64,000 nt of DNA from Thermosipho sp. (in: thermotogales) (GTDB lineage Bacteria > Thermotogota > Thermotogae > Thermotogales > Fervidobacteriaceae), in NCBI GenBank assembly GCA_017656345.1, contig JACDNZ010000002.1, positions 1 through 64,000 of the forward strand. Reading direction: 5' to 3'. A model generated the notes under the pieces. The model saw only the letters and a list, made by a program, of their open reading frames with translations, was not told the origin of the DNA and ran no database searches. The position numbers were made by a program, and so were the translations under genes. This document shows positions 1 to 64,000 of the stretch, in pieces; positions within the stretch are counted from its first letter, which is position 1, and each line of letters begins with the position of its first letter.

Positions 1-1
1 T

Positions 2-193
2 ATTATTACTTTTCTACTAGGATTTCAGGTCTTTTCTGGAAATCTTTCTGCTGGGAAAGCAATAATGCTTCTTGTTTATGCTGAAAGAGTGCTTGACTAT
101 TCAAAAGTATATATTCAAGATACTGATTATATTTCATGGGCAATTGCAAGAGCAAAAATTGCATATAATGAATATTTAAAGGAGGAGAAATAA
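2..193 (+). CDS. ABC transporter transmembrane subunit, C-terminal fragment (5' truncated by window edge)
   Basis: Open frame from base 2 to TAA at 191-193 (..GNLSAGKAIMLLVYAERVLDYSKVYIQDTDYISWAIARAKIAYNEYLKEEK*), typical end of an exporter TMD, directly followed by an ABC ATPase ORF. Confidence 0.6.
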   Translation: MITFLLGFQVFSGNLSAGKAIMLLVYAERVLDYSKVYIQDTDYISWAIARAKIAYNEYLKEEK

Positions 194-194
194 T

Positions 195-947
195 ATGTTT
201 AAAAAACTTGAATTCATAAATGTGACTTTTGAATACGAAGGAAGAAAAATACTGGATAATTTTAATCTAGAGATAAGCCGCGGTGAAAAATTAGCGATAG
301 TAGGCTCAAGTGGCGAAGGAAAAACCACTTTGATAAGGCTTATTTTAAAGTATATAACCCCACATTCTGGAAAGATAATGGTAAATGAAAAGCCTCTATC
401 AGAATTTAAAAATTGGTACAAGATTCTTGGAGTTTTAAGTCAAAGAGCACATATATTTAATAGGTCGTTAAGAGACAACCTCCTTATTGCAAACCCCAAA
501 GCAACAGATAAAGAAATGTATGAAGCCCTTGAAAAAGCTGGTCTAAAAAAATTTATAAAGACTAGAACACTTGATTCTATTCTCGGAAGTGATGGAAGTT
601 ATATTTCAGGTGGAGAACGAACAAGAATAGCACTTGCAAGATTATTATTAAGAAATCCAGAACTTATTATTCTTGATGAACCACTTGAAGGTGTAGACAA
701 ACTTGTAGAAAAGGAAGTTATCGAAAATATAAAAGAATTTGTAAAAGACAAAACTCTTATTTTAATATCTCATAGTTTCAGCATCCTTTCATTAACCGAT
801 GAATTTGCAGTACTTGAAAATGGAAAAATTGTTGAAAAAGGAAAATATCATGAGCATTCAGATGAAAGTCTTTTAAAACAATTTTTTAGAGCAGAGCAGG
901 AATTAACGGAAAAGTTTAGAAAGGATGGTAATATATGGGAAAAATGA
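195..947 (+). CDS. ABC transporter ATP-binding protein (stand-alone NBD of exporter type)
   Basis: Walker A GSSGEGKTT, Q-loop, signature ISGGERTRIALARLLL, Walker B LIILDEP, H-loop SH; RBS ggaggag upstream. Confidence 0.92.
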   Translation: MFKKLEFINVTFEYEGRKILDNFNLEISRGEKLAIVGSSGEGKTTLIRLILKYITPHSGKIMVNEKPLSEFKNWYKILGVLSQRAHIFNRSLRDNLLIANPKATDKEMYEALEKAGLKKFIKTRTLDSILGSDGSYISGGERTRIALARLLLRNPELIILDEPLEGVDKLVEKEVIENIKEFVKDKTLILISHSFSILSLTDEFAVLENGKIVEKGKYHEHSDESLLKQFFRAEQELTEKFRKDGNIWEK

Positions 948-1870
948 TAAAATGGCTTTTTTTAAAAGTTCCCAAAAAGCTGGTAAATATGGTTATTTTA
1001 ATGAATATATTTGGAATATTTTCAAGTTTAATTATTTCATATAGCAATATTTTAAGTAAAAATGTAATAAATTATGCTATATCCATGGATAATAAATTTT
1101 TTCTAAGCAGTTTAACACTGGTAATAGCGGTTTTGTCAAGTCATATTTTATATACTCTTGGTGGAGGGTTTGTATCTTTCACCAAAGGTTGTTATCTAAA
1201 GTATCTTGGTGAATATTGTTATAAAAAAATTATGAATAAAGATTTTGTTGATTTTTCTAGAAAAACTCCAGCGTTTTACTCTGAAGTTTCATTAAGAACA
1301 ACTGAAAATTTATTATACATAATAGCTGATTATGATAATTCAGGTGGATTTGTATTTGCATTTAAAATAGCATTTTACATGATTACTATCTACACACTCG
1401 ATCGTATTTCAGGATTATCTATGGTGTTATTTGCTATTTTAATCTTACTTTCTTTGTGGGTAGCAAATAATTACTATTATAAGCGCGCAAAAATACTAAA
1501 AGACCAATTGTTAGAAATTAAATCATACGTTGCAGATATGTTCAAAGGAAAAGAAGAGATACAACTATTTGAAGCATACGATTTTGAAATAAACCTTTAT
1601 CAAAAAAGAACTGATTCTATGTGGAAATACAAAAGAAGATTATTTTTTATTGACGCTATTTTGAGTTTTTCTATTAGAGACTTTATTTCTGCAATATTCT
1701 ATCTTTTTGTTATATACCGTGGAATAATTCTAGGTAATGTTGGTTCATTTTATGCACTTTCAAATTTATTCTCATTAATTAGATATCAATTATTTATTTC
1801 AATTGGAATATGGGATAATATACGTTCAGGTATAACTGCTGCAAGACAACTTGAAGAAATTGTAGGATAA
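935..1870 (+). CDS. ABC transporter transmembrane domain protein (exporter TMD without NBD)
   Basis: Multiple hydrophobic helices; ends ..SGITAARQLEEIVG where an NBD would normally begin; overlaps the NBD gene by 13 nt. Confidence 0.75.
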   Translation: MGKMIKWLFLKVPKKLVNMVILMNIFGIFSSLIISYSNILSKNVINYAISMDNKFFLSSLTLVIAVLSSHILYTLGGGFVSFTKGCYLKYLGEYCYKKIMNKDFVDFSRKTPAFYSEVSLRTTENLLYIIADYDNSGGFVFAFKIAFYMITIYTLDRISGLSMVLFAILILLSLWVANNYYYKRAKILKDQLLEIKSYVADMFKGKEEIQLFEAYDFEINLYQKRTDSMWKYKRRLFFIDAILSFSIRDFISAIFYLFVIYRGIILGNVGSFYALSNLFSLIRYQLFISIGIWDNIRSGITAARQLEEIVG

Positions 1871-1931
1871 CCAAATGTCATATGATGAAACATATGTAAT
1901 ATAATTAAAAATAAATAATGGGGGTATTTAT

Positions 1932-2324
1932 ATGAACTTTTTTTACCTTGATATTGATAAAATAATGCCAAGTCAGTTATATATATCTAAAGAAAAGCTT
2001 AAAAATGTAATAAAATACATAAAAAATGAGGGTGTTGAAAACATTGAACCAATTCCCGTTAAACAAATTGGTGATACTATCTTCTATACAGACGGTCATA
2101 CAAGAGCATTTGCCCTCTGGAAAATGGGATTTAAGAAAATCAAAGTAGAATGGGAAACAGAAGAACTTGATTGGAAACTTTATCAAATTTGCATAGATTG
2201 GTGTAGAAATGAAAAAATAAGTAACATATCACACTTAAAAGTAATTTCACATAATCAATACAAAAAATTGTGGGTAAAAAGATGTGAAAACATGCACAGA
2301 CAGTTATACAACAATCAAACTTAA
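1932..2324 (+). CDS. ParB/Srx-fold (ParB-like nuclease domain) protein
   Basis: 130 aa; motifs IEPIPVKQIGDTIFYTDGHTRAFALWKMG resemble the ParB-N box (GxxRxxA). Confidence 0.7.
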   Translation: MNFFYLDIDKIMPSQLYISKEKLKNVIKYIKNEGVENIEPIPVKQIGDTIFYTDGHTRAFALWKMGFKKIKVEWETEELDWKLYQICIDWCRNEKISNISHLKVISHNQYKKLWVKRCENMHRQLYNNQT

Positions 2325-2400
2325 TTATTCAAAAAATAAATTCTACAAAAAAATCAGGAGAAACTTAACTTTAAAAGCTTTCTTTTATAAAATTAAAATC

Positions 2401-2438
2401 CCCAGAATGAAGTATTAATTCCATTCTGGGGGTTTTTA
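2401..2438. terminator. Intrinsic terminator, likely bidirectional
   Basis: cccagaatg...cattctggg stem followed by ggtttttatt, between convergent genes ending at 2324(+) and 2458(-). Confidence 0.8.
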
Positions 2439-2457
2439 TTAATCAAACTTAAAATCT

Positions 2458-3297
2458 TTAATTAATTTTAAATCTATTTCTTCCTTCTCTTTTGGCATCA
2501 AGCATTGCATTTCTAGCATTTTCAATTACTTTCTCTTCTCCAAGTCCTGTATAAAACTCCGAAACTCCTATGGAAACTGAAATATCTAAAATTTTACCAT
2601 CAAATTCGATAGGGTCTTTCATTCTCTTTAAAATTTCCTGGGTCAAATTTTTCACAAAATTTAGATCTTTCTCTTTAATAATAACCATGAACTCATCACC
2701 TGCAATTCTTATTACATCGCTTTCAATTGAATATTTTTCCAATACTTCCTTTATTCTTTTTGATACTTCAATCAACACAAAATCCCCAGCTTTTCTTCCA
2801 AAATTTTCATTGATATCTGCAAAACGATCAATATCTACATCAAGAATATATCCCCCTTCAAGACTTTTCAAAATTTTCATTACTTCACCATTTTCCATTT
2901 CTTTCATAAATTCACCTCCATCCAGATAATTTAGAACTAAATTGATTTTTGGAAAAACATTTACATAAATACCATTTTTTCTGTACTGAGTTGGTGACAT
3001 GTAAAATATTTTTTTAAAAGCCCTTGAAAATTGCTCATATCCAGAATAGCCGTATTTTAAAGCTATATTTAAAATACTATCGTCAGTAAAAATCAAATCT
3101 TTCGCGGCTAGTGACATGCGTCTTTTAATTATATATTCCTTTACAGTGAAACCAAATAAATTCTTAAAAAGTTTAGAATAGAGTGAAACTGACATATGAG
3201 CACTTTTAGCAATATCCTCAAGATAAATTTCTTCAAGTAAATTCTCTTCTATGTAATTTATCGAATTTTTAATGCAATCGATAACCATATTATTCAT
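2458..3297 (-). CDS. AraC-type HTH domain fused to GGDEF (diguanylate cyclase-like) domain
   Basis: N-terminal AraC HTH (LEDIAKSAHMSVSLYSKLFKNLFGFTVKEYIIKRR..ALKYGYSGYEQFSRAFKKIFYMSPTQYR), C-terminal GGDEF domain with AGDEF. Open frame extends to 3408; start chosen at MNNMVIDC (3297) because of a good RBS (aaaggaagggat). Confidence 0.85.
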   Translation of the reverse strand: MNNMVIDCIKNSINYIEENLLEEIYLEDIAKSAHMSVSLYSKLFKNLFGFTVKEYIIKRRMSLAAKDLIFTDDSILNIALKYGYSGYEQFSRAFKKIFYMSPTQYRKNGIYVNVFPKINLVLNYLDGGEFMKEMENGEVMKILKSLEGGYILDVDIDRFADINENFGRKAGDFVLIEVSKRIKEVLEKYSIESDVIRIAGDEFMVIIKEKDLNFVKNLTQEILKRMKDPIEFDGKILDISVSIGVSEFYTGLGEEKVIENARNAMLDAKREGRNRFKIN

Positions 3298-3456
3298 GTT
3301 TATCCCTTCCTTTTGATTTTCTAAAAATATTATAAACAAAAATTCATCTATAAATATGACTTTTTTTACACAGTTATTTTTTATTAAAACCTCAATTAAT
3401 ATTGGCATTGTTTTTTAATCATACGATATTTCTCAGATATTCCTGTTAAAACAAAA

Positions 3457-3484
3457 GACCCCTTGACGGGGTCAAAATTTTTTT
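3457..3484 (-). terminator. Intrinsic terminator
   Basis: gacccc-ttgac-ggggtc stem flanked by A/T tracts, downstream of the methyltransferase gene on the - strand. Confidence 0.7.
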
Positions 3485-3504
3485 GAAACATTCTCTTTTT
3501 ATCC

Positions 3505-4272
3505 TTATACTTTTTTTGCAACAAGTCTAATAAAACCGACATATTCACCTTTGTCTTTTTTCAAAATAGCTGTATCATCAGGCCAGGGATTTTTCCCAAA
3601 TGTATCCTGGGCTTCTTTCCATTTAATGTATAAATCACATCCATCTGGCATTGTATCTGCTACTTCAATTTTAACCAAACCTGTTCTATCCCATAACTTT
3701 CTCCACCAGTCAACTGTATGCCAGCTCCAACAATCTTGTCCCCAGAAATCCTTCAGATGTTCTGGTACACCATTTTCAAATTCTTTCATCAAACCCGGTA
3801 TAACTATTCCAATAACTCCACCTGGTACAAGAAACTTTTGTAAATAATTAAGGTATAAATCATCAGTTCCAAAATAAATATATGAATCAATGCTCAAGAT
3901 TGCATCAAAAAATTCTTCCGCAAACGGTAAATTTCTCGCATCACCATGTATAGGATATACCTTATTTTCAACTTTTTCTTTTTTAATTCTTTTCCAATTT
4001 TCTGTTGGATCAACCCACAAATCATATGACCATACTTCTACATTAAATTCTTTTGCAAGAAAAATGCTCGAAATTGCTTTTCCACTACCTAAATCAAGAA
4101 CCCTCATACCAGGCTTTAAATCGATTTTTTCACATAACCACTCACACAACCACAAAACATTTGGTCCCATAGAATTTTCAATAATCCACTCAGGATCGTA
4201 CTTGTTTGATAATGGAAATTTTTCATTATATAAAATATTTATTTTCTCATCTTTCATTTTATTCTCCTCCAT
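3505..4272 (-). CDS. SAM-dependent class I methyltransferase
   Basis: Motif I VLDLGSGKAISSIFLA, GDARNLPF, FVPGG-like post motifs. Confidence 0.85.
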   Translation of the reverse strand: MEENKMKDEKINILYNEKFPLSNKYDPEWIIENSMGPNVLWLCEWLCEKIDLKPGMRVLDLGSGKAISSIFLAKEFNVEVWSYDLWVDPTENWKRIKKEKVENKVYPIHGDARNLPFAEEFFDAILSIDSYIYFGTDDLYLNYLQKFLVPGGVIGIVIPGLMKEFENGVPEHLKDFWGQDCWSWHTVDWWRKLWDRTGLVKIEVADTMPDGCDLYIKWKEAQDTFGKNPWPDDTAILKKDKGEYVGFIRLVAKKV

Positions 4273-4318
4273 AAGTATTCATATAAAACAGCATCAAATA
4301 TTACTCTTCAACTAAACG

Positions 4319-5233
4319 TTATATTTCATTTACCTCTGAAAGATACTTTTTAATTATATTCTTTGATCTTTCAAATAACATTTTTTCCTTTTCATCCATT
4401 TGTATATTAACAATTCTTTCTACTCCATCTCTACCTACTATTGCAGGAAATCCAATATACAAATCATCTAAAAAAATTGACGGTGTCCAAACTTTTTTCT
4501 CGTCTTTATAAATACTTTCAACAAACGCTGCTGTTACTGCACCTATTGCAAGATTCGTTGCTCCTTTTTTCTCAATAATTGTATATGCAGCATTTCTTGT
4601 CTCTTCAAATAACCTTTCTAATGGCGTACAGTTCTTTATTTTGCACTTTTTACAAAAATTTCTTATATCAACTCCACCTATTGTTGCACTACTCCAAATC
4701 ATCAGCTCACTGTCACCATGTTCACCAACAATGTATGCATGAATACTTGTTGGTGAAACCTTGCATTGCCTTGAAACCAATGAACGAAATCTCGAGGTAT
4801 CTAATATTGTTCCTGTGCCAATAACTCTATTAAATGCTATACCTGTTTCTTTCCATAGAACGTATGTCAAAACATCAACAGGATTTGTAACATTAATAAC
4901 TATACTTTCCTTTGCGTATAAAACTATTTTTTTCGCAATATCTTTTATTATAGCTGTATTTCTTTTTGTTAAATCAAGGCGTGTTTCACCGGGATTCTGA
5001 GAGGCTCCAGCAGTTATAATTACAAAATCACTACCCTGCATATCTTGAAAATCCCCAGCATAAATACTACATCTTTTAAACATTGGAGTACTGTGATACA
5101 AATCTAACGCTTCACCTTCAGCCCTCTGAAAATTTTTATCTATTATTACCATCTCATCAACTATCTTTTTATGTAACAAAGAAAAAGCAATACTTATTCC
5201 CACTCTGCCTGCACCTATTATCGATACTTTCAC
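4319..5233 (-). CDS. ldh: L-lactate dehydrogenase
   Basis: N-terminal Rossmann VSIIGAGRVGISIAF, VNVTNPVDVLTYV, active site VGEHGDSE. Confidence 0.92.
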   Translation of the reverse strand: MKVSIIGAGRVGISIAFSLLHKKIVDEMVIIDKNFQRAEGEALDLYHSTPMFKRCSIYAGDFQDMQGSDFVIITAGASQNPGETRLDLTKRNTAIIKDIAKKIVLYAKESIVINVTNPVDVLTYVLWKETGIAFNRVIGTGTILDTSRFRSLVSRQCKVSPTSIHAYIVGEHGDSELMIWSSATIGGVDIRNFCKKCKIKNCTPLERLFEETRNAAYTIIEKKGATNLAIGAVTAAFVESIYKDEKKVWTPSIFLDDLYIGFPAIVGRDGVERIVNIQMDEKEKMLFERSKNIIKKYLSEVNEI

Positions 5234-5289
5234 ATTTTACCCCCTTAAATTGTTTTAAATTTAAATCTTAAGAATTTTCATACCATAGA

Positions 5290-6366
5290 CTATTTAAAAT
5301 GATCCAATAAAAAATTCTTTTCGCAGCCGTAATTTTTCTTATAATATTCCATTATCTCATTTTTTAATTTTAAAAATTTTTCCACCAGCACTGGATTATA
5401 AAGTATTCCAGCATTTTTCTCAATTTCATAAAAACCTTCTATATATGGCCGTTTATCTTTATATGGCCGTTTTGACACAATTGCATCAAAACTATCAGCA
5501 ATAGCCACTATTTGTCCGGAAATTGGTATTTCATTTTCCTTCAATCCCCTTGGATATCCCTTCCCATTCCATCTTTCATGATGAGTTAAAGCTATTTCTG
5601 CAGCTAACTTTAAAATTGGGTTTTTAGCTCTTTCCAACATTTTATAACCTATTATTGTATGTTGCTTCATTATTTCCCATTCATCAACTGTAAGTTTATC
5701 TGATTTTAATAATATTGCATCAGGTATACCTACTTTACCAATATCATGCAAAGGTGCTGCAAACTGTATCTCACTTACAAAAGAATGTGATAATCCAATT
5801 TCCTGGGCTAATTTTCCACTGAGCCAACCAATCCTCATTGTATGATCATGTGTTTCATAATCTCGGTATTCAGAAATATTGTATAACAACTGAATTGCCT
5901 CTATAATCAAGTTATCTTTTGTTTTTTCATAATCCTTTATTTTCTTTGTTAATTCAGTTAAGCTCTTGGCATATTTTGAATAGTATTTGTATTTAGATTT
6001 GTAAAATTGAAAATACTTTTTGATTAGTTTAAGTTTCAAATCAATTTCTTTAGAATTAATAGGTTTCTCTACAAAATCATCAAAACCAGCTTCAGCAATT
6101 TCCTCAATCTTTACTTCATTAAAATCTGTTAATGCAATTATTATCACAGGAATTTGTCTCTCTCTAATTAATCTTATTGTTTCTATACCGTTCATTCCCG
6201 GCATTTGTATATCCATAAAGATCAGATCAAAAGAATTCTGTTCCAATAATTCACAGGCTTCCTCACCGTTTGAAGCTTCATAAACTTCATAATTTTTGCT
6301 GTGTAAATAAGTGGAGAGGAACTTTTTTATTTCATCATTATCATCAACTACCAATATTTTCATCAA
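5290..6366 (-). CDS. Response regulator with HD-GYP phosphodiesterase output domain
   Basis: Receiver ILVVDDNDEIKKF..DLIFMDIQMPGMNG; HDIGKVGIPD and HHERWNGKGYPRGL motifs. Confidence 0.93.
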   Translation of the reverse strand: MMKILVVDDNDEIKKFLSTYLHSKNYEVYEASNGEEACELLEQNSFDLIFMDIQMPGMNGIETIRLIRERQIPVIIIALTDFNEVKIEEIAEAGFDDFVEKPINSKEIDLKLKLIKKYFQFYKSKYKYYSKYAKSLTELTKKIKDYEKTKDNLIIEAIQLLYNISEYRDYETHDHTMRIGWLSGKLAQEIGLSHSFVSEIQFAAPLHDIGKVGIPDAILLKSDKLTVDEWEIMKQHTIIGYKMLERAKNPILKLAAEIALTHHERWNGKGYPRGLKENEIPISGQIVAIADSFDAIVSKRPYKDKRPYIEGFYEIEKNAGILYNPVLVEKFLKLKNEIMEYYKKNYGCEKNFLLDHFK

Positions 6367-6521
6367 TTCCCCTCCTGAAAAACAAACAACCTCCCGGAAT
6401 CCTTATTAATATTATGATACATTTTGAAGTCGATTGTTTAACATCCCTAACTCACTTTATAAATTATAACATAAATTGTATATCTTAAATCAATAGTTTC
6501 AAAAACATTATTCTAAAATTT

Positions 6522-7682
6522 TTATTCGCCACCTTGATCTTCAATGATTTTTGTGGGTTCGGTTTCATATATTCTCTTTCCTTTTATAACTCCATTTTTA
6601 ATTTCTTCATTTGCATTTCTAATCGTTGTGATAGCCTTTTCAATAGTTTCGGCTTTCTTATTTATTTTTTCAATAATCTGCATCAATGATTCAATTATCT
6701 GCTTGTATTTTCCTATATCACCTTCTTCTTTTAAGCGAATATATCTATCTTGTAATGTATGTGCAACAACGAAAACATCTTTATAACTACACACATACAC
6801 GTTATTTTCTCTACCAAGACCAACAAGTTCCGGAGCAATATCCAATACAGCTTCTGGTACTACCAATATACAACTATCAATAGTGTTGATGAGGTTCTGA
6901 TATTTTTGGACTCTTTTAATTTCTTTCTTTACTTTATTTACTATTTCTTTCCTAAATTTTTCTCTTTCATTTACGTCTTCCGCTTCATTATATTTCTTCA
7001 AAACCTCAAATACATCGGGCATCTTAGAATCAATTGGTATAAATTTTCCATCACCTAAATCCCATGCAAACTCAACTTCTCCATTTTCAGTTTTAAGATT
7101 GGTCTTTATAAGTCCAACCTTTATTGACTCTTTAACAGCTTCCTTTAGTAATACCTCACCTGTCATCCCCCGGGTCTTTGTACCAGAAATTGTTTTAGTA
7201 AATATTGAAATCATTCTTTTCATATCTTCAATCTGTGCATCTCGCCTTTTTTCAATTTCTTCTCTGGACTTTCCTTGTTCAAGTAAAAATTGTTCTGTAT
7301 TTTTCTTTTGCTCCTCAAAGAAAGTTTTCATTTGAGCCACAAGCTCTTTAATTCTCTTATCTTTTTCCTCATCTATCTTTATTGTCTTCTCACTTAATTC
7401 TGAAAATAATTTTTGAGTATTTTCAATAAAATCTTTAAATCTTTTTTCCCGCTCTTCATTTAATTTTTCTCTTTGTTCTTCTGCTCGCATTCTAGCTTTT
7501 TCAATTTCCTCATACTTTGTCTTTAACTCAGCAATTTGTATTGACAAACTGTTAATAGTTGAGAGTTGATTTGAAAACTCTTCTGAATGGTATGTTTTGT
7601 ATTTTCCAATAAAATATCCAAAAATAACACCAATTACCATACCAATCAATAAATACATCAACAATTCACCCACACAAATCAC
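6522..7682 (-). CDS. rmuC: DNA recombination protein RmuC homologue
   Basis: N-terminal TM helix, long coiled coil, RmuC domain (TRGMTGEVLLKEAV..VEFAWDLGDGKFIPIDSKMP). Confidence 0.85.
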   Translation of the reverse strand: MICVGELLMYLLIGMVIGVIFGYFIGKYKTYHSEEFSNQLSTINSLSIQIAELKTKYEEIEKARMRAEEQREKLNEEREKRFKDFIENTQKLFSELSEKTIKIDEEKDKRIKELVAQMKTFFEEQKKNTEQFLLEQGKSREEIEKRRDAQIEDMKRMISIFTKTISGTKTRGMTGEVLLKEAVKESIKVGLIKTNLKTENGEVEFAWDLGDGKFIPIDSKMPDVFEVLKKYNEAEDVNEREKFRKEIVNKVKKEIKRVQKYQNLINTIDSCILVVPEAVLDIAPELVGLGRENNVYVCSYKDVFVVAHTLQDRYIRLKEEGDIGKYKQIIESLMQIIEKINKKAETIEKAITTIRNANEEIKNGVIKGKRIYETEPTKIIEDQGGE

Positions 7683-7900
7683 CCCGCAATTATTTGTTTA
7701 TCTTTTATTTCCCAATATATAGTTTCCATAAAGTTTAAAGATGTGTAAAAGCTTAACATAAATTCACTTTTACAATTAACATCACCTAAAAATAAGCAAT
7801 AATTAAAATCTGTCACCTGAATTAACGTGTTTTCAAAATTAATTCTACCATATATGTTAAACTAAATAATGAAAAATTCAGAATATTGGTGGTGATATTT

Positions 7901-8608
7901 TTGAAAAAAGTTGACCAAAATTTATCAAATTTAATTAATGAAATTAGAGAAAAGAAAGATGAAACAAAAGCAAAATTTCTTGAAAAATACTTTAAAGCAT
8001 TTCCAGGAGGGTATGGGGAAGGAGATAAATTTTTAGGGATAAAAGTCCCAATTCTGAGAAAAATAGCAAAAAAATACGCAAATATTTCTTTTGAAGATGT
8101 AGAGCAATTACTCAAATCAGAATATCATGAAGAAAGGTTAATTGCCCTTTTTATTTTAATTTACAAATCAAAAGAAAACCTGGAGAAAGCTGTTGAAATA
8201 TACCTAAACAATCTTGATGTAATCAACAACTGGGATTTAATTGATACAACTGCTCCAAAAATATTGGGACCTTACTTTAAAAACAAAGATAAATCTTTAC
8301 TGTACGAATTTGCAAAATCATCTAATATCTGGAAACAAAGAATTGCTATTCTAACAACATTTCATTACATAAAAGAAGGTGATTTTAATGATGCTTTGAA
8401 AATTATTGAAATATTACTTTTAGAAAAACACGATCTAATTAACAAAGCAACTGGATGGGCATTAAGAGAAATTGGAAAAAAAGACAAAAACACATTACTA
8501 GATTTCATTAAAAAACGCTACAATAAACTGTCAAGAACAACCCTGAGATACGCAATTGAAAGATTTGATGAAACGGAAAGAAAAAATATCCTAAAAGGAA
8601 TATTTTAG
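7901..8608 (+). CDS. DNA alkylation repair enzyme, AlkD-like HEAT-repeat glycosylase
   Basis: KYFKAFPGGYGEGDKFLGIKVPILRKIAKKY..VINNWDLIDTTAPKILG..ATGWALREIGKKD; TTG start at 7901 behind ggtggtg RBS (ORF track starts at 7886). Confidence 0.88.
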   Translation: MKKVDQNLSNLINEIREKKDETKAKFLEKYFKAFPGGYGEGDKFLGIKVPILRKIAKKYANISFEDVEQLLKSEYHEERLIALFILIYKSKENLEKAVEIYLNNLDVINNWDLIDTTAPKILGPYFKNKDKSLLYEFAKSSNIWKQRIAILTTFHYIKEGDFNDALKIIEILLLEKHDLINKATGWALREIGKKDKNTLLDFIKKRYNKLSRTTLRYAIERFDETERKNILKGIF

Positions 8609-8609
8609 T

Positions 8610-9458
8610 TCAATCTTTTCTTGCTGCAAAAAGTTCAGCACCTGCAAGAAAATAACGTGAAAGTTTTATAAACAAAATCAACATTGGAACACTTGCAATT
8701 GCAGCTGCAGCCATTAATGCTCCTTCATCAGTATATTTTTCTGAAGCAAACTGGATTATAAATAAAGGTATTGTTTTCTTTTTCGGAGTTTGAACAATTA
8801 ATAATGGCCATATTAAATTATCCCATTGAGCTCTAAACGTCAAAATAGCAAGTGTAGTTATTGCAGGTAAACTATTTGGAAGTATTATCTTCCAGTAAAT
8901 ACCAAATTCACTAGCTCCATCTATTCTTGCCGCATCGAGTAATTCTTCTGGAAAAGTTATCAAATACTGCCTCATCATAAATATTCCAAATGCATTTAAA
9001 AGGAGAGGAACAATTAGACCTGCGTAAGTATCCTGCATTCCCATTTTAGTTACAATTAAATATAGTGGAATCATTATAGCTTCAAATGGAATCATCATAG
9101 TACTTAGTATCATCATTAATACAAACATACGACCTTTAAATTTAAACTTAGCAAGACCATAACCAGCAAGCGAACTCAAAAAAATTGTTCCAAGTGAAGT
9201 TAATGATGCAACAATAAACGAATTAAAGATTGTTCTTAAATAAAGAAATTTACCGTCATTTCCTTTTAAAGCTTTCCAGTAATTTTGCCAGTGAAAATCA
9301 CTGGTAATCCAGGGAAAAGGAACCTTTAAAATATCCTCAGAAGGCATTATTGAAGCCGCAAACATAAATACAAGAGGAGATAATATAATTATTGCAAACC
9401 CAATCAAAAAAATCCAAACAATCAAATCAGCAGTAATTGTCAAAGTTCTTTTCAACAC
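8610..9458 (-). CDS. Sugar ABC transporter permease (MalG/AraQ-like)
   Basis: Multi-TM; EAA motif EELLDAARIDGASEFGIYWKIILPNSLPA. Confidence 0.93.
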   Translation of the reverse strand: MLKRTLTITADLIVWIFLIGFAIIILSPLVFMFAASIMPSEDILKVPFPWITSDFHWQNYWKALKGNDGKFLYLRTIFNSFIVASLTSLGTIFLSSLAGYGLAKFKFKGRMFVLMMILSTMMIPFEAIMIPLYLIVTKMGMQDTYAGLIVPLLLNAFGIFMMRQYLITFPEELLDAARIDGASEFGIYWKIILPNSLPAITTLAILTFRAQWDNLIWPLLIVQTPKKKTIPLFIIQFASEKYTDEGALMAAAAIASVPMLILFIKLSRYFLAGAELFAARKD

Positions 9459-9467
9459 ACAATCACC

Positions 9468-10361
9468 TCAGTAACTAATTTCTTCAGTTCTGGAAATTTT
9501 AAATTGAATATATGTAAAAAACATAATTATAACTAGCAATATTATACTCATAGCACTGGCACGACCTACCCTCATATCACGTATTGCCGTATTATAAATA
9601 TTTAAAGTTATAACCTCAATAGGCTTTATTGGAGCACCACTTTGAACAAAAAAGTATTGGGTACTAAATGTCCTTAATGTTTGTATCATTGACATAATAG
9701 AAACCAAAAGAGTTGTAGGTTTTAAAAGAGGTAAAGTTATATACAAAAAATCTTGCCACTTGCCTGCTCCATCAATTATCGCTGCTTCATGAACAGATTT
9801 AGGTATACTTGCAATTCCTGCAATGAAAATAATAGTATAATACCCAACATATTTCCAAAAATAAACTATAATTGTCGCAAGTACAAGCATCTTTTCACTT
9901 GAAAGCCACTTATAATCGATGTTGTTTGTGTTAAAAAGAAAATTTAAAAACTGATTTGCAAGACCATACGGTTGAAACATCAAAAACCATATCGTTGCAG
10001 CAACAACAGAAGAAAGAACGGCAGGTGAATAATAAGCCATTTCTAAGAATTTTTGAAATCTCTTTCGAGTACTAATCAAAACTGCAAATATAAGGCTAAA
10101 AATAACTATTGGGACAAAAGTTCCAAGTGCAAATATTGCCGTTGCTTTTACTGAATTCCAGAACGAACTTGATTGCAACAGATAAATATAATTACTAAAA
10201 CCAACAAATTTTGGTGGTCTTAGTGAAATAAGATTTTTCTTATGAAAGCTTATCCAAAAAGCATATCCCATCGGGTAAAAATTAAAAATTATAAAGAAAA
10301 CTATAGCTGGAAGCACGAAAATAAATCCCCAAACAGCTTTTTTTCTTTCAAGACTCTTCAA
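9468..10361 (-). CDS. Sugar ABC transporter permease (MalF/UgpA-like)
   Basis: Multi-TM; EAA motif KSVHEAAIIDGAGKWQDFLYITLPLLKPT. Confidence 0.93.
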   Translation of the reverse strand: MKSLERKKAVWGFIFVLPAIVFFIIFNFYPMGYAFWISFHKKNLISLRPPKFVGFSNYIYLLQSSSFWNSVKATAIFALGTFVPIVIFSLIFAVLISTRKRFQKFLEMAYYSPAVLSSVVAATIWFLMFQPYGLANQFLNFLFNTNNIDYKWLSSEKMLVLATIIVYFWKYVGYYTIIFIAGIASIPKSVHEAAIIDGAGKWQDFLYITLPLLKPTTLLVSIMSMIQTLRTFSTQYFFVQSGAPIKPIEVITLNIYNTAIRDMRVGRASAMSIILLVIIMFFTYIQFKISRTEEISY

Positions 10362-10379
10362 TTTATCACCTCAAAATAT

Positions 10380-10398
10380 GGGAGGGTGCTACCCTCCC
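10380..10398. other. Perfect intercistronic GC-rich hairpin
   Basis: gggagggt-gct-accctccc, between the binding-protein gene and the permease genes. Confidence 0.75.
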
Positions 10399-10414
10399 AA
10401 TTTATTACCAAGTA

Positions 10415-11686
10415 TTACCATTCTTCTTTCAACAGTTCATTTGCTTTTTCTTTAAGAATCTTCAAGGCCTCCTCTGGTGTCGTATCTGTAAGCATAACTG
10501 CTTCAACAGCTTCTCTTATTAACTGTTCAAATTGTGGGCCATTTGCAAGTAACGGTACACTATGTGATTTCTTCATATCTTCAATGAATACATCCGCATA
10601 TGGATAGTTTTTAAAAGTATCCGATTCAATTAAAGTTTTTCTTGGTTGAATTAATCCAACATTCAATAAATAATCTTCTGGATGGCTTAACATATAATTA
10701 ATGAATTTCCATGCCCAGTACTGTTTTTCTTTTGAACTTTCAGCATTTACCATGTAATAATGTCCGTAATAATTACACCTTACGTCTTTTACTGCATTTT
10801 CAAAGACTGGATACGGTACAACCATCCATTCACCACTTTCGTAAAATTCAGGATTTTGTGCTCTTATTCTATCAATTTGATATAATCCTGACAAACACAT
10901 AGTTACAGTGTTATTATCTTTGTTAAATGTTTTTCTTGCATTTGTATAAGTTGGCGATCCTAAATTCTTTCCATTTGGCCCCCATTCTTTCATAAACCTT
11001 AAAACTTTAAGCCATGCCTCGTCATTTACAATCGCAGTTTTGCCATCTTCACTTATTAATGCTCCTCCCAGTTGTTCAACCATTGGTAAAAAGAAAGTAA
11101 AATAATATGGATATCTAAAGTCAAAACCTCTTCTTTTTAATATTTCTCCTTCTCTTATAACAAGTTTTTCACTAACTTCCATCATTTCTTCCCAGGTTTT
11201 TGGATAATCTTTTTCAGGATCAAGACCAACTTCTCTAAAATATTTCTTATTAACAAATACTGCCCAATTTGTTAGTTCAAGCGGGAGACCATAAATTTCT
11301 CCTTCATAGGTTACAGGTTCTAAAGCACCTTCAATATACAATTCTTTAAGTTCATCATAACTTTTCAACCCAATAGCCTCTAGATTAATTGGAGCAACTC
11401 TGCCATTTAAAATGTAAGGATATTCATTTTGAATCTCCATGTTAAAAATATCGGGACCTTTCTTTGCTGCAAACGCTGTTAAAATCACTTCTGCAATTTT
11501 TCCAGATGGATAAGTTACCCTCGTAATTTTCACATTTGGATACATTTGCTCAAATTCCTGAATATATTTTTCTTCTAGCGGCGTTCTATTAGGATCCTCA
11601 TGAGTCCAGAAAATTAGTTCTATAGTAGAAGCGGCAAAAGTTGTAATGAAAGCCAAAATTACAAATAACAAAATTAACTTTTTCAT
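10415..11686 (-). CDS. Extracellular sugar-binding protein of ABC transporter (family 1)
   Basis: Signal peptide MKKLILLFVILAFITTFAAS; IELIFWTHEDPNRTPLEEKYIQEFEQMYPNVKIT; adjacent permeases. Start chosen at 11686 behind the RBS. Confidence 0.92.
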   Translation of the reverse strand: MKKLILLFVILAFITTFAASTIELIFWTHEDPNRTPLEEKYIQEFEQMYPNVKITRVTYPSGKIAEVILTAFAAKKGPDIFNMEIQNEYPYILNGRVAPINLEAIGLKSYDELKELYIEGALEPVTYEGEIYGLPLELTNWAVFVNKKYFREVGLDPEKDYPKTWEEMMEVSEKLVIREGEILKRRGFDFRYPYYFTFFLPMVEQLGGALISEDGKTAIVNDEAWLKVLRFMKEWGPNGKNLGSPTYTNARKTFNKDNNTVTMCLSGLYQIDRIRAQNPEFYESGEWMVVPYPVFENAVKDVRCNYYGHYYMVNAESSKEKQYWAWKFINYMLSHPEDYLLNVGLIQPRKTLIESDTFKNYPYADVFIEDMKKSHSVPLLANGPQFEQLIREAVEAVMLTDTTPEEALKILKEKANELLKEEW

Positions 11687-11779
11687 ACATATCACTCCTC
11701 CACAATATTTTCAAAAATATTTTCAAACTTCAATTTTCGAGGCTATGACTAAAAACACAATCTTTTTTAGTACTTTCGT

Positions 11780-11793
11780 ATTATATCACAAAG
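11780..11793 (-). promoter_or_regulatory. Putative extended -10 promoter element for the sugar transporter operon
   Basis: Minus strand CTTTGTGATATAAT (TG-n-TATAAT), about 95 nt upstream of the binding-protein start. Confidence 0.5.
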
Positions 11794-11961
11794 AAACAAA
11801 ACAACATGAAAGCGAAAATCAAAAAAATTTTCAAAAATTATCTATTTAATGAAAATATTTTTCAATAATTGCGTAATTTAAAATATTAAGAGTGATTAAT
11901 TCACAGCACAACTTAAAAAGTTTAAAAAGCTTACCTAAAAATAGTAAATTAATCATTTAAT

Positions 11962-11990
11962 ACCGCCTAAAAAGGCCGGTTTTTATTTTT
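11962..11990 (+). terminator. Orphan intrinsic terminator-like element
   Basis: ACCGCCTAAAAAGGCCGGTTTTTATTTTTT: stem with a small bulge then T-tract; no + strand ORF ends upstream. Confidence 0.55.
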
Positions 11991-12129
11991 TAATCTTGCA
12001 TTATAACATTAACTCAAAAAAAATAAAATCATTGTAATTGTTACTTTTGAAACAGAAAATATCATTGAAATTAAAGTAATTTAAAGTAAAATAAACTTGA
12101 AAAAATCTTTTTTAAAGGAGGCGAAGACA

Positions 12130-13977
12130 TTGAAAAAGTTATTCTCTGTATTTCTCACAACATTTTTCACCTTAATTTTATTTGCTTCTTCAAATGTTCT
12201 TGTAAACTTGACAATAGGTGAACCAGACACACTTGACCCACACCTTGCATACGATACAGCAAGCGGAGAAGTTATCTATCAAGTATACGAAAACCTTATT
12301 CAATACAAAGGTTCAAGCGTTAGTGAATTTGAACCAAGACTTGCAATAGAAGTTCCATCAGTTGAAAACGGTTTGATTAAAGATGGCGGAAAAACATACA
12401 TCTTCCCAATCAGAAAAGGCGTTAAATTCCACAATGGAAATGATTTAACACCTGAAGATGTTGAATACAGTTTCGAAAGAGGACTTCTTTATAATCCAGC
12501 TGGTGGACCTGTATGGATGCTTTGGTATGCAATATTTGGAATTTGGGATGTAACAGAAATGGTTGAAGAAGTAGCAGGAAAACCATACGACGAGCTTTTC
12601 GATGAAAATGGAAACCCACTTCCAGAAGCAGAAGAAGTATTCAAGAAAGTATACGACATTGTTGACGCAGCAATTGAAGTTGACGGTGACAATGTTGTAT
12701 TCCACTTATCAAGGCCATATTCTCCATTCCTCAACGTAATTGCACAGGGATCAAATTGGGGAGCAATTCTCGATAAAGAATGGTGTATTGAACAAGGACT
12801 CTGGGATGGTCAACCAACAACATGGTGGAAATGGCATGACCAACAAAAAGAAGAATCACCACTTTACCAAAATGCAATGGGAACAGGTCCATACAAATTC
12901 GTAGAATGGGATAGAACACAACAAAAAGTTATTCTTGAAGCAAATGAAAATTACTGGAGAGAACCAGCAAAGATAAAGAAAGTAATCATCTGGGGAGTAG
13001 ACGAATTCTCCACAAGGAAAGCAATGCTTGAAAAAGGAGACGCAGACATTGCATACATTCCAACACAATACCTTGATCAAGTAAGAGGAAATCCAGATAT
13101 TGAAATTATTGAAGGACTTTCTTCCATTTCAGCAAATGTTCTTTTATTCAACTGGAGTATAAGAGAAGACAGCAAATACATAGGAAGCGGAAAACTTGAT
13201 GGAAACGGAATCCCAGTAGACTTCTTCAGTGATGTACACGTAAGAAGAGCAATAGCACATGTTATCAACTATGATGCCCTTATAAATGATGTATTAAAAG
13301 GATTTGGAAAGAGAGTTCCAACAGCATTACCAGAAGGATTACTTGGATTTGATCCATCACTTCCACTTTACGACTTCAACTTGTTCAAAGCAAGACAAGA
13401 ACTCATGCAAGCATGGGATGGTATGGTATGGAAAAAAGGAGTAAAATTTAGTGTTGTATATAACCTTGGTAATGAGCCAAGAAAAAGAGTTGCTGAAATG
13501 ATAAAAATAACTCTTGAAATGATTTCATCTTCGAAAATCAAAGTTGATATAATTGGGCTTCAATGGCCAACATTCTTAGAAGCATCAGCAAGAGGTGAAT
13601 TACCATTAACAATCAATGCGTGGCTTGCTGATTATCCAGATCCCGAAAACTTCATTTACACTTTCTATCATTCAAAGGGAACATATAGTTCCAGACAAGG
13701 TGAAAACTTCAGGAAATTTGTAAGCACTCCAATGGACGAACTTGGCGGTAAAAGTCTCGATCAACTAATTGAAGAAGCTACTCTTGAAACTAATCCACAA
13801 AAACGTGTAGAGTTGTACAAAAAGATTCAAACATTTGCAATTGACAATGTAATAAGTATCCCATTATATCAAGTTTTAAGAGTACACGTACACAGAGCAT
13901 GGCTCAAAGGTTGGTATTCAAATCCAATGAGACCAGGTGAAGATTACTACGCATACTGGTTTGAAGGTAAAAAATAA
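12130..13977 (+). CDS. Oligopeptide/oligosaccharide ABC transporter substrate-binding protein (family 5)
   Basis: Signal peptide LKKLFSVFLTTFFTLILFASS; TIGEPDTLDPHLAYDTASGEVIYQVYENL; TTG start at 12130 behind aaaggagg (ORF track starts at 12097). Confidence 0.92.
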   Translation: MKKLFSVFLTTFFTLILFASSNVLVNLTIGEPDTLDPHLAYDTASGEVIYQVYENLIQYKGSSVSEFEPRLAIEVPSVENGLIKDGGKTYIFPIRKGVKFHNGNDLTPEDVEYSFERGLLYNPAGGPVWMLWYAIFGIWDVTEMVEEVAGKPYDELFDENGNPLPEAEEVFKKVYDIVDAAIEVDGDNVVFHLSRPYSPFLNVIAQGSNWGAILDKEWCIEQGLWDGQPTTWWKWHDQQKEESPLYQNAMGTGPYKFVEWDRTQQKVILEANENYWREPAKIKKVIIWGVDEFSTRKAMLEKGDADIAYIPTQYLDQVRGNPDIEIIEGLSSISANVLLFNWSIREDSKYIGSGKLDGNGIPVDFFSDVHVRRAIAHVINYDALINDVLKGFGKRVPTALPEGLLGFDPSLPLYDFNLFKARQELMQAWDGMVWKKGVKFSVVYNLGNEPRKRVAEMIKITLEMISSSKIKVDIIGLQWPTFLEASARGELPLTINAWLADYPDPENFIYTFYHSKGTYSSRQGENFRKFVSTPMDELGGKSLDQLIEEATLETNPQKRVELYKKIQTFAIDNVISIPLYQVLRVHVHRAWLKGWYSNPMRPGEDYYAYWFEGKK

Positions 13978-13991
13978 TATGCATAAAAAAA

Positions 13992-14018
13992 GAGCACCGT
14001 TTACGGTGCTCTTTTTTC
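13992..14018. terminator. Bidirectional intrinsic terminator
   Basis: gagcaccg-ttta-cggtgctc stem with A tract before and T tract after, between convergent genes. Confidence 0.92.
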
Positions 14019-14033
14019 TTTAAACAGTATATA

Positions 14034-15404
14034 TTAAACGTCGAAATAATTTTCAAATTCCTTAGGATGTGGTATTGCATTTACTTCTATAGCTTCTTTA
14101 ATCTTTTCATTAATCCAGTGGTTAATGAGATCTTCTGGCATTGTCTTTAAATAAGCGTTGTCATTTTTAAGTGCATAGCAAGCTTCCTCCAAACTTGCAG
14201 CCAGTGGTTTTACTTTTTCATTATATGCATCACCTTCAAAAGGTCCAAAACCCTCTTTTGTTGGATCAAGATTCTTTCTAATACCATCAACTCCTGCTAA
14301 AATCATCGCTGAAAATGCAAGATATGGATTACCTGATGCATCTATTGTTCTAAATTCAATTCTTCTTTTGTTGGGATCTTTAACATATGCTGGTATCCTG
14401 ATTGCAGCTGTTCTGTTTGCAAGTGCAAAAACTGCATTTGTTGGAGCTTCATAACCCGGGACAAGTCTTCTATATGAATTTGTTGATGGGTTTGTAAATG
14501 CCATTACTGAATTTGCATGTTTCAATAAACCTGCTATGTAGGATAATGCCATATCAGATAAATTGTAAATCTTATCTCCGTTAAAGATATTTTTACCATC
14601 TTTTGTAAGAAACTGATGCACATGCATTCCATTTCCAGCCTCATCATATAATGGTTTAGGCATAAAGGTAACAACCAAACCATATTCTTTTGCAATTTTT
14701 CTTGCAACATATTTTACAAGTAGAGTATAATCAGCTGCTCTTAAGGCATCTATAAATCCGAGTTCTATCTCTACCTGACAACTTCCTACTTCATGATGAT
14801 GGTATTTTACAGGAACTCCATACTCAAGAAGTTTATTAACTATTTTATTTCTTACCTCCATTAAAGTATCAAAAGGTGGTATTCTGTGATATCCTCTCTT
14901 TTTCCCTATAAAATATTCTCCTTTGCTCTCTGAATTCCAGAACCCCTCTGCACTATCAATTTTTACACTAATGTCATTATTAGAAATGTTATACCTAACA
15001 TCCTCAAAAATATGGAATTCATATTCTGGGCCAAAATAAACATGATCTGCCACGTCTGAAATTGATTCCAGTGTTTTCTTCAAAATACTTCTGGGATCGT
15101 GAGCTGAAGGTTTTCTAGTATCTGCATCATATACATCACAGATCATTGATAAAACTTTATCGTCACCAACATATTCAACAATCGCAGTCTCTGGATCTGG
15201 AATCAAAACCATATCGCTGTTAGTTACCTTAGCATAACCAAGATTTGAAGCATCAAATCCTACACCTTCCGTAAAAGTCTTCTCAGAAAAATTCGTCCTT
15301 GCCAAAGTTACATGGCGCCATCTACCCCAAAGATCAACTACTTTTAAATCAATAAAATTAATTTTTTCACTTTCTACGATTTTAAGAACTTCATTTACTT
15401 CCAT
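14034..15404 (-). CDS. glnA: Glutamine synthetase type I
   Basis: MEVNEVLKIVESEKINFIDLKVVDLWGRWRHVT; FMPKPLYDEAGNGMHVHQ; NPSTNSYRRLVPGYEAP; start at 15404 behind ggaggtg. Confidence 0.96.
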   Translation of the reverse strand: MEVNEVLKIVESEKINFIDLKVVDLWGRWRHVTLARTNFSEKTFTEGVGFDASNLGYAKVTNSDMVLIPDPETAIVEYVGDDKVLSMICDVYDADTRKPSAHDPRSILKKTLESISDVADHVYFGPEYEFHIFEDVRYNISNNDISVKIDSAEGFWNSESKGEYFIGKKRGYHRIPPFDTLMEVRNKIVNKLLEYGVPVKYHHHEVGSCQVEIELGFIDALRAADYTLLVKYVARKIAKEYGLVVTFMPKPLYDEAGNGMHVHQFLTKDGKNIFNGDKIYNLSDMALSYIAGLLKHANSVMAFTNPSTNSYRRLVPGYEAPTNAVFALANRTAAIRIPAYVKDPNKRRIEFRTIDASGNPYLAFSAMILAGVDGIRKNLDPTKEGFGPFEGDAYNEKVKPLAASLEEACYALKNDNAYLKTMPEDLINHWINEKIKEAIEVNAIPHPKEFENYFDV

Positions 15405-15569
15405 AGCACACCTCCATCTAATTTTTTTCACATATAGTTTAACATTTTAATATCTATTCTTCAAACTTTTTACAAGTTACTTAGGATACATCACGAATAA
15501 TTTATATCTCAAATCTTAAAATATCTTTTTTATTCATTTTTATGCTATATTTTACTTAGGAGGTATACT

Positions 15570-18038
15570 ATGAAAATTTTCACTTTATTTATCTTACTCT
15601 TTCAAATTACCATATTTACATTTACTTTCAGCCTTTTTGGACATTCTGGAACTATCTGGCAACTCCAGATCAATGGAAAATATTTATATTCATCTGCATC
15701 AGATGGGGTTGTTAATGTTTGGGATAAAGACTCTAATAATCTTTTGTTGTCTATATACTCACACAATTCATGGGCAAGAGCCTTATTTGTTGATGAAAAA
15801 TTTATCATTGTTGGTGGGTACAAACCAGATGGAAATTTAAAAATATACGACAAAAAAACCGGAAAATTAATTAAACTATTTCATTCTGAAGGATCAATAT
15901 TCACAATATATGCAAATAAGAACTATATTGTATTTGGGGGTTCTGATAACAAAGTCTACATTATCAATAGAGAAACATTAAAACTAATTGATAAACATAG
16001 TTTTCACAGTAGATGGATAAGGGATCTAATTATAATTAATAATCAATTAATTAGCTGCGGTGATGACGGAAAAGTAATTATTTATGATATTTACACTCAC
16101 ACTCTAATAAATTCAATTTCTCTATCTGGTAGAATTATAAAACTACTTAATATAAATCAGAAAATATATGCCGTAAGTAATTTAGGAAAGATATACGATT
16201 TAAACAGCAAAAAAGTTGTTTTTAGCCTTAACAACTTTACATCTGCTTCTGCAGATGGTAAATTCATATATACAGGGAACAACCTTGGTGAACTTTATAT
16301 TTTAAACACAAAATTTGAATTAATCGATCATTTAAAAATTGCTATTGATTCGATAATTTCTATAGCTTCAACATCAAATTTAATATTCATTGGTACATCT
16401 GGAGGAAAAATAATAAAATACAATTTAAAAGATAATTCAATAATAAACTTTCTCAACAATTTTTCACTTATCAAAAAAATATTTATTGATGGAAAATATT
16501 TATATGTACTAAAAAATTCTGGTACATTAATCTCATACGACATTGAAACTGGTAAAAACTTTATCAAAAATTTCTCAGACAATATCACAAACATCTTTGT
16601 GCAAAACGGAAACATCTACTATTCAACTTCTGAAAATAAAGTGATATCCCCAGAAGGTAATGTTATTTTTGAATCTGAAAATGGTATTTCACTAATTTTC
16701 AAATTTAAAAACTTACTTTTCTTAGGAACATTTGGAGAAATTTATGTATTTAAAGACTACACCCTTGAAAATTATATTGAAATTCCAAATAGCTGGCCAA
16801 TATCTTACTACATTGGAAAAGAAAAAATAAAAATTGGAACAAACACGGGAGAAATTATTGAATATGACATTGAAACCTCAGAAATAGATAAAACAAAAAT
16901 CTCAAATAGTCCAATTGTAAAAATCCTTGAAGGAAATATTTATGTTAATTTTGATGGCACTATTTATAATAATAAAAGTTTAATTTTAAAAATAAACCAC
17001 AACATATTTGATGGTGAATTATTCAATAACCATTTAATATTTGGAACGGAAGATGGTATAACAATATTCAACATGAAGACAAAAAAAATTTCAGAAATTC
17101 AATCAGAATATCCTGTAGTTTCAATAGTAGAAAAAAATAAATTCCTATACGTATCCCTATCAAACGGAGATATAGATATTTTCGATGAAAAATTTAAAGA
17201 ATATGGCAAGTTAACGGAAGAAGAACTAAAAATTGTCACTGTTGATCTAAGTTCTGATGGGAATTATGTTGTAACCGGCGGTGCGGATAAAAAAGTTAAA
17301 CTCTGGAAAGTAGAAAATAAAAATCTTATACTACAAAAAAGTTTCGCAGGTCATAATGATTGGATAAGAACAATAAAATTCATAGGTAGCAACTTAATTG
17401 CATCCGGTTCAAGTGATAACACCATTAAGATATGGAACTATGATGGTAAACTCATAAAGACTCTTTCTTACCACTCAGGATATGTATGGACACTTGAATA
17501 CAAAGACGGAATATTGTATAGCGGTGGTTGGGATAACAGATTATTTGCATATGACTTGAATCACGAAAAATTGATTTTTGAGACTAAATTCAAAGCTCCA
17601 ATAACCTGTATTAAGCTATTTGATAACAAACTTATCATTTCATTTATCAATGGTGAAATTGGAGCTTTAAATTTAAATGATTTGAAATACGAAAAATTGT
17701 TCTCTGCAGAAAGTACAATATGGAGTTTTGATATATATGATAAATATCTTGCGGCAGGAAATGAGCAGGGGGAATGTTTTCTGTATGATCTGAAAAAAAG
17801 TAAAATAATTAAAAAATTTCAAGCTCATAGAACAACTATCTTCAGCATCAAACTCGCAAATAACAAAATTATTACTGCAAGTAGTGACAATACCATAAAA
17901 ATTTTTGATTTTGAAGGAAATCTAAAAGGGATGGTCAGCGACTTTACACTTTCAGTTCTTGCAATAGCAATAGATCCTATAAGAAATTATATAATTACCT
18001 CTTCTGGAAAAAATCCTATAATTTTGCAAATTCCCTAA
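15570..18038 (+). CDS. Secreted/exported WD40-repeat beta-propeller protein
   Basis: Signal peptide MKIFTLFILLFQITIFTFTFS; repeated GHSGTIWQLQ..SASDGVVNVWDK, GHNDWIRTIKF..ASGSSDNTIKIWNYDGK, AHRTTIFSIKL..TASSDNTIKIFD. Confidence 0.88.
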   Translation: MKIFTLFILLFQITIFTFTFSLFGHSGTIWQLQINGKYLYSSASDGVVNVWDKDSNNLLLSIYSHNSWARALFVDEKFIIVGGYKPDGNLKIYDKKTGKLIKLFHSEGSIFTIYANKNYIVFGGSDNKVYIINRETLKLIDKHSFHSRWIRDLIIINNQLISCGDDGKVIIYDIYTHTLINSISLSGRIIKLLNINQKIYAVSNLGKIYDLNSKKVVFSLNNFTSASADGKFIYTGNNLGELYILNTKFELIDHLKIAIDSIISIASTSNLIFIGTSGGKIIKYNLKDNSIINFLNNFSLIKKIFIDGKYLYVLKNSGTLISYDIETGKNFIKNFSDNITNIFVQNGNIYYSTSENKVISPEGNVIFESENGISLIFKFKNLLFLGTFGEIYVFKDYTLENYIEIPNSWPISYYIGKEKIKIGTNTGEIIEYDIETSEIDKTKISNSPIVKILEGNIYVNFDGTIYNNKSLILKINHNIFDGELFNNHLIFGTEDGITIFNMKTKKISEIQSEYPVVSIVEKNKFLYVSLSNGDIDIFDEKFKEYGKLTEEELKIVTVDLSSDGNYVVTGGADKKVKLWKVENKNLILQKSFAGHNDWIRTIKFIGSNLIASGSSDNTIKIWNYDGKLIKTLSYHSGYVWTLEYKDGILYSGGWDNRLFAYDLNHEKLIFETKFKAPITCIKLFDNKLIISFINGEIGALNLNDLKYEKLFSAESTIWSFDIYDKYLAAGNEQGECFLYDLKKSKIIKKFQAHRTTIFSIKLANNKIITASSDNTIKIFDFEGNLKGMVSDFTLSVLAIAIDPIRNYIITSSGKNPIILQIP

Positions 18039-19044
18039 ATTTTTCAATATGTTCTTTATCACCAAGTATAATTAACTTATCATTTGCTTGTATCATACTA
18101 TCTCCTGTAGGTGCAAAGTAAATCTCACCATTTCTATTAATCCCCAATACCATTATCTGGTAATTTTTTGCAAGATTTAGCTCAGCTATTGTTTTACCAG
18201 TCAATGGACTATTATCCTCTACAAATATTTCTTCTATTCTATAAGATTGTTTTCCAAACGCTACTATATCAAGAAAATTCACTGCATGCGGTTTAATAGT
18301 CAACCTTGCCATTCTTGTTCCCGCAATTTCATTAGCAGCTACGACAGTTGTTGCACCTGCATATTTGAGCTTTTTGATGGAAGAAACATCCGTAACTTTT
18401 GAAACGATAGTTAAATCTGGATTGAGTGTCTTTGCGCTTAAAACAACAAAAACGTTTATTGAATCTTCAGATAAAGTTGTAATTAAAGCCTTTGCTTTTT
18501 CAATTCCGGCTTCTTTTAAAATTTCCTCCTCAGTTGCATCACCTATTACATACGCAATAGGGGTATTTTCAAACAAATTAATAATTTTTTGAATTTTTTC
18601 TTCGTCAATATCAATTACTACAAATTTTTCTTTTTCTTTTATAAGTTCAGAAATAACATATTCACCTGTTTTACCTGCCCCCACAACAATTATATGGTCT
18701 TTCATTTTGTCAATCATTCTTCTTATTCTCCTCCTCTTTAAAAAATCTTTCAACTTTCCTTCAACAATAATGGCTGTAATCGTTGAAACACCATATAAAA
18801 CCACACTTATACCTGCAAAAATTAAAATCGAGGTAAAGATTTTCCCTCCATTAGATAAATTTTCTGGCATGCCATAACCAACTGTTGAAATTGTTATAGC
18901 AGTAAAAAAGAAGGCGTCTTCTATTGAAAAATTTTCAAAATAATAGTAATAGAAGACGCCGGATAGTAGTACCAATATTACAAGTGTTGTTAAAATAATT
19001 ATTTGCCTTATAATAACTTTTCCTAAATTAGAATATTCATTCAT
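18016..19044 (-). CDS. Two-TM potassium channel with RCK (TrkA-N/C) domains
   Basis: Selectivity filter TISTVGYG; RCK HIIVVGAGKTGEYVISEL..VVIDIDEEKI; TrkA-C tail. Confidence 0.92.
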   Translation of the reverse strand: MNEYSNLGKVIIRQIIILTTLVILVLLSGVFYYYYFENFSIEDAFFFTAITISTVGYGMPENLSNGGKIFTSILIFAGISVVLYGVSTITAIIVEGKLKDFLKRRRIRRMIDKMKDHIIVVGAGKTGEYVISELIKEKEKFVVIDIDEEKIQKIINLFENTPIAYVIGDATEEEILKEAGIEKAKALITTLSEDSINVFVVLSAKTLNPDLTIVSKVTDVSSIKKLKYAGATTVVAANEIAGTRMARLTIKPHAVNFLDIVAFGKQSYRIEEIFVEDNSPLTGKTIAELNLAKNYQIMVLGINRNGEIYFAPTGDSMIQANDKLIILGDKEHIEKFREFAKL

Positions 19045-19378
19045 TTCCAGGAATATATGGAATTACGCAGATAAATTCTGCGTCAACATCGCCAATATTT
19101 ACAAATTGATGTTCTTCATTTGCTGGAACAAAAATGAACGATCCTTCTTCAGCTTCATACTTGCCATCTTTAGAAACTGCTTGAATTTTCCCTTTTACTA
19201 CAAAAATTTCATGTTCCCAATCATGAGTATGATAAGGTGTATTTGCACCAGGTTTGAGTTTAAAAAGTCTCATAACAAATTTTTTTGCACCATCTTTTGA
19301 GCCAATCAATATTCTCTTTTCGATTTTACCATTATCTATGATTATAGGTTCTACTTTTTCTGGTTTTGAGACTAGCAT
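19037..19378 (-). CDS. Cupin-domain protein
   Basis: KPGANTPYHTHDWEHEIFVVKGKIQAV..PANEEHQFVN cupin motifs. Confidence 0.88.
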   Translation of the reverse strand: MLVSKPEKVEPIIIDNGKIEKRILIGSKDGAKKFVMRLFKLKPGANTPYHTHDWEHEIFVVKGKIQAVSKDGKYEAEEGSFIFVPANEEHQFVNIGDVDAEFICVIPYIPGNE

Positions 19379-20015
19379 CTTTATCTCTCCTTTCTATTAC
19401 AACATATCTATAGGGTTCTATACCTACAGAATATGAGATTACATCAGGATAATTTTTCAAAAATTCATGAACTAATCTTCTTTCGAATGAGAACATTGGA
19501 TCAAGCTCTACTTTCTTTGTACCATTTTCTTTCAATTTTTCTATAGCATTTTTGACAATTTTTTCAATCAATATTTTTCTTTTTTCTCTGTAATCTCCAG
19601 CATCTATAATAACAGTAACTTTTGTATCGGAAAGTCTATTTAAAAATATAGTTGCAAGATGTTGCAACGCACCTAGTCCTTTTCCGTGCTTCCCTATAAT
19701 CTTACCTATACCTTCTCCTTCAATTTTTGCAATAAATACTCTCGGATTCTTAGCTTGTACCTGTACATTAATATCTTTGTCAAAATGTTTAACAATATTA
19801 CTTATAAATTCTTGAAGTTTTCTTTCATAAAAATCTTTTTTTATTACAATTTCTACAACAGCATCTCTTGCAAAAATACCTAAAAATCCAACTGAACCTT
19901 TATCAATAATTGTATATTCATATTCATTGCTATTTATTTCAAAATCTTCTTCAAAAACTGTGAGTATTTCCTCAACTGATTTACCTGTTATTGTAAGCTT
20001 CTTCAAGTGTTTCAC
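19332..20015 (-). CDS. jag: Jag family RNA-binding protein (KH + R3H)
   Basis: KH domain GKIIGKHGKGLGALQHLATIFLNR; R3H FERRLVHEFLKNYPDVISYSVGIEPYRYVVIERR; located after yidC. Confidence 0.92.
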   Translation of the reverse strand: MKHLKKLTITGKSVEEILTVFEEDFEINSNEYEYTIIDKGSVGFLGIFARDAVVEIVIKKDFYERKLQEFISNIVKHFDKDINVQVQAKNPRVFIAKIEGEGIGKIIGKHGKGLGALQHLATIFLNRLSDTKVTVIIDAGDYREKRKILIEKIVKNAIEKLKENGTKKVELDPMFSFERRLVHEFLKNYPDVISYSVGIEPYRYVVIERRDKDASLKTRKSRTYNHR

Positions 20016-21322
20016 CCCTTATTTGGTAATCCCCAGAGTTCTCTCTGTGTAATTCCTTTGATGTTATATTTTCTGTAGATATAATAGGTTGTTCCAAGTT
20101 GAATAAGTGTATTTGCCGTGTAGTATAAAAATACTCCACTTGGTAACCCTATGAATAAAAATGGGAAAAATACTGACATTAAAATACTCTGCCATGCTGT
20201 TTTTGTATCCTGACTCGTAATTAGCGCAAGATAATATCCCGCAACTATCTGTATTATTAAGAAAGACCAGTTGTTTGCAAAACCACCTGATGCTAAATCT
20301 CTCCAGATTAAGAAAGAACCATTGAAAGCAAACTCTTCCTGATAATACCTAATTACCTGGTATAAAACTATAAAGACCGGTAATTGAATCAATGCCATCA
20401 AACAACCACTTGCCGGATTAATTTTGTTTTCACGATAAATTTTCAATAGTTCCTGTTGCTGTTTTTGTGGATCTTTGTATTTTTTCTTTACCTGCTCAAC
20501 GAGTGGTTGAATTTTTCTCATTTTGATCATTGATTTGGTTTGAGCATGATATAACGGATAGAAAATAAATCTAACAATAATTGTAAAGACAATAATAGTC
20601 AAACCAAAATTGTGTGTTAAATTGTTTATCCAACCAAAGAAATTGACTAAAGGATATTTTATATAATCAAACCAACCTGTCAAACCAGGTATAGATGCAA
20701 GCATTTCAGATATCACATCATAATCTTCCGAGAACGCCTTTTTAATTAATGTTTTTTTATACGGACCAATATATGCAAAAAATCTCAACTGCGTTCCTGA
20801 TACCTTATTTCCACCTAAAGATTTTTCATTAAATTTAATTATAGAAACTGTTTTAGTTTTCGAATATCCAGAAGCAAATATATTATCTCTTAACCTATCA
20901 TCAGATTCAAATCCAACTCTAGGCAAACTAACTGTAACTTCTTCGGACGAATTTACATACACATCAAAAGTATAATTTGGACCTTCTTTAAAATTAAAAA
21001 TCTTTTCAATACCATCATACGTAAATGTTAAAGTAACCTCTGAATACTTACCGTCTTCACCATCGCTCAAACCTTGCCAGGTAAAAGTAGGAGTACCTGC
21101 TCCTAACACATCAAATCCATCGTTGGAGTACAAGAAAATTCTTGTTCTCCTTTCAAGTGTGCTATAGATTTCTTGAATATTTCCCATATAATCAAAGTGA
21201 TATTCAATAAATCTGGTAAAAACGTAAATACCATCTGTTCTCTCCTCAACAGTAATGGTTCCAGCGTTTAATATTGAAAAAAATGCTACAACAAAAAATA
21301 TGACGGCTAGTAGCTTTTTCAA
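20012..21322 (-). CDS. yidC: YidC/Oxa1 membrane protein insertase
   Basis: [35 protein letters not shown]; periplasmic domain; neighbours yidD, rnpA, jag. Confidence 0.95.
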
Positions 21323-21567
21323 TTGGACCGCCTCCTTGTAAAAATATAAAATTCATCGGGTACTGGATCCTCCCCACCCTCGTGCAATGGATTACATCTC
21401 AAAATACGCTTGAAGCCCAGGAAAAGGCCTCTTATAACTCCAAATTTATCTACAGCTTGTAATGTATATTCCGAACACGTCGGTGTATAAATACATTTTG
21501 GTGGTGTTAAAGGCGAAATAACTTTTTGATAAAATCTAATTAAAAGCTTCACTATTTTCTTCATCAT
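21319..21567 (-). CDS. yidD: Membrane protein insertion efficiency factor YidD
   Basis: [61 protein letters not shown]. Confidence 0.96.
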
Positions 21568-21931
21568 TTACCCTCTCAAACGTCGAAAGAAACTTTTTTG
21601 AAAATTCTTCATAACTTAAAGTATTGAATTCTTCTGATAGTTTTTTCCTTACTATGATTAAATAATCGAATCCGCAGGGAATTAATTCTTTGTTGTTTCT
21701 TATACTTTCTCGGATCCATCTTTTTAATTTGTTTCTTTTTACCGCTTTTCCAAATTTCCTTTTCACCGATATAGCAAATCTGCTGTACGACAATTCATTT
21801 TTAATGTAAAGTATCACAAACCAGTCACTTTGAATACTTTGGCCATTCTTGTAAACCCTTAAAATATCTTTCCTGAGCTTCAAGCGTTCATGTTTTCTAA
21901 AAGTCTTTCTTCTTAGATTGCTATTCTCCAT
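21536..21931 (-). CDS. rnpA: Ribonuclease P protein component
   Basis: [48 protein letters not shown]. Confidence 0.95.
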
Positions 21932-22047
21932 CTTCCTTTTCTTCTTCTGTTCTTCAAAACTCTTCTTCCAGCTGCTGTTCTTTTCCTTGCCAAAAATCCG
22001 TGAGTCCTTTTTCTTTTAATTCTAGATGGTTGGTATGTTCTCTTCAT
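21913..22047 (-). CDS. rpmH: 50S ribosomal protein L34
   Basis: Not in the ORF track; reading the - strand gives [44 protein letters not shown] (44 aa) with RBS gaggaggaaag. Confidence 0.97.
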
Positions 22048-22111
22048 AATCTTTCCTCCTCCTCTTTATTTTAATGCATTATCTGTATTTATATTATCAT
22101 AAAAGTAGATT

Positions 22112-23533
22112 TTAATCAACAAAATCATTCAATTTATGAAACGCTCTTAAAAACGCATTGTAAATCTTTTCTGAAAATTTCTTATTTACCATACTTTTAA
22201 TTACATCTAAAGCTTCATCAATAGTCATTGCTTTTCTGTACGGCCTATCCTCAATTAAAGCAATAAAGACATCAGAAATTGATACAATCTGGGCCCTTAG
22301 ACTAATTTCTCCATTTTTCAATCCATCTGGATAACCACTTCCATCCCAATTTTCGTGATGGTGCCTGATTATGTCCGCGACTAGATTCCAACCGGGGATA
22401 GTACTAATTATTTTCTCACCAAAAATTGTGTGTTTTTTCATTAGTTCAAACTCTTCAGGAGTCAATTTACCAGGTTTATTTAAAATAGACTCAGGAATAC
22501 CAATCTTACCTATATCATGCAAAATTGCTCCATATTTTATAGCTTCAAGTTCTTCTGAATCTTTTACTCCTAGTTCTTCCGCTATTTTTAAAGCAATCTC
22601 TGCAACTTTTTTTGAATGGTTACCTGTGGCACTATCCTTTATTTCTACAGCTTCTGCTAATACCGAAATAAGTTGTATATCTCTTTCCATTAATGCTTTA
22701 TTTATTTCCTCAAGTTCCATCATCTTCAAGTCTAAATCTTCAATTGTTTTAGCATATTCTTTGTATACATCCTTAATTTCTTGAATAATATCATAAAGAA
22801 TTAATTGCAATTTTTTCATTTCAACATTTTTCATTTCATAAGTACAAAAATTAATCTCTTTTCCATTTTTTATATCATTGTAAACCTGCTTAAGTGATTC
22901 TGAAAGGGTTTCCACAGAAATTAACAAATTATTATAGTACCTTTGATTGTGCAGTATTATATACATAAGCAAAACAAAAATCAAAATTATAGGTGTAAAA
23001 AACAACAAAATATACATAAAAAATCTTGACAATTCCAGCATAACAATAACCTTATATCCAAAAATGGTATCCGAACTTTCAGTTAAAAAACCTTTTTTGT
23101 TTAAAGCTGAACCAATAAGAGTTTTTTCGTTTGAATAGACTATTTTATTATTATAAACTACCATATATATCTTTCCGCTCTTCTGCGGCATATTTAGTAC
23201 TGTTTCAGGAATTTCATATAACAAATAACCATCTTCTACCTTTTTTACATATTTCAAACTTTTAACAGAATAATAAATACCTTCCAAATATTCATTTGGC
23301 CCCTCTTTTAGTATTTTAGAAAAATCCTGCCCTAAATTACTATCATAAAAATGTTCATCTAATTTTGTTACAACAAAGAATTCTGAGTTCATCAGATTGG
23401 TTAAAAATGTTGAAGCCATTTTTGAAGAAACTTTTAAATCATTATATAAAAATCTGGTGAAGATGAAAATCTCTAAAATTAAGATGATAATAAAAATAAT
23501 TATCAAATACCATTTACTAAATACTTTCATCAT
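22112..23533 (-). CDS. Membrane sensor protein with HD-GYP output domain
   Basis: Two TM helices flanking an extracytoplasmic region, coiled coil, HDIGKIGIPES and HHENWDGSGYPDGL. Confidence 0.92.
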   Translation of the reverse strand: MMKVFSKWYLIIIFIIILILEIFIFTRFLYNDLKVSSKMASTFLTNLMNSEFFVVTKLDEHFYDSNLGQDFSKILKEGPNEYLEGIYYSVKSLKYVKKVEDGYLLYEIPETVLNMPQKSGKIYMVVYNNKIVYSNEKTLIGSALNKKGFLTESSDTIFGYKVIVMLELSRFFMYILLFFTPIILIFVLLMYIILHNQRYYNNLLISVETLSESLKQVYNDIKNGKEINFCTYEMKNVEMKKLQLILYDIIQEIKDVYKEYAKTIEDLDLKMMELEEINKALMERDIQLISVLAEAVEIKDSATGNHSKKVAEIALKIAEELGVKDSEELEAIKYGAILHDIGKIGIPESILNKPGKLTPEEFELMKKHTIFGEKIISTIPGWNLVADIIRHHHENWDGSGYPDGLKNGEISLRAQIVSISDVFIALIEDRPYRKAMTIDEALDVIKSMVNKKFSEKIYNAFLRAFHKLNDFVD

Positions 23534-23540
23534 TCACTCC

Positions 23541-24467
23541 TTATAAATCTGATAAACACACAATTTTTATCTCTCTAATCAAAGCACCGTCTCGATCGAA
23601 GTACTGCCCATGTAAATTTTCGATCTTCATATAATAATTTATCATTTGTCTTGCACTGATGAACCTATGTGATTCTACAAGATTAAAAACTTCCTGAGTT
23701 AATTCTGCAGAATAATTTAATGGATCCTTAGCAAATGAAACAATATAAACATTATCCTTCTTTCCTACTATTTTTGTCAGTTCTAAACCCACACCACTAT
23801 CAGTCAATAAAAGTATTCCTTCATAATTTTTATTCAAAAATTCAACTATATCAACAGCAGCCCTTGGTGAAGTGGTTATAACTATTGCATCATACTCATT
23901 AAAATTCAAATTACTTCTTTTTATCAATGAATTTAAGTTATAATAATAAGCATAATTTCCAGGTATATAGTCAAAAATATCCAAAAATTCCTCTGAATAC
24001 TCCTTATTAAAAGAATCCAGAAAAATAAAAACTTTTTTCACATTTTGCGCCTTTAAAAAATTCACAATTGCATCAAATTGAAAATCATTTGAAGGTATAA
24101 AAGTGAACAATCTATCAGTACTCTGTAATATTCTCATTGAAGAAACTGTCGGCGAAAATGCAACCAAATCATACTCTTCCAAGAAAGGTAAGAGTTTTTG
24201 AGCACTACTACTATACATGGGCCCAATTATTATGTTTATACCTTTTGATTTCAGGGTTCTTATATCATTTTCATCAAAGGTTTCTTCATTATAACTATAA
24301 ATTTTCAAACTTCCATTATAGCTTTCTAAAAATTTATATGTTGGATCCTTTGTTGAATAGAGAAATCCAACTTTTTTACTGGCAAATTCATACCAGTACC
24401 AAAATGCAGCAAATACGACCAAAAGAAGTAATATAAATACAAAATAATTTATAAAAACCTTTTTCAT
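23541..24467 (-). CDS. Membrane-anchored periplasmic-binding-protein-like (type 1) protein
   Basis: N-terminal TM helix; KGINIIIGPMYSSSAQKLLPFLEEYDLVAFSPTVSS, VKKVFIFLDSF, AIVITTSPRAAVDIVEFL resemble Leu/Ile/Val-binding-type folds. Confidence 0.65.
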   Translation of the reverse strand: MKKVFINYFVFILLLLVVFAAFWYWYEFASKKVGFLYSTKDPTYKFLESYNGSLKIYSYNEETFDENDIRTLKSKGINIIIGPMYSSSAQKLLPFLEEYDLVAFSPTVSSMRILQSTDRLFTFIPSNDFQFDAIVNFLKAQNVKKVFIFLDSFNKEYSEEFLDIFDYIPGNYAYYYNLNSLIKRSNLNFNEYDAIVITTSPRAAVDIVEFLNKNYEGILLLTDSGVGLELTKIVGKKDNVYIVSFAKDPLNYSAELTQEVFNLVESHRFISARQMINYYMKIENLHGQYFDRDGALIREIKIVCLSDL

Positions 24468-24505
24468 TTTTTCACCCTTTAAAGAAGAATATATTCCCGA
24501 AAATT

Positions 24506-25702
24506 TTAAAGCTCTTCTTTTAAACTTTTAACAAAACGTGCAGCAAATTCTTCTAGCTTTTTTAAATCCTCATTATCAGGACTAAACTTTACTTCAACTG
24601 GTTCACAAGCTAGTTTCCAATTATTTTTATTTATATATTCTAAAATTCCTTTTACTCCTCCACCACTCCAACCATATGTTCCAAATGCCGCAAACACTCT
24701 ATTTTTCAAGCCTTTATGAGATAAATTAATTAGTAAATTTTCAACTGGCGGGAATATTCCATTGTTATATGTACAAGTACCAATTATTACACCTTTAAAT
24801 CGCCAGATTTCATTAATTATAAACGATTCATGTACATTTGATACATTCATAACTCTAATATTTTTTATTCCATGCTTTGCAAGAACATTTGCTATGTAAT
24901 CAGCCATTTTTTCGGTGTTTCCATACATTGAACCATAAACAATAACAACACCTTCTTCAGCTTCATACCTGCTCCATTTATCATACAAATCAACAATAAT
25001 TTTTGGATTACTTCTCCACACCGGACCATGAGTAGGTGCAATAATTTTTATATCCAAACCTGAAAGTTTTTGCAAAGCTTTTTGAACCATCGGCCCAAAC
25101 TTTCCAACAATATTAGAATAATATCTTCTTATCTCATTTTTATAATACTCAATTTCAACCTCGTCATCAAAAATTCCACCATCCAAAGTACCAAAGCCAC
25201 CAAAAGCATCGCCTGTGAAAACAACCTTTTCCGTTAATTCGTACGTTACCATAGTTTCAGGCCAGTGTACCATTGGAATCATGAAAAATTTCAAAGTATG
25301 CTTACCAAGATTTAATTCATCGCCTTCTTTGATTTCAAGCAAATTATCCTTAATTCCATATAAATCATTCAAAAACTCAAAAGTCTTTTTGTTACCAACT
25401 ATTTTAATATCTGGAAATGCCTGAAGAATTGACCAGATAGAACCTGAATGATCAGGTTCCATATGATTAATAACAAGATAATCAAGTGATTCACCATTAA
25501 TCAATTCTTTAATTTTCTGAATAAAAAGACCGGATTTACTTACTTTTACTGTATCAATAAGAACATTTTTTTCATCACATATCAAATATGAATTGTAACT
25601 TACCCCTTTTGGAAGTGGCCATATTCCTTCAAACAAATAAGTGTCCCTGTCATTAACGCCAACATAGTAAATATCGTCAGTAATATTTAAGATCTTTTCC
25701 AT
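24506..25702 (-). CDS. Flavodiiron protein (FprA/ROO type)
   Basis: HMEPDHSGS metal site, TGDAFGGFG, flavodoxin domain VVIVYGSMYGNTEKMADYIANVL. Confidence 0.93.
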   Translation of the reverse strand: MEKILNITDDIYYVGVNDRDTYLFEGIWPLPKGVSYNSYLICDEKNVLIDTVKVSKSGLFIQKIKELINGESLDYLVINHMEPDHSGSIWSILQAFPDIKIVGNKKTFEFLNDLYGIKDNLLEIKEGDELNLGKHTLKFFMIPMVHWPETMVTYELTEKVVFTGDAFGGFGTLDGGIFDDEVEIEYYKNEIRRYYSNIVGKFGPMVQKALQKLSGLDIKIIAPTHGPVWRSNPKIIVDLYDKWSRYEAEEGVVIVYGSMYGNTEKMADYIANVLAKHGIKNIRVMNVSNVHESFIINEIWRFKGVIIGTCTYNNGIFPPVENLLINLSHKGLKNRVFAAFGTYGWSGGGVKGILEYINKNNWKLACEPVEVKFSPDNEDLKKLEEFAARFVKSLKEEL

Positions 25703-25882
25703 GCTTTACCCTCCTTTTTTAAAAGGAGCTCTGTTTTTCAAACCGGAAATTTGAAGTTTTTCAGTAACCAAAGCAATATTTTTTAACAGGTGTGAAACAG
25801 TAACTGGTGTTAAGCAAACATATTGCAAATATAAAGTCTATTTAACAATAACAAAAGCCCCCTATCCCCCCTTAATATTTTT

Positions 25883-27196
25883 CTAATGTCTTGGTTTAAA
25901 TTTTAGAAAAATAGGTGAGCCTATAAAGGAATAAATATTTTCTCTGATAGTTCTTCTCATCAAATTCTGATAAGACTCTGGAACTTTTTTACCATTGGTA
26001 AAAAATAAGAATGTAGGAGGCTTAATGTCTACCTGTGCCCCGTAAAGTATCTTTAATCCCCTTGGGGGTGGTGTAAACATCATCATCCTCTGAATTGCCG
26101 CATTTACAGCACTAGTTGGAACTCTATGATGCAATGACTTATAAGCTGCATCAATGCTGTTAAGTAGGTCTCCTATTCCCCTTTTTTCAACTGCACTTGT
26201 AAAGACTACAGGACTATAATTTATGAAATACAACTTTTCTTCAAATTGGTATAAAAACTCGCTTTTTCGCTCTTTAAACTTACTGATCAAATCTATTTTG
26301 TTAAACACCACTACTGTTGCCTTTCCCCTATTTTCAGCAATACCAGCAATTCTTTGATCTTGATGTGTAATTCCTTCTAACGAATCAATAACAATTACCA
26401 CTACATCTGCAAGTTCAATACTTCTTATTGACCTTACATTACTGTACATATCGATACTTTTATATTCCACTTTGCTTTTTCTTCTTAAACCAGCTGTATC
26501 TATAAAAAGGTATTTTCTTCCATTCATTTCAACCATCTCATCAATTGAATCACGAGTGGTGCCAGGAATCGGTGTCACAAGAGCTCTCTCGGAATTTAGC
26601 AAAGAATTAAACAAAGAAGATTTTCCTGCATTTGGCCTACCTACAAAAGCAACTCTAATAATTTCTTTATCATCTTTTTTAGGTTTTAAATCAAAACCCT
26701 TTTCTTCCAGTTTATCTATAACCTTTTCGATTAACTCATCTAAATTTTTTCCATGTTCAGCAGAAATTTTCAAGGGTTCATCAAAACCCAGAGTATAAAT
26801 ATCAGCTGCTACATTTAAAAATTTCTTTTCACTTTCAACTTTATTTGCAACCAATATAACATCTACTCCACTTTTTCTTAACAAGTCTGCAAGATAATAA
26901 TCTTCTGATGACAAACCATTTCGTCCGTCAACAACAAAAATAACCAAATCAGCTTCTTTAAGCATCTTCAAAGTATTTTCTTTGGTCTTCTTTGTAAACA
27001 AATCTTCTGGATTTTCAAAAATCCCACAGGTATCAACCAGTTGAAATTCTTTGTCATAATAAAGCACGCGGTCAGAGACCGCGTCTCTTGTAACTCCTTC
27101 TTTATTATCTACAATTGATTTTTTTCTACCAATTAATTTATTGAAAAGTGTAGACTTTCCAACGTTACTCTTCCCTACTATTAGTACTGTCGGCAT
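25883..27196 (-). CDS. der: Ribosome biogenesis GTPase Der (EngA)
   Basis: Two G domains: GKSNVGKSTLFNKLIG and GRPNAGKSSLFNSLL, KH-like C-terminus. Confidence 0.97.
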   Translation of the reverse strand: MPTVLIVGKSNVGKSTLFNKLIGRKKSIVDNKEGVTRDAVSDRVLYYDKEFQLVDTCGIFENPEDLFTKKTKENTLKMLKEADLVIFVVDGRNGLSSEDYYLADLLRKSGVDVILVANKVESEKKFLNVAADIYTLGFDEPLKISAEHGKNLDELIEKVIDKLEEKGFDLKPKKDDKEIIRVAFVGRPNAGKSSLFNSLLNSERALVTPIPGTTRDSIDEMVEMNGRKYLFIDTAGLRRKSKVEYKSIDMYSNVRSIRSIELADVVVIVIDSLEGITHQDQRIAGIAENRGKATVVVFNKIDLISKFKERKSEFLYQFEEKLYFINYSPVVFTSAVEKRGIGDLLNSIDAAYKSLHHRVPTSAVNAAIQRMMMFTPPPRGLKILYGAQVDIKPPTFLFFTNGKKVPESYQNLMRRTIRENIYSFIGSPIFLKFKPRH

Positions 27197-28796
27197 TTTT
27201 CACCTTCTCCTCCAGAGTTACTGTTCTTTGAGTTTCAGCTTCTTCATTTATTTTTTTCAATTGTTCAACCTCTTCTTTCAACTTTTCACTAACAGTTATT
27301 CTGTAAATATCTCCATCCTGAACCATCTTTATTATTTTAACTGATACTTCGTCTCCAATATTTTTGTCATCAATTGCTTGAGATTTGGGCAAATACCCTT
27401 CAACATCTTCTATTTCAACTATATAACCATTTTTTACACTCTTTATTATTTTTCCCGTTATAATATCGTTTTCAGCACACTTTTCAGCAAATAGTTTCCA
27501 AGGGTTTGGTGTTGCTTTCCTGATACTCAATTTCATTCGACGATTTTCCTTATCAAGATCAATAATTACTGCTTTTACCTTTTGTTTTAATGTTACTACA
27601 TCTTCAGGTTTTTCAATATATTTCCACGAAATTTCTGAAAATGGACAAAATCCACTAACTTCTTCTTCTAAATCTATTATAATTCCTGTATTTAAGATTG
27701 CACCAACTGTTCCAGTTACTACGTTACCAACTGGATATTTTTCTTCAATATCCTTCCATGGGTCTCCTTTGACTTCTTTATAACTCAATGACATTTTCCT
27801 TTCATCTTTATCAATTTCCTTAACTACAACCTTTACTACATCGCCTTCTGAAACAACATCTGAGATTTTTCCAGGTCGGCTCCAGAAAATTTCGCTAATA
27901 TGTACTAATCCTTCAACACCTGGTTCAAGGTTAACAAAAAATCCAAAAGGCATTATTTTCTTAACAACACCACTTACTATGGAACCAACAGGATATTTCT
28001 TTTCAATATTTTCCCATGGATCAGGCATAAGTGCCTTTAAACTTAAAGTTACCCTTCTCTTAGTGCCATCAATTTCTTTTATTAACAGTTTTACAGACTG
28101 ACCAATTCTAAAAACATCCTCGGCAGTTAACGATGTATCATATGAAACTTCAGAGTTTGGAACGAGTCCACTAATTCCTTCTGTTATTCTGACAAACGCT
28201 CCAAATTTCTCAATTCTTTCTACAAGTCCTTCTATTACATCTCCCTGTTTTCTTTCGGCAAAAAATCTTTCGATCATTTCTTCAACTATTGCTTTTCTAG
28301 AAACAACTATGTTAAGTTTTCTTCTGGAATCATCAAACTTTATAATTTTAAATTCCAGTAACTCTTCAGGAATGTTTTCATTTTGCCTTATTAATGATTC
28401 TCTTCCTGGAAGGAAAGCTTCAATTACGTTATCGATTAATACTTTATAACCGCCTTTACTTCTTTCTTTTATTTTACCAACTACTTTTTCACCATTTTTA
28501 AACTTTTCTTTTAAAATTTCCCTTGCCTTTCTTAGATAAACCCTTTTTTCAGATAAATATGCAGTTCCTTCTTCTTCATTTATTTTTAAAACAACCAGAT
28601 TAAGTTTTTCACCTATTTTGTATTGACCGGGTTCTCTTACAAGTTCATCTGCAACAATTACACCTTCCCCTTTCCATTCAAAATCAACAAAAACTTCCGA
28701 ATCTGTTTTTCTAACAACAACTCCTTCAATTAAAGCACCCCTTTTTACATTTTCAAAAAGGTAATTTTCCAGCATCTTCTCAAAACTGTTTTCCAT
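27165..28796 (-). CDS. rpsA: 30S ribosomal protein S1 homologue (multiple S1 domains)
   Basis: Tandem S1 repeats (GDVIEGLVERIEKFGAFVRITEGISGLVPNSEVS; GSIVSGVVKKIMPFGFFVNLEPGVEGLVHISEI). Confidence 0.93.
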   Translation of the reverse strand: MENSFEKMLENYLFENVKRGALIEGVVVRKTDSEVFVDFEWKGEGVIVADELVREPGQYKIGEKLNLVVLKINEEEGTAYLSEKRVYLRKAREILKEKFKNGEKVVGKIKERSKGGYKVLIDNVIEAFLPGRESLIRQNENIPEELLEFKIIKFDDSRRKLNIVVSRKAIVEEMIERFFAERKQGDVIEGLVERIEKFGAFVRITEGISGLVPNSEVSYDTSLTAEDVFRIGQSVKLLIKEIDGTKRRVTLSLKALMPDPWENIEKKYPVGSIVSGVVKKIMPFGFFVNLEPGVEGLVHISEIFWSRPGKISDVVSEGDVVKVVVKEIDKDERKMSLSYKEVKGDPWKDIEEKYPVGNVVTGTVGAILNTGIIIDLEEEVSGFCPFSEISWKYIEKPEDVVTLKQKVKAVIIDLDKENRRMKLSIRKATPNPWKLFAEKCAENDIITGKIIKSVKNGYIVEIEDVEGYLPKSQAIDDKNIGDEVSVKIIKMVQDGDIYRITVSEKLKEEVEQLKKINEEAETQRTVTLEEKVKNADSTNSREE

Positions 28797-28800
28797 ATTA

Positions 28801-29604
28801 CTACATCCCTCCTAATTTTTTTAATATATTTACTACTCTATTGACAGTTTCATTTGGAGTAGAAGTGCCACTTACTACTCCTACTTTTTTTACATTAAGT
28901 GGGAACTTGTTTAATTCATCTTCAGTTTCTATATGTAGAACTTCTGTATATTCTGAAGCTATTCGTGCTAGTTTCCGAGTATTCGAACTATGTTTCCCAC
29001 CAACAACAATTAACAAATCAACATTTTTAGCAATTTCTTTTGTTTCATTTTCTCTTGTAATTGTTATTTTACAAATCGTGTTAAAAACAACATGTTTAGC
29101 TATTTTTGATTTTTTTAAAGTCTCATCAATAAATTTATTAAATTCTTCTACCGACATGGTAGTTTGACTTAAAAAAGCCACTTTTTCAGTATCTATCGAG
29201 ATCGGTGTTTGGGATACTATTGCTTTTTTTGAATAACTTTTTATAGCAATCATTTCTGGATGGTTTGGTTTTCCAAAAACAATATTTTGATAACCTTCAT
29301 TTTCCAATTTTTCCGCTCTAATAAATAAATTATGTACAATACTACAAGTCAAATCCTCAATTTTATACTTCTCTTTTAACTTCTCAATCTTCTCCTTTGG
29401 AAGTCCATGAGCCCTTACTAAAAAGATTTCACCATCATCAAAGGAAAGTCCTAATTCCTTCAATTCACTCATAACTTCTTTATTGTGGACAATATCATCA
29501 TCTGTAAAAACTTTATTACCTTTTTTCAACAAATTCCGTGCCCTTTCAACTGCATCTTTTACCCCAAAACAAAAACCTATATTTTTCGCAATTATAATCT
29601 GCAT
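28801..29604 (-). CDS. ispH: 4-hydroxy-3-methylbut-2-enyl diphosphate reductase
   Basis: ANIGFCFGVKDAVERA-like N-terminus, TDDDIVHNKEV, VVGGKHSSNTRKL, VVSGTSTPNETV. Confidence 0.95.
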   Translation of the reverse strand: MQIIIAKNIGFCFGVKDAVERARNLLKKGNKVFTDDDIVHNKEVMSELKELGLSFDDGEIFLVRAHGLPKEKIEKLKEKYKIEDLTCSIVHNLFIRAEKLENEGYQNIVFGKPNHPEMIAIKSYSKKAIVSQTPISIDTEKVAFLSQTTMSVEEFNKFIDETLKKSKIAKHVVFNTICKITITRENETKEIAKNVDLLIVVGGKHSSNTRKLARIASEYTEVLHIETEDELNKFPLNVKKVGVVSGTSTPNETVNRVVNILKKLGGM

Positions 29605-30251
29605 TTTTTCCTTACCACCTCAAAAATTTCATTGACAACCTCTTCTAAAGTGTAATTCGTTGTATCAATTTCAATTGCATCATCAGCTCTTCTTAATGGT
29701 GCAATCTTTCTTTCACTGTCCTGTTTATCACGAATAATTATCTCGTTCAAAATTTCCTCATATTCTACTTCTACACCTTTTTCTCTTAATTCTTTAAATC
29801 TCCTTTTAGCACGAGCTTCTGGAGATGCTGTTAGGAAAATCTTAACTTCAGCATCCGGGATGACAACAGTACCAATATCTCTGCCTTCAACTACTATATT
29901 TTCATGCAAAGATATTTCTCTTTGTAACTTTGTTAAATATTCTCTTACAACAGGTAGGCTTGCATATTTAGATGCATATATACCAACTTCAGGAGTTCTT
30001 ATCTCATCATCGATATTTTTTCCGTTAACTACAAATGTACCGTTAAAAAATTCTATTTTCAGCTTTTCAAGTTCTTCCTTTATCTTTTCAACGGCTGTCT
30101 CACTAATGTTTTTATTTTTTAAATACAAACCAACAATTCTATACATTGCACCTGTGTCAAGATAATAAAATCCTAACCTTTTTGCAAGCAATTTTGCGAC
30201 AGTTGTTTTACCTGATCCCGCAGGACCATCAATTGCAATTCTACATGGCAT
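29592..30251 (-). CDS. cmk: Cytidylate kinase
   Basis: IAIDGPAGSGKTTVAKLLAKRLGFYYLDTGAMYR, VEGRDIGTVV. Confidence 0.97.
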   Translation of the reverse strand: MPCRIAIDGPAGSGKTTVAKLLAKRLGFYYLDTGAMYRIVGLYLKNKNISETAVEKIKEELEKLKIEFFNGTFVVNGKNIDDEIRTPEVGIYASKYASLPVVREYLTKLQREISLHENIVVEGRDIGTVVIPDAEVKIFLTASPEARAKRRFKELREKGVEVEYEEILNEIIIRDKQDSERKIAPLRRADDAIEIDTTNYTLEEVVNEIFEVVRKKCRL

Positions 30252-30263
30252 ACTATCACCTAT

Positions 30264-32012
30264 TTAATCGTTTTCTTCATTTTCATTTTTTACAACTTCA
30301 ATTGCCAGTTCTTCAAGTTGGCTTTCAGTAACAATTGAAGGAGCACCTGTTAATTGACATATACCACTTGTAGTCTTCGGGAATGCTATTACATCTCTGA
30401 TTGTTTCACTTTGTGAAGCAATTGCAACCATTCTATCAAAACCAAATGCAATTCCGCCATGAGGTGGTACACCGTATTGAAGAGCTTCTAACAAAAACCC
30501 AAACTTTTCGTGTGCCTCTTCTTCTGAAAGACCAATTAATTTAAATACTTTTTCCTGAATTTCTTTGTTATGTATTCTCAAACTTCCCCCACCAAGTTCA
30601 TTACCATTTAATATCATATCATATGCATATGCTTTTATTTTATCTGGACTATCATCAATATTTTTTGGCAGGGTAAATGGATGATGTTTTGCAACATATC
30701 TCTGCTCTTCTTCATCCCATTCTAGGAATGGAAAATCAACTACCCATAATGCATCAAACCCTTTAGCTTTATCCCTAAAATGTTCTTTTCCAATTTTTAA
30801 CCTCAAAGCACCTAAAGCTGTATTTAAGACTTCCCTATCATCAAAAGCAGCTATCAAAACAACGTCTCCTTCTTTTAAGTTGAATTTTGCTTTTATTTCT
30901 TGATAATTTCTTCCTAAAAATTTGGAAGTTGGTGACACTACTTCACCATTTTCCACCTTAAACCACAATAAACCACCCAAACCTAAATCCTTCACAAAAT
31001 TTTCATAATCAGAAGCAATTTTTCTGCTTATAGGAATATTAGTAATAAATCCCTTTACTGACCCACCTTTTTCTAATATATTATTTACAATTTTAAATTC
31101 AGTATTTCTAAAATATTCTGTCAAATCCAATAATTCCATACCAAAACGTCTATCAGGTTTATCACTTCCATATTTTTCCATCGCTTCATCATAAGTTATC
31201 CTGTCAAATTTTTCCGGTAATTCTATTCCAACTGAACTGAAGATAAATCTAACAAGGTTTTCCATTATTTCAAGAATATCATTTTCTTCTACAAATGACA
31301 TTTCTATATCAATCTGGGTAAATTCTGGTTGCCTATCAGCCCTTAGATCTTCGTCTCTGAAACACCTGGCAAATTGATAATATTTATCAAAACCTGAAAT
31401 CATCAAAAGTTGTTTAAATAACTGTGGAGATTGCGGTAAAGCATAGAATTTCCCCTTTTGCATTCTAGAAGGTACAAGAAAATCTCTTGCGCCTTCTGGA
31501 GTACTTTTAGTCAAATATGGGGTTTCAATTTCTATAAATCCGTTGTTGTTTAAAAATTCTCTTGCAGCTTGAGCCATTTTATGTCTCAATATAAGGTTAT
31601 TTTTCATTTTTTCTGATCTAAGATCAATATACCTATACTTTAACCTCAGTTCTTCCGAAACGTTATCCCCTGGGTAAAAGGGCGGTAGTTTTGTTTCTGA
31701 AAGTATTTTAATAGATGAAGCATAAACTTCTATTTCACCTGTTGAAAAGTTTGTTTTAGTTTCGTCTGGGCGCTCTTTTACTTCACCAACAACTTGAATA
31801 ACATATTCTCGCCCAATTTCTTGAGCTACAGCATAAGCAGGTGAATCAGGGTTTACTACTACCTGAGTAATACCATATCTATCTCTTAAGATAATAAACT
31901 TTATTCCACCAAGATCTCGAATCCTATCAACCCATCCTGCCAGAGTTACAACTTTGTTGGTATCTTTTTTCCTTAATTCTCCACATGTATGTGTTCTATA
32001 CAAAATACTCAC
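30264..32012 (-). CDS. aspS: Aspartyl-tRNA synthetase (bacterial type)
   Basis: [81 protein letters not shown]. Confidence 0.97.
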
Positions 32013-32659
32013 CTTCCTGATTTATATTTTTCCCAATCTTCCAGAAATCTTTTTATTCCAACATCCGTAAGCGAATGTTTAAACATTTTTTCCAAAACAT
32101 TGAATGGTATGGTTGCAACATCTACTCCTATAATTGCCGCTTCTAATACATGCATAGGATGTCTAATACTTGCTGCAATAATTTCTGTTTCAAAACCATA
32201 GTTTGCATATATTGTTACTATTTCATCTAAAAGCTTTACACCATCATTTCCTATATCATCAAGTCTTCCAATAAATGGACTAACGTATGTCGCTCCAGCT
32301 TTTGCCGCAAGTAGAGCTTGATTGGCACTGAATACCAGAGTAACGTTTGTTTTTATTCCTTCTGAAGACAATATTTTTACTGCTTTGATTCCATCAGTTG
32401 TCATTGGAATTTTTACTACCACATGTTCGTCAATTTTTGCCAGTTTTCTGGCTTCATTTACCATTTCTTCCCAATTCAATGAAATAACCTCAGCCGAAAC
32501 TGGCCCTTGTACTATTTCACAGATTTCTTTTATTGTTTCTTCAAAAGGTTTACCCTCTCTTGAAATTAAAGTTGGATTAGTAGTAACACCATCCACAATT
32601 CCCCATTCTACTCCTTTTTTTATCTGATCAATATTCGCTGTATCCAAAAATATTTTCAC
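32009..32659 (-). CDS. tal: Transaldolase (fructose-6-phosphate aldolase-like size class)
   Basis: [47 protein letters not shown] start at 32659 with RBS ggaggtgg (ORF track starts at 32677). Confidence 0.94.
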
Positions 32660-32673
32660 AAAAACCACCTCCC

Positions 32674-34836
32674 TCATTTCAAACCAGTTCGCGCGATACC
32701 TCTTATAAAGTATTGCTGTGTGAAAAGGAATAATATGATAACCGGTAAAATTGAAAATGTTGCTGCTGCCATTAGTTGATTGTAAAGTGTACCAACGTCA
32801 GAACTGAAGTTTTGTAAACCTACAGGTAATGTTCTGTATTTATCACTATTTGTAACAATTAATACCCAGAGGAAAGAATTCCAGCTACCCACAAACTTCA
32901 AAAGGGCTCCGGTAATAATTACCGGCTTACTTAATGGCACAACAATTTGCCATAAAAACCTCCAATGCGAACAACCATCAATTTTCGATGCATCAAAAAG
33001 TTCTTTTGGAATTGTCAGAAAGTGCTGTCTCATCAAGAAAATAGCGAAAACACTCACTACCCAGGGAACGATTAATGCATAATATGTATCAATCCAACCA
33101 AACTTAGAAATTGTTATAAAATTGGGGACCAATAGAACTTCTCCAGGTACCATCATTGTAGCCAAAAAGAGTCCAAACAAAAGATTTCTACCAGGAAAAT
33201 TCATCCATGAAAATGCATATGCAGCCATAGAAGCAATTATAACTTCCAAAATTGTTGTTAAAGATGCTACTAAAACTGTATTAATATAATATCTACCAAA
33301 AGGAGCAGATTTCCAAGCATCAACATAATTCTGGAATATATTTGCAAAAGTTTCTCCAAGGCTAAAATCCAAAGTTACCTTGTTAATATCATTATCACTC
33401 AAATAGATGGGACTTACATTTTCAAGTTCGATTTCAATAACTTCTCCACTTTTTACTCTAACTGCCTTTACAAAATCTGGAGCACTAACAATCTTCCAAG
33501 CATTCAATGAGTTGTTGTACACTCTCCTAATTTCATTAACATAATCACTGTAGATTATTAGATCTTTTATTAGTTCATGTAAATTATTTACATCGTTATA
33601 AGTATTTAGTTTTGATTTAAATATTTTGTAAGTACTACTGGTGTAAAGTAAATCATCAGTAACTACCAACAAATCATCCAACGAACCCTTTTGTAAAATA
33701 TTTTTATAATCAACATTATTATCGATTAAAACATTTTTAAATGTAACAGTTAAACTTTTTAAGTCCGTTAAAATAGAACTTGAGATATTATATTTCTCTT
33801 TCAAATACTCATCAATTGCCTTTGAAAAATTCTCAGGTAAATTATCATAACCATTTTTTTCAATAACTTCGTTTAAAATCTCTATATTGCTATATCCAGC
33901 TAAAGCATCTTTTAAAAGTTTCAATTTTTCTTTTTGACTTATTGATTTTGCAATTATTGGTTTTGAAATCGTCTTTGTCTGAATACTCTTAAAGAATTCT
34001 AAAGTATCAATGTAAAATTTTATTTTTATTAACTCATCTTCAAAAACCTTTACAACTTTCAAATTATAAACACTTTTCAATTCATTTTCCCCATCATATT
34101 CGAAATTATGCTTACTTAAAATATCGTATATTTCCTGAATTTCTTCATCCAGCAATATTAAATACTTTCCAGATTTAAATTTTAACAATTTTTCTTTCAT
34201 ATCATTTATTTCTTTTTCTTTTGCAACCAAAAATTCTGAAAATTTTTGTTTTTCTTCTTCAGAAGAAATTCGCCTATCAATAAATTTCTTAATTAATTCT
34301 ATGCCTTGAATTGCTCCATCAAATCTTCCAAACAAATTATTCACATAATTTAATCTCTGAAAATACGGATTTGGACCGCTTTTGTAATACATAAAAACTT
34401 CTTCAAAAAACTTTTCTGGAGATTCGGTTGTAAAATGTGCAAAGTTATTCTGAGTTTCTAACCACTTGTAAAACTCATCTCTATCAGCATGATCAATATA
34501 ATCAAATCCTTCAATATTGATGTTCAGAGTTCCTCTATTAAATGGATCATCATTAACTATTATGTTGAGAATGTTATTAACATCCTGAGTTGATGATGTA
34601 AAACTTAAAGCTTCGCTTAGACTAATTCCTTTTACTGTTCTAACTGCTCCAAGTTTTACATAAACTTTTACATCTCTATGCGTGAAAAAATTCTTCGAAT
34701 ACCACTGAGGTGGCCATTCTTGAACTTCACTTGGTAATTTAAATGATGTAACTAGCATCCATGCAAAAGGCAAAATCATTATTACAAATCCAAAAGACAA
34801 TAATAGGTATATTATAAGCTTCTTCACTATTATCAC
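32674..34836 (-). CDS. malG: MalG-type sugar ABC permease with a very large insertion
   Basis: N-terminal [31 protein letters not shown], ~450-aa soluble insert, then [13 protein letters not shown].. and EAA motif [29 protein letters not shown]. Confidence 0.88.
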
Positions 34837-34837
34837 C

Positions 34838-36124
34838 TCACGAAACGTATTCTACAACTTTACTTCCAACTTTAAATTGAATAGCTGTAAACACCAATAT
34901 AACAGCAAAGAGAAGATAAGCTGCGGCACTGGCTAATCCCATTCTCTGTTGTCTGTAGAAAAGGTCAAAAACATAATAAACCATTGTCAAACCACTGTTA
35001 TTATATGGCCCAGGTAAACCATCATACAAAACATATATCTGGGTAAATACTTTAAATGAACCTATTATTGACACAATAAGTAAGAAGAATGTGGTAGGTG
35101 ATAATAGAGGCCATGTAATCTTTATAAATTTCTGCCATGAATTTGCTCCATCAACTTCTGCAGCTTCATAGTACGAATTATCAATATTTTGTAATCCAGC
35201 AAGGAAAATAATTGCATCATAACCTATTTGCTTCCAAATAGAAACAATAGCAATAGTTGGTATTGTCCACCTTTCATCTTTTAACCAACTAATTGGTGAA
35301 ACATTAAACCATGATAATATGTAATTCAATAATCCAAATTGATCATCAAATATCCATTTCCATACAAGCGAAATAGCAACTACTGATGTAACAAATGGTA
35401 TAAAATATGCAGTTCTAAAGAAAATTTTAAACTTTATATTTGAATTTAACAACACAGCTACCATTAATGAAAGTGCAAGCGTAATGGGGACGGAAAGAAT
35501 AACATAATAAAAGGTATTGGACAAAGCCTTGAAAAACAAATTTTTATCTTTCGCATCTATAAAAAATGAAAAAAAGCTTCTTTCTCCTGCCATTCCACTT
35601 TCAATAAGCACATAAATTAGTATAATCATTGCTAAATTAATCCATATATGTGATTTGAAATATTTCATCTGTTCTTTTCTATAAAAGTTGAATATAAGAA
35701 CTCCCCATAACATCACTGTTATAAAAATGGATGATACTACATTAAGATAACTAAAAGTTGCAAAATATAAAACTATCACAAAAACATTTAAAAATAGCAT
35801 CTTATCTTTATTCTTTAAATATGCGGCTAAAGAGTATACAGCCATAACTATAATCAAAGAAATAGCGATGTAGCCAAGTGAATAAACTAATCCCTCCAAA
35901 AATGAATACTTTGGAGGATAGTTAAATTCGAAAATCTGTCGATAATTTTCTAGACCATTGAAATATGGTGCATTCATATTTCTAAAATCCCATTTAAAAA
36001 AACTTAAAACAAACGAAAATCCAACTGGCCAGAACACAAAAATTCCCAAAACAATAAAAGAGGGTAGTAAAAACAAGTACGCAAGTAGTGCCTCTTTTAC
36101 TCTCTTCTTTTTGGAAGCAACCAT
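34838..36124 (-). CDS. malF: MalF-type sugar ABC permease
   Basis: Multi-TM; EAA motif NSYYEAAEVDGANSWQKFIKITWPLLSPT; start chosen at MVASKKKR (36124) behind aaaggggtg. Confidence 0.87.
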   Translation of the reverse strand: MVASKKKRVKEALLAYLFLLPSFIVLGIFVFWPVGFSFVLSFFKWDFRNMNAPYFNGLENYRQIFEFNYPPKYSFLEGLVYSLGYIAISLIIVMAVYSLAAYLKNKDKMLFLNVFVIVLYFATFSYLNVVSSIFITVMLWGVLIFNFYRKEQMKYFKSHIWINLAMIILIYVLIESGMAGERSFFSFFIDAKDKNLFFKALSNTFYYVILSVPITLALSLMVAVLLNSNIKFKIFFRTAYFIPFVTSVVAISLVWKWIFDDQFGLLNYILSWFNVSPISWLKDERWTIPTIAIVSIWKQIGYDAIIFLAGLQNIDNSYYEAAEVDGANSWQKFIKITWPLLSPTTFFLLIVSIIGSFKVFTQIYVLYDGLPGPYNNSGLTMVYYVFDLFYRQQRMGLASAAAYLLFAVILVFTAIQFKVGSKVVEYVS

Positions 36125-36137
36125 GAGGAACACCCCT

Positions 36138-37517
36138 TTATAGAATGTATGAACTTAGATCTTCATCTTCAATAATACCTTTTAATCTATCTCTTACAAA
36201 TTGAGCATTAATCTCGATTTTTTCTTCTACTTCTGGTGCTTTGTACATTATATCTTCAAGCACCTTTTCCATTACAGTGTACAAACGCCTTGCACCAATA
36301 TTTTCAAGTTTCTGGTTTAAATTATAAGCAATTTCTGCAATTTCCTCAATTCCATCTTCAGTAAAGATCAGCTGAACTCCTTCAGTATACAACAAAGCTT
36401 GATATTGTTTTGTCAAAGCATTCTCAGGCTCTTTTAAAATTCTGACAAAATCATTTTTATTCAATGATTCAAGTTCAACCCTTATTGGAAATCTACCTTG
36501 AAGTTCAGGTATTAAATCTGTAGGCTTTGCAACATGAAATGCTCCAGCTGCTATGAAAAGTATAAAATCAGTTTTAACGGGACCATATTTGGTTGTAATA
36601 GTAGTACCTTCTACAATTGGCAATAAATCTCTTTGGACACCCTGTCTCGAAACATCCGGGCCAGTTCCTGAACTTTTTCCAGTAATCTTATCCATTTCAT
36701 CTATAAATATTATTCCCCTATTTTGAGCTAACAACAATGCTTCTTGAACCACTTCATCCATATCTATTAATTTTTCTTCTTCAAGTGGCAATAAAACCTT
36801 TTTTGCATCTGAGATTTTCATTCTTCTTCTCTTTCTCTGTTTTGGTAAAAGGTTACCGAGCATATTTGAAAGATCCATCCCCATATCTTCCATTTCAGGA
36901 AGCCCTATAAAACCAATAGGTGAACTTGAAGATTCTATTTCAATTTCTATTTCTTCATTGTCCAACTCTCCTGCTCTCAACCTTCTTCTCAATTCTTCTC
37001 TTTTTTCCATAATCTGTCTGCTATCTTCAACTTCCTGAGGTTTTTCCTGTATTCCAAAAATATTTGCAAAAGGTATTTGAGGGTTTTTCCTCTTTGACGG
37101 AACTAAAGCTTCCAAAATTCTGTTTTCAACATTTACTTTTGCTTTTTCCTCTACTTCTTTCATTTTCTTCTGTTTTACCATATTAACAGCTATTTCAACT
37201 AATTCCCTTATCATTGAATCAACATTCTTTCCAACATAACCAACTTCTGTAAATCTTGTAGCTTCAACTTTTAAAAATGGTGAACCAGAAAGTTGAGCCA
37301 GTCTTCTTGCAATTTCCGTTTTTCCAACACCGGTTGGCCCAATCATTAATATATTTTTTGGAGTAATTTCTTTTCTCCAATTTTCTGGCAATCTTTGTCT
37401 CCTTATTCTATTTCGAACTGCAACTGCTACAGCCCTTTTTGCATCCATCTGACCAACAATGTATTTATTTAATTCCTCAACTATTTCTTTCGGAGTTAAT
37501 TTGTCGAAATCTTTCAT
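36138..37517 (-). CDS. hslU: ATP-dependent protease ATPase subunit HslU
   Basis: [51 protein letters not shown]-terminal [10 protein letters not shown]. Confidence 0.97.
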
Positions 37518-37542
37518 TATATTACCTCCCTAAAATTTTTCT

Positions 37543-38772
37543 TTAATCCCAATTCCTTGGGATCCATTCATCATTTTCAGGTGATACATAGAATAATGAC
37601 CATTTCTCATTCATAAGTTTCTCATAAACATCTATAATATCACTTTTATCAATTCCCTTTATCCTTTCTATCAATTCTAGTGGCATAATCGGTTTAACAT
37701 CATTAGAAAGATAATCAATAATCATGTTAGTAATTGTTGCAGTACTTTCGGTGGAAAGTTCTAATTTTCCAATCAATCTTTTCATTCCATAATCAAAAAG
37801 TTCATCTGTTAATTCAAAATGTTCCAATATTTCCATAAGCTGGGAATGGAAATCATCAACTTTATCAGTTGAAGTTGCTGCATATAAAGAAAACAATCCC
37901 CAATCTCTGTGGAACATATTCATAGTATATATATCATAAACCAATCCTCTTTTCTCCCTAATCTCATCAAATAAATAAGAACTCATGCCACTACTTAACA
38001 AAGTGTTGAGAACCATTGCCGAATATCTTTCATCATCCTGCAAAGAAAATCCTGGTTTTACATAAAGAAGATGGATCTGTTGAGAATTTTTTAAAACTTT
38101 TCCTTTCAATACTCCAGTTTTTACCTTTGATTTATGTTTTAAAGTTTTTAAACCACCATATAGATTCAATTCTGTTTTAATTTTCTCCAAATCTTCTTCT
38201 TCAACATAACCTACAATAATTACCTTAACATTGTATGGACTGTAAAATTCTTCATGGAATTTTTTAATATCATCTATAGATATTTTTTTTATCGTTTCTT
38301 CTTTTCCTATAACTGGCTTAGAATGTGGACCTATAATAGCATTTTCATACATTAGATCAAAAACATTACTAACAGGTTCCTCAATATGAGATAAATATTC
38401 CTGATAAATTACCTGCCTTTCAAGCTCAAGATCTTCTTTTCTTAAAAGAGGATTAAAAATTATATCTTTGAGAACTTTAAAACTTTCAAAAACGTGAAAT
38501 GATGGCACTTTAGCATAATAAACGGTATTTTCTTTGTCTGTCCAGGCATTTAAAAGTCCTCCAACAGATTCAACTTTCAATTTTAATTCTCGCATTTCAT
38601 AATTTTTGGTACCTCTAAACGATAAATGTTCAATAAAATGTGATATCCCCAAAATTTCTTCAGATTCATAAACACTTCCAACTCCAACATTAAAAGCTAT
38701 TGTAGCAGATCTTATGTTATCCATGGGATAAAAGTAAAGCTCTATCCCATTACCAAATTTAAAACATTTCAT
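37543..38772 (-). CDS. M16 family zinc peptidase
   Basis: HFIEHLSFRGTKNY (HxxEH) with downstream glutamate region; processing-peptidase-like. Confidence 0.93.
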   Translation of the reverse strand: MKCFKFGNGIELYFYPMDNIRSATIAFNVGVGSVYESEEILGISHFIEHLSFRGTKNYEMRELKLKVESVGGLLNAWTDKENTVYYAKVPSFHVFESFKVLKDIIFNPLLRKEDLELERQVIYQEYLSHIEEPVSNVFDLMYENAIIGPHSKPVIGKEETIKKISIDDIKKFHEEFYSPYNVKVIIVGYVEEEDLEKIKTELNLYGGLKTLKHKSKVKTGVLKGKVLKNSQQIHLLYVKPGFSLQDDERYSAMVLNTLLSSGMSSYLFDEIREKRGLVYDIYTMNMFHRDWGLFSLYAATSTDKVDDFHSQLMEILEHFELTDELFDYGMKRLIGKLELSTESTATITNMIIDYLSNDVKPIMPLELIERIKGIDKSDIIDVYEKLMNEKWSLFYVSPENDEWIPRNWD

Positions 38773-38794
38773 ATGTTAATCTCTCCTTACTTCC

Positions 38795-40900
38795 TTATTT
38801 ATTTTCAGATTTTCCCAACTGAACTCTTCCATTTTCATCAACGTTAATAACTACAACTTTAATTAAATCACCTATTTTATATTTTTTTGTAAATACTTTT
38901 GAATCATCACCAAGTTTACTTACATGAGCAAGACCAATTTTTCCTGGTAAAAATTCAACAAACAATCCATATGGTTCTATTCTAATAATTTTTCCTTCAT
39001 ATGATTCTCCTACTTCAACATCTTTTGTGATTTGTTTGATATGTTCAACAGCTTTGTTTACTTTCTCTTGATCTTTACCATATACTGAAACTTTTCCCGT
39101 GGTATCATCTATCGAAATTTCCACATCATACTCCTTGATTATTGACTTGATTACTTTACCACCTGGTCCTATTAAATCGCCAACTTTCAAAGGATCTATT
39201 TGTATATTAACGATCAATGGTGCATATGGAGAAAGATTTTCTCTAGGTTTTTCAATTGTCTCAAACATAATATCTAAAATTTTCATTCTTGCAACTCTTG
39301 CTTGTTCTAATGCTTTTTTCAACAATTCTTCTCCAACACCTGCAACCTTACAATCCATTTGAAAAGCTGTTATACCCTGTCTTGTACCTGCTACCTTAAA
39401 GTCCATATCTCCCCAATGGTCTTCTAATCCCTGGATATCAGTTAAAATAACTGATGTATCTTCCTCAATAATTAATCCCATTGCAACACCTGCAACATGT
39501 GTTTTAATTGGAACACCCGCATCCATTAAAGCAAGCGAGCCTGAACAAACTGTCGCCATCGAAGACGAACCATTGGATTCTAAAATTTCCGAAACTACCC
39601 GAATAACGTATGGGAATTCATCTTCGGAAGGTACAACAGCCTTGAGAGCCCTTTCTGCTAGATGTCCATGCCCAATCTCTCTTCTACCAGGGCCTCTCAG
39701 AGGTTTCACTTCACCAACGGAAAATGGTGGGAAGTTATAATGTAAAATAAACTTTTTAGTTCCTTCTTCAGTTAAAGTATCAATAATTTGTTCTTCCATT
39801 GGTGCCCCAAGTGTTACTATACCAAGACTTTGGGTTTCACCACGAGTAAATAATGCAGAGCCATGAGTTCGAGGAAGCAACCCTAGCTCACAAGTAATCG
39901 GTCTTATTTCTTCTGGCTTTCTTCCATCTGCTCTTATTCCTTCATTAATTATTATCTTTCTCATTAAATCTTTTGCTTTATCATCAAATAATTCTTTTAA
40001 TAAAGTTTCCTGAACTTTTAACTCTTCCTCTTCAATTTCAAAATCAATATTTTCAAAAATCTCATTTAAAATCTCATCTCTATATTCTTTAAGTTTTGCA
40101 GATCTCTCCAATTTTTCTTTTATTAACAGCCTCTCTCTTAATTCTTCCTCTTTAAGTAAATTTTCAAATCTTTCAAGTAATACTTCATTTACTTTTGGTT
40201 CTTCAATTTCCATCTTTTCAATACTAAATTCTTTAAGTATTTCCTCTTCAAATTCTATTATCTCCTTAATAGCACTATGGGCAACCATCAATGCTTTAAC
40301 CATTTCTTCCTCGCTTATTTCTTTCGCTTCACCTTCAACCATGGTTATTGCATCTTTACTCCCTGCAACAACTATGTCTAATTTACTCTTTTCCAGTTGC
40401 TCTTCGGTTGGGAAAACTATGAATTCATCATCAACATACCCCAATCTTACTCCTGCAACAACACCATCAAATGGTATTTTTGAAAGATTCAAAGCTAAAG
40501 AAGCAGCAGTTATTCCTGCAACATCTGGTGGTGAATCATTATCTACAGACAAAACAGTTACTATCAATTGAACATCATTTCTTAAATATTTAGGAAACAA
40601 CGGCCTGATTGGTCTATCAATTAATCTTGCAGATAAAATTCCTGATTCAGTCGGTCTACCTTCTCTTTTTATAAATCCTCCGGGAATTTTTCCAGCAGCA
40701 TAAAATTTTTCCTGATACTCAACAGTTAAAGGGACAAAATCAATTCCCTCAATTACTCTATCAGAAATATTGACTGTTGCAAGAACAACACTATCTCCAA
40801 ATCTTAACCATATTGACCCCGCAGATTGTTTTGCAACTTTTCCATATTGAACTACCATTTCTCTTCCAAAAATATTCTTTTTCCATTCTTTAAAATTCAT
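38795..40900 (-). CDS. pnp: Polyribonucleotide nucleotidyltransferase
   Basis: Two RNase PH domains, KH ([15 protein letters not shown]) and S1 domains. Confidence 0.97.
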
Positions 40901-40919
40901 AAAAACACCTCCTAAAAAA

Positions 40920-43037
40920 TTAAATCTCTACTTGTAATTCTTTTAATCCTGTCCTGGTATATATCTTCAAATTCCATGTTCTTTTTGCATGCAGATAATT
41001 TTCTCTTATCTTAATAACCGATACTTTCCCAGAATCATATACGATCTTATAGAGATTATACATACCCTTCTTATAATTATTCGTTTGGCCATCATCTTCA
41101 TAATAATATCCTATTGCCCTATCATTATATGCACTAACTATTACAGTTATATCAGATACCCTTTCATCAACATAACTCATAACTTCCTGCATAGGTAGCA
41201 TACTTCCATCAACCAAAAAATGAGGAATCTTACTCAAAGGAGCCTCAACTTCGTGCCAACCTTTTTTCAAGAATTCCAACTTATTTAAATCCAGCGATCT
41301 TTTTGGTAAATAAACCATTCTACTTTCCTGCCCGGGTTTGTAAACCGGAGCAACTATTACACTTCTTCCAAACATAAATTGATCATCAATTGAGAATGTT
41401 TTTTCATCTTTCTCAAAATGGAAAAACATTGGCGTAAGTAGTGGGATATTTTTCAAAATTCCAAACATGTACTCGGTATAAATATAAGGAATCAACTTGT
41501 ATCTGTATTCAATTATTTGTTTTAAAATTTTTTCGTATTTTCTTCCAAACATCCAAGGTTCTTGTTTTCTTGTTCCAATTGCTGAATGATTTCTAAACAT
41601 CGGGATAAAACTACCAAATTGCATAAATCTAACTAACAATTCAGCCGTAACATCTCCACCAAATCCTCCAACATCACAGCCATTATAAAAGACACCTACC
41701 AATCCCAATGACATTAGTCTACTCATTTCAAGATATATATGTTCCCACCAACTATGGTTATCCCCTGTCCACACTCCTCCGTATCTCTGTACTCCCGAAT
41801 AAGCTGATCTGGTAATTAATAACTTTCTTTTGTTTTTTTCTAATCCTTCATAAGAAGCTCTTAGCATATTCAAACCGTATGTATTCTTTACTTTATAATG
41901 CTTAGTTCCATCTAAATGAACAATTTCTTCACCTCTACCTCGTCTTCCAATTTCCCCAATAACTCCTGCTTTTATTGCAAGATTAATCCCTTCTTCTAGT
42001 TTTAGATCTTTAACCAGATTTTGAGCTTCCTTTATATCCTTTTCGGTTGCAAAAATTGAAATTTCATTCATGTCGTTCCAAAAACCATCAATACCTTCTT
42101 CGTACATTTTTCTTACTTTTTTGCCCCACCATCTTCTTACTTTTCTTTCCTTAAAATCAGGAAATCTTACTCTTCCAGGCCACACTGCCCCTTCAAAATC
42201 TTTTCCTTCATTATCCTTTAAAAAATATCTATTTTTCCCTTCTTCGAACACTTCATATCCTTCTTCCACTTTTACCCCAGGATCAATAATTGCCGAAACT
42301 TTAAATCCATCTTTATGTAATTTTTCAAGCATTTTTGAATAATTTTTAAATCTATTTTTGTCCCAGGTAAATACTTTATACTGGTCCATATAATCAATAT
42401 CTAACCATATTACATCGCAAGGAATTTTTTTTGTTCTAAATTTTTTTGCAACTTCCAAAACTTCTTTTTCAGTAAAATAACTCCATCTACTTTGTTGATA
42501 ACCAAAAGCCCATTTCGGAAAGGCTACATTTTTCCCTGTTAAATACAAATACTGTGACAGAATCTCTTTTAGCTTAGTCCCGGTAATTACATATTGTACA
42601 AAACCTTTCCCTCTTATTTTTATTTCCATTTCTCGAATACCATAGCTATCCAGATCGATCTCTAAATAACCTGGATAGTCGATAAAAATTCCATATTTTA
42701 TGTTATCACCTACAACTATGAAAAAAGGAAAACTCTTATAAAGAGGGTCGGAATTTGGGTGATGAATAAAATTATCTGTATTCCAAAAAACATATTTTTT
42801 ACCCCATCTATTAAATGGCCCAACTTTATCTCCAAATCCAAAGGCTTTTTTTCCATTAATTTTTCTTTTTAAAATTATCTCATCTTCGTTATTATTAATT
42901 ATTAAACTTTTATCTTCGAAAATTCCTTCAATTTTATATAATCCTTTTTCATTTGGCTCTAATACTACAATTTTTTTCTCAGAAATAACTGCTTCGCTTA
43001 TTACATCTGGTTCTCCGTACACTAGTTTGAAAATCAC
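40920..43037 (-). CDS. Glycoside hydrolase family 31 (alpha-glucosidase-like)
   Basis: [38 protein letters not shown] nucleophile region, [12 protein letters not shown]. Confidence 0.93.
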
Positions 43038-43051
43038 TTCGACCCCTCCTG

Positions 43052-43885
43052 CTAAACAATTATATTATCAATTAATCTAGCTTTACCAACAAAAACAGCT
43101 AGTGCAATAATAACTTTTCTCTCAATCTTTTCAACAGGTTTCAAGTTTTCTTCGTCAACAAATTCAATATAATCAATTTTTAACAATGGATGAGTTAATA
43201 TCTCCTTCATCTTTTTCTTAATTACACTAACATCTTTTTCGCCATTTTCGATCAATTTCTTTACTTCTTGTAAAGCTTTATATAATCTTGTAGCTTCCTT
43301 TCTCTCTTCAGGTGTAAGATAAGTATTTCTGGAAGACATTGCAAGCCCATCCTTTTCTCTAACAATTGGAAGTTCCACCATTTCAACATCCATATTTAAA
43401 TCTCTTACCATTCGTTTCAATACTCTAAACTGTTGTGCATCTTTTTGTCCAAAATATGCACGAGTTGGTTTTACAATGTTAAATAATTTGGTTACAACAG
43501 TACATACACCTTTAAAATGTCCTGGACGCGATTTTCCACATAAAAATTTTGAAAGCTCAATTTCTTCGACATAAGTTGAATAATCTTCAGGATACATTTC
43601 TTCTACTTCAGGAATAAATACATAATCAACATCTAAATCTTTCAGTAAATTTATATCTCTATTTAGATCTCTGGGATAACTATTATAATCTTCATTTGGC
43701 CCAAATTGTACCGGATTTACAAATATACTTACTACAACAACATCATTTTCACTTCTTGCTTTTTTTACCAGTGAAAGATGTCCTTCATGTAAATATCCCA
43801 TTGTGGGCACAAAGCCCACAGATTTATTATTATATAATTTATTTGCTATTTCTTTCATTTCTCGTATACTTTTTATTATTTCCAT
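43052..43885 (-). CDS. panC: Pantoate--beta-alanine ligase
   Basis: [39 protein letters not shown]; start at MEIIKS (43885). Confidence 0.96.
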
Positions 43886-43899
43886 TTCAACTTCTCCTT

Positions 43900-44679
43900 T
43901 CAAACAGCATAATATTCGAAAATATCTTCAGGTCTTGTTACAGGAATTGCTCCATTTTTTATTAAATAATTGGTTCCTTCAGAATTTTCATTAAATATAC
44001 TTCCAGGTACAACAAAAACATCTTTTCCAAATTCTAAAGAATACATTGCTGTAATCATTGTCCCACTTTTTATCTTACCTTCAACTATCAAAACACCCTT
44101 CGTTAAACCAGCCACAATTCTATTTCTCATTGGAAAATACTCTTTCCTGGGAAATTCCCATGGATAATATTCACTTACCACACAACCATTTTCAATGATC
44201 TTTCTATACAATTTATAATTACTTTTCGGATAACAGACATTAATACCCGAACCAAGAACAGCTAGCGTATTTTCCAATGCATTCCAATGAGCCAGCGAAT
44301 CTACTCCATAAGCCATACCACTGACTATTGTGAATTTTTCTTTTAATTTATTTACGAAAAATGCTGTAACCTTTCTACCATATTCACTAACTTTTCGCGA
44401 ACCTACCACCGCTATTGCTTCTTTCTTTAAAAAAGAAATATTTCCTTTATAAAAAAGGAATTTCGGAGGGTTCCATATATTTTTTAAATGCTGAGGATAC
44501 TCTTCATCCCAATAAGTGATTAAATTAAACTCCTCTGAATATATACCTTTTTCAATCTTTTCAACAATTTTTTTCTTATCTTCAGTTAATTCCAAAACAC
44601 CTCTCGATGAAATTAACTCTTCTATTTGTTCAATCGAATAACCTAACTTTGCATATAAAACAATTTCAGCCTTTGTCAT
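43900..44679 (-). CDS. dprA: DNA processing protein DprA
   Basis: [49 protein letters not shown]. Confidence 0.94.
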
Positions 44680-44978
44680 TACTTACCATATTTATCTAAA
44701 ATTTCTTTTATTTTATCCTGAACACCAGATTTTTTACCTGGTAAACATTTATCAATCGCATCACCCTTCTTTACTATTGCGTTTGCATATCCTTCACAAC
44801 CAGGATAACCACAAGCTCCACAATTGATACCTGGTAGAATTTCTGTTATTAATTCGACTCTGGGATCAACCTCTACTTTGAATTTTTCATTACTAAATGC
44901 CAAAAAAAGTCCAAATCCGAGTCCCAATAATCCCATTAAAAGTGCTGAATATAATATTACCACTCCCAACACCTCCAT
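44679..44978 (-). CDS. RnfB-like N-terminal Fe-S (4Cys) domain membrane protein
   Basis: N-terminal TM helix, EILPGINCGACGYPGCEGYANAIVKKGDAIDKCLPGK; only 99 aa, no ferredoxin domains. Confidence 0.85.
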   Translation of the reverse strand: MEVLGVVILYSALLMGLLGLGFGLFLAFSNEKFKVEVDPRVELITEILPGINCGACGYPGCEGYANAIVKKGDAIDKCLPGKKSGVQDKIKEILDKYGK

Positions 44979-45076
44979 TTAATAATTATCTCACATTTTA
45001 TTTTACCACATAAATCTGGAAATGTTAGTATTAAATGGTATAATTATTTGGAAAATACTGACAAAAAGGTGATTAA

Positions 45077-46519
45077 ATGTCGATTTTAATTCACAGTATT
45101 TTGTTTTCCAGTGCCACCTTTCTATCAAGAATTCTTGGATTATTAAGAGATGTTTTATTTGCAAAATATTTTGGTGCATCTTATTTGCTTGATGCATACT
45201 TCATTGCTATAATGTTCCCCTTTTTCCTTAGAAAAGTTTTTGGTGAAGGAGCTATGTCTTCTGCGTTCGTGCCACTTTATTCTGAAATAAATGAAAAAGA
45301 AAAAAGGGACAAGTTTCTATCTTCAGTTATAAATGGTTTTTCTCTAATTATTCTTGGGCTGGTTATTTTAATTTACTTTTTTCCAAATATTGTGATAATT
45401 TTATTTGGTTCAGGTTCTCCATCTGTAACAAAAAATGTTGCACAAAAACTCGTTAAAATTACTGCCCCATCAATTTATTTTATCTTTCTCTGGGCTATTT
45501 TCTATTCAATCTATAATACGAAAAGCAAATTCTTCTGGCCAGCACTTACTCCTGCTATCTCGAATATCACTATAATTACTGGTATTTTACTTTCTTATAA
45601 ATTTGGAATTTTAGGACCTTCATATGGCTTTTTACTAGGAACTATTTTAATGTTTTTAAGCCTTTCCAGAATCTTTTTGAAACATAAATACTATTTTACA
45701 CTTGAATATTTCCCATATTTTATAAAATACTTTTTACCCGCTTTTGCTGCAATGACAGTTGCACAATTAAATACTATTGTCGATATGAACGTGGTTTCAT
45801 ACTTTGGAAAGGGCGGTATTTCGTATCTTCAATATGCTTCGAGATTTTATCTCTTACCATACGGTTTATTTGCAGTTTCTGTTTCAACTGTGGTACTTTC
45901 GAAAGTTTCAGCTGATAGAAAAAATTTTGTAAAACACGTAAACGATGCATTAATATCGACAATGCTACTGACTATACCTTCATCATTGGGACTGATTGTT
46001 CTTTCAAAACCTATTATAAGGTTTTTTTATGAACACGGACAATTCACTTCTGATGATACAAAAATTACCTCTCTGGTTTTAATTGGTTACTCAATTGGAC
46101 TTTCATTTTATGCAATGTACTCAACAATTTCAAGAAGCTTCCACGGAATGAAAAATATGAAAATTCCATTAATTGCTACATTTATTGTTTCCGGGACTAA
46201 TGTTATACTAGATTTGATTTTGGGATTTAAGTATGGACCTTTTGGTGTTGCCCTTGCTACGAGCATTTCAGGAATAATTGGATTAATCTTTATATTATCA
46301 ATTGTAAAAACATTTCCAGTAAAAGATTTATTAAAAATTCTTATATCTTCACTCATAATGATTTTAGTAATTCAACTTACAAACTTTTCTAGCAACAAAT
46401 ACTGGTTTCTTGTACAAATTACCATTGGAATTTTTGTATACTTACTATGTATTTTCATTTTCTACAAAAAAAGTATTTGGAGGTTCTTAATTGATAGGAG
46501 ACAAAATAATAATTCTTGA
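45077..46519 (+). CDS. murJ: Lipid II flippase MurJ/MviN family
   Basis: ATFLSRILGLLRDVLFAKYFGAS, multi-TM, FREKVFGEGAMSSAFVPLYSE-type motif (FLRKVFGEGAMSSAFVPLYSE). Confidence 0.93.
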   Translation: MSILIHSILFSSATFLSRILGLLRDVLFAKYFGASYLLDAYFIAIMFPFFLRKVFGEGAMSSAFVPLYSEINEKEKRDKFLSSVINGFSLIILGLVILIYFFPNIVIILFGSGSPSVTKNVAQKLVKITAPSIYFIFLWAIFYSIYNTKSKFFWPALTPAISNITIITGILLSYKFGILGPSYGFLLGTILMFLSLSRIFLKHKYYFTLEYFPYFIKYFLPAFAAMTVAQLNTIVDMNVVSYFGKGGISYLQYASRFYLLPYGLFAVSVSTVVLSKVSADRKNFVKHVNDALISTMLLTIPSSLGLIVLSKPIIRFFYEHGQFTSDDTKITSLVLIGYSIGLSFYAMYSTISRSFHGMKNMKIPLIATFIVSGTNVILDLILGFKYGPFGVALATSISGIIGLIFILSIVKTFPVKDLLKILISSLIMILVIQLTNFSSNKYWFLVQITIGIFVYLLCIFIFYKKSIWRFLIDRRQNNNS

Positions 46520-47189
46520 AAAAATTGAAAGTACAAATGAATATTTAAAAAAATACTACGACAGATTCACAAATGGAACTGTCGTGGTCGCAATTGAACA
46601 AACAAAAGGAAAAGGTAGAATGGGCAGAACATGGAGCTCTCCAAAAGGAGGACTTTGGTTTTCAATACTTTTAAAACCTAAATCTCCTATATCTCCAAAT
46701 TTTTTCACAAAACTTTCTTCAATTACATTAATAAAAATTCTGAAAAGATATAATATCAATGCTCAAATAAAATGGCCGAATGATATTTACGTGAACGAAA
46801 AAAAGTTATCTGGAATTTTAACAGAAGGAATTTACAAAAATTCTCACTTAGTTGCATTAATTGTTGGTATTGGAATTAATGTTAATAACGAAATTCCAGC
46901 CGAGCTTAAAGAATCAGCAATTTCGTTATCAGAAATTTTAGGGAAAAAAGTGAGTATTAAAAATCTATTAAACATGTTTCTAAAAAGATTTTTCACCTAT
47001 TATTTGAAATATAAGAATGTACCACAAGCATTAACAAGGATTTGGAAAAAACATCTTTCTTTTACAGAGGGAAGTTCCATACAAATTAATAATGAAAATT
47101 ACCTTATTGAAAAAATTGAAGATGATTATATAATTATTTCAAATGAAATTCAAAGAAAAAAAATAACCAGTATACATCAAATTGAATAG
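46491..47189 (+). CDS. birA: Biotin--[acetyl-CoA-carboxylase] ligase (no HTH)
   Basis: ESTNEYLKKY, EQTKGKGRMGRTWSSPKGGLWFS, IKWPNDIYVNEKKLSGILTE. Confidence 0.93.
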   Translation: MIGDKIIILEKIESTNEYLKKYYDRFTNGTVVVAIEQTKGKGRMGRTWSSPKGGLWFSILLKPKSPISPNFFTKLSSITLIKILKRYNINAQIKWPNDIYVNEKKLSGILTEGIYKNSHLVALIVGIGINVNNEIPAELKESAISLSEILGKKVSIKNLLNMFLKRFFTYYLKYKNVPQALTRIWKKHLSFTEGSSIQINNENYLIEKIEDDYIIISNEIQRKKITSIHQIE

Positions 47190-47201
47190 GAGGAAAAACA
47201 A

Positions 47202-48236
47202 ATGGAAATTGAAAAAATCATAGATGAATTGAAAAAAGATATAAGAGAAACTGTAAAAAGTTATGGTAATAAATCTGTTGTTATAGCATTTTCTGGAGGT
47301 TTAGACAGCACAGTAGCAAGTCTATTAACAAGAGATGCTATTGGCGCAGAAAATGTTGAACTGGTAAATGTTGTTTACGGCCCCTTTACTTACAATAGAA
47401 GCATAGAAATTGTTAAAAATGCTGCGAGGAAAATGGGACTAAAATTAACTTTTGTAGAATCTTTGAAACAAAGAGAAATATGGAAATATGGACCTTCTTG
47501 TAACATGTGTACAAAAACAGTTAAAATGAATTCAGTAAAAAATTTTGCCAAAGATCGTCTGGTAATTACTGGATCAAATTCCAGTGATAGCTGGGGAAAA
47601 ACTGGTTTAAAATTATTTAATGGAATCTATGCACCACTAGGTGATTTAAACAAGGATACAATTAAAAAAATTCTAGAATACTATTCATTTAAACTTGAAA
47701 GAATCGGTGAACACGCAGAAAGAGAAGGTTGTAAATTAAAACATCTTTTAAAAATCATGGCAAATATTGAGTATCATGGAAAAGCTGTTTCACTTTCCAA
47801 TGAAGTTTTGCTTGAAAATGTTCCTAAAAACATGGAAATTGCAAACGTGAAAATTGTTGGTCCTCTTTCAAAAAATATAGCTATAATAAATCTTAAACCA
47901 ATGTTGGAAAATGTTGATGAGATTGCTAAAAAAATTGGTGAATTGGGTGTAATAGACGAAGTTATAGTAGCAAAAAAACCACTAATTTTGCATGTTATTG
48001 CTAATCCTTCTATCTTTAGAGTTGAAGAATCAAAATACTGGATTCACTATGGAAAACTTCAACCTGAATTTGCTGTACCAATAAAAATAATCTGGAAAGA
48101 GTCTAAAAATAATAAACTAAGAACAATTCATGTCGTCGGGGTGGAAGAATGGAAAAACTATCAAAAAGAATCGAAGAATTTGAAAATAAAATTGGATACA
48201 AATTTAAATCAAAAAAGCTCTTGCTTACTGCTTTAA
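47202..48236 (+). CDS. PP-loop ATPase superfamily protein (ExsB/LarE/TtcA-like, specific function unknown)
   Basis: VVIAFSGGLDSTVASLL PP-loop; GPSCNMCTKTVKM Cys pair. Confidence 0.75.
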   Translation: MEIEKIIDELKKDIRETVKSYGNKSVVIAFSGGLDSTVASLLTRDAIGAENVELVNVVYGPFTYNRSIEIVKNAARKMGLKLTFVESLKQREIWKYGPSCNMCTKTVKMNSVKNFAKDRLVITGSNSSDSWGKTGLKLFNGIYAPLGDLNKDTIKKILEYYSFKLERIGEHAEREGCKLKHLLKIMANIEYHGKAVSLSNEVLLENVPKNMEIANVKIVGPLSKNIAIINLKPMLENVDEIAKKIGELGVIDEVIVAKKPLILHVIANPSIFRVEESKYWIHYGKLQPEFAVPIKIIWKESKNNKLRTIHVVGVEEWKNYQKESKNLKIKLDTNLNQKSSCLLL

Positions 48237-48859
48237 CACACACTTCATATACTAATGAAAAAAAGCAAACAAATCAATCAGTTCAGTCATATGAAAGATT
48301 AGAATTTTTAGGTGATGCTGTTGTTGAGGTTCTTGTATGTAGCAGCTTATACGAAAATTATGACAACCTTCCAGAAGGAACAATGGCACAACTAAAAGCA
48401 GCTGTTGCAAGTGAAGATGTGCTTTCCGAACTTGCAAAACAATTAGAAATTGGAAAATTTATCCTTCTCGGTAAGGGTGAAGAAAAAAGTGGGGGGAGAA
48501 ATAAAAATTCAATTTTAGCTGATGTATTTGAAGCAGTAGTTGCAGCTATATATCTTGATTCAGGAAAAAATTTAAATATTTTACAAGAAATCTTTTCACC
48601 ACTATTGAGCAGTTATATTGAACTATTTCTAAGTGGTAAAAAAATTTTTGACTATAAAACAAAATTGCAAGAGCTTACTCAAGAATTTTTTAAAATGTTA
48701 CCAATTTATGAAACAGAAACTATTGGTGATGAATTTCATACAAAGGTTATAGTTAACAATACTGTCTATGGGGAAGGTAGAGGTAAATCTAAAAAAGAAG
48801 CTGAAAAGAAAGCAGCTGAAATTGCTTACAACAGAATTTTAAAGGAGGTTTCAGAATAA
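48149..48859 (+). CDS. rnc: Ribonuclease III
   Basis: YERLEFLGDAVVEVLVCSSLY, DVFEAVVAAIYLD, C-terminal dsRBD. Confidence 0.97.
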   Translation: MEKLSKRIEEFENKIGYKFKSKKLLLTALTHTSYTNEKKQTNQSVQSYERLEFLGDAVVEVLVCSSLYENYDNLPEGTMAQLKAAVASEDVLSELAKQLEIGKFILLGKGEEKSGGRNKNSILADVFEAVVAAIYLDSGKNLNILQEIFSPLLSSYIELFLSGKKIFDYKTKLQELTQEFFKMLPIYETETIGDEFHTKVIVNNTVYGEGRGKSKKEAEKKAAEIAYNRILKEVSE

Positions 48860-49110
48860 TGGACGAAAAAAATTTAAACAAATACGAAATCACATGGGAA
48901 AGATATGAAAAAGCTCTTTCAAATGTTCTAAAAAACCTTGCTGATAGAGGAATGGAAGAAATAACCATTGAAGAATTATGGATTGAAACTTCTTTACCTA
49001 AAGATCTCATCCTTGAAACCTTAAAACGAGGGAACGTAAACATTCCAGAAGAAATTAAACTTATAACAGATAAAGAAACAGTAATTTGGGGTACAAAGCA
49101 AAATGATTGA
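48859..49110 (+). CDS. Small conserved-looking hypothetical protein
   Basis: 83 aa, RBS aaaggagg in the end of rnc, translationally coupled (1-nt overlap) and coupled to the next gene. Confidence 0.7.
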   Translation: MDEKNLNKYEITWERYEKALSNVLKNLADRGMEEITIEELWIETSLPKDLILETLKRGNVNIPEEIKLITDKETVIWGTKQND

Positions 49111-49984
49111 TGTATTTTTAAATATTTTACCACCATTCATATTGATATTTGTGGGATTTATCCTTGGTAAATTATTTCCATATGATTTAAAGATAGTCTC
49201 AAAAATAGCTTTGTGGCTTATGGCCACAGTAATTGCTTTCACTTTTATTAATGATTATCCACCTGCTATTTCAAATTTAAAAGATTATGGCTTAGGAATT
49301 CTCATAATATTTTTTATTTCATTAATTATCTCCAGGTTCTTCACCAAAAACAAAGATGTTCTGTTAGTTTCAGGAGCTTATGTAAATTCTGGATATTTAG
49401 GTTATCCAATACTATTTTCGCTGTGGGGAGAAAAAGCAATGTCATATGGAGTAATCTATGCCGCAATGAATACTATAATAGCCACAACTTTATTACCGAT
49501 CTTCATTGGTGAAAAAATTTCTTTAAAAAATATTTTAAAATTACCCTACATTTATACGATAGTTTCCGCATATATATTAGGCATTTATGGGATTAGTTAC
49601 AAGATGTTACCAAGCCCCATTTTAGAACCCATTTTAATGATCAAAAATTCCGCAATTCCATTCTTGCTTTTATTTGTTGGCCTATCTCTTTCAAAAATTC
49701 AACTGAAAAAAACCTCAATAAAATCAATGATTTTCAGTACAATATTAAGATTATTAATTATCCCCATATTCTCTTTATTATTTGTAAATATGTACAAATT
49801 AGATCCTGAACTTTCAAAAGTCTTTGTTTTGGAAAGTGCTATGCCTGTTGCGATTAACAGTGTATTATTAATTGATGCATTAAATGGAGACACTTCTTTA
49901 ACGAGTTTAAGTGTTTTTACCACAACTTCTCTTTCAATCTTTACTATTCCATTTTGGGCATTTTTACTTGAATCAATTTTTTAA
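49103..49984 (+). CDS. AEC (auxin efflux carrier) family transporter
   Basis: Multi-TM; ILPPFILIFVGFILGKL, YVNSGYLGYPILFSLWGEKAMSYGVIYA, ESAMPVAINSVLL. Confidence 0.88.
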   Translation: MIDVFLNILPPFILIFVGFILGKLFPYDLKIVSKIALWLMATVIAFTFINDYPPAISNLKDYGLGILIIFFISLIISRFFTKNKDVLLVSGAYVNSGYLGYPILFSLWGEKAMSYGVIYAAMNTIIATTLLPIFIGEKISLKNILKLPYIYTIVSAYILGIYGISYKMLPSPILEPILMIKNSAIPFLLLFVGLSLSKIQLKKTSIKSMIFSTILRLLIIPIFSLLFVNMYKLDPELSKVFVLESAMPVAINSVLLIDALNGDTSLTSLSVFTTTSLSIFTIPFWAFLLESIF

Positions 49985-49985
49985 T

Positions 49986-50004
49986 TTGTGTAAAAAATTC
50001 ACAA
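49986..50004. promoter_or_regulatory. Rex-box-like inverted repeat (tentative)
   Basis: TTGTG-TAAAAAATT-CACAA about 100 bp upstream of the hydA-type promoter; 19-bp spacing rather than the usual 18. Confidence 0.25.
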
Positions 50005-50077
50005 TAACTAACTCTAATGTTAAATAAATAAGAATAAACATTTTATTTATAAAAGTTTAATATTTCACTTTTTAACA

Positions 50078-50091
50078 CTTTGTGATATAAT
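50078..50091 (+). promoter_or_regulatory. Putative extended -10 promoter for the hydrogenase gene
   Basis: CTTTGTGATATAAT (TG-n-TATAAT), about 105 nt upstream of the start codon. Confidence 0.5.
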
Positions 50092-50196
50092 TAATTTGGA
50101 GAATATCTAAGCAAACTTACGATTCAAGAAGTGTTGGTTTTTTGCTACCCTTACATGTGAAAAAAATCATTAATTATATAGATTTTGAGGAGGGAT

Positions 50197-51954
50197 ATGA
50201 TGGTAAAAATCTTTATAAACGACAAAGAATATGAGGTTCCAGAAAACATTACGGTACTTGAGGCAGCACAAAAAGCAGGATTAAACATTCCAACACTTTG
50301 TCATCATCCTGAACTCGAACCAATTGGAGCTTGTAGAGTTTGTGTTGTTGAAATTGAAGGTGCTAGAACACTCCAACCAGCTTGTACAACAAAAGTTTTT
50401 GATGGAATGAAAATCAGAACAAACTCTGAAAGAGTAGAGCAAGCAATAAGGTTCAATCTTTCCCTTATAATGGCTAATCACCCAAATGATTGTATGTATT
50501 GTGAAGCTGATCAAAGATGTGAATTGAAAAAACTTGTTCACATTTATGATGTAAAACCACTTTTTCCACCTTCAGATCTTTCAGATGTTTTTGATGACAG
50601 CAGTCCTTCAATTCAAAGAGATCTTTCCAGATGTATTAAATGTCAAAGATGCGTAAGAGTTTGTAGTGAAATTCAAGGAATGAACATATACTCAATGATC
50701 GAAAGAGGATATAAAACTATCCCACAAACTGCATTTGATGTACCAGTCTATGAAACAAATTGTATTTCATGTGGTCAATGTGCTAACCTATGTCCAGTAG
50801 GTGCAATATACGAAGTTCCTGATTGGAAAAAGGTTCTAAAACTTCTTGATAAAAAAGAAAAAATACTTGTTGCTCAAACAGCACCTGCAGTAAGAGTAGC
50901 ACTTGGTGAAGAATTTGGAATGGAACCTGGATCAGTTAGCACTGGAAAAATGGTAGCAGCTTTAAGAAAATTAGGATTTGATTATGTATTTGATACCAAC
51001 TTTGCAGCTGACTTAACCATAATGGAAGAAGGTACTGAATTAATTCAAAGAATCAAAGAAGGCGGACCATTCCCAATGTTCACAAGTTGTTGCCCAGGAT
51101 GGATTAATTTAATGGAAAAAGAATACCCAGAATTTATCAAAAATGTTTCCAGTGCAAAATCCCCACAACAGATGATGAGTTCAGTTGTCAAAACTTACTT
51201 TGCTAAAAAAATTGGGGTTGACCCTGAAGATATAATTATCGTTTCTATCATGCCATGTACTGCAAAGAAAGATGAAATTACAAGACCGCAACAAAAAATA
51301 AAATTAGAAGACGGAAGAGAAATAAGGACAACAGATTATGTTATCACAACAAGAGAACTTGCAAAACTAATTAAATTTAAAGAAATAAACTTCTCAGGAC
51401 TTGCAGATGAAAATTATGACAGTCCTCTTGGAACTTCCACAGGTGCAGCTGTAATTTTCGGTGTAACTGGCGGTGTTATGGAAGCAGCATTGAGAACTGC
51501 ATACGAAATCATTACCGAGGAAAAACTTCCAAAACTTGAATTCACTGCTGTAAGAGGTCTGGAAGGAATAAGAGAAGCTGAAATTGACATAAAGGGCCAA
51601 AAATTTAAAGTAGCAATCGCACACGGAACAGCAAGCGTAAGAAAACTTCTTGACGACATTAGAGATGGCAAAAGATATTATGACTTCATTGAAATAATGG
51701 CATGTCTTGGTGGATGTATTGGTGGTGGAGGACAACCTAAGAGTCTTGATCCAGATATACTCAAAAAGAGAGCAAATGCAATCTACTCCATCGATGAAAG
51801 AAGTACACTTAGAAGATCTCACGAAAACCCCGATGTTCAAAAACTTTATGCAGAATTTCTTGAACATCCAAACAGTCATCTTGCTCACGAGCTATTACAT
51901 ACATATTACACTGACAGATCAAAGAACAAAAATAGTGTTTTAAGCAATCAATAA
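50197..51954 (+). CDS. [FeFe]-hydrogenase catalytic subunit (HydA/HndD-like)
   Basis: N-terminal 2Fe-2S (CHHPELEPIGACRVC), HPNDCMYCEADQRCELKKL, two 4Fe-4S motifs, H-cluster motifs TSCCPGW, MPCTAKKDE, MACLGGCIGGGGQP; start at ATG 50197 or 50200 behind gaggaggg. Confidence 0.95.
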   Translation: MMVKIFINDKEYEVPENITVLEAAQKAGLNIPTLCHHPELEPIGACRVCVVEIEGARTLQPACTTKVFDGMKIRTNSERVEQAIRFNLSLIMANHPNDCMYCEADQRCELKKLVHIYDVKPLFPPSDLSDVFDDSSPSIQRDLSRCIKCQRCVRVCSEIQGMNIYSMIERGYKTIPQTAFDVPVYETNCISCGQCANLCPVGAIYEVPDWKKVLKLLDKKEKILVAQTAPAVRVALGEEFGMEPGSVSTGKMVAALRKLGFDYVFDTNFAADLTIMEEGTELIQRIKEGGPFPMFTSCCPGWINLMEKEYPEFIKNVSSAKSPQQMMSSVVKTYFAKKIGVDPEDIIIVSIMPCTAKKDEITRPQQKIKLEDGREIRTTDYVITTRELAKLIKFKEINFSGLADENYDSPLGTSTGAAVIFGVTGGVMEAALRTAYEIITEEKLPKLEFTAVRGLEGIREAEIDIKGQKFKVAIAHGTASVRKLLDDIRDGKRYYDFIEIMACLGGCIGGGGQPKSLDPDILKKRANAIYSIDERSTLRRSHENPDVQKLYAEFLEHPNSHLAHELLHTYYTDRSKNKNSVLSNQ

Positions 51955-51986
51955 AGAGCAACTCCAAAAAAATTAAATATGATTTT

Positions 51987-52112
51987 CCTTTCTGAGGTGA
52001 AGGGAATATCCTGACACCAAGGAAAGGGGGCAAAACAGATATAAATTTTAAATGTACTCTTGTATTATTTTCCCCCTTCCTTGGTGTAAAAAAGGAAGGG
52101 GGATTTTATATG
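51987..52112 (+). promoter_or_regulatory. Candidate cis-regulatory RNA (riboswitch-like) controlling the TM1266-like/hydG/hydE genes
   Basis: Nested 5' hairpin CCTT(tctga)GGTG(aa)GGGA/TCCT(ga)CACC-AAGG; competing long pairing 52014-52035 with 52068-52087; SD-sequestering hairpin cccccttcctt (52072-52082)/aaggaaggggg (52092-52102) just before ATG 52110. Confidence 0.6.
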
Positions 52113-52352
52113 GAGAGGTATTACACAATTGACATAATAATTAATAACAGAAATGATGCATATGATAAAGTTAATAGTTTACTTCACCAATACGCAAAAT
52201 ATATAAAACTTAGAGTTGGATATCCTATGGATAAGGAAAATATGGCTGTAATATTTATAATCTTTAAAGCAACCAATGATTTGTTGGGCAGCTTTACAGG
52301 AAAACTTGGACAAATTAAAAGTGTAAAGGTAAAAAGTATACCTATAACATAA
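52110..52352 (+). CDS. TM1266-like putative iron-only hydrogenase system regulator (ACT/NikR-C-like fold)
   Basis: 80 aa; YYTIDIIINNRNDAYDKVNSLLHQYAKYIKLRVGYPMDKENMAVIFIIFKATNDLLGSFTGKLGQIKSVKVKSIPI; adjacent to hydG/hydE. Confidence 0.8.
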   Translation: MERYYTIDIIINNRNDAYDKVNSLLHQYAKYIKLRVGYPMDKENMAVIFIIFKATNDLLGSFTGKLGQIKSVKVKSIPIT

Positions 52353-52366
52353 AAGGGAGTGAAAAC

Positions 52367-53782
52367 ATGTATGTATTCACAAAAGAAAAAGATAAAGAGA
52401 AAACTTTTATAAATGAAGAAATCATAAAAAAGACACTTGAAGAAACAGCAAACCCTGATAGCAAACAAATTCGAGAAATTTTACAAAAATCTCTTAATAA
52501 GCAAAGGCTGGAACCCAAAGAAGTAGCAACTCTTCTTAATGCAAGCAGCAAAGAGCAATGGGAAGAAATTTTTGAGGCAGCTAGAACTTTAAAGGAAAAA
52601 GTATACGGGAATAGAATAGTTCTATTTGCACCATTATACATTGGGAACGAATGTATCAATGATTGTGAATATTGTGGATTCAGAACTTCAAACAAATTGG
52701 TAATTAGAAAAACCCTCTCGCTTGAAGAACTCAAAAAAGAAGTTGAAACATTAGTTTCAAAAGGACATAAAAGATTAATTGTTGTATACGGAGAACATCC
52801 AAAATATTCTCCAGAATTTATTTCAAAAACAATTGACATAATTTATAATACAAAACTTGGTAACGGAGAAATAAGAAGGGTAAATGTAAATGCTGCCCCT
52901 CAAACAATAGAAGGTTACAAAATAATCAAAGAAGTAGGAATAGGTACTTTTCAAATTTTTCAGGAAACTTATCATTATCCAACCTATAAAAAACTACATC
53001 CAAGAGGGCCAAAATCCAACTTTGCATGGAGATTATATGGCTTAGACAGAGCAATGTTAGCTGGTATTGATGATGTTGGAATTGGTGCACTCTTTGGTTT
53101 ATACCACTGGAAATTTGAAGTAATGGGACTTATATACCATACAATTCATCTTGAAGAAAGATTTGGTGTAGGTCCACATACCATATCTTTCCCAAGGATT
53201 GAACCTGCTGTCGGTACTCCTATCGCTGAAAGACCACCTTATCTCGTAAGTGATGAAAACTTCAAAAAACTTGTAGCAGTCTTGAGATTAGCAGTTCCAT
53301 ATACAGGACTAATTTTAACTGCAAGGGAACTTGCAGACTTGAGAAGAGAAGTATTAAAGCTTGGAGTTTCACAAATTGATGCAGGTTCAAGCATAGGTGT
53401 AGGTTCGTATTCAGAAACAGATCCTGAAGTAATTAAAAAGAGCCAATTTATTCTTGGAGATACAAGAACATTGGACGAGGTAATATATGAACTACTTAAG
53501 GAAAATTATATTCCATCCTTCTGTACAGCATGTTACCGTGCGGGAAGAACTGGAGAACACTTTATGGAATTCGCAATTCCTGGATTTGTAAAAAGATTTT
53601 GTACTCCAAATGCTTTGTTTACTTTAAACGAATACCTGAACGATTACGCATCACCTAAAACTAAAACATTAGGAAAAGAAGTTATAAATAAAGAAGTTGA
53701 AAAAATCACAGACAAACAAAAAGATATAATTATTCAAGGTCTTAAAAGAATTGATATGGGGGAAAGAGATGTTAGATTTTAA
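52367..53782 (+). CDS. hydG: [FeFe]-hydrogenase maturase HydG (radical SAM tyrosine lyase)
   Basis: Radical SAM CINDCEYCGFR; C-terminal PSFCTACYRAGRTGEHFMEFAIPGFVKRFCTPNA. Confidence 0.95.
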   Translation: MYVFTKEKDKEKTFINEEIIKKTLEETANPDSKQIREILQKSLNKQRLEPKEVATLLNASSKEQWEEIFEAARTLKEKVYGNRIVLFAPLYIGNECINDCEYCGFRTSNKLVIRKTLSLEELKKEVETLVSKGHKRLIVVYGEHPKYSPEFISKTIDIIYNTKLGNGEIRRVNVNAAPQTIEGYKIIKEVGIGTFQIFQETYHYPTYKKLHPRGPKSNFAWRLYGLDRAMLAGIDDVGIGALFGLYHWKFEVMGLIYHTIHLEERFGVGPHTISFPRIEPAVGTPIAERPPYLVSDENFKKLVAVLRLAVPYTGLILTARELADLRREVLKLGVSQIDAGSSIGVGSYSETDPEVIKKSQFILGDTRTLDEVIYELLKENYIPSFCTACYRAGRTGEHFMEFAIPGFVKRFCTPNALFTLNEYLNDYASPKTKTLGKEVINKEVEKITDKQKDIIIQGLKRIDMGERDVRF

Positions 53783-54029
53783 GGAAACAAAACATCTTTT
53801 AAAAACAATTGCCCAAAATTATAACTGCAAAATCTGGATTTGTGAAAAAATAGGCCGTAGAATCTCCTATATTGAAGGTCTAAAAGCTGGTAATGAATAC
53901 TATCTTCCACCAGAAATTCTTTATGAAGATGAGAAATATGTTATCTTTACGGAAAATTTAAGCAAAAAGGATGAAAAACTTTTTAAATTAATACATGAGG
54001 TGATTGAAAATGTCAGAAATAATCAATAA
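53769..54029 (+). CDS. Small conserved hypothetical protein between hydG and hydE (TM1268-like position)
   Basis: Start at ATG 53769 behind gggggaaagag; overlaps hydG and hydE ends; no recognised domain. Confidence 0.75.
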   Translation: MLDFKETKHLLKTIAQNYNCKIWICEKIGRRISYIEGLKAGNEYYLPPEILYEDEKYVIFTENLSKKDEKLFKLIHEVIENVRNNQ

Positions 54030-55047
54030 ACTCGAACATAAAAGAGATGCAGTAACACTTGAAGATCTTGAATATATTTTATCAACCAACAAATTTGACA
54101 ACCAAATATTTGAACTTGCCGACAAAATAAGAAAAAAATATGTCGGTGAAGAAGTACACATCAGAGCAATTATAGAATTTTCAAATTATTGTAAAATGGA
54201 TTGTTTATATTGTGGATTAAGAAGTGAAAATAAAAACTTAAAAAGATACAGAATGACCCCCCAGGAAATTTTGGACCGTGCTAAATTAATCGCCGAAAAA
54301 GAAATTAAAACGGTGGTACTACAATCTGGTGAAGATCCATATTACACAACTGAAATTATTGAATATCTGATAAGTGAAATTAAAAAATTAGACATGGCTG
54401 TAACGCTAAGTATTGGTGAAAGAAGCTTTGAAGAATATAAAATCTGGAAAGAAGCTGGGGCTGACAGGTATTTAATGAGACATGAAACCGCTGATGAACA
54501 ACTGTATGATAAATTACACCCCAGTGATACATTTGAAAATAGAAAAAGACATTTACTAACTCTTAAAAAATTGGGATATGAGATAGGCGCAGGTTGTATG
54601 GTAGGATTACCAGGTCAAGGAGCTCTTGAACTTGCAAAAGATTTAATCTTTTTAAGAGACATTGATTCAGATATGATCGGAATTGGTCCTTTTATTCCAA
54701 ATCCTCACACACCATTGAAAAATGAAAAAGGTGGTGATTTAAACACAACACTAAAAGTTATAGCTCTTGCAAGAATATTAGTACCAACAGCAAATATACC
54801 AGCTACTACCGCTATGGGAAGTATTCATCCTTTTGGAAGACAAATGGCTTTGAAATGCGGAGCAAATGTAATTATGCCAAATTTAACTCCCAATCCTTAC
54901 AGACCAAACTATACACTTTATCCAAATAAAATATGTCTTTTTGAAGCAGATACGGCATGTATAAACTGTGTGAAAGGTATGATTAAGGGTTTAAATAGAG
55001 TTGTAGGAAAAAGCTATGGTTTCAGAGTAAAACTTGCTTCTATCTGA
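54010..55047 (+). CDS. hydE: [FeFe]-hydrogenase maturase HydE (radical SAM)
   Basis: EFSNYCKMDCLYCGLRSENKNLKRYRM, VLQSGEDPYYT, GIGPFIPNPHTPL. Confidence 0.94.
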   Translation: MSEIINKLEHKRDAVTLEDLEYILSTNKFDNQIFELADKIRKKYVGEEVHIRAIIEFSNYCKMDCLYCGLRSENKNLKRYRMTPQEILDRAKLIAEKEIKTVVLQSGEDPYYTTEIIEYLISEIKKLDMAVTLSIGERSFEEYKIWKEAGADRYLMRHETADEQLYDKLHPSDTFENRKRHLLTLKKLGYEIGAGCMVGLPGQGALELAKDLIFLRDIDSDMIGIGPFIPNPHTPLKNEKGGDLNTTLKVIALARILVPTANIPATTAMGSIHPFGRQMALKCGANVIMPNLTPNPYRPNYTLYPNKICLFEADTACINCVKGMIKGLNRVVGKSYGFRVKLASI

Positions 55048-55053
55048 AAATAA

Positions 55054-56340
55054 TTAAACTAATTTTTTTCCATCGACATAGACTGAATTTATATCAGTCA
55101 ACTCTTTATCATTAAAAACAACAAAATCAGCTTTATATCCTTCTTTTATTTTACCTATTTTTTCGTTAATTATTTCACCGGAACTTTCTGTATACAGTTT
55201 AATCGATTCAGCAAATGAAAATCCTAGTTTCAAAGCACTATTTATTACATACCATGGATCAAATGGAGAAACAGGTGCATCACTTGAAAAAGAAATACCA
55301 ATTCCTGTGTCATACATTTTTTTGAAAGGATAAAGATACAGGTTCTTCTTTGAAACATATTTTATAATTTCTCTATCTTCAAAATAAAAATGTGGTTGAA
55401 TTGAAAAAACAAAATTTTTCAATCTTAAAAAGTCAGCTTTTTTTACTAACTGAGCATGAATTATTCTATGGCCATAATGTTTCCCAAATAAATCTAAAAC
55501 TCTTGTAAGTGCTTCATCACCAATTGTATGAACACAAACTTGTAAATTATTTTTATCAGCAAATTCCACAATATCCTTAAAATTCTGAGGCAAAACAAAT
55601 CTTCCAAAATTATCTTTTGTATCTGAATATGGTGTTGATAAAAACGCAGTTTTACCCCCCAATGAACCATCAGCAAATAGTTTAACACCAAAAATTTTCG
55701 ATTTTCCAAAATCTTTAAATGCGTATTTCCAGGGTTTAGTTGTATATAATTTCTCGTATATTCTTATCTTGCTTCTTTTCAATAGCTTAGTTAGAGTTTC
55801 AAATGTAATTCCATGAAAATCGTCAGAATGTACACTTGTTATTCCTTTTTTTAACATCTCATTCTGGGCTTTTTCAAAAGCTTCAATATAAAAATCTTCC
55901 GGTAACAACTCCCAAATTTTTTCTAATTCATCTTCTTCCAGAAGAAATTTATTCATACCAAGCATTTCTTGAGCAAGTTTATTTATCCAGGCAATGTGGC
56001 CACACCTTCTTATTAAGATTACAGGTTTATCAACTTCATTTAAAATTTCTATATTCTGTGGTAAGTTGCTCCAACCCCTTCCTAAAATAAACTTGTCATT
56101 ACTTTTCAAAACAGCGTCAACAACATCTGTATTCTCCAGGTTTAAAGTTAATAACTTTATGCCTATTCCTAAAACATGAGCATGAGAATCAGAAAAACCT
56201 GGAAGAATATACTTTCCTTCCAGGTTTAAAACTTTTTCATCTAAATATTTATTACAATCTATAAAAATTCCTTTCTCTATGCATAAATCCTTTTTTACAA
56301 ATTTCCCATCAATCCATACATTTGCATTTGTTATTCTCAT
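55054..56340 (-). CDS. Amidohydrolase family 3 (YtcJ-like) protein
   Basis: [60 protein letters not shown]. Confidence 0.88.
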
Positions 56341-57296
56341 GATAGCAATGCAGTAAGTTCCACAAGTTCCATATTTAAAGATTTCTTCTGATTCAAAACC
56401 TCATCTAATTTCACTGGCACAATTTTTCCACCCTGTAAAGCTGTCATAACGTAACTTACCCCTCTTTTCAAGTATTCAACTGCTGCTACTCCCATTCGAG
56501 AAGCAAGTAACCTATCAAATGCAGTTGGTGAACCACCACGTTGAATATGTCCGAGAATTGTAATCCTTGTTTCATAACCTATTCTATGTTCAAGATGTCT
56601 TGCAACAGTATACGCACTTGCTGCACCTTCGGCTACAACTACGATACAATTAATTTTTCCTCTTTCTCTCTCTTTCAATATCTTATTACCTAAAGCTTCA
56701 TAATTGACTGGAATTTCCGGAATTACAATAGCTTCAGCTCCAGTTACTAATCCTGAAACTGCTGCAATATATCCTGAGGAACGTCCCATAACTTCAACAA
56801 TAAATGCCCTTTCATGTGATGAAGCGGTATCTTTCAACTTTTGTATAGCATCAACTACTGTATTCAAACATGTATCTACTCCAATACACATATCTGTAAA
56901 AGCTATATCATTATCAATAGTTCCTGGAATTCCTACAACAGGAATCTTTTGCTCTTCTTCTAAAAACATTGCTCCATGTAAACTTCCCTCACCGCCAATT
57001 ACTACTAAACCTTCTATCCCATGTTTCGCCAGTATTTTTCCAGCTTCTGCTCTGGTTTCTTTTCTCACAAACTCTGGACATCTACTGCTTCTAAGTATGG
57101 TCCCACCTTTTTCCATTATTCCACCAACAGAAGCAAAATTCATTTCAACAAAATCTTCATCTAAAAGGCCTGCGTAACCTCTTTTTATACCAATAACCTG
57201 TATATCATTATTAACAGCATACCTCACAACCGCCCTAATAGCTGCATTCATTCCTGGCGCATCGCCACCACTCGTCATAACAGCAATTTTTTTCAT
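56337..57296 (-). CDS. pfkA: ATP-dependent 6-phosphofructokinase
   Basis: [70 protein letters not shown]. Confidence 0.97.
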
Positions 57297-57450
57297 AACT
57301 ATTCCTCCTTTGTGAATTTATTTTCAAATATATATTATCATAAATACCAATATTTTCAATAAAATACTGTTTACAATGGTTATGACGATTTATGTATAAA
57401 TAACTTTTTGTTTTTAGCTTTTTTACAAAATTTTTATAATACTAACAAAA

Positions 57451-57480
57451 AAGTGACCAGATGGTCACTTTAATTTTTTT
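57451..57480. terminator. Intrinsic terminator
   Basis: aagtgacc-agat-ggtcactt stem with flanking A tract and T tract, between pfkA and the CYTH gene. Confidence 0.7.
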
Positions 57481-58051
57481 ATCTACTTTTTATTAATTTT
57501 TCATACAGAAAGTTAATCAATTTATTTGTTTCAAGATCAATTTTTCGGGCTAGTTGTTCGTTTGTATATTTTTTAAAATCAGATACTTCAAATTCTTTAA
57601 ACCCATATTTTTGTTCTATTTCCTCAAAATCATTAAACGTCTCAATTTCTGCTAGGTATTTTACTTTAACTGGCTCCCCTATACTTAAAAATTCATCCAA
57701 AACTATTTCTGGATCCATGCCTGGATAAGTTAAGTAATATCTTAATTTCATTGTCAATTTATATTCTTTTAACAAGTCAACATTAATTTTTTTCTCTTCT
57801 ATCTCAAATTCATATTCTTCTCTTTCAAAACCTCTCAACTTTCCTTTAAAAGCTATTACCCATTTCTTATTAAAATCCTTATCAATTACCAGTCTCAATC
57901 TGTATTTTGGTACTTTAATCCTATTATCAATTATAAAATCCAAATCATTAATATACCATTGAATTACCCCAACATTTAAAAGACTCTCCAATTTTAGTTT
58001 TTCTGACAAATAATCCGGTATTAAATACTTTTTTTCTCTTTCAATTTTCAT
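57479..58051 (-). CDS. CYTH-domain (triphosphate tunnel metalloenzyme-like) protein
   Basis: N-terminal EREKKYLI (ExExK), alternating charged beta strands (YRLRLVI, WVIAFKGKLRGFEREEYEFEI, KYLAEIETF). Confidence 0.75.
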   Translation of the reverse strand: MKIEREKKYLIPDYLSEKLKLESLLNVGVIQWYINDLDFIIDNRIKVPKYRLRLVIDKDFNKKWVIAFKGKLRGFEREEYEFEIEEKKINVDLLKEYKLTMKLRYYLTYPGMDPEIVLDEFLSIGEPVKVKYLAEIETFNDFEEIEQKYGFKEFEVSDFKKYTNEQLARKIDLETNKLINFLYEKLIKSR

Positions 58052-58532
58052 TTTCGATCCTCTTAACTTTCACAAAGTTTTTAAATTCTTTTGAAAGTGA
58101 ATAAAAGAAATAAAAAGAGTATATTCCCAACGTAATTATTGAAAAAAAGAGCAATTTTAAAACAGATTTCTTAGAACCAATTATAGCTATAATCATTTTC
58201 ATATAAATCAAAGTCAAAATGAACGAAAAAAATTGGGCTAGTCCCCAAGTAAAATATGAATTCGTTAAATATAACGGCAATAACGAAAATAAATCAATTG
58301 CTAAAATCGCATAAAATAATGAGAAAATATTTGCAATTTTCAACTTTTTCAAATAATATGCATACAAAAACAAAAGTAAATTAAAAAAAATCACAGAGAT
58401 ACTTACAAACACATCAGACACCGCTGCATTAAAAAAATAAAATACATTTCCAAGAATAGATGAAACTATAAACGTTAATGTGGTTAAATCCAAAAATTTA
58501 ATACCAATCACTCCCAAATTTTTATTCTCCAA
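58041..58532 (-). CDS. Hypothetical multi-TM membrane protein
   Basis: About five hydrophobic helices; C-terminal FFSIITLGIYSFYFFYSLSKEF resembles DUF4234-like segments. Confidence 0.65.
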   Translation of the reverse strand: MENKNLGVIGIKFLDLTTLTFIVSSILGNVFYFFNAAVSDVFVSISVIFFNLLLFLYAYYLKKLKIANIFSLFYAILAIDLFSLLPLYLTNSYFTWGLAQFFSFILTLIYMKMIIAIIGSKKSVLKLLFFSIITLGIYSFYFFYSLSKEFKNFVKVKRIENEN

Positions 58533-58571
58533 TTACTATTATTATATATTTATTATTTTTAGTCAACAAAT

Positions 58572-58601
58572 AAAATAGGCTCCCTTTCTGGAGCCTATTT
58601 T
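58572..58601. terminator. Intrinsic terminator at end of fab operon
   Basis: aaaataggctcc-ctttct-ggagcctatttt perfect 12-bp stem. Confidence 0.9.
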
Positions 58602-58628
58602 TATTTTATTTTTATTTTAGTAAAAAAT

Positions 58629-59519
58629 TCAAACATTTACACTCTCAAATTGTAACTTAGTAAAATGCACAATATCTAAACGTTCGCGTTTTAACATATT
58701 TGAAAGCACGTTTTTAGGTCCAACTTCTATAAAATTTGTTACTCCTAATTCTACCATTCTTTTAACAGATTGATACCAGTAAACTGGCCCTGAAATTTGT
58801 TCAAGTAAATAGTGTTTCAATTCAACCGGGTCTTTGGTTTCTTTTCCTGTACTATTTAAAACTATTGGGAAACGTGGTTCATTAAATTTTATGTGCTCAA
58901 TTTCTCTTGCCATCTTCTCTTTGGCACTTTCCAAATATGGGGTATGAAAAGGGCCAGAAACAACTAACTCTTTTACTCTAATTCCTTTTTTAGTACAATC
59001 ATCTATAAACTTAATAATAGAACTTTTTAAACCACTTACAACTGTTTGTGTTGAAGAATTATAATTTGCAACATATAATTCTTCATAATTATTTATCATT
59101 TTTTCAACTTCTTCTGGCTTAACTCTAAGTACAGCAGCCATACTTCCATGACCAGGTTCTATAGCTTCAGAAATATATTCGCCACGTTTTCTTACCAGAT
59201 ATATTCCCGTATCAAAATCGTAAACTCCTGCAACTGCGAACGCTGTATATTCCCCTAAACTATGTCCTGCTACAATATCTGGTAAAAAATTATTTCTTTC
59301 TAAAAACTTATATCCCACGTAACTTGCCAAGAAAATTGCAGGTTGAGCATTTTCAGTAATTTTTAATATCTCCTCATCGCCGTTCATTATATTTACTAAA
59401 TCAATATTTAAAATTTTCTGAGCTCTTTTGCTAAATTCTTCCCAATCTGGAAATATTGAAAAATCATTTGCCATACCAGAATATTGTGAACCCTGTCCAG
59501 GAAATAAAAACGCTCTCAT
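58629..59519 (-). CDS. fabD: Malonyl-CoA:ACP transacylase
   Basis: MRAFLFPGQGSQYSGMAND, VAGHSLGEYTAF, VSGPFHTPYLESA. Confidence 0.97.
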   Translation of the reverse strand: MRAFLFPGQGSQYSGMANDFSIFPDWEEFSKRAQKILNIDLVNIMNGDEEILKITENAQPAIFLASYVGYKFLERNNFLPDIVAGHSLGEYTAFAVAGVYDFDTGIYLVRKRGEYISEAIEPGHGSMAAVLRVKPEEVEKMINNYEELYVANYNSSTQTVVSGLKSSIIKFIDDCTKKGIRVKELVVSGPFHTPYLESAKEKMAREIEHIKFNEPRFPIVLNSTGKETKDPVELKHYLLEQISGPVYWYQSVKRMVELGVTNFIEVGPKNVLSNMLKRERLDIVHFTKLQFESVNV

Positions 59520-60022
59520 TATTTCACCTCCAAAATTTCCAACTTCTCCGATACAAAAATTGCCACCGTAAGTTTTATAAAATCAAGTGCAATAAATGGG
59601 AGAACACCAACCAGAATTGCTTTTACAAAGCTTTTCGTATAAAATGCTAAAACTGACGTTCCGAGAAAATAAACTATAGCCAAACCAGAAATTCCATATA
59701 TAAACTTTGAATATAAATTTTGCCTAGAAAATGAAACAATTAGAGCTGCAAAAGGAAAAGCCAGTAAATATCCACCTGTTGGCCCAAGCAAGTGAAACAA
59801 TCCTCCAGAAAAATTGGCAAAAACTGGTAATCCAATTGCACCCATTAACAGATAAATTATTTGTGTAAGAAATGCCATCCAGGGTCTTAAAACATAGCCA
59901 GTTAAAAAAACGATCAATATTTGAAGTGTAAAAGGCACATTACCAATGGGAATTGATACCTGTGCTCCAACTATTGTCAATGACACAAATAATGATATCA
60001 ATGCTAGATCTTTTGTTTTCAA
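59519..60022 (-). CDS. bioY: BioY biotin transporter S component
   Basis: IPIGNVPFTLQILIVFLTGYVLRPWMAFLTQIIYLLMGAIGLPVFANFSGG. Confidence 0.94.
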   Translation of the reverse strand: MKTKDLALISLFVSLTIVGAQVSIPIGNVPFTLQILIVFLTGYVLRPWMAFLTQIIYLLMGAIGLPVFANFSGGLFHLLGPTGGYLLAFPFAALIVSFSRQNLYSKFIYGISGLAIVYFLGTSVLAFYTKSFVKAILVGVLPFIALDFIKLTVAIFVSEKLEILEVK

Positions 60023-60951
60023 AAGCCTACCTCCTTTAATCTATCAATTGTTTCAAAAAATTCTTTTACTATTTCTTCAATGATTTCATGTACACTTTTG
60101 ATATTGTCAATAAGCCCAGAAGACTGACCAGCCATAAATGAACCTTCTTCTAAATTTCCATCCAACACCGCTTTTCTCAAGCTTCCAACCAGTACATTTT
60201 CTGCTTCTTCTGGACTTTTTACTTCCAATTCTTTCACAATTTTTGCAAATCTTGTTTTTATAACCCTTGCAGAATGTCCTAAATTCGCACCAGTTATTAC
60301 TGTGTCTCTTATTCCTGATCTTAAAATTAAACCTTTAAAATTTTCATGTGTATCAGCTTCTTTACTTGCAATAAACCTTGTCCCCATTTGGATTCCTTCA
60401 GCACCTAAAGCAAAAGCAGCTGCCATTCCTTTTCCATCTGCAATTCCTCCAGCAGCAATTACCGGTATTTTTACTTTCTTCGCAACTGCATTTACTAAAA
60501 CAAATGTCGTAACTTCACCTATATGTCCTCCAGATTCCATTCCTTCAGCAATAACCGCATCTGCTCCACTTCGTTCAACCATTCTGGCTAAATTATCTGA
60601 AGCAACCACCGGTACTACTTTTATTCCATTTTCCTTTAAATCTTTTATATATTTTGTGGGATTTCCAGCTCCAAAAGTAACAACTGGAACCTTATTTTTT
60701 ATAACAACCTCTATCAACTCATCAGAATATGGTGAAACCAGAATAATATTTACGCCAAATGGTTTATCAGTTAATCTTCTCAAATTATCTATCTCTCTTT
60801 GCAAATCATCTTTTCTCATTGGACCTGCACCAATTATTCCCAATCCACCAGCTTCAGATACTGCTGCTGCAAGTTTTGAAGTACCTGCCCAAGACATTCC
60901 TCCCATAATAATCGGGTATTTTATTCCAAATAATTCACAAACTCTATTCAC
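60019..60951 (-). CDS. fabK: Enoyl-ACP reductase II (FabK) / nitronate monooxygenase-like flavoprotein
   Basis: GIKYPIIMGGMSWAGTSKLAAAVSEAGGLGIIGAG, MESGGHIGEVTTF, ALGAEGIQMGTRFIAS; in fab operon. Confidence 0.92.
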   Translation of the reverse strand: MNRVCELFGIKYPIIMGGMSWAGTSKLAAAVSEAGGLGIIGAGPMRKDDLQREIDNLRRLTDKPFGVNIILVSPYSDELIEVVIKNKVPVVTFGAGNPTKYIKDLKENGIKVVPVVASDNLARMVERSGADAVIAEGMESGGHIGEVTTFVLVNAVAKKVKIPVIAAGGIADGKGMAAAFALGAEGIQMGTRFIASKEADTHENFKGLILRSGIRDTVITGANLGHSARVIKTRFAKIVKELEVKSPEEAENVLVGSLRKAVLDGNLEEGSFMAGQSSGLIDNIKSVHEIIEEIVKEFFETIDRLKEVGF

Positions 60952-60955
60952 ATTA

Positions 60956-61381
60956 TCACTCCTTAACTCCCAGCATTAATTGTGCCTTTGCTACCATTTT
61001 TGAACCTACAAATGCTTTTGCATCGACAAAAACAATGTTTCCTCTTCTTTCTTTTAATTTAACCTCATACCTTAACACACATTCTGGCCTGACTTCTGAT
61101 TTGAACCTTGCAGAATCAATTCCTAAAAAGAGGGGAATTTCTGAACCTTTTAATAACATCAAACCAGCAGTTTGAGCAAGACCTTCAATAATATATACTC
61201 CAGGATAAATGGGATATTCTGGAAAATGACCTTTAAAAACTGGATTATCACGTTTTATATCTTTTTCAGCAATTATATAATCTTCTTTCTTTTCTATTAC
61301 TCTATCAACCAAAAGAATAGGATCTCTATGTGGTAAAATTTTCATTATCTCTTCTTTATTCATATTACTCATACCTCCCAA
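60956..61381 (-). CDS. fabZ: 3-hydroxyacyl-ACP dehydratase
   Basis: ILPHRDPILLVDRVIE, FKGHFPEYPIYPGVYIIEGLAQTAG. Confidence 0.96.
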   Translation of the reverse strand: MGGMSNMNKEEIMKILPHRDPILLVDRVIEKKEDYIIAEKDIKRDNPVFKGHFPEYPIYPGVYIIEGLAQTAGLMLLKGSEIPLFLGIDSARFKSEVRPECVLRYEVKLKERRGNIVFVDAKAFVGSKMVAKAQLMLGVKE

Positions 61382-62591
61382 TCACCACACATGCATTATG
61401 TCCACCAAAACCAAAGGAATTTTTTACAAAATTTCTTATTGTAGCATCCTGCGTTTCTCTCACCAAATTAAGTTTTGAAGAAATTTCATCCGGTTTTTCT
61501 AGATTAGGCATTCCATGTACAAATCCTTTGTTCATCTCTATTAATGCTGCTATAGTCTCAACCACTCCTGCAGCACCTAATAAATGTCCTGTAAGAGATT
61601 TTGTTGAATTTACATACACATTTCTGTCACCAAAAACATTAATTATTGCTTTTGCTTCAAGCTCATCACCAACTGGCGTACTTGTAGCATGACAGCTAAC
61701 CAAATCAATATCATCTGGTGTCAAATTAGCATCCTTTAACGCCAGTTTCATTACATTTGTTGAGCCTTTCGCTTCTGGATCAGGAGCGCTAAAATGATAA
61801 GCATCATCATTCATTCCAAAACCTTTTATTTCCCCGTAAATTACTGCTCCTCTTTTTTTCGCATGTTCTTCAGTTTCTAGAATTAAAGCTCCTCCACCTT
61901 CAGCCATTACAAACCCATCTCTTTCCACATCAAATGGTCTTGAAGCTTTTTCAGGTTCTGAATTTCTAGTTGAAAGAGCTCTCATTGAAGCAAATCCAGA
62001 AATTGGAAGTGGAGCAATTGTTGCTTCACTACCACCAACTATTGCTATATCGGCATAACCGTGTCTTATTAACATTGTACCAATTGCCATTGCATGAACA
62101 GAACTTGCACAAGCGCTAACCGGTGTAAAGTTAGGACCTTTTAATCCATATACCATCGAAACTACACCACTTGCCATATTTGCAAGTAACATCGGAATCA
62201 TAAAAGGACTTACTCTGGATGCACCTTTTTCTTTGAAAACCTCATTTTGCTCATCTAAAGTTAAAAAACCACCCATTCCACTAGCAATTATTACTGCAAC
62301 TCTATCTTCTATACCTTCAAAATTTATTCCTGAACTTTCAACAGCTTCTTTCACAGCCACTAATGCAAATTGCGCATATCTGTCAATTCTTTTCGAAAGC
62401 TTCCTATCTATATATAAAGTCGGATCAAAATTTTTCACTTCGCCTGCAATCTGAACAGGTAAATTACCAGGATCGAAACTTGTAATTTTATCAATTCCTA
62501 TTTTCATATTAATTAACGATTTTTCATATTCATCCACATTTTTTGCAAGAGGATTAATCGTTCCCATTCCAGTAATAACAACTCTTCTCAT
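61365..62591 (-). CDS. fabF: Beta-ketoacyl-ACP synthase II
   Basis: MRRVVITGMGTINPLAKNVDEY, ACASSVHAMAIG, NSTKSLTGHLLGAAG; start at 62591 behind gggggtgaag. Confidence 0.97.
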   Translation of the reverse strand: MRRVVITGMGTINPLAKNVDEYEKSLINMKIGIDKITSFDPGNLPVQIAGEVKNFDPTLYIDRKLSKRIDRYAQFALVAVKEAVESSGINFEGIEDRVAVIIASGMGGFLTLDEQNEVFKEKGASRVSPFMIPMLLANMASGVVSMVYGLKGPNFTPVSACASSVHAMAIGTMLIRHGYADIAIVGGSEATIAPLPISGFASMRALSTRNSEPEKASRPFDVERDGFVMAEGGGALILETEEHAKKRGAVIYGEIKGFGMNDDAYHFSAPDPEAKGSTNVMKLALKDANLTPDDIDLVSCHATSTPVGDELEAKAIINVFGDRNVYVNSTKSLTGHLLGAAGVVETIAALIEMNKGFVHGMPNLEKPDEISSKLNLVRETQDATIRNFVKNSFGFGGHNACVVIGRYE

Positions 62592-62622
62592 CTCTTCACC
62601 CCCAACATTTTTTATCAAAAAA

Positions 62623-62651
62623 ATTATATCAATTTAACTTTTTTAAGTCAA
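62623..62651 (-). promoter_or_regulatory. Sigma-70-type promoter of the fab operon
   Basis: Minus strand TTGACT-17 nt-TATAAT, -10 ends 32 nt upstream of fabF ATG. Confidence 0.85.
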
Positions 62652-62654
62652 GTA

Positions 62655-62717
62655 AACTTTTTGAACATAGAAAACATCAAGTTCTACACTGCATTTATTT
62701 ACAATGTTCAAAAAGTT
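62655..62717. repeat. Perfect 14-bp inverted repeat flanking a 35-bp spacer, upstream of fab promoter
   Basis: aactttttgaacat (62655-62668) and atgttcaaaaagtt (62704-62717). Confidence 0.85.
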
Positions 62718-62912
62718 ATAACTTCAATATTATCACAATCTTATTCAAAAAAAGAAAACACAAAACCACCTTTTTGTATATTAGAACTCCCTTTTCTTTA
62801 TTTTCATATCTCCTACTTCAGAGTTGATTCTCACTGGTATAATACCACACAACTAAAACAAAATCATTATGTTAGAATAATTATATAGTTAAGAAAAAAG
62901 GAGGGAAATTTC

Positions 62913-64000
62913 ATGCAAATTAGAAGAAAAGATTTTCCAGAAAATTTTATTTTTGGTACAGCAACTTCTGCATATCAAATAGAGGGCGCTGTGAATGAAG
63001 ATGGGAGAGAGCCTTCAATATGGGACACGTTTTCTCATACTCCAGGAAAAACTAAAAACTCTGAAAACGGTGATATTGCATGTGACCACTATCATAAATA
63101 CAAAGAAGATATTCAATTAATGAAAGAAATTGGTTTTGATGCATACAGATTCTCAATTTCATGGCCAAGAGTTATGAAACAGGGGAAAATAAAAAATGAA
63201 AAGGGGCTTGACTTTTATAACCGACTTGTTGATGCATTACTTGAAAATGGCATTACCCCATTTGTTACACTATATCATTGGGATTTACCACAAAGTCTTC
63301 ATGAAAAAGGTGGATGGTTGAATCCTGATATGGCATTATATTTTCAAGATTATGCAGCTTTAATGTTCGAAACTCTTGGAGATAGAATAAAATTCTGGAT
63401 AACACTCAACGAACCCTGGTGTTCAGCTTTCCTAGGTTATTTTCTTGGAATTCATGCTCCAGGACACAACAATTTAGAAGAAGCATTTACGGTAGCACAT
63501 ACTCTTTTAAGAGCACATGGATATGCTGTAAAAGTGTTCAGAGAATTAATTAAAGATGGAAAAATAGGTTTAACAAATGTAGTAACTAAAATTGAACCTG
63601 CTAACGAAACTGATGAAGACTTCCAAGCAGCTATAATTGTTGATGAATTAATAAATGGTTGGTTCCATGATCCTGTTATATTCGGAAGATATCCTGATAC
63701 TGCAAAAGGACTTCTAAAACAAATAGGAGTCAATATAAACGAAGACGAAATGGATATAATCTCAGAACCAATAGATTTCTTTGGTGTAAATTACTATACA
63801 AGGCAATTAATTGCTTATGACCCTCAAAATCAATTAATGTATAAAAATGTTGAAGGGCCTCTACCGAAGACAGAAATGGGATGGGAAATTTATCCGGAAG
63901 GATTATACGATGTATTGAAAAAATTACATCAACGCTATTCCATACCACTTTATGTTACAGAAAATGGAATGGCTGGTCCAGATAAATTAGAAAATGGAAT
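62913..64000 (+). CDS. Glycoside hydrolase family 1 beta-glucosidase (3' truncated by window edge)
   Basis: FPENFIFGTATSAYQIEGAVNEDGREPSIWDTFSH, TLNEPWCSAFLGYF, YVTENGMA nucleophile; open to window end; RBS aaggaggg. Confidence 0.96.
   Translation, partial: MQIRRKDFPENFIFGTATSAYQIEGAVNEDGREPSIWDTFSHTPGKTKNSENGDIACDHYHKYKEDIQLMKEIGFDAYRFSISWPRVMKQGKIKNEKGLDFYNRLVDALLENGITPFVTLYHWDLPQSLHEKGGWLNPDMALYFQDYAALMFETLGDRIKFWITLNEPWCSAFLGYFLGIHAPGHNNLEEAFTVAHTLLRAHGYAVKVFRELIKDGKIGLTNVVTKIEPANETDEDFQAAIIVDELINGWFHDPVIFGRYPDTAKGLLKQIGVNINEDEMDIISEPIDFFGVNYYTRQLIAYDPQNQLMYKNVEGPLPKTEMGWEIYPEGLYDVLKKLHQRYSIPLYVTENGMAGPDKLENG

Follow-up and report, generated by a model that had tools for sequence, protein, structure and literature searches.

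The stretch of DNA analysed, referred to below as the window, is 64,000 nucleotides of a Thermosipho sp. contig in which the gene of an [FeFe]-hydrogenase is followed on the forward strand by a TM1266-family gene and by the genes of two radical-SAM maturases of the H-cluster (Table 1). The TM1266-family product matches a solved homologue (2NZC, E 7e-24); proteins of this family have previously been described as putative iron-only hydrogenase system regulators only, and no assignment of a mechanism was found for them in the open-access literature. The small ORF between hydG and hydE gave no match in Pfam and NCBIfam scans of either the window copy or the copy at another locus (L145, 3143-3433). 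An ORF of about 90 aa adjoining hydG is kept in Thermotogota, with the pattern KxWIAExxGRRWSYxxG (it is the second ORF of L080, L082, L087 and L096), and a Neomarinimicrobiota genome has an ORF of similar size. Relatives carry TATAAT or TACAAT at a position comparable to that of the candidate -10 box of the window.

Table 1. Features of the hydA-hydE region and of the TM1266 leader within the window
Feature	Position	Strand	Evidence
hydA, NADH-dependent [FeFe]-hydrogenase group A6, upstream neighbour	50197..51954	+	NCBIfam NF040763, 863 bits, above cut-off
Candidate -10 box TATGAT (unproven), directly 5' of hairpin A	51978..51983	+	sequence only
Sensor hairpin A	51985..52029	+	fold; covariation; R1 match 66.4 bits, E 2e-14
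UGA, outer tandem G-A loop, opposite AAG 52019-52021; near-invariant	51993..51995	+	alignments A1, A2, A4
UGA, inner tandem G-A loop, opposite AAG 52000-52002; near-invariant	52012..52014	+	alignments A1, A2, A4
Antiterminator B, 5' strand, overlapping 3' strand of A	52014..52035	+	fold; locus-specific complementarity in 55/56 leaders
Antiterminator B, 3' strand, overlapping 5' arm of terminator C	52068..52087	+	fold; leader comparison
Terminator C; 3' arm AAGGAAGGGGG doubles as Shine-Dalgarno	52071..52109	+	fold; terminator scan
TM1266-family putative regulator, 80 aa, pI 9.6	52110..52352	+	TIGR03959 99.7 bits; PF21699
hydG, H-cluster radical-SAM maturase	52367..53782	+	TIGR03955 532 bits
Small conserved ORF between hydG and hydE	53751..54029	+	similar ORFs beside hydG in relatives
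hydE, H-cluster radical-SAM maturase	54010..55047	+	TIGR03956 366 bits

A preliminary description of this DNA had proposed three overlapping pairings (A, B and C) in the intergenic region upstream of the TM1266 gene. Its sequence, coordinates and pairings were borne out when the sequence was rechecked, and the region (51955-52112) folds much more stably than its dinucleotide shuffles (z -3.6, 0/200 as good). Hairpin A (-22.3 kcal/mol at 37 C for 51984-52030) is made of three helices, P1 (51985-51993/52021-52029), P2 (4 bp, 51996-51999/52015-52018) and P3 (52002-52005/52009-52012). The P2 and P3 pairs are those originally drawn, but the CCTT/AAGG pairing placed at the base of the hairpin is in the wrong register, as both the fold and the relatives have AA 52019-52020 facing GA 51994-51995 rather than paired with CCTT. 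Two 2x2 tandem G-A/A-A loops, with a U-G pair outside each, are arranged in mirror symmetry about P2; GA is opposed by AA in the window and by GA in many relatives (UGA/RA). The sequence of P2 varies with its pairing kept (GGCU/GGCC, GAUC/GAUC and others) while these loops stay constant, and the terminal loop is variable among relatives. The two-fold near-symmetry of the hairpin suits a dimeric binder.

Pairings A and C are compatible with each other and each is exclusive with B, a relationship already pointed out in the preliminary description and with which the fold energies (at 37 C, -31.8 kcal/mol for B, 52012-52089, and -22.7 kcal/mol for C, 52066-52112) and the leader complementarity agree. 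C consists of a 12-bp stem (52071-52082/52092-52103) and a U tract (52104-52109, UUUUAU) directly before ATG 52110, and so has the shape of an intrinsic terminator, one that a simple terminator scan overlooked because its loop is longer than 8 nt. The 3' arm of the same stem does contain the Shine-Dalgarno sequence of ATG 52110, as had been claimed, and by its anatomy C is predicted both to terminate transcription and to mask translation initiation in the window. Of the translational switch put forward earlier, the direction can therefore be retained (A stable gives C and the OFF state) but not its purely translational nature, C being also an intrinsic terminator by its form. Both parts of an intrinsic-terminator attenuator are found here, namely a GC-rich hairpin with a U tract and an antiterminator excluding the sensor hairpin as well as the terminator. 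Equilibrium calculations for the window leader favour B at the stage where C has no more than its 5' arm, and A together with C in the complete leader, suggesting that during transcription B would form once that arm has emerged.

The same anatomy recurs in other leaders. By a strict scan, 60/91 leaders, that of the window included, have a terminator with a T tract 3' of the hairpin, and the 5' arm of most of these terminators can pair with the 3' strand of A. The complementarity underlying B is locus-specific, with a score of 31.0 against the leader's own downstream sequence, 21.8 against other loci and 14.6 against shuffled sequence. Comparison of the leaders thus shows, at the level of predicted pairing, a conserved competition of A with B and of B with the terminator or Shine-Dalgarno-masking hairpin C.

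Most loci of the initial TM1266 set have hairpin A upstream of TM1266. Two-sided changes are seen in 10/16 pairs among 33 sequences and in 12/16 pairs among 83 sequences (score 0.358 versus 0.199 for shuffled alignments and at most 0.204 for slid-partner controls), so that the covariation in relatives suggested as a check in the preliminary description is indeed there. A covariance model of the hairpin (R1), searched over 103 Thermotogota genomes, found 75 copies in 63 of them, the genome of the window having one. Nearly all inspected copies (73/74) are upstream of [FeFe]-hydrogenase genes: the next gene is TM1266 in about 52 cases, hydF-aspA in 10, hydG in 7 (with TM1266 elsewhere), hydA in 3 (with TM1266 after it) and hydE in 1. 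The sole exception inspected in Thermotogota (L085 501-548, genome G066) precedes an ABC transporter gene of NMT1/SsuA-like type. TM1266 is present in all motif-positive Thermotogota genomes (63/63), and five genomes with hydG and no TM1266 (L181-L184, i.e. G094-G097, plus G098) are without the motif; these five belong to one genus, of which a sixth member (L185, G099) has both TM1266 and motif, and could therefore reflect a single loss event. A second, distant TM1266-like protein occurs in most genomes searched for TM1266 (matches of about 30 bits, e.g. G000:C17:235-453).

Published RNA-seq data for T. neapolitana under CO2 show TM1266, hydG and hydE up 5.98, 6.39 and 7.52-fold and hydF 1.28-fold (PMC7039931). 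Control by the leader agrees with this, a regulon that changes uniformly does not; with hydF nearly flat while TM1266-hydG-hydE rises, not all genes of the regulon need respond alike.

What lies 3' of the sensor differs between leaders. Among the Thermotogota relatives, C most often has the canonical form of an intrinsic terminator, T tract included, which makes transcription attenuation the main output there; in some leaders (L016, L098, L112) this terminator is well upstream of a separate Shine-Dalgarno sequence. In seven others (L006, L081, L083, L084, L088, L101, L103) the Shine-Dalgarno of the gene is within the 3' strand of A, and in five (L080, L082, L085, L093, L096) the 3' strand of A is the Shine-Dalgarno of a short leader ORF of 13-37 codons, which runs into or through a hairpin with a T tract further downstream (the ORFs were found by computer, and the downstream hairpins of L080, L082 and L085 were judged by eye). 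Mesoaciditogales-type leaders are among those with one or other of these two designs. The leader-ORF form is apparently a translation-coupled version of the A-type attenuator, and with all three outputs (terminator, Shine-Dalgarno-sequestering hairpin, leader ORF crossing a terminator) stabilization of A would switch the operon off.

The element is not confined to Thermotogota. A strict DNA pattern for the hairpin, run on 85,462 species genomes, matched 46 stretches; those that are convincing outside Thermotogota come from one Neomarinimicrobiota MAG (order motif-TM1266-hydE-hydG-ORF-hydF) and one Ignavibacteriales MAG (motif-TM1266). Matches in Butyrivibrio, Devosia, Mycobacterium and others were rejected, being tandem repeats or coding sequence with low or misplaced model scores. 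TM1266 occurs in 20/148 Neomarinimicrobiota genomes and model R2 places the motif upstream of 19 of these 20 genes, the twentieth locus ending at a contig edge; every credible match in this phylum has TM1266 in the same genome. Among 297 Ignavibacteria/Bacteroidota genomes all motif matches (6/6) precede TM1266, also where no hyd genes lie next to it. At L121 and L197-L201, where read, the place of hyd genes after TM1266 is taken by the gene of a CarboxypepD_reg-type outer-membrane protein, and the outer-membrane gene scanned after TM1266 at L335 (9459-11759) encodes a TonB heme/siderophore-type receptor. One match (L178, in G143), with neither TM1266 nor a hyd gene nearby, was taken as due to chance. 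Two extra copies in genome G132 (L171, L179) lack a hyd gene within the sequence read, and one of them is about 2 kb from a copy that precedes TM1266.

In Clostridia the hairpin is diverged, and R2 finds few copies. Those of this class are overlooked by R1 and R2 because the sequence of P2 is free, and a further model, R3, was made to cover them; in making it, and only there, the clostridial hairpin loops were trimmed to one common length. When just the architecture was scanned for (UGA-P2-RA ... UGA-P2'-RA, score at least 30), it was present in 36% of 70 clostridial TM1266 leaders versus 0.3% of shuffles, many of these 70 leaders having no recognizable hairpin. R3 matched 21 of 243 clostridial genomes, and the ten inspected matches outside its training set are all directly upstream of TM1266 (3), hydG (5), hydE (1) or a NuoE/NuoF-like hydrogenase operon (1). 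Since the clostridial training rows were picked by pairing, covariation in R3 is partly circular, and the independent tests for this class are the shuffle comparison and the non-training genome matches. Within the 64-kb window R3 gives a single convincing site, the TM1266 leader (33 bits; next best 15.9). Four clostridial loci (L236, L238, L249, L257) have a tandem pair of hairpins upstream of TM1266. Going by these matches, the element is found before H-cluster assembly genes in at least four phyla.

The preliminary description recognized no known riboswitch core in the leader, and cmscan agrees: no Rfam 15 family reaches its gathering score anywhere in the window, and in 12 relatives only one unrelated tRNA does. 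Weak matches to mir-2985, MIR1509, PyrR and ncr952 are stem-only alignments below gathering score; that to the PyrR binding site (RF00515; 27.8 bits versus a gathering score of 54), the closest among cis-regulatory families, involves mainly generic stems, and the genes downstream are hyd rather than pyr. The open-access main texts searched on TM1266, 2NZC and hyd leader RNA do not describe this RNA, and neither of two Breaker-laboratory ncRNA surveys mentions hydrogenase or hydG/hydF in its main text.

Several known systems are nonetheless similar in design. The PyrR attenuator of pyr operons also combines an anti-antiterminator hairpin with an antiterminator and a terminator, the bound hairpin meaning OFF, has several regulon copies in some genomes and, if TM1266 is the reader here, likewise has the regulator gene first under control, but its core sequence and downstream genes are different. 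The RAT hairpins of LicT/SacY/BglG have two internal loops, which could be recognized by a dimeric protein. RAT hairpins are antiterminators that overlap the terminator directly and turn expression on when bound, whereas the sensor of the TM1266 leader is upstream of the terminator with a predicted OFF state when bound, a different architecture. Transcriptional OFF riboswitches share the conserved sensor hairpin and the terminator/antiterminator or Shine-Dalgarno-masking output, but the core here is a single pseudo-symmetric hairpin and no Rfam riboswitch model matches at gathering score. Autogenous ribosomal-protein leaders resemble it in having a hairpin before the gene of the presumed binder, and in Shine-Dalgarno occlusion in some clades; the L10_leader match is 15.4 bits versus a gathering score of 44, and it is hydrogenase assembly, not ribosomes, that is controlled here. 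The hairpin A leader is best regarded as a new family of cis-regulatory RNA with three kinds of output, PyrR-like in its working and outside that family.

As to what reads the hairpin, the motif precedes the TM1266 gene in Thermotogota, Neomarinimicrobiota, Ignavibacteria/Bacteroidota and Clostridia, and, given this tracking across phyla, an attenuator read by a protein is no less likely than a small-molecule riboswitch. TM1266 proteins of Thermotogota are basic (pI 8.0-9.9), domain scans (Pfam/NCBIfam) find no recognized DNA-binding domain in TM1266, and its fold is putatively ACT-like. The co-occurrence of motif and gene, the small basic protein and the symmetry of the hairpin together favour autogenous RNA binding by a putative TM1266 repressor, and the seven Thermotogota genomes with the motif on hydG and an unlinked TM1266 are as expected if the factor acts in trans. 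A TM1266 dimer, the product of the gene that comes first in most such operons, would bind and stabilize hairpin A, which would block B, let C form and turn the operon off; with no factor bound, B would form once the 5' arm of C has been transcribed, and the operon would be on. How tightly TM1266 binds would probably depend on a signal that reports hydrogenase assembly or redox state. We put at roughly 0.55 the probability that the H-cluster assembly regulon is under a conserved attenuator whose reader, TM1266, is an RNA-binding repressor acting autogenously. The wider proposal that TM1266 is a small RNA-binding protein reading a pseudo-symmetric tandem-GA hairpin in regulon-wide attenuation in several phyla, hence a new protein-RNA pair, stands at about even odds. 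Counting against TM1266 as reader are four clostridial genomes that have the motif and no detectable TM1266 (G273, G388, G390, G451); all four may be incomplete assemblies, and in G273 and G388 the hyd contig stops shortly after the hyd gene.

These four genomes would be readily explained if A were instead a metabolite or metal riboswitch, binding a small ligand (an H-cluster assembly product, a cofactor, a metal or a redox metabolite) and so triggering termination, with TM1266 merely one gene of the regulon. The aptamer-like, covarying core and the expression platforms are both conserved, as such a riboswitch would have them, and transport genes under or beside the motif (the TonB receptor in Ignavibacteriales, the ABC transporter at L085) could import the ligand. 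Yet the core is one short near-symmetric hairpin with variable P2 and terminal loop, simpler than most aptamers, and the motif keeps to the TM1266 gene from phylum to phylum, also where no hyd genes adjoin; a riboswitch seems a possible but less likely explanation. A host factor or an RNA-binding protein other than TM1266 would also account for motif copies in TM1266-less genomes, but no other gene is seen to track the motif, the most constant neighbour of which is TM1266, and such a reader is improbable. Less plausible by far is a ligand-free attenuator or RNA thermometer governed by folding kinetics or temperature: the energetic competition among A, B and C could suffice by itself, and the computed stability of A and C does fall with temperature, but a thermometer has no need for invariant UGA/RA loops while the sequence of P2 drifts, and the hairpin is not limited to thermophiles but is found in mesophiles too. 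That the element is a plain terminator of the upstream hydA gene, without regulatory role, as the terminator shape of C and its place between hydA and TM1266 might suggest, is contradicted by the comparative data and next to inconceivable, since the upstream genes are diverse, the downstream set is constant and A is conserved even without C.

Little is understood of the way in which bacteria match production of the H-cluster machinery to demand, and this gives the shared leader element its interest. The 45-nt hairpin RNA is directly assayable against TM1266 and H-cluster metabolites, and a leader of hydrogenase genes may offer a handle for tuning biological hydrogen production. The element shared by hydG, hydE, hydF-aspA, hydA and TM1266 defines, by sequence, a regulon in at least four phyla. 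A role in H-cluster assembly has been proposed for aspartate ammonia-lyase (PMC11736057), and the placing of hydF and aspA under this common element supports that proposal.
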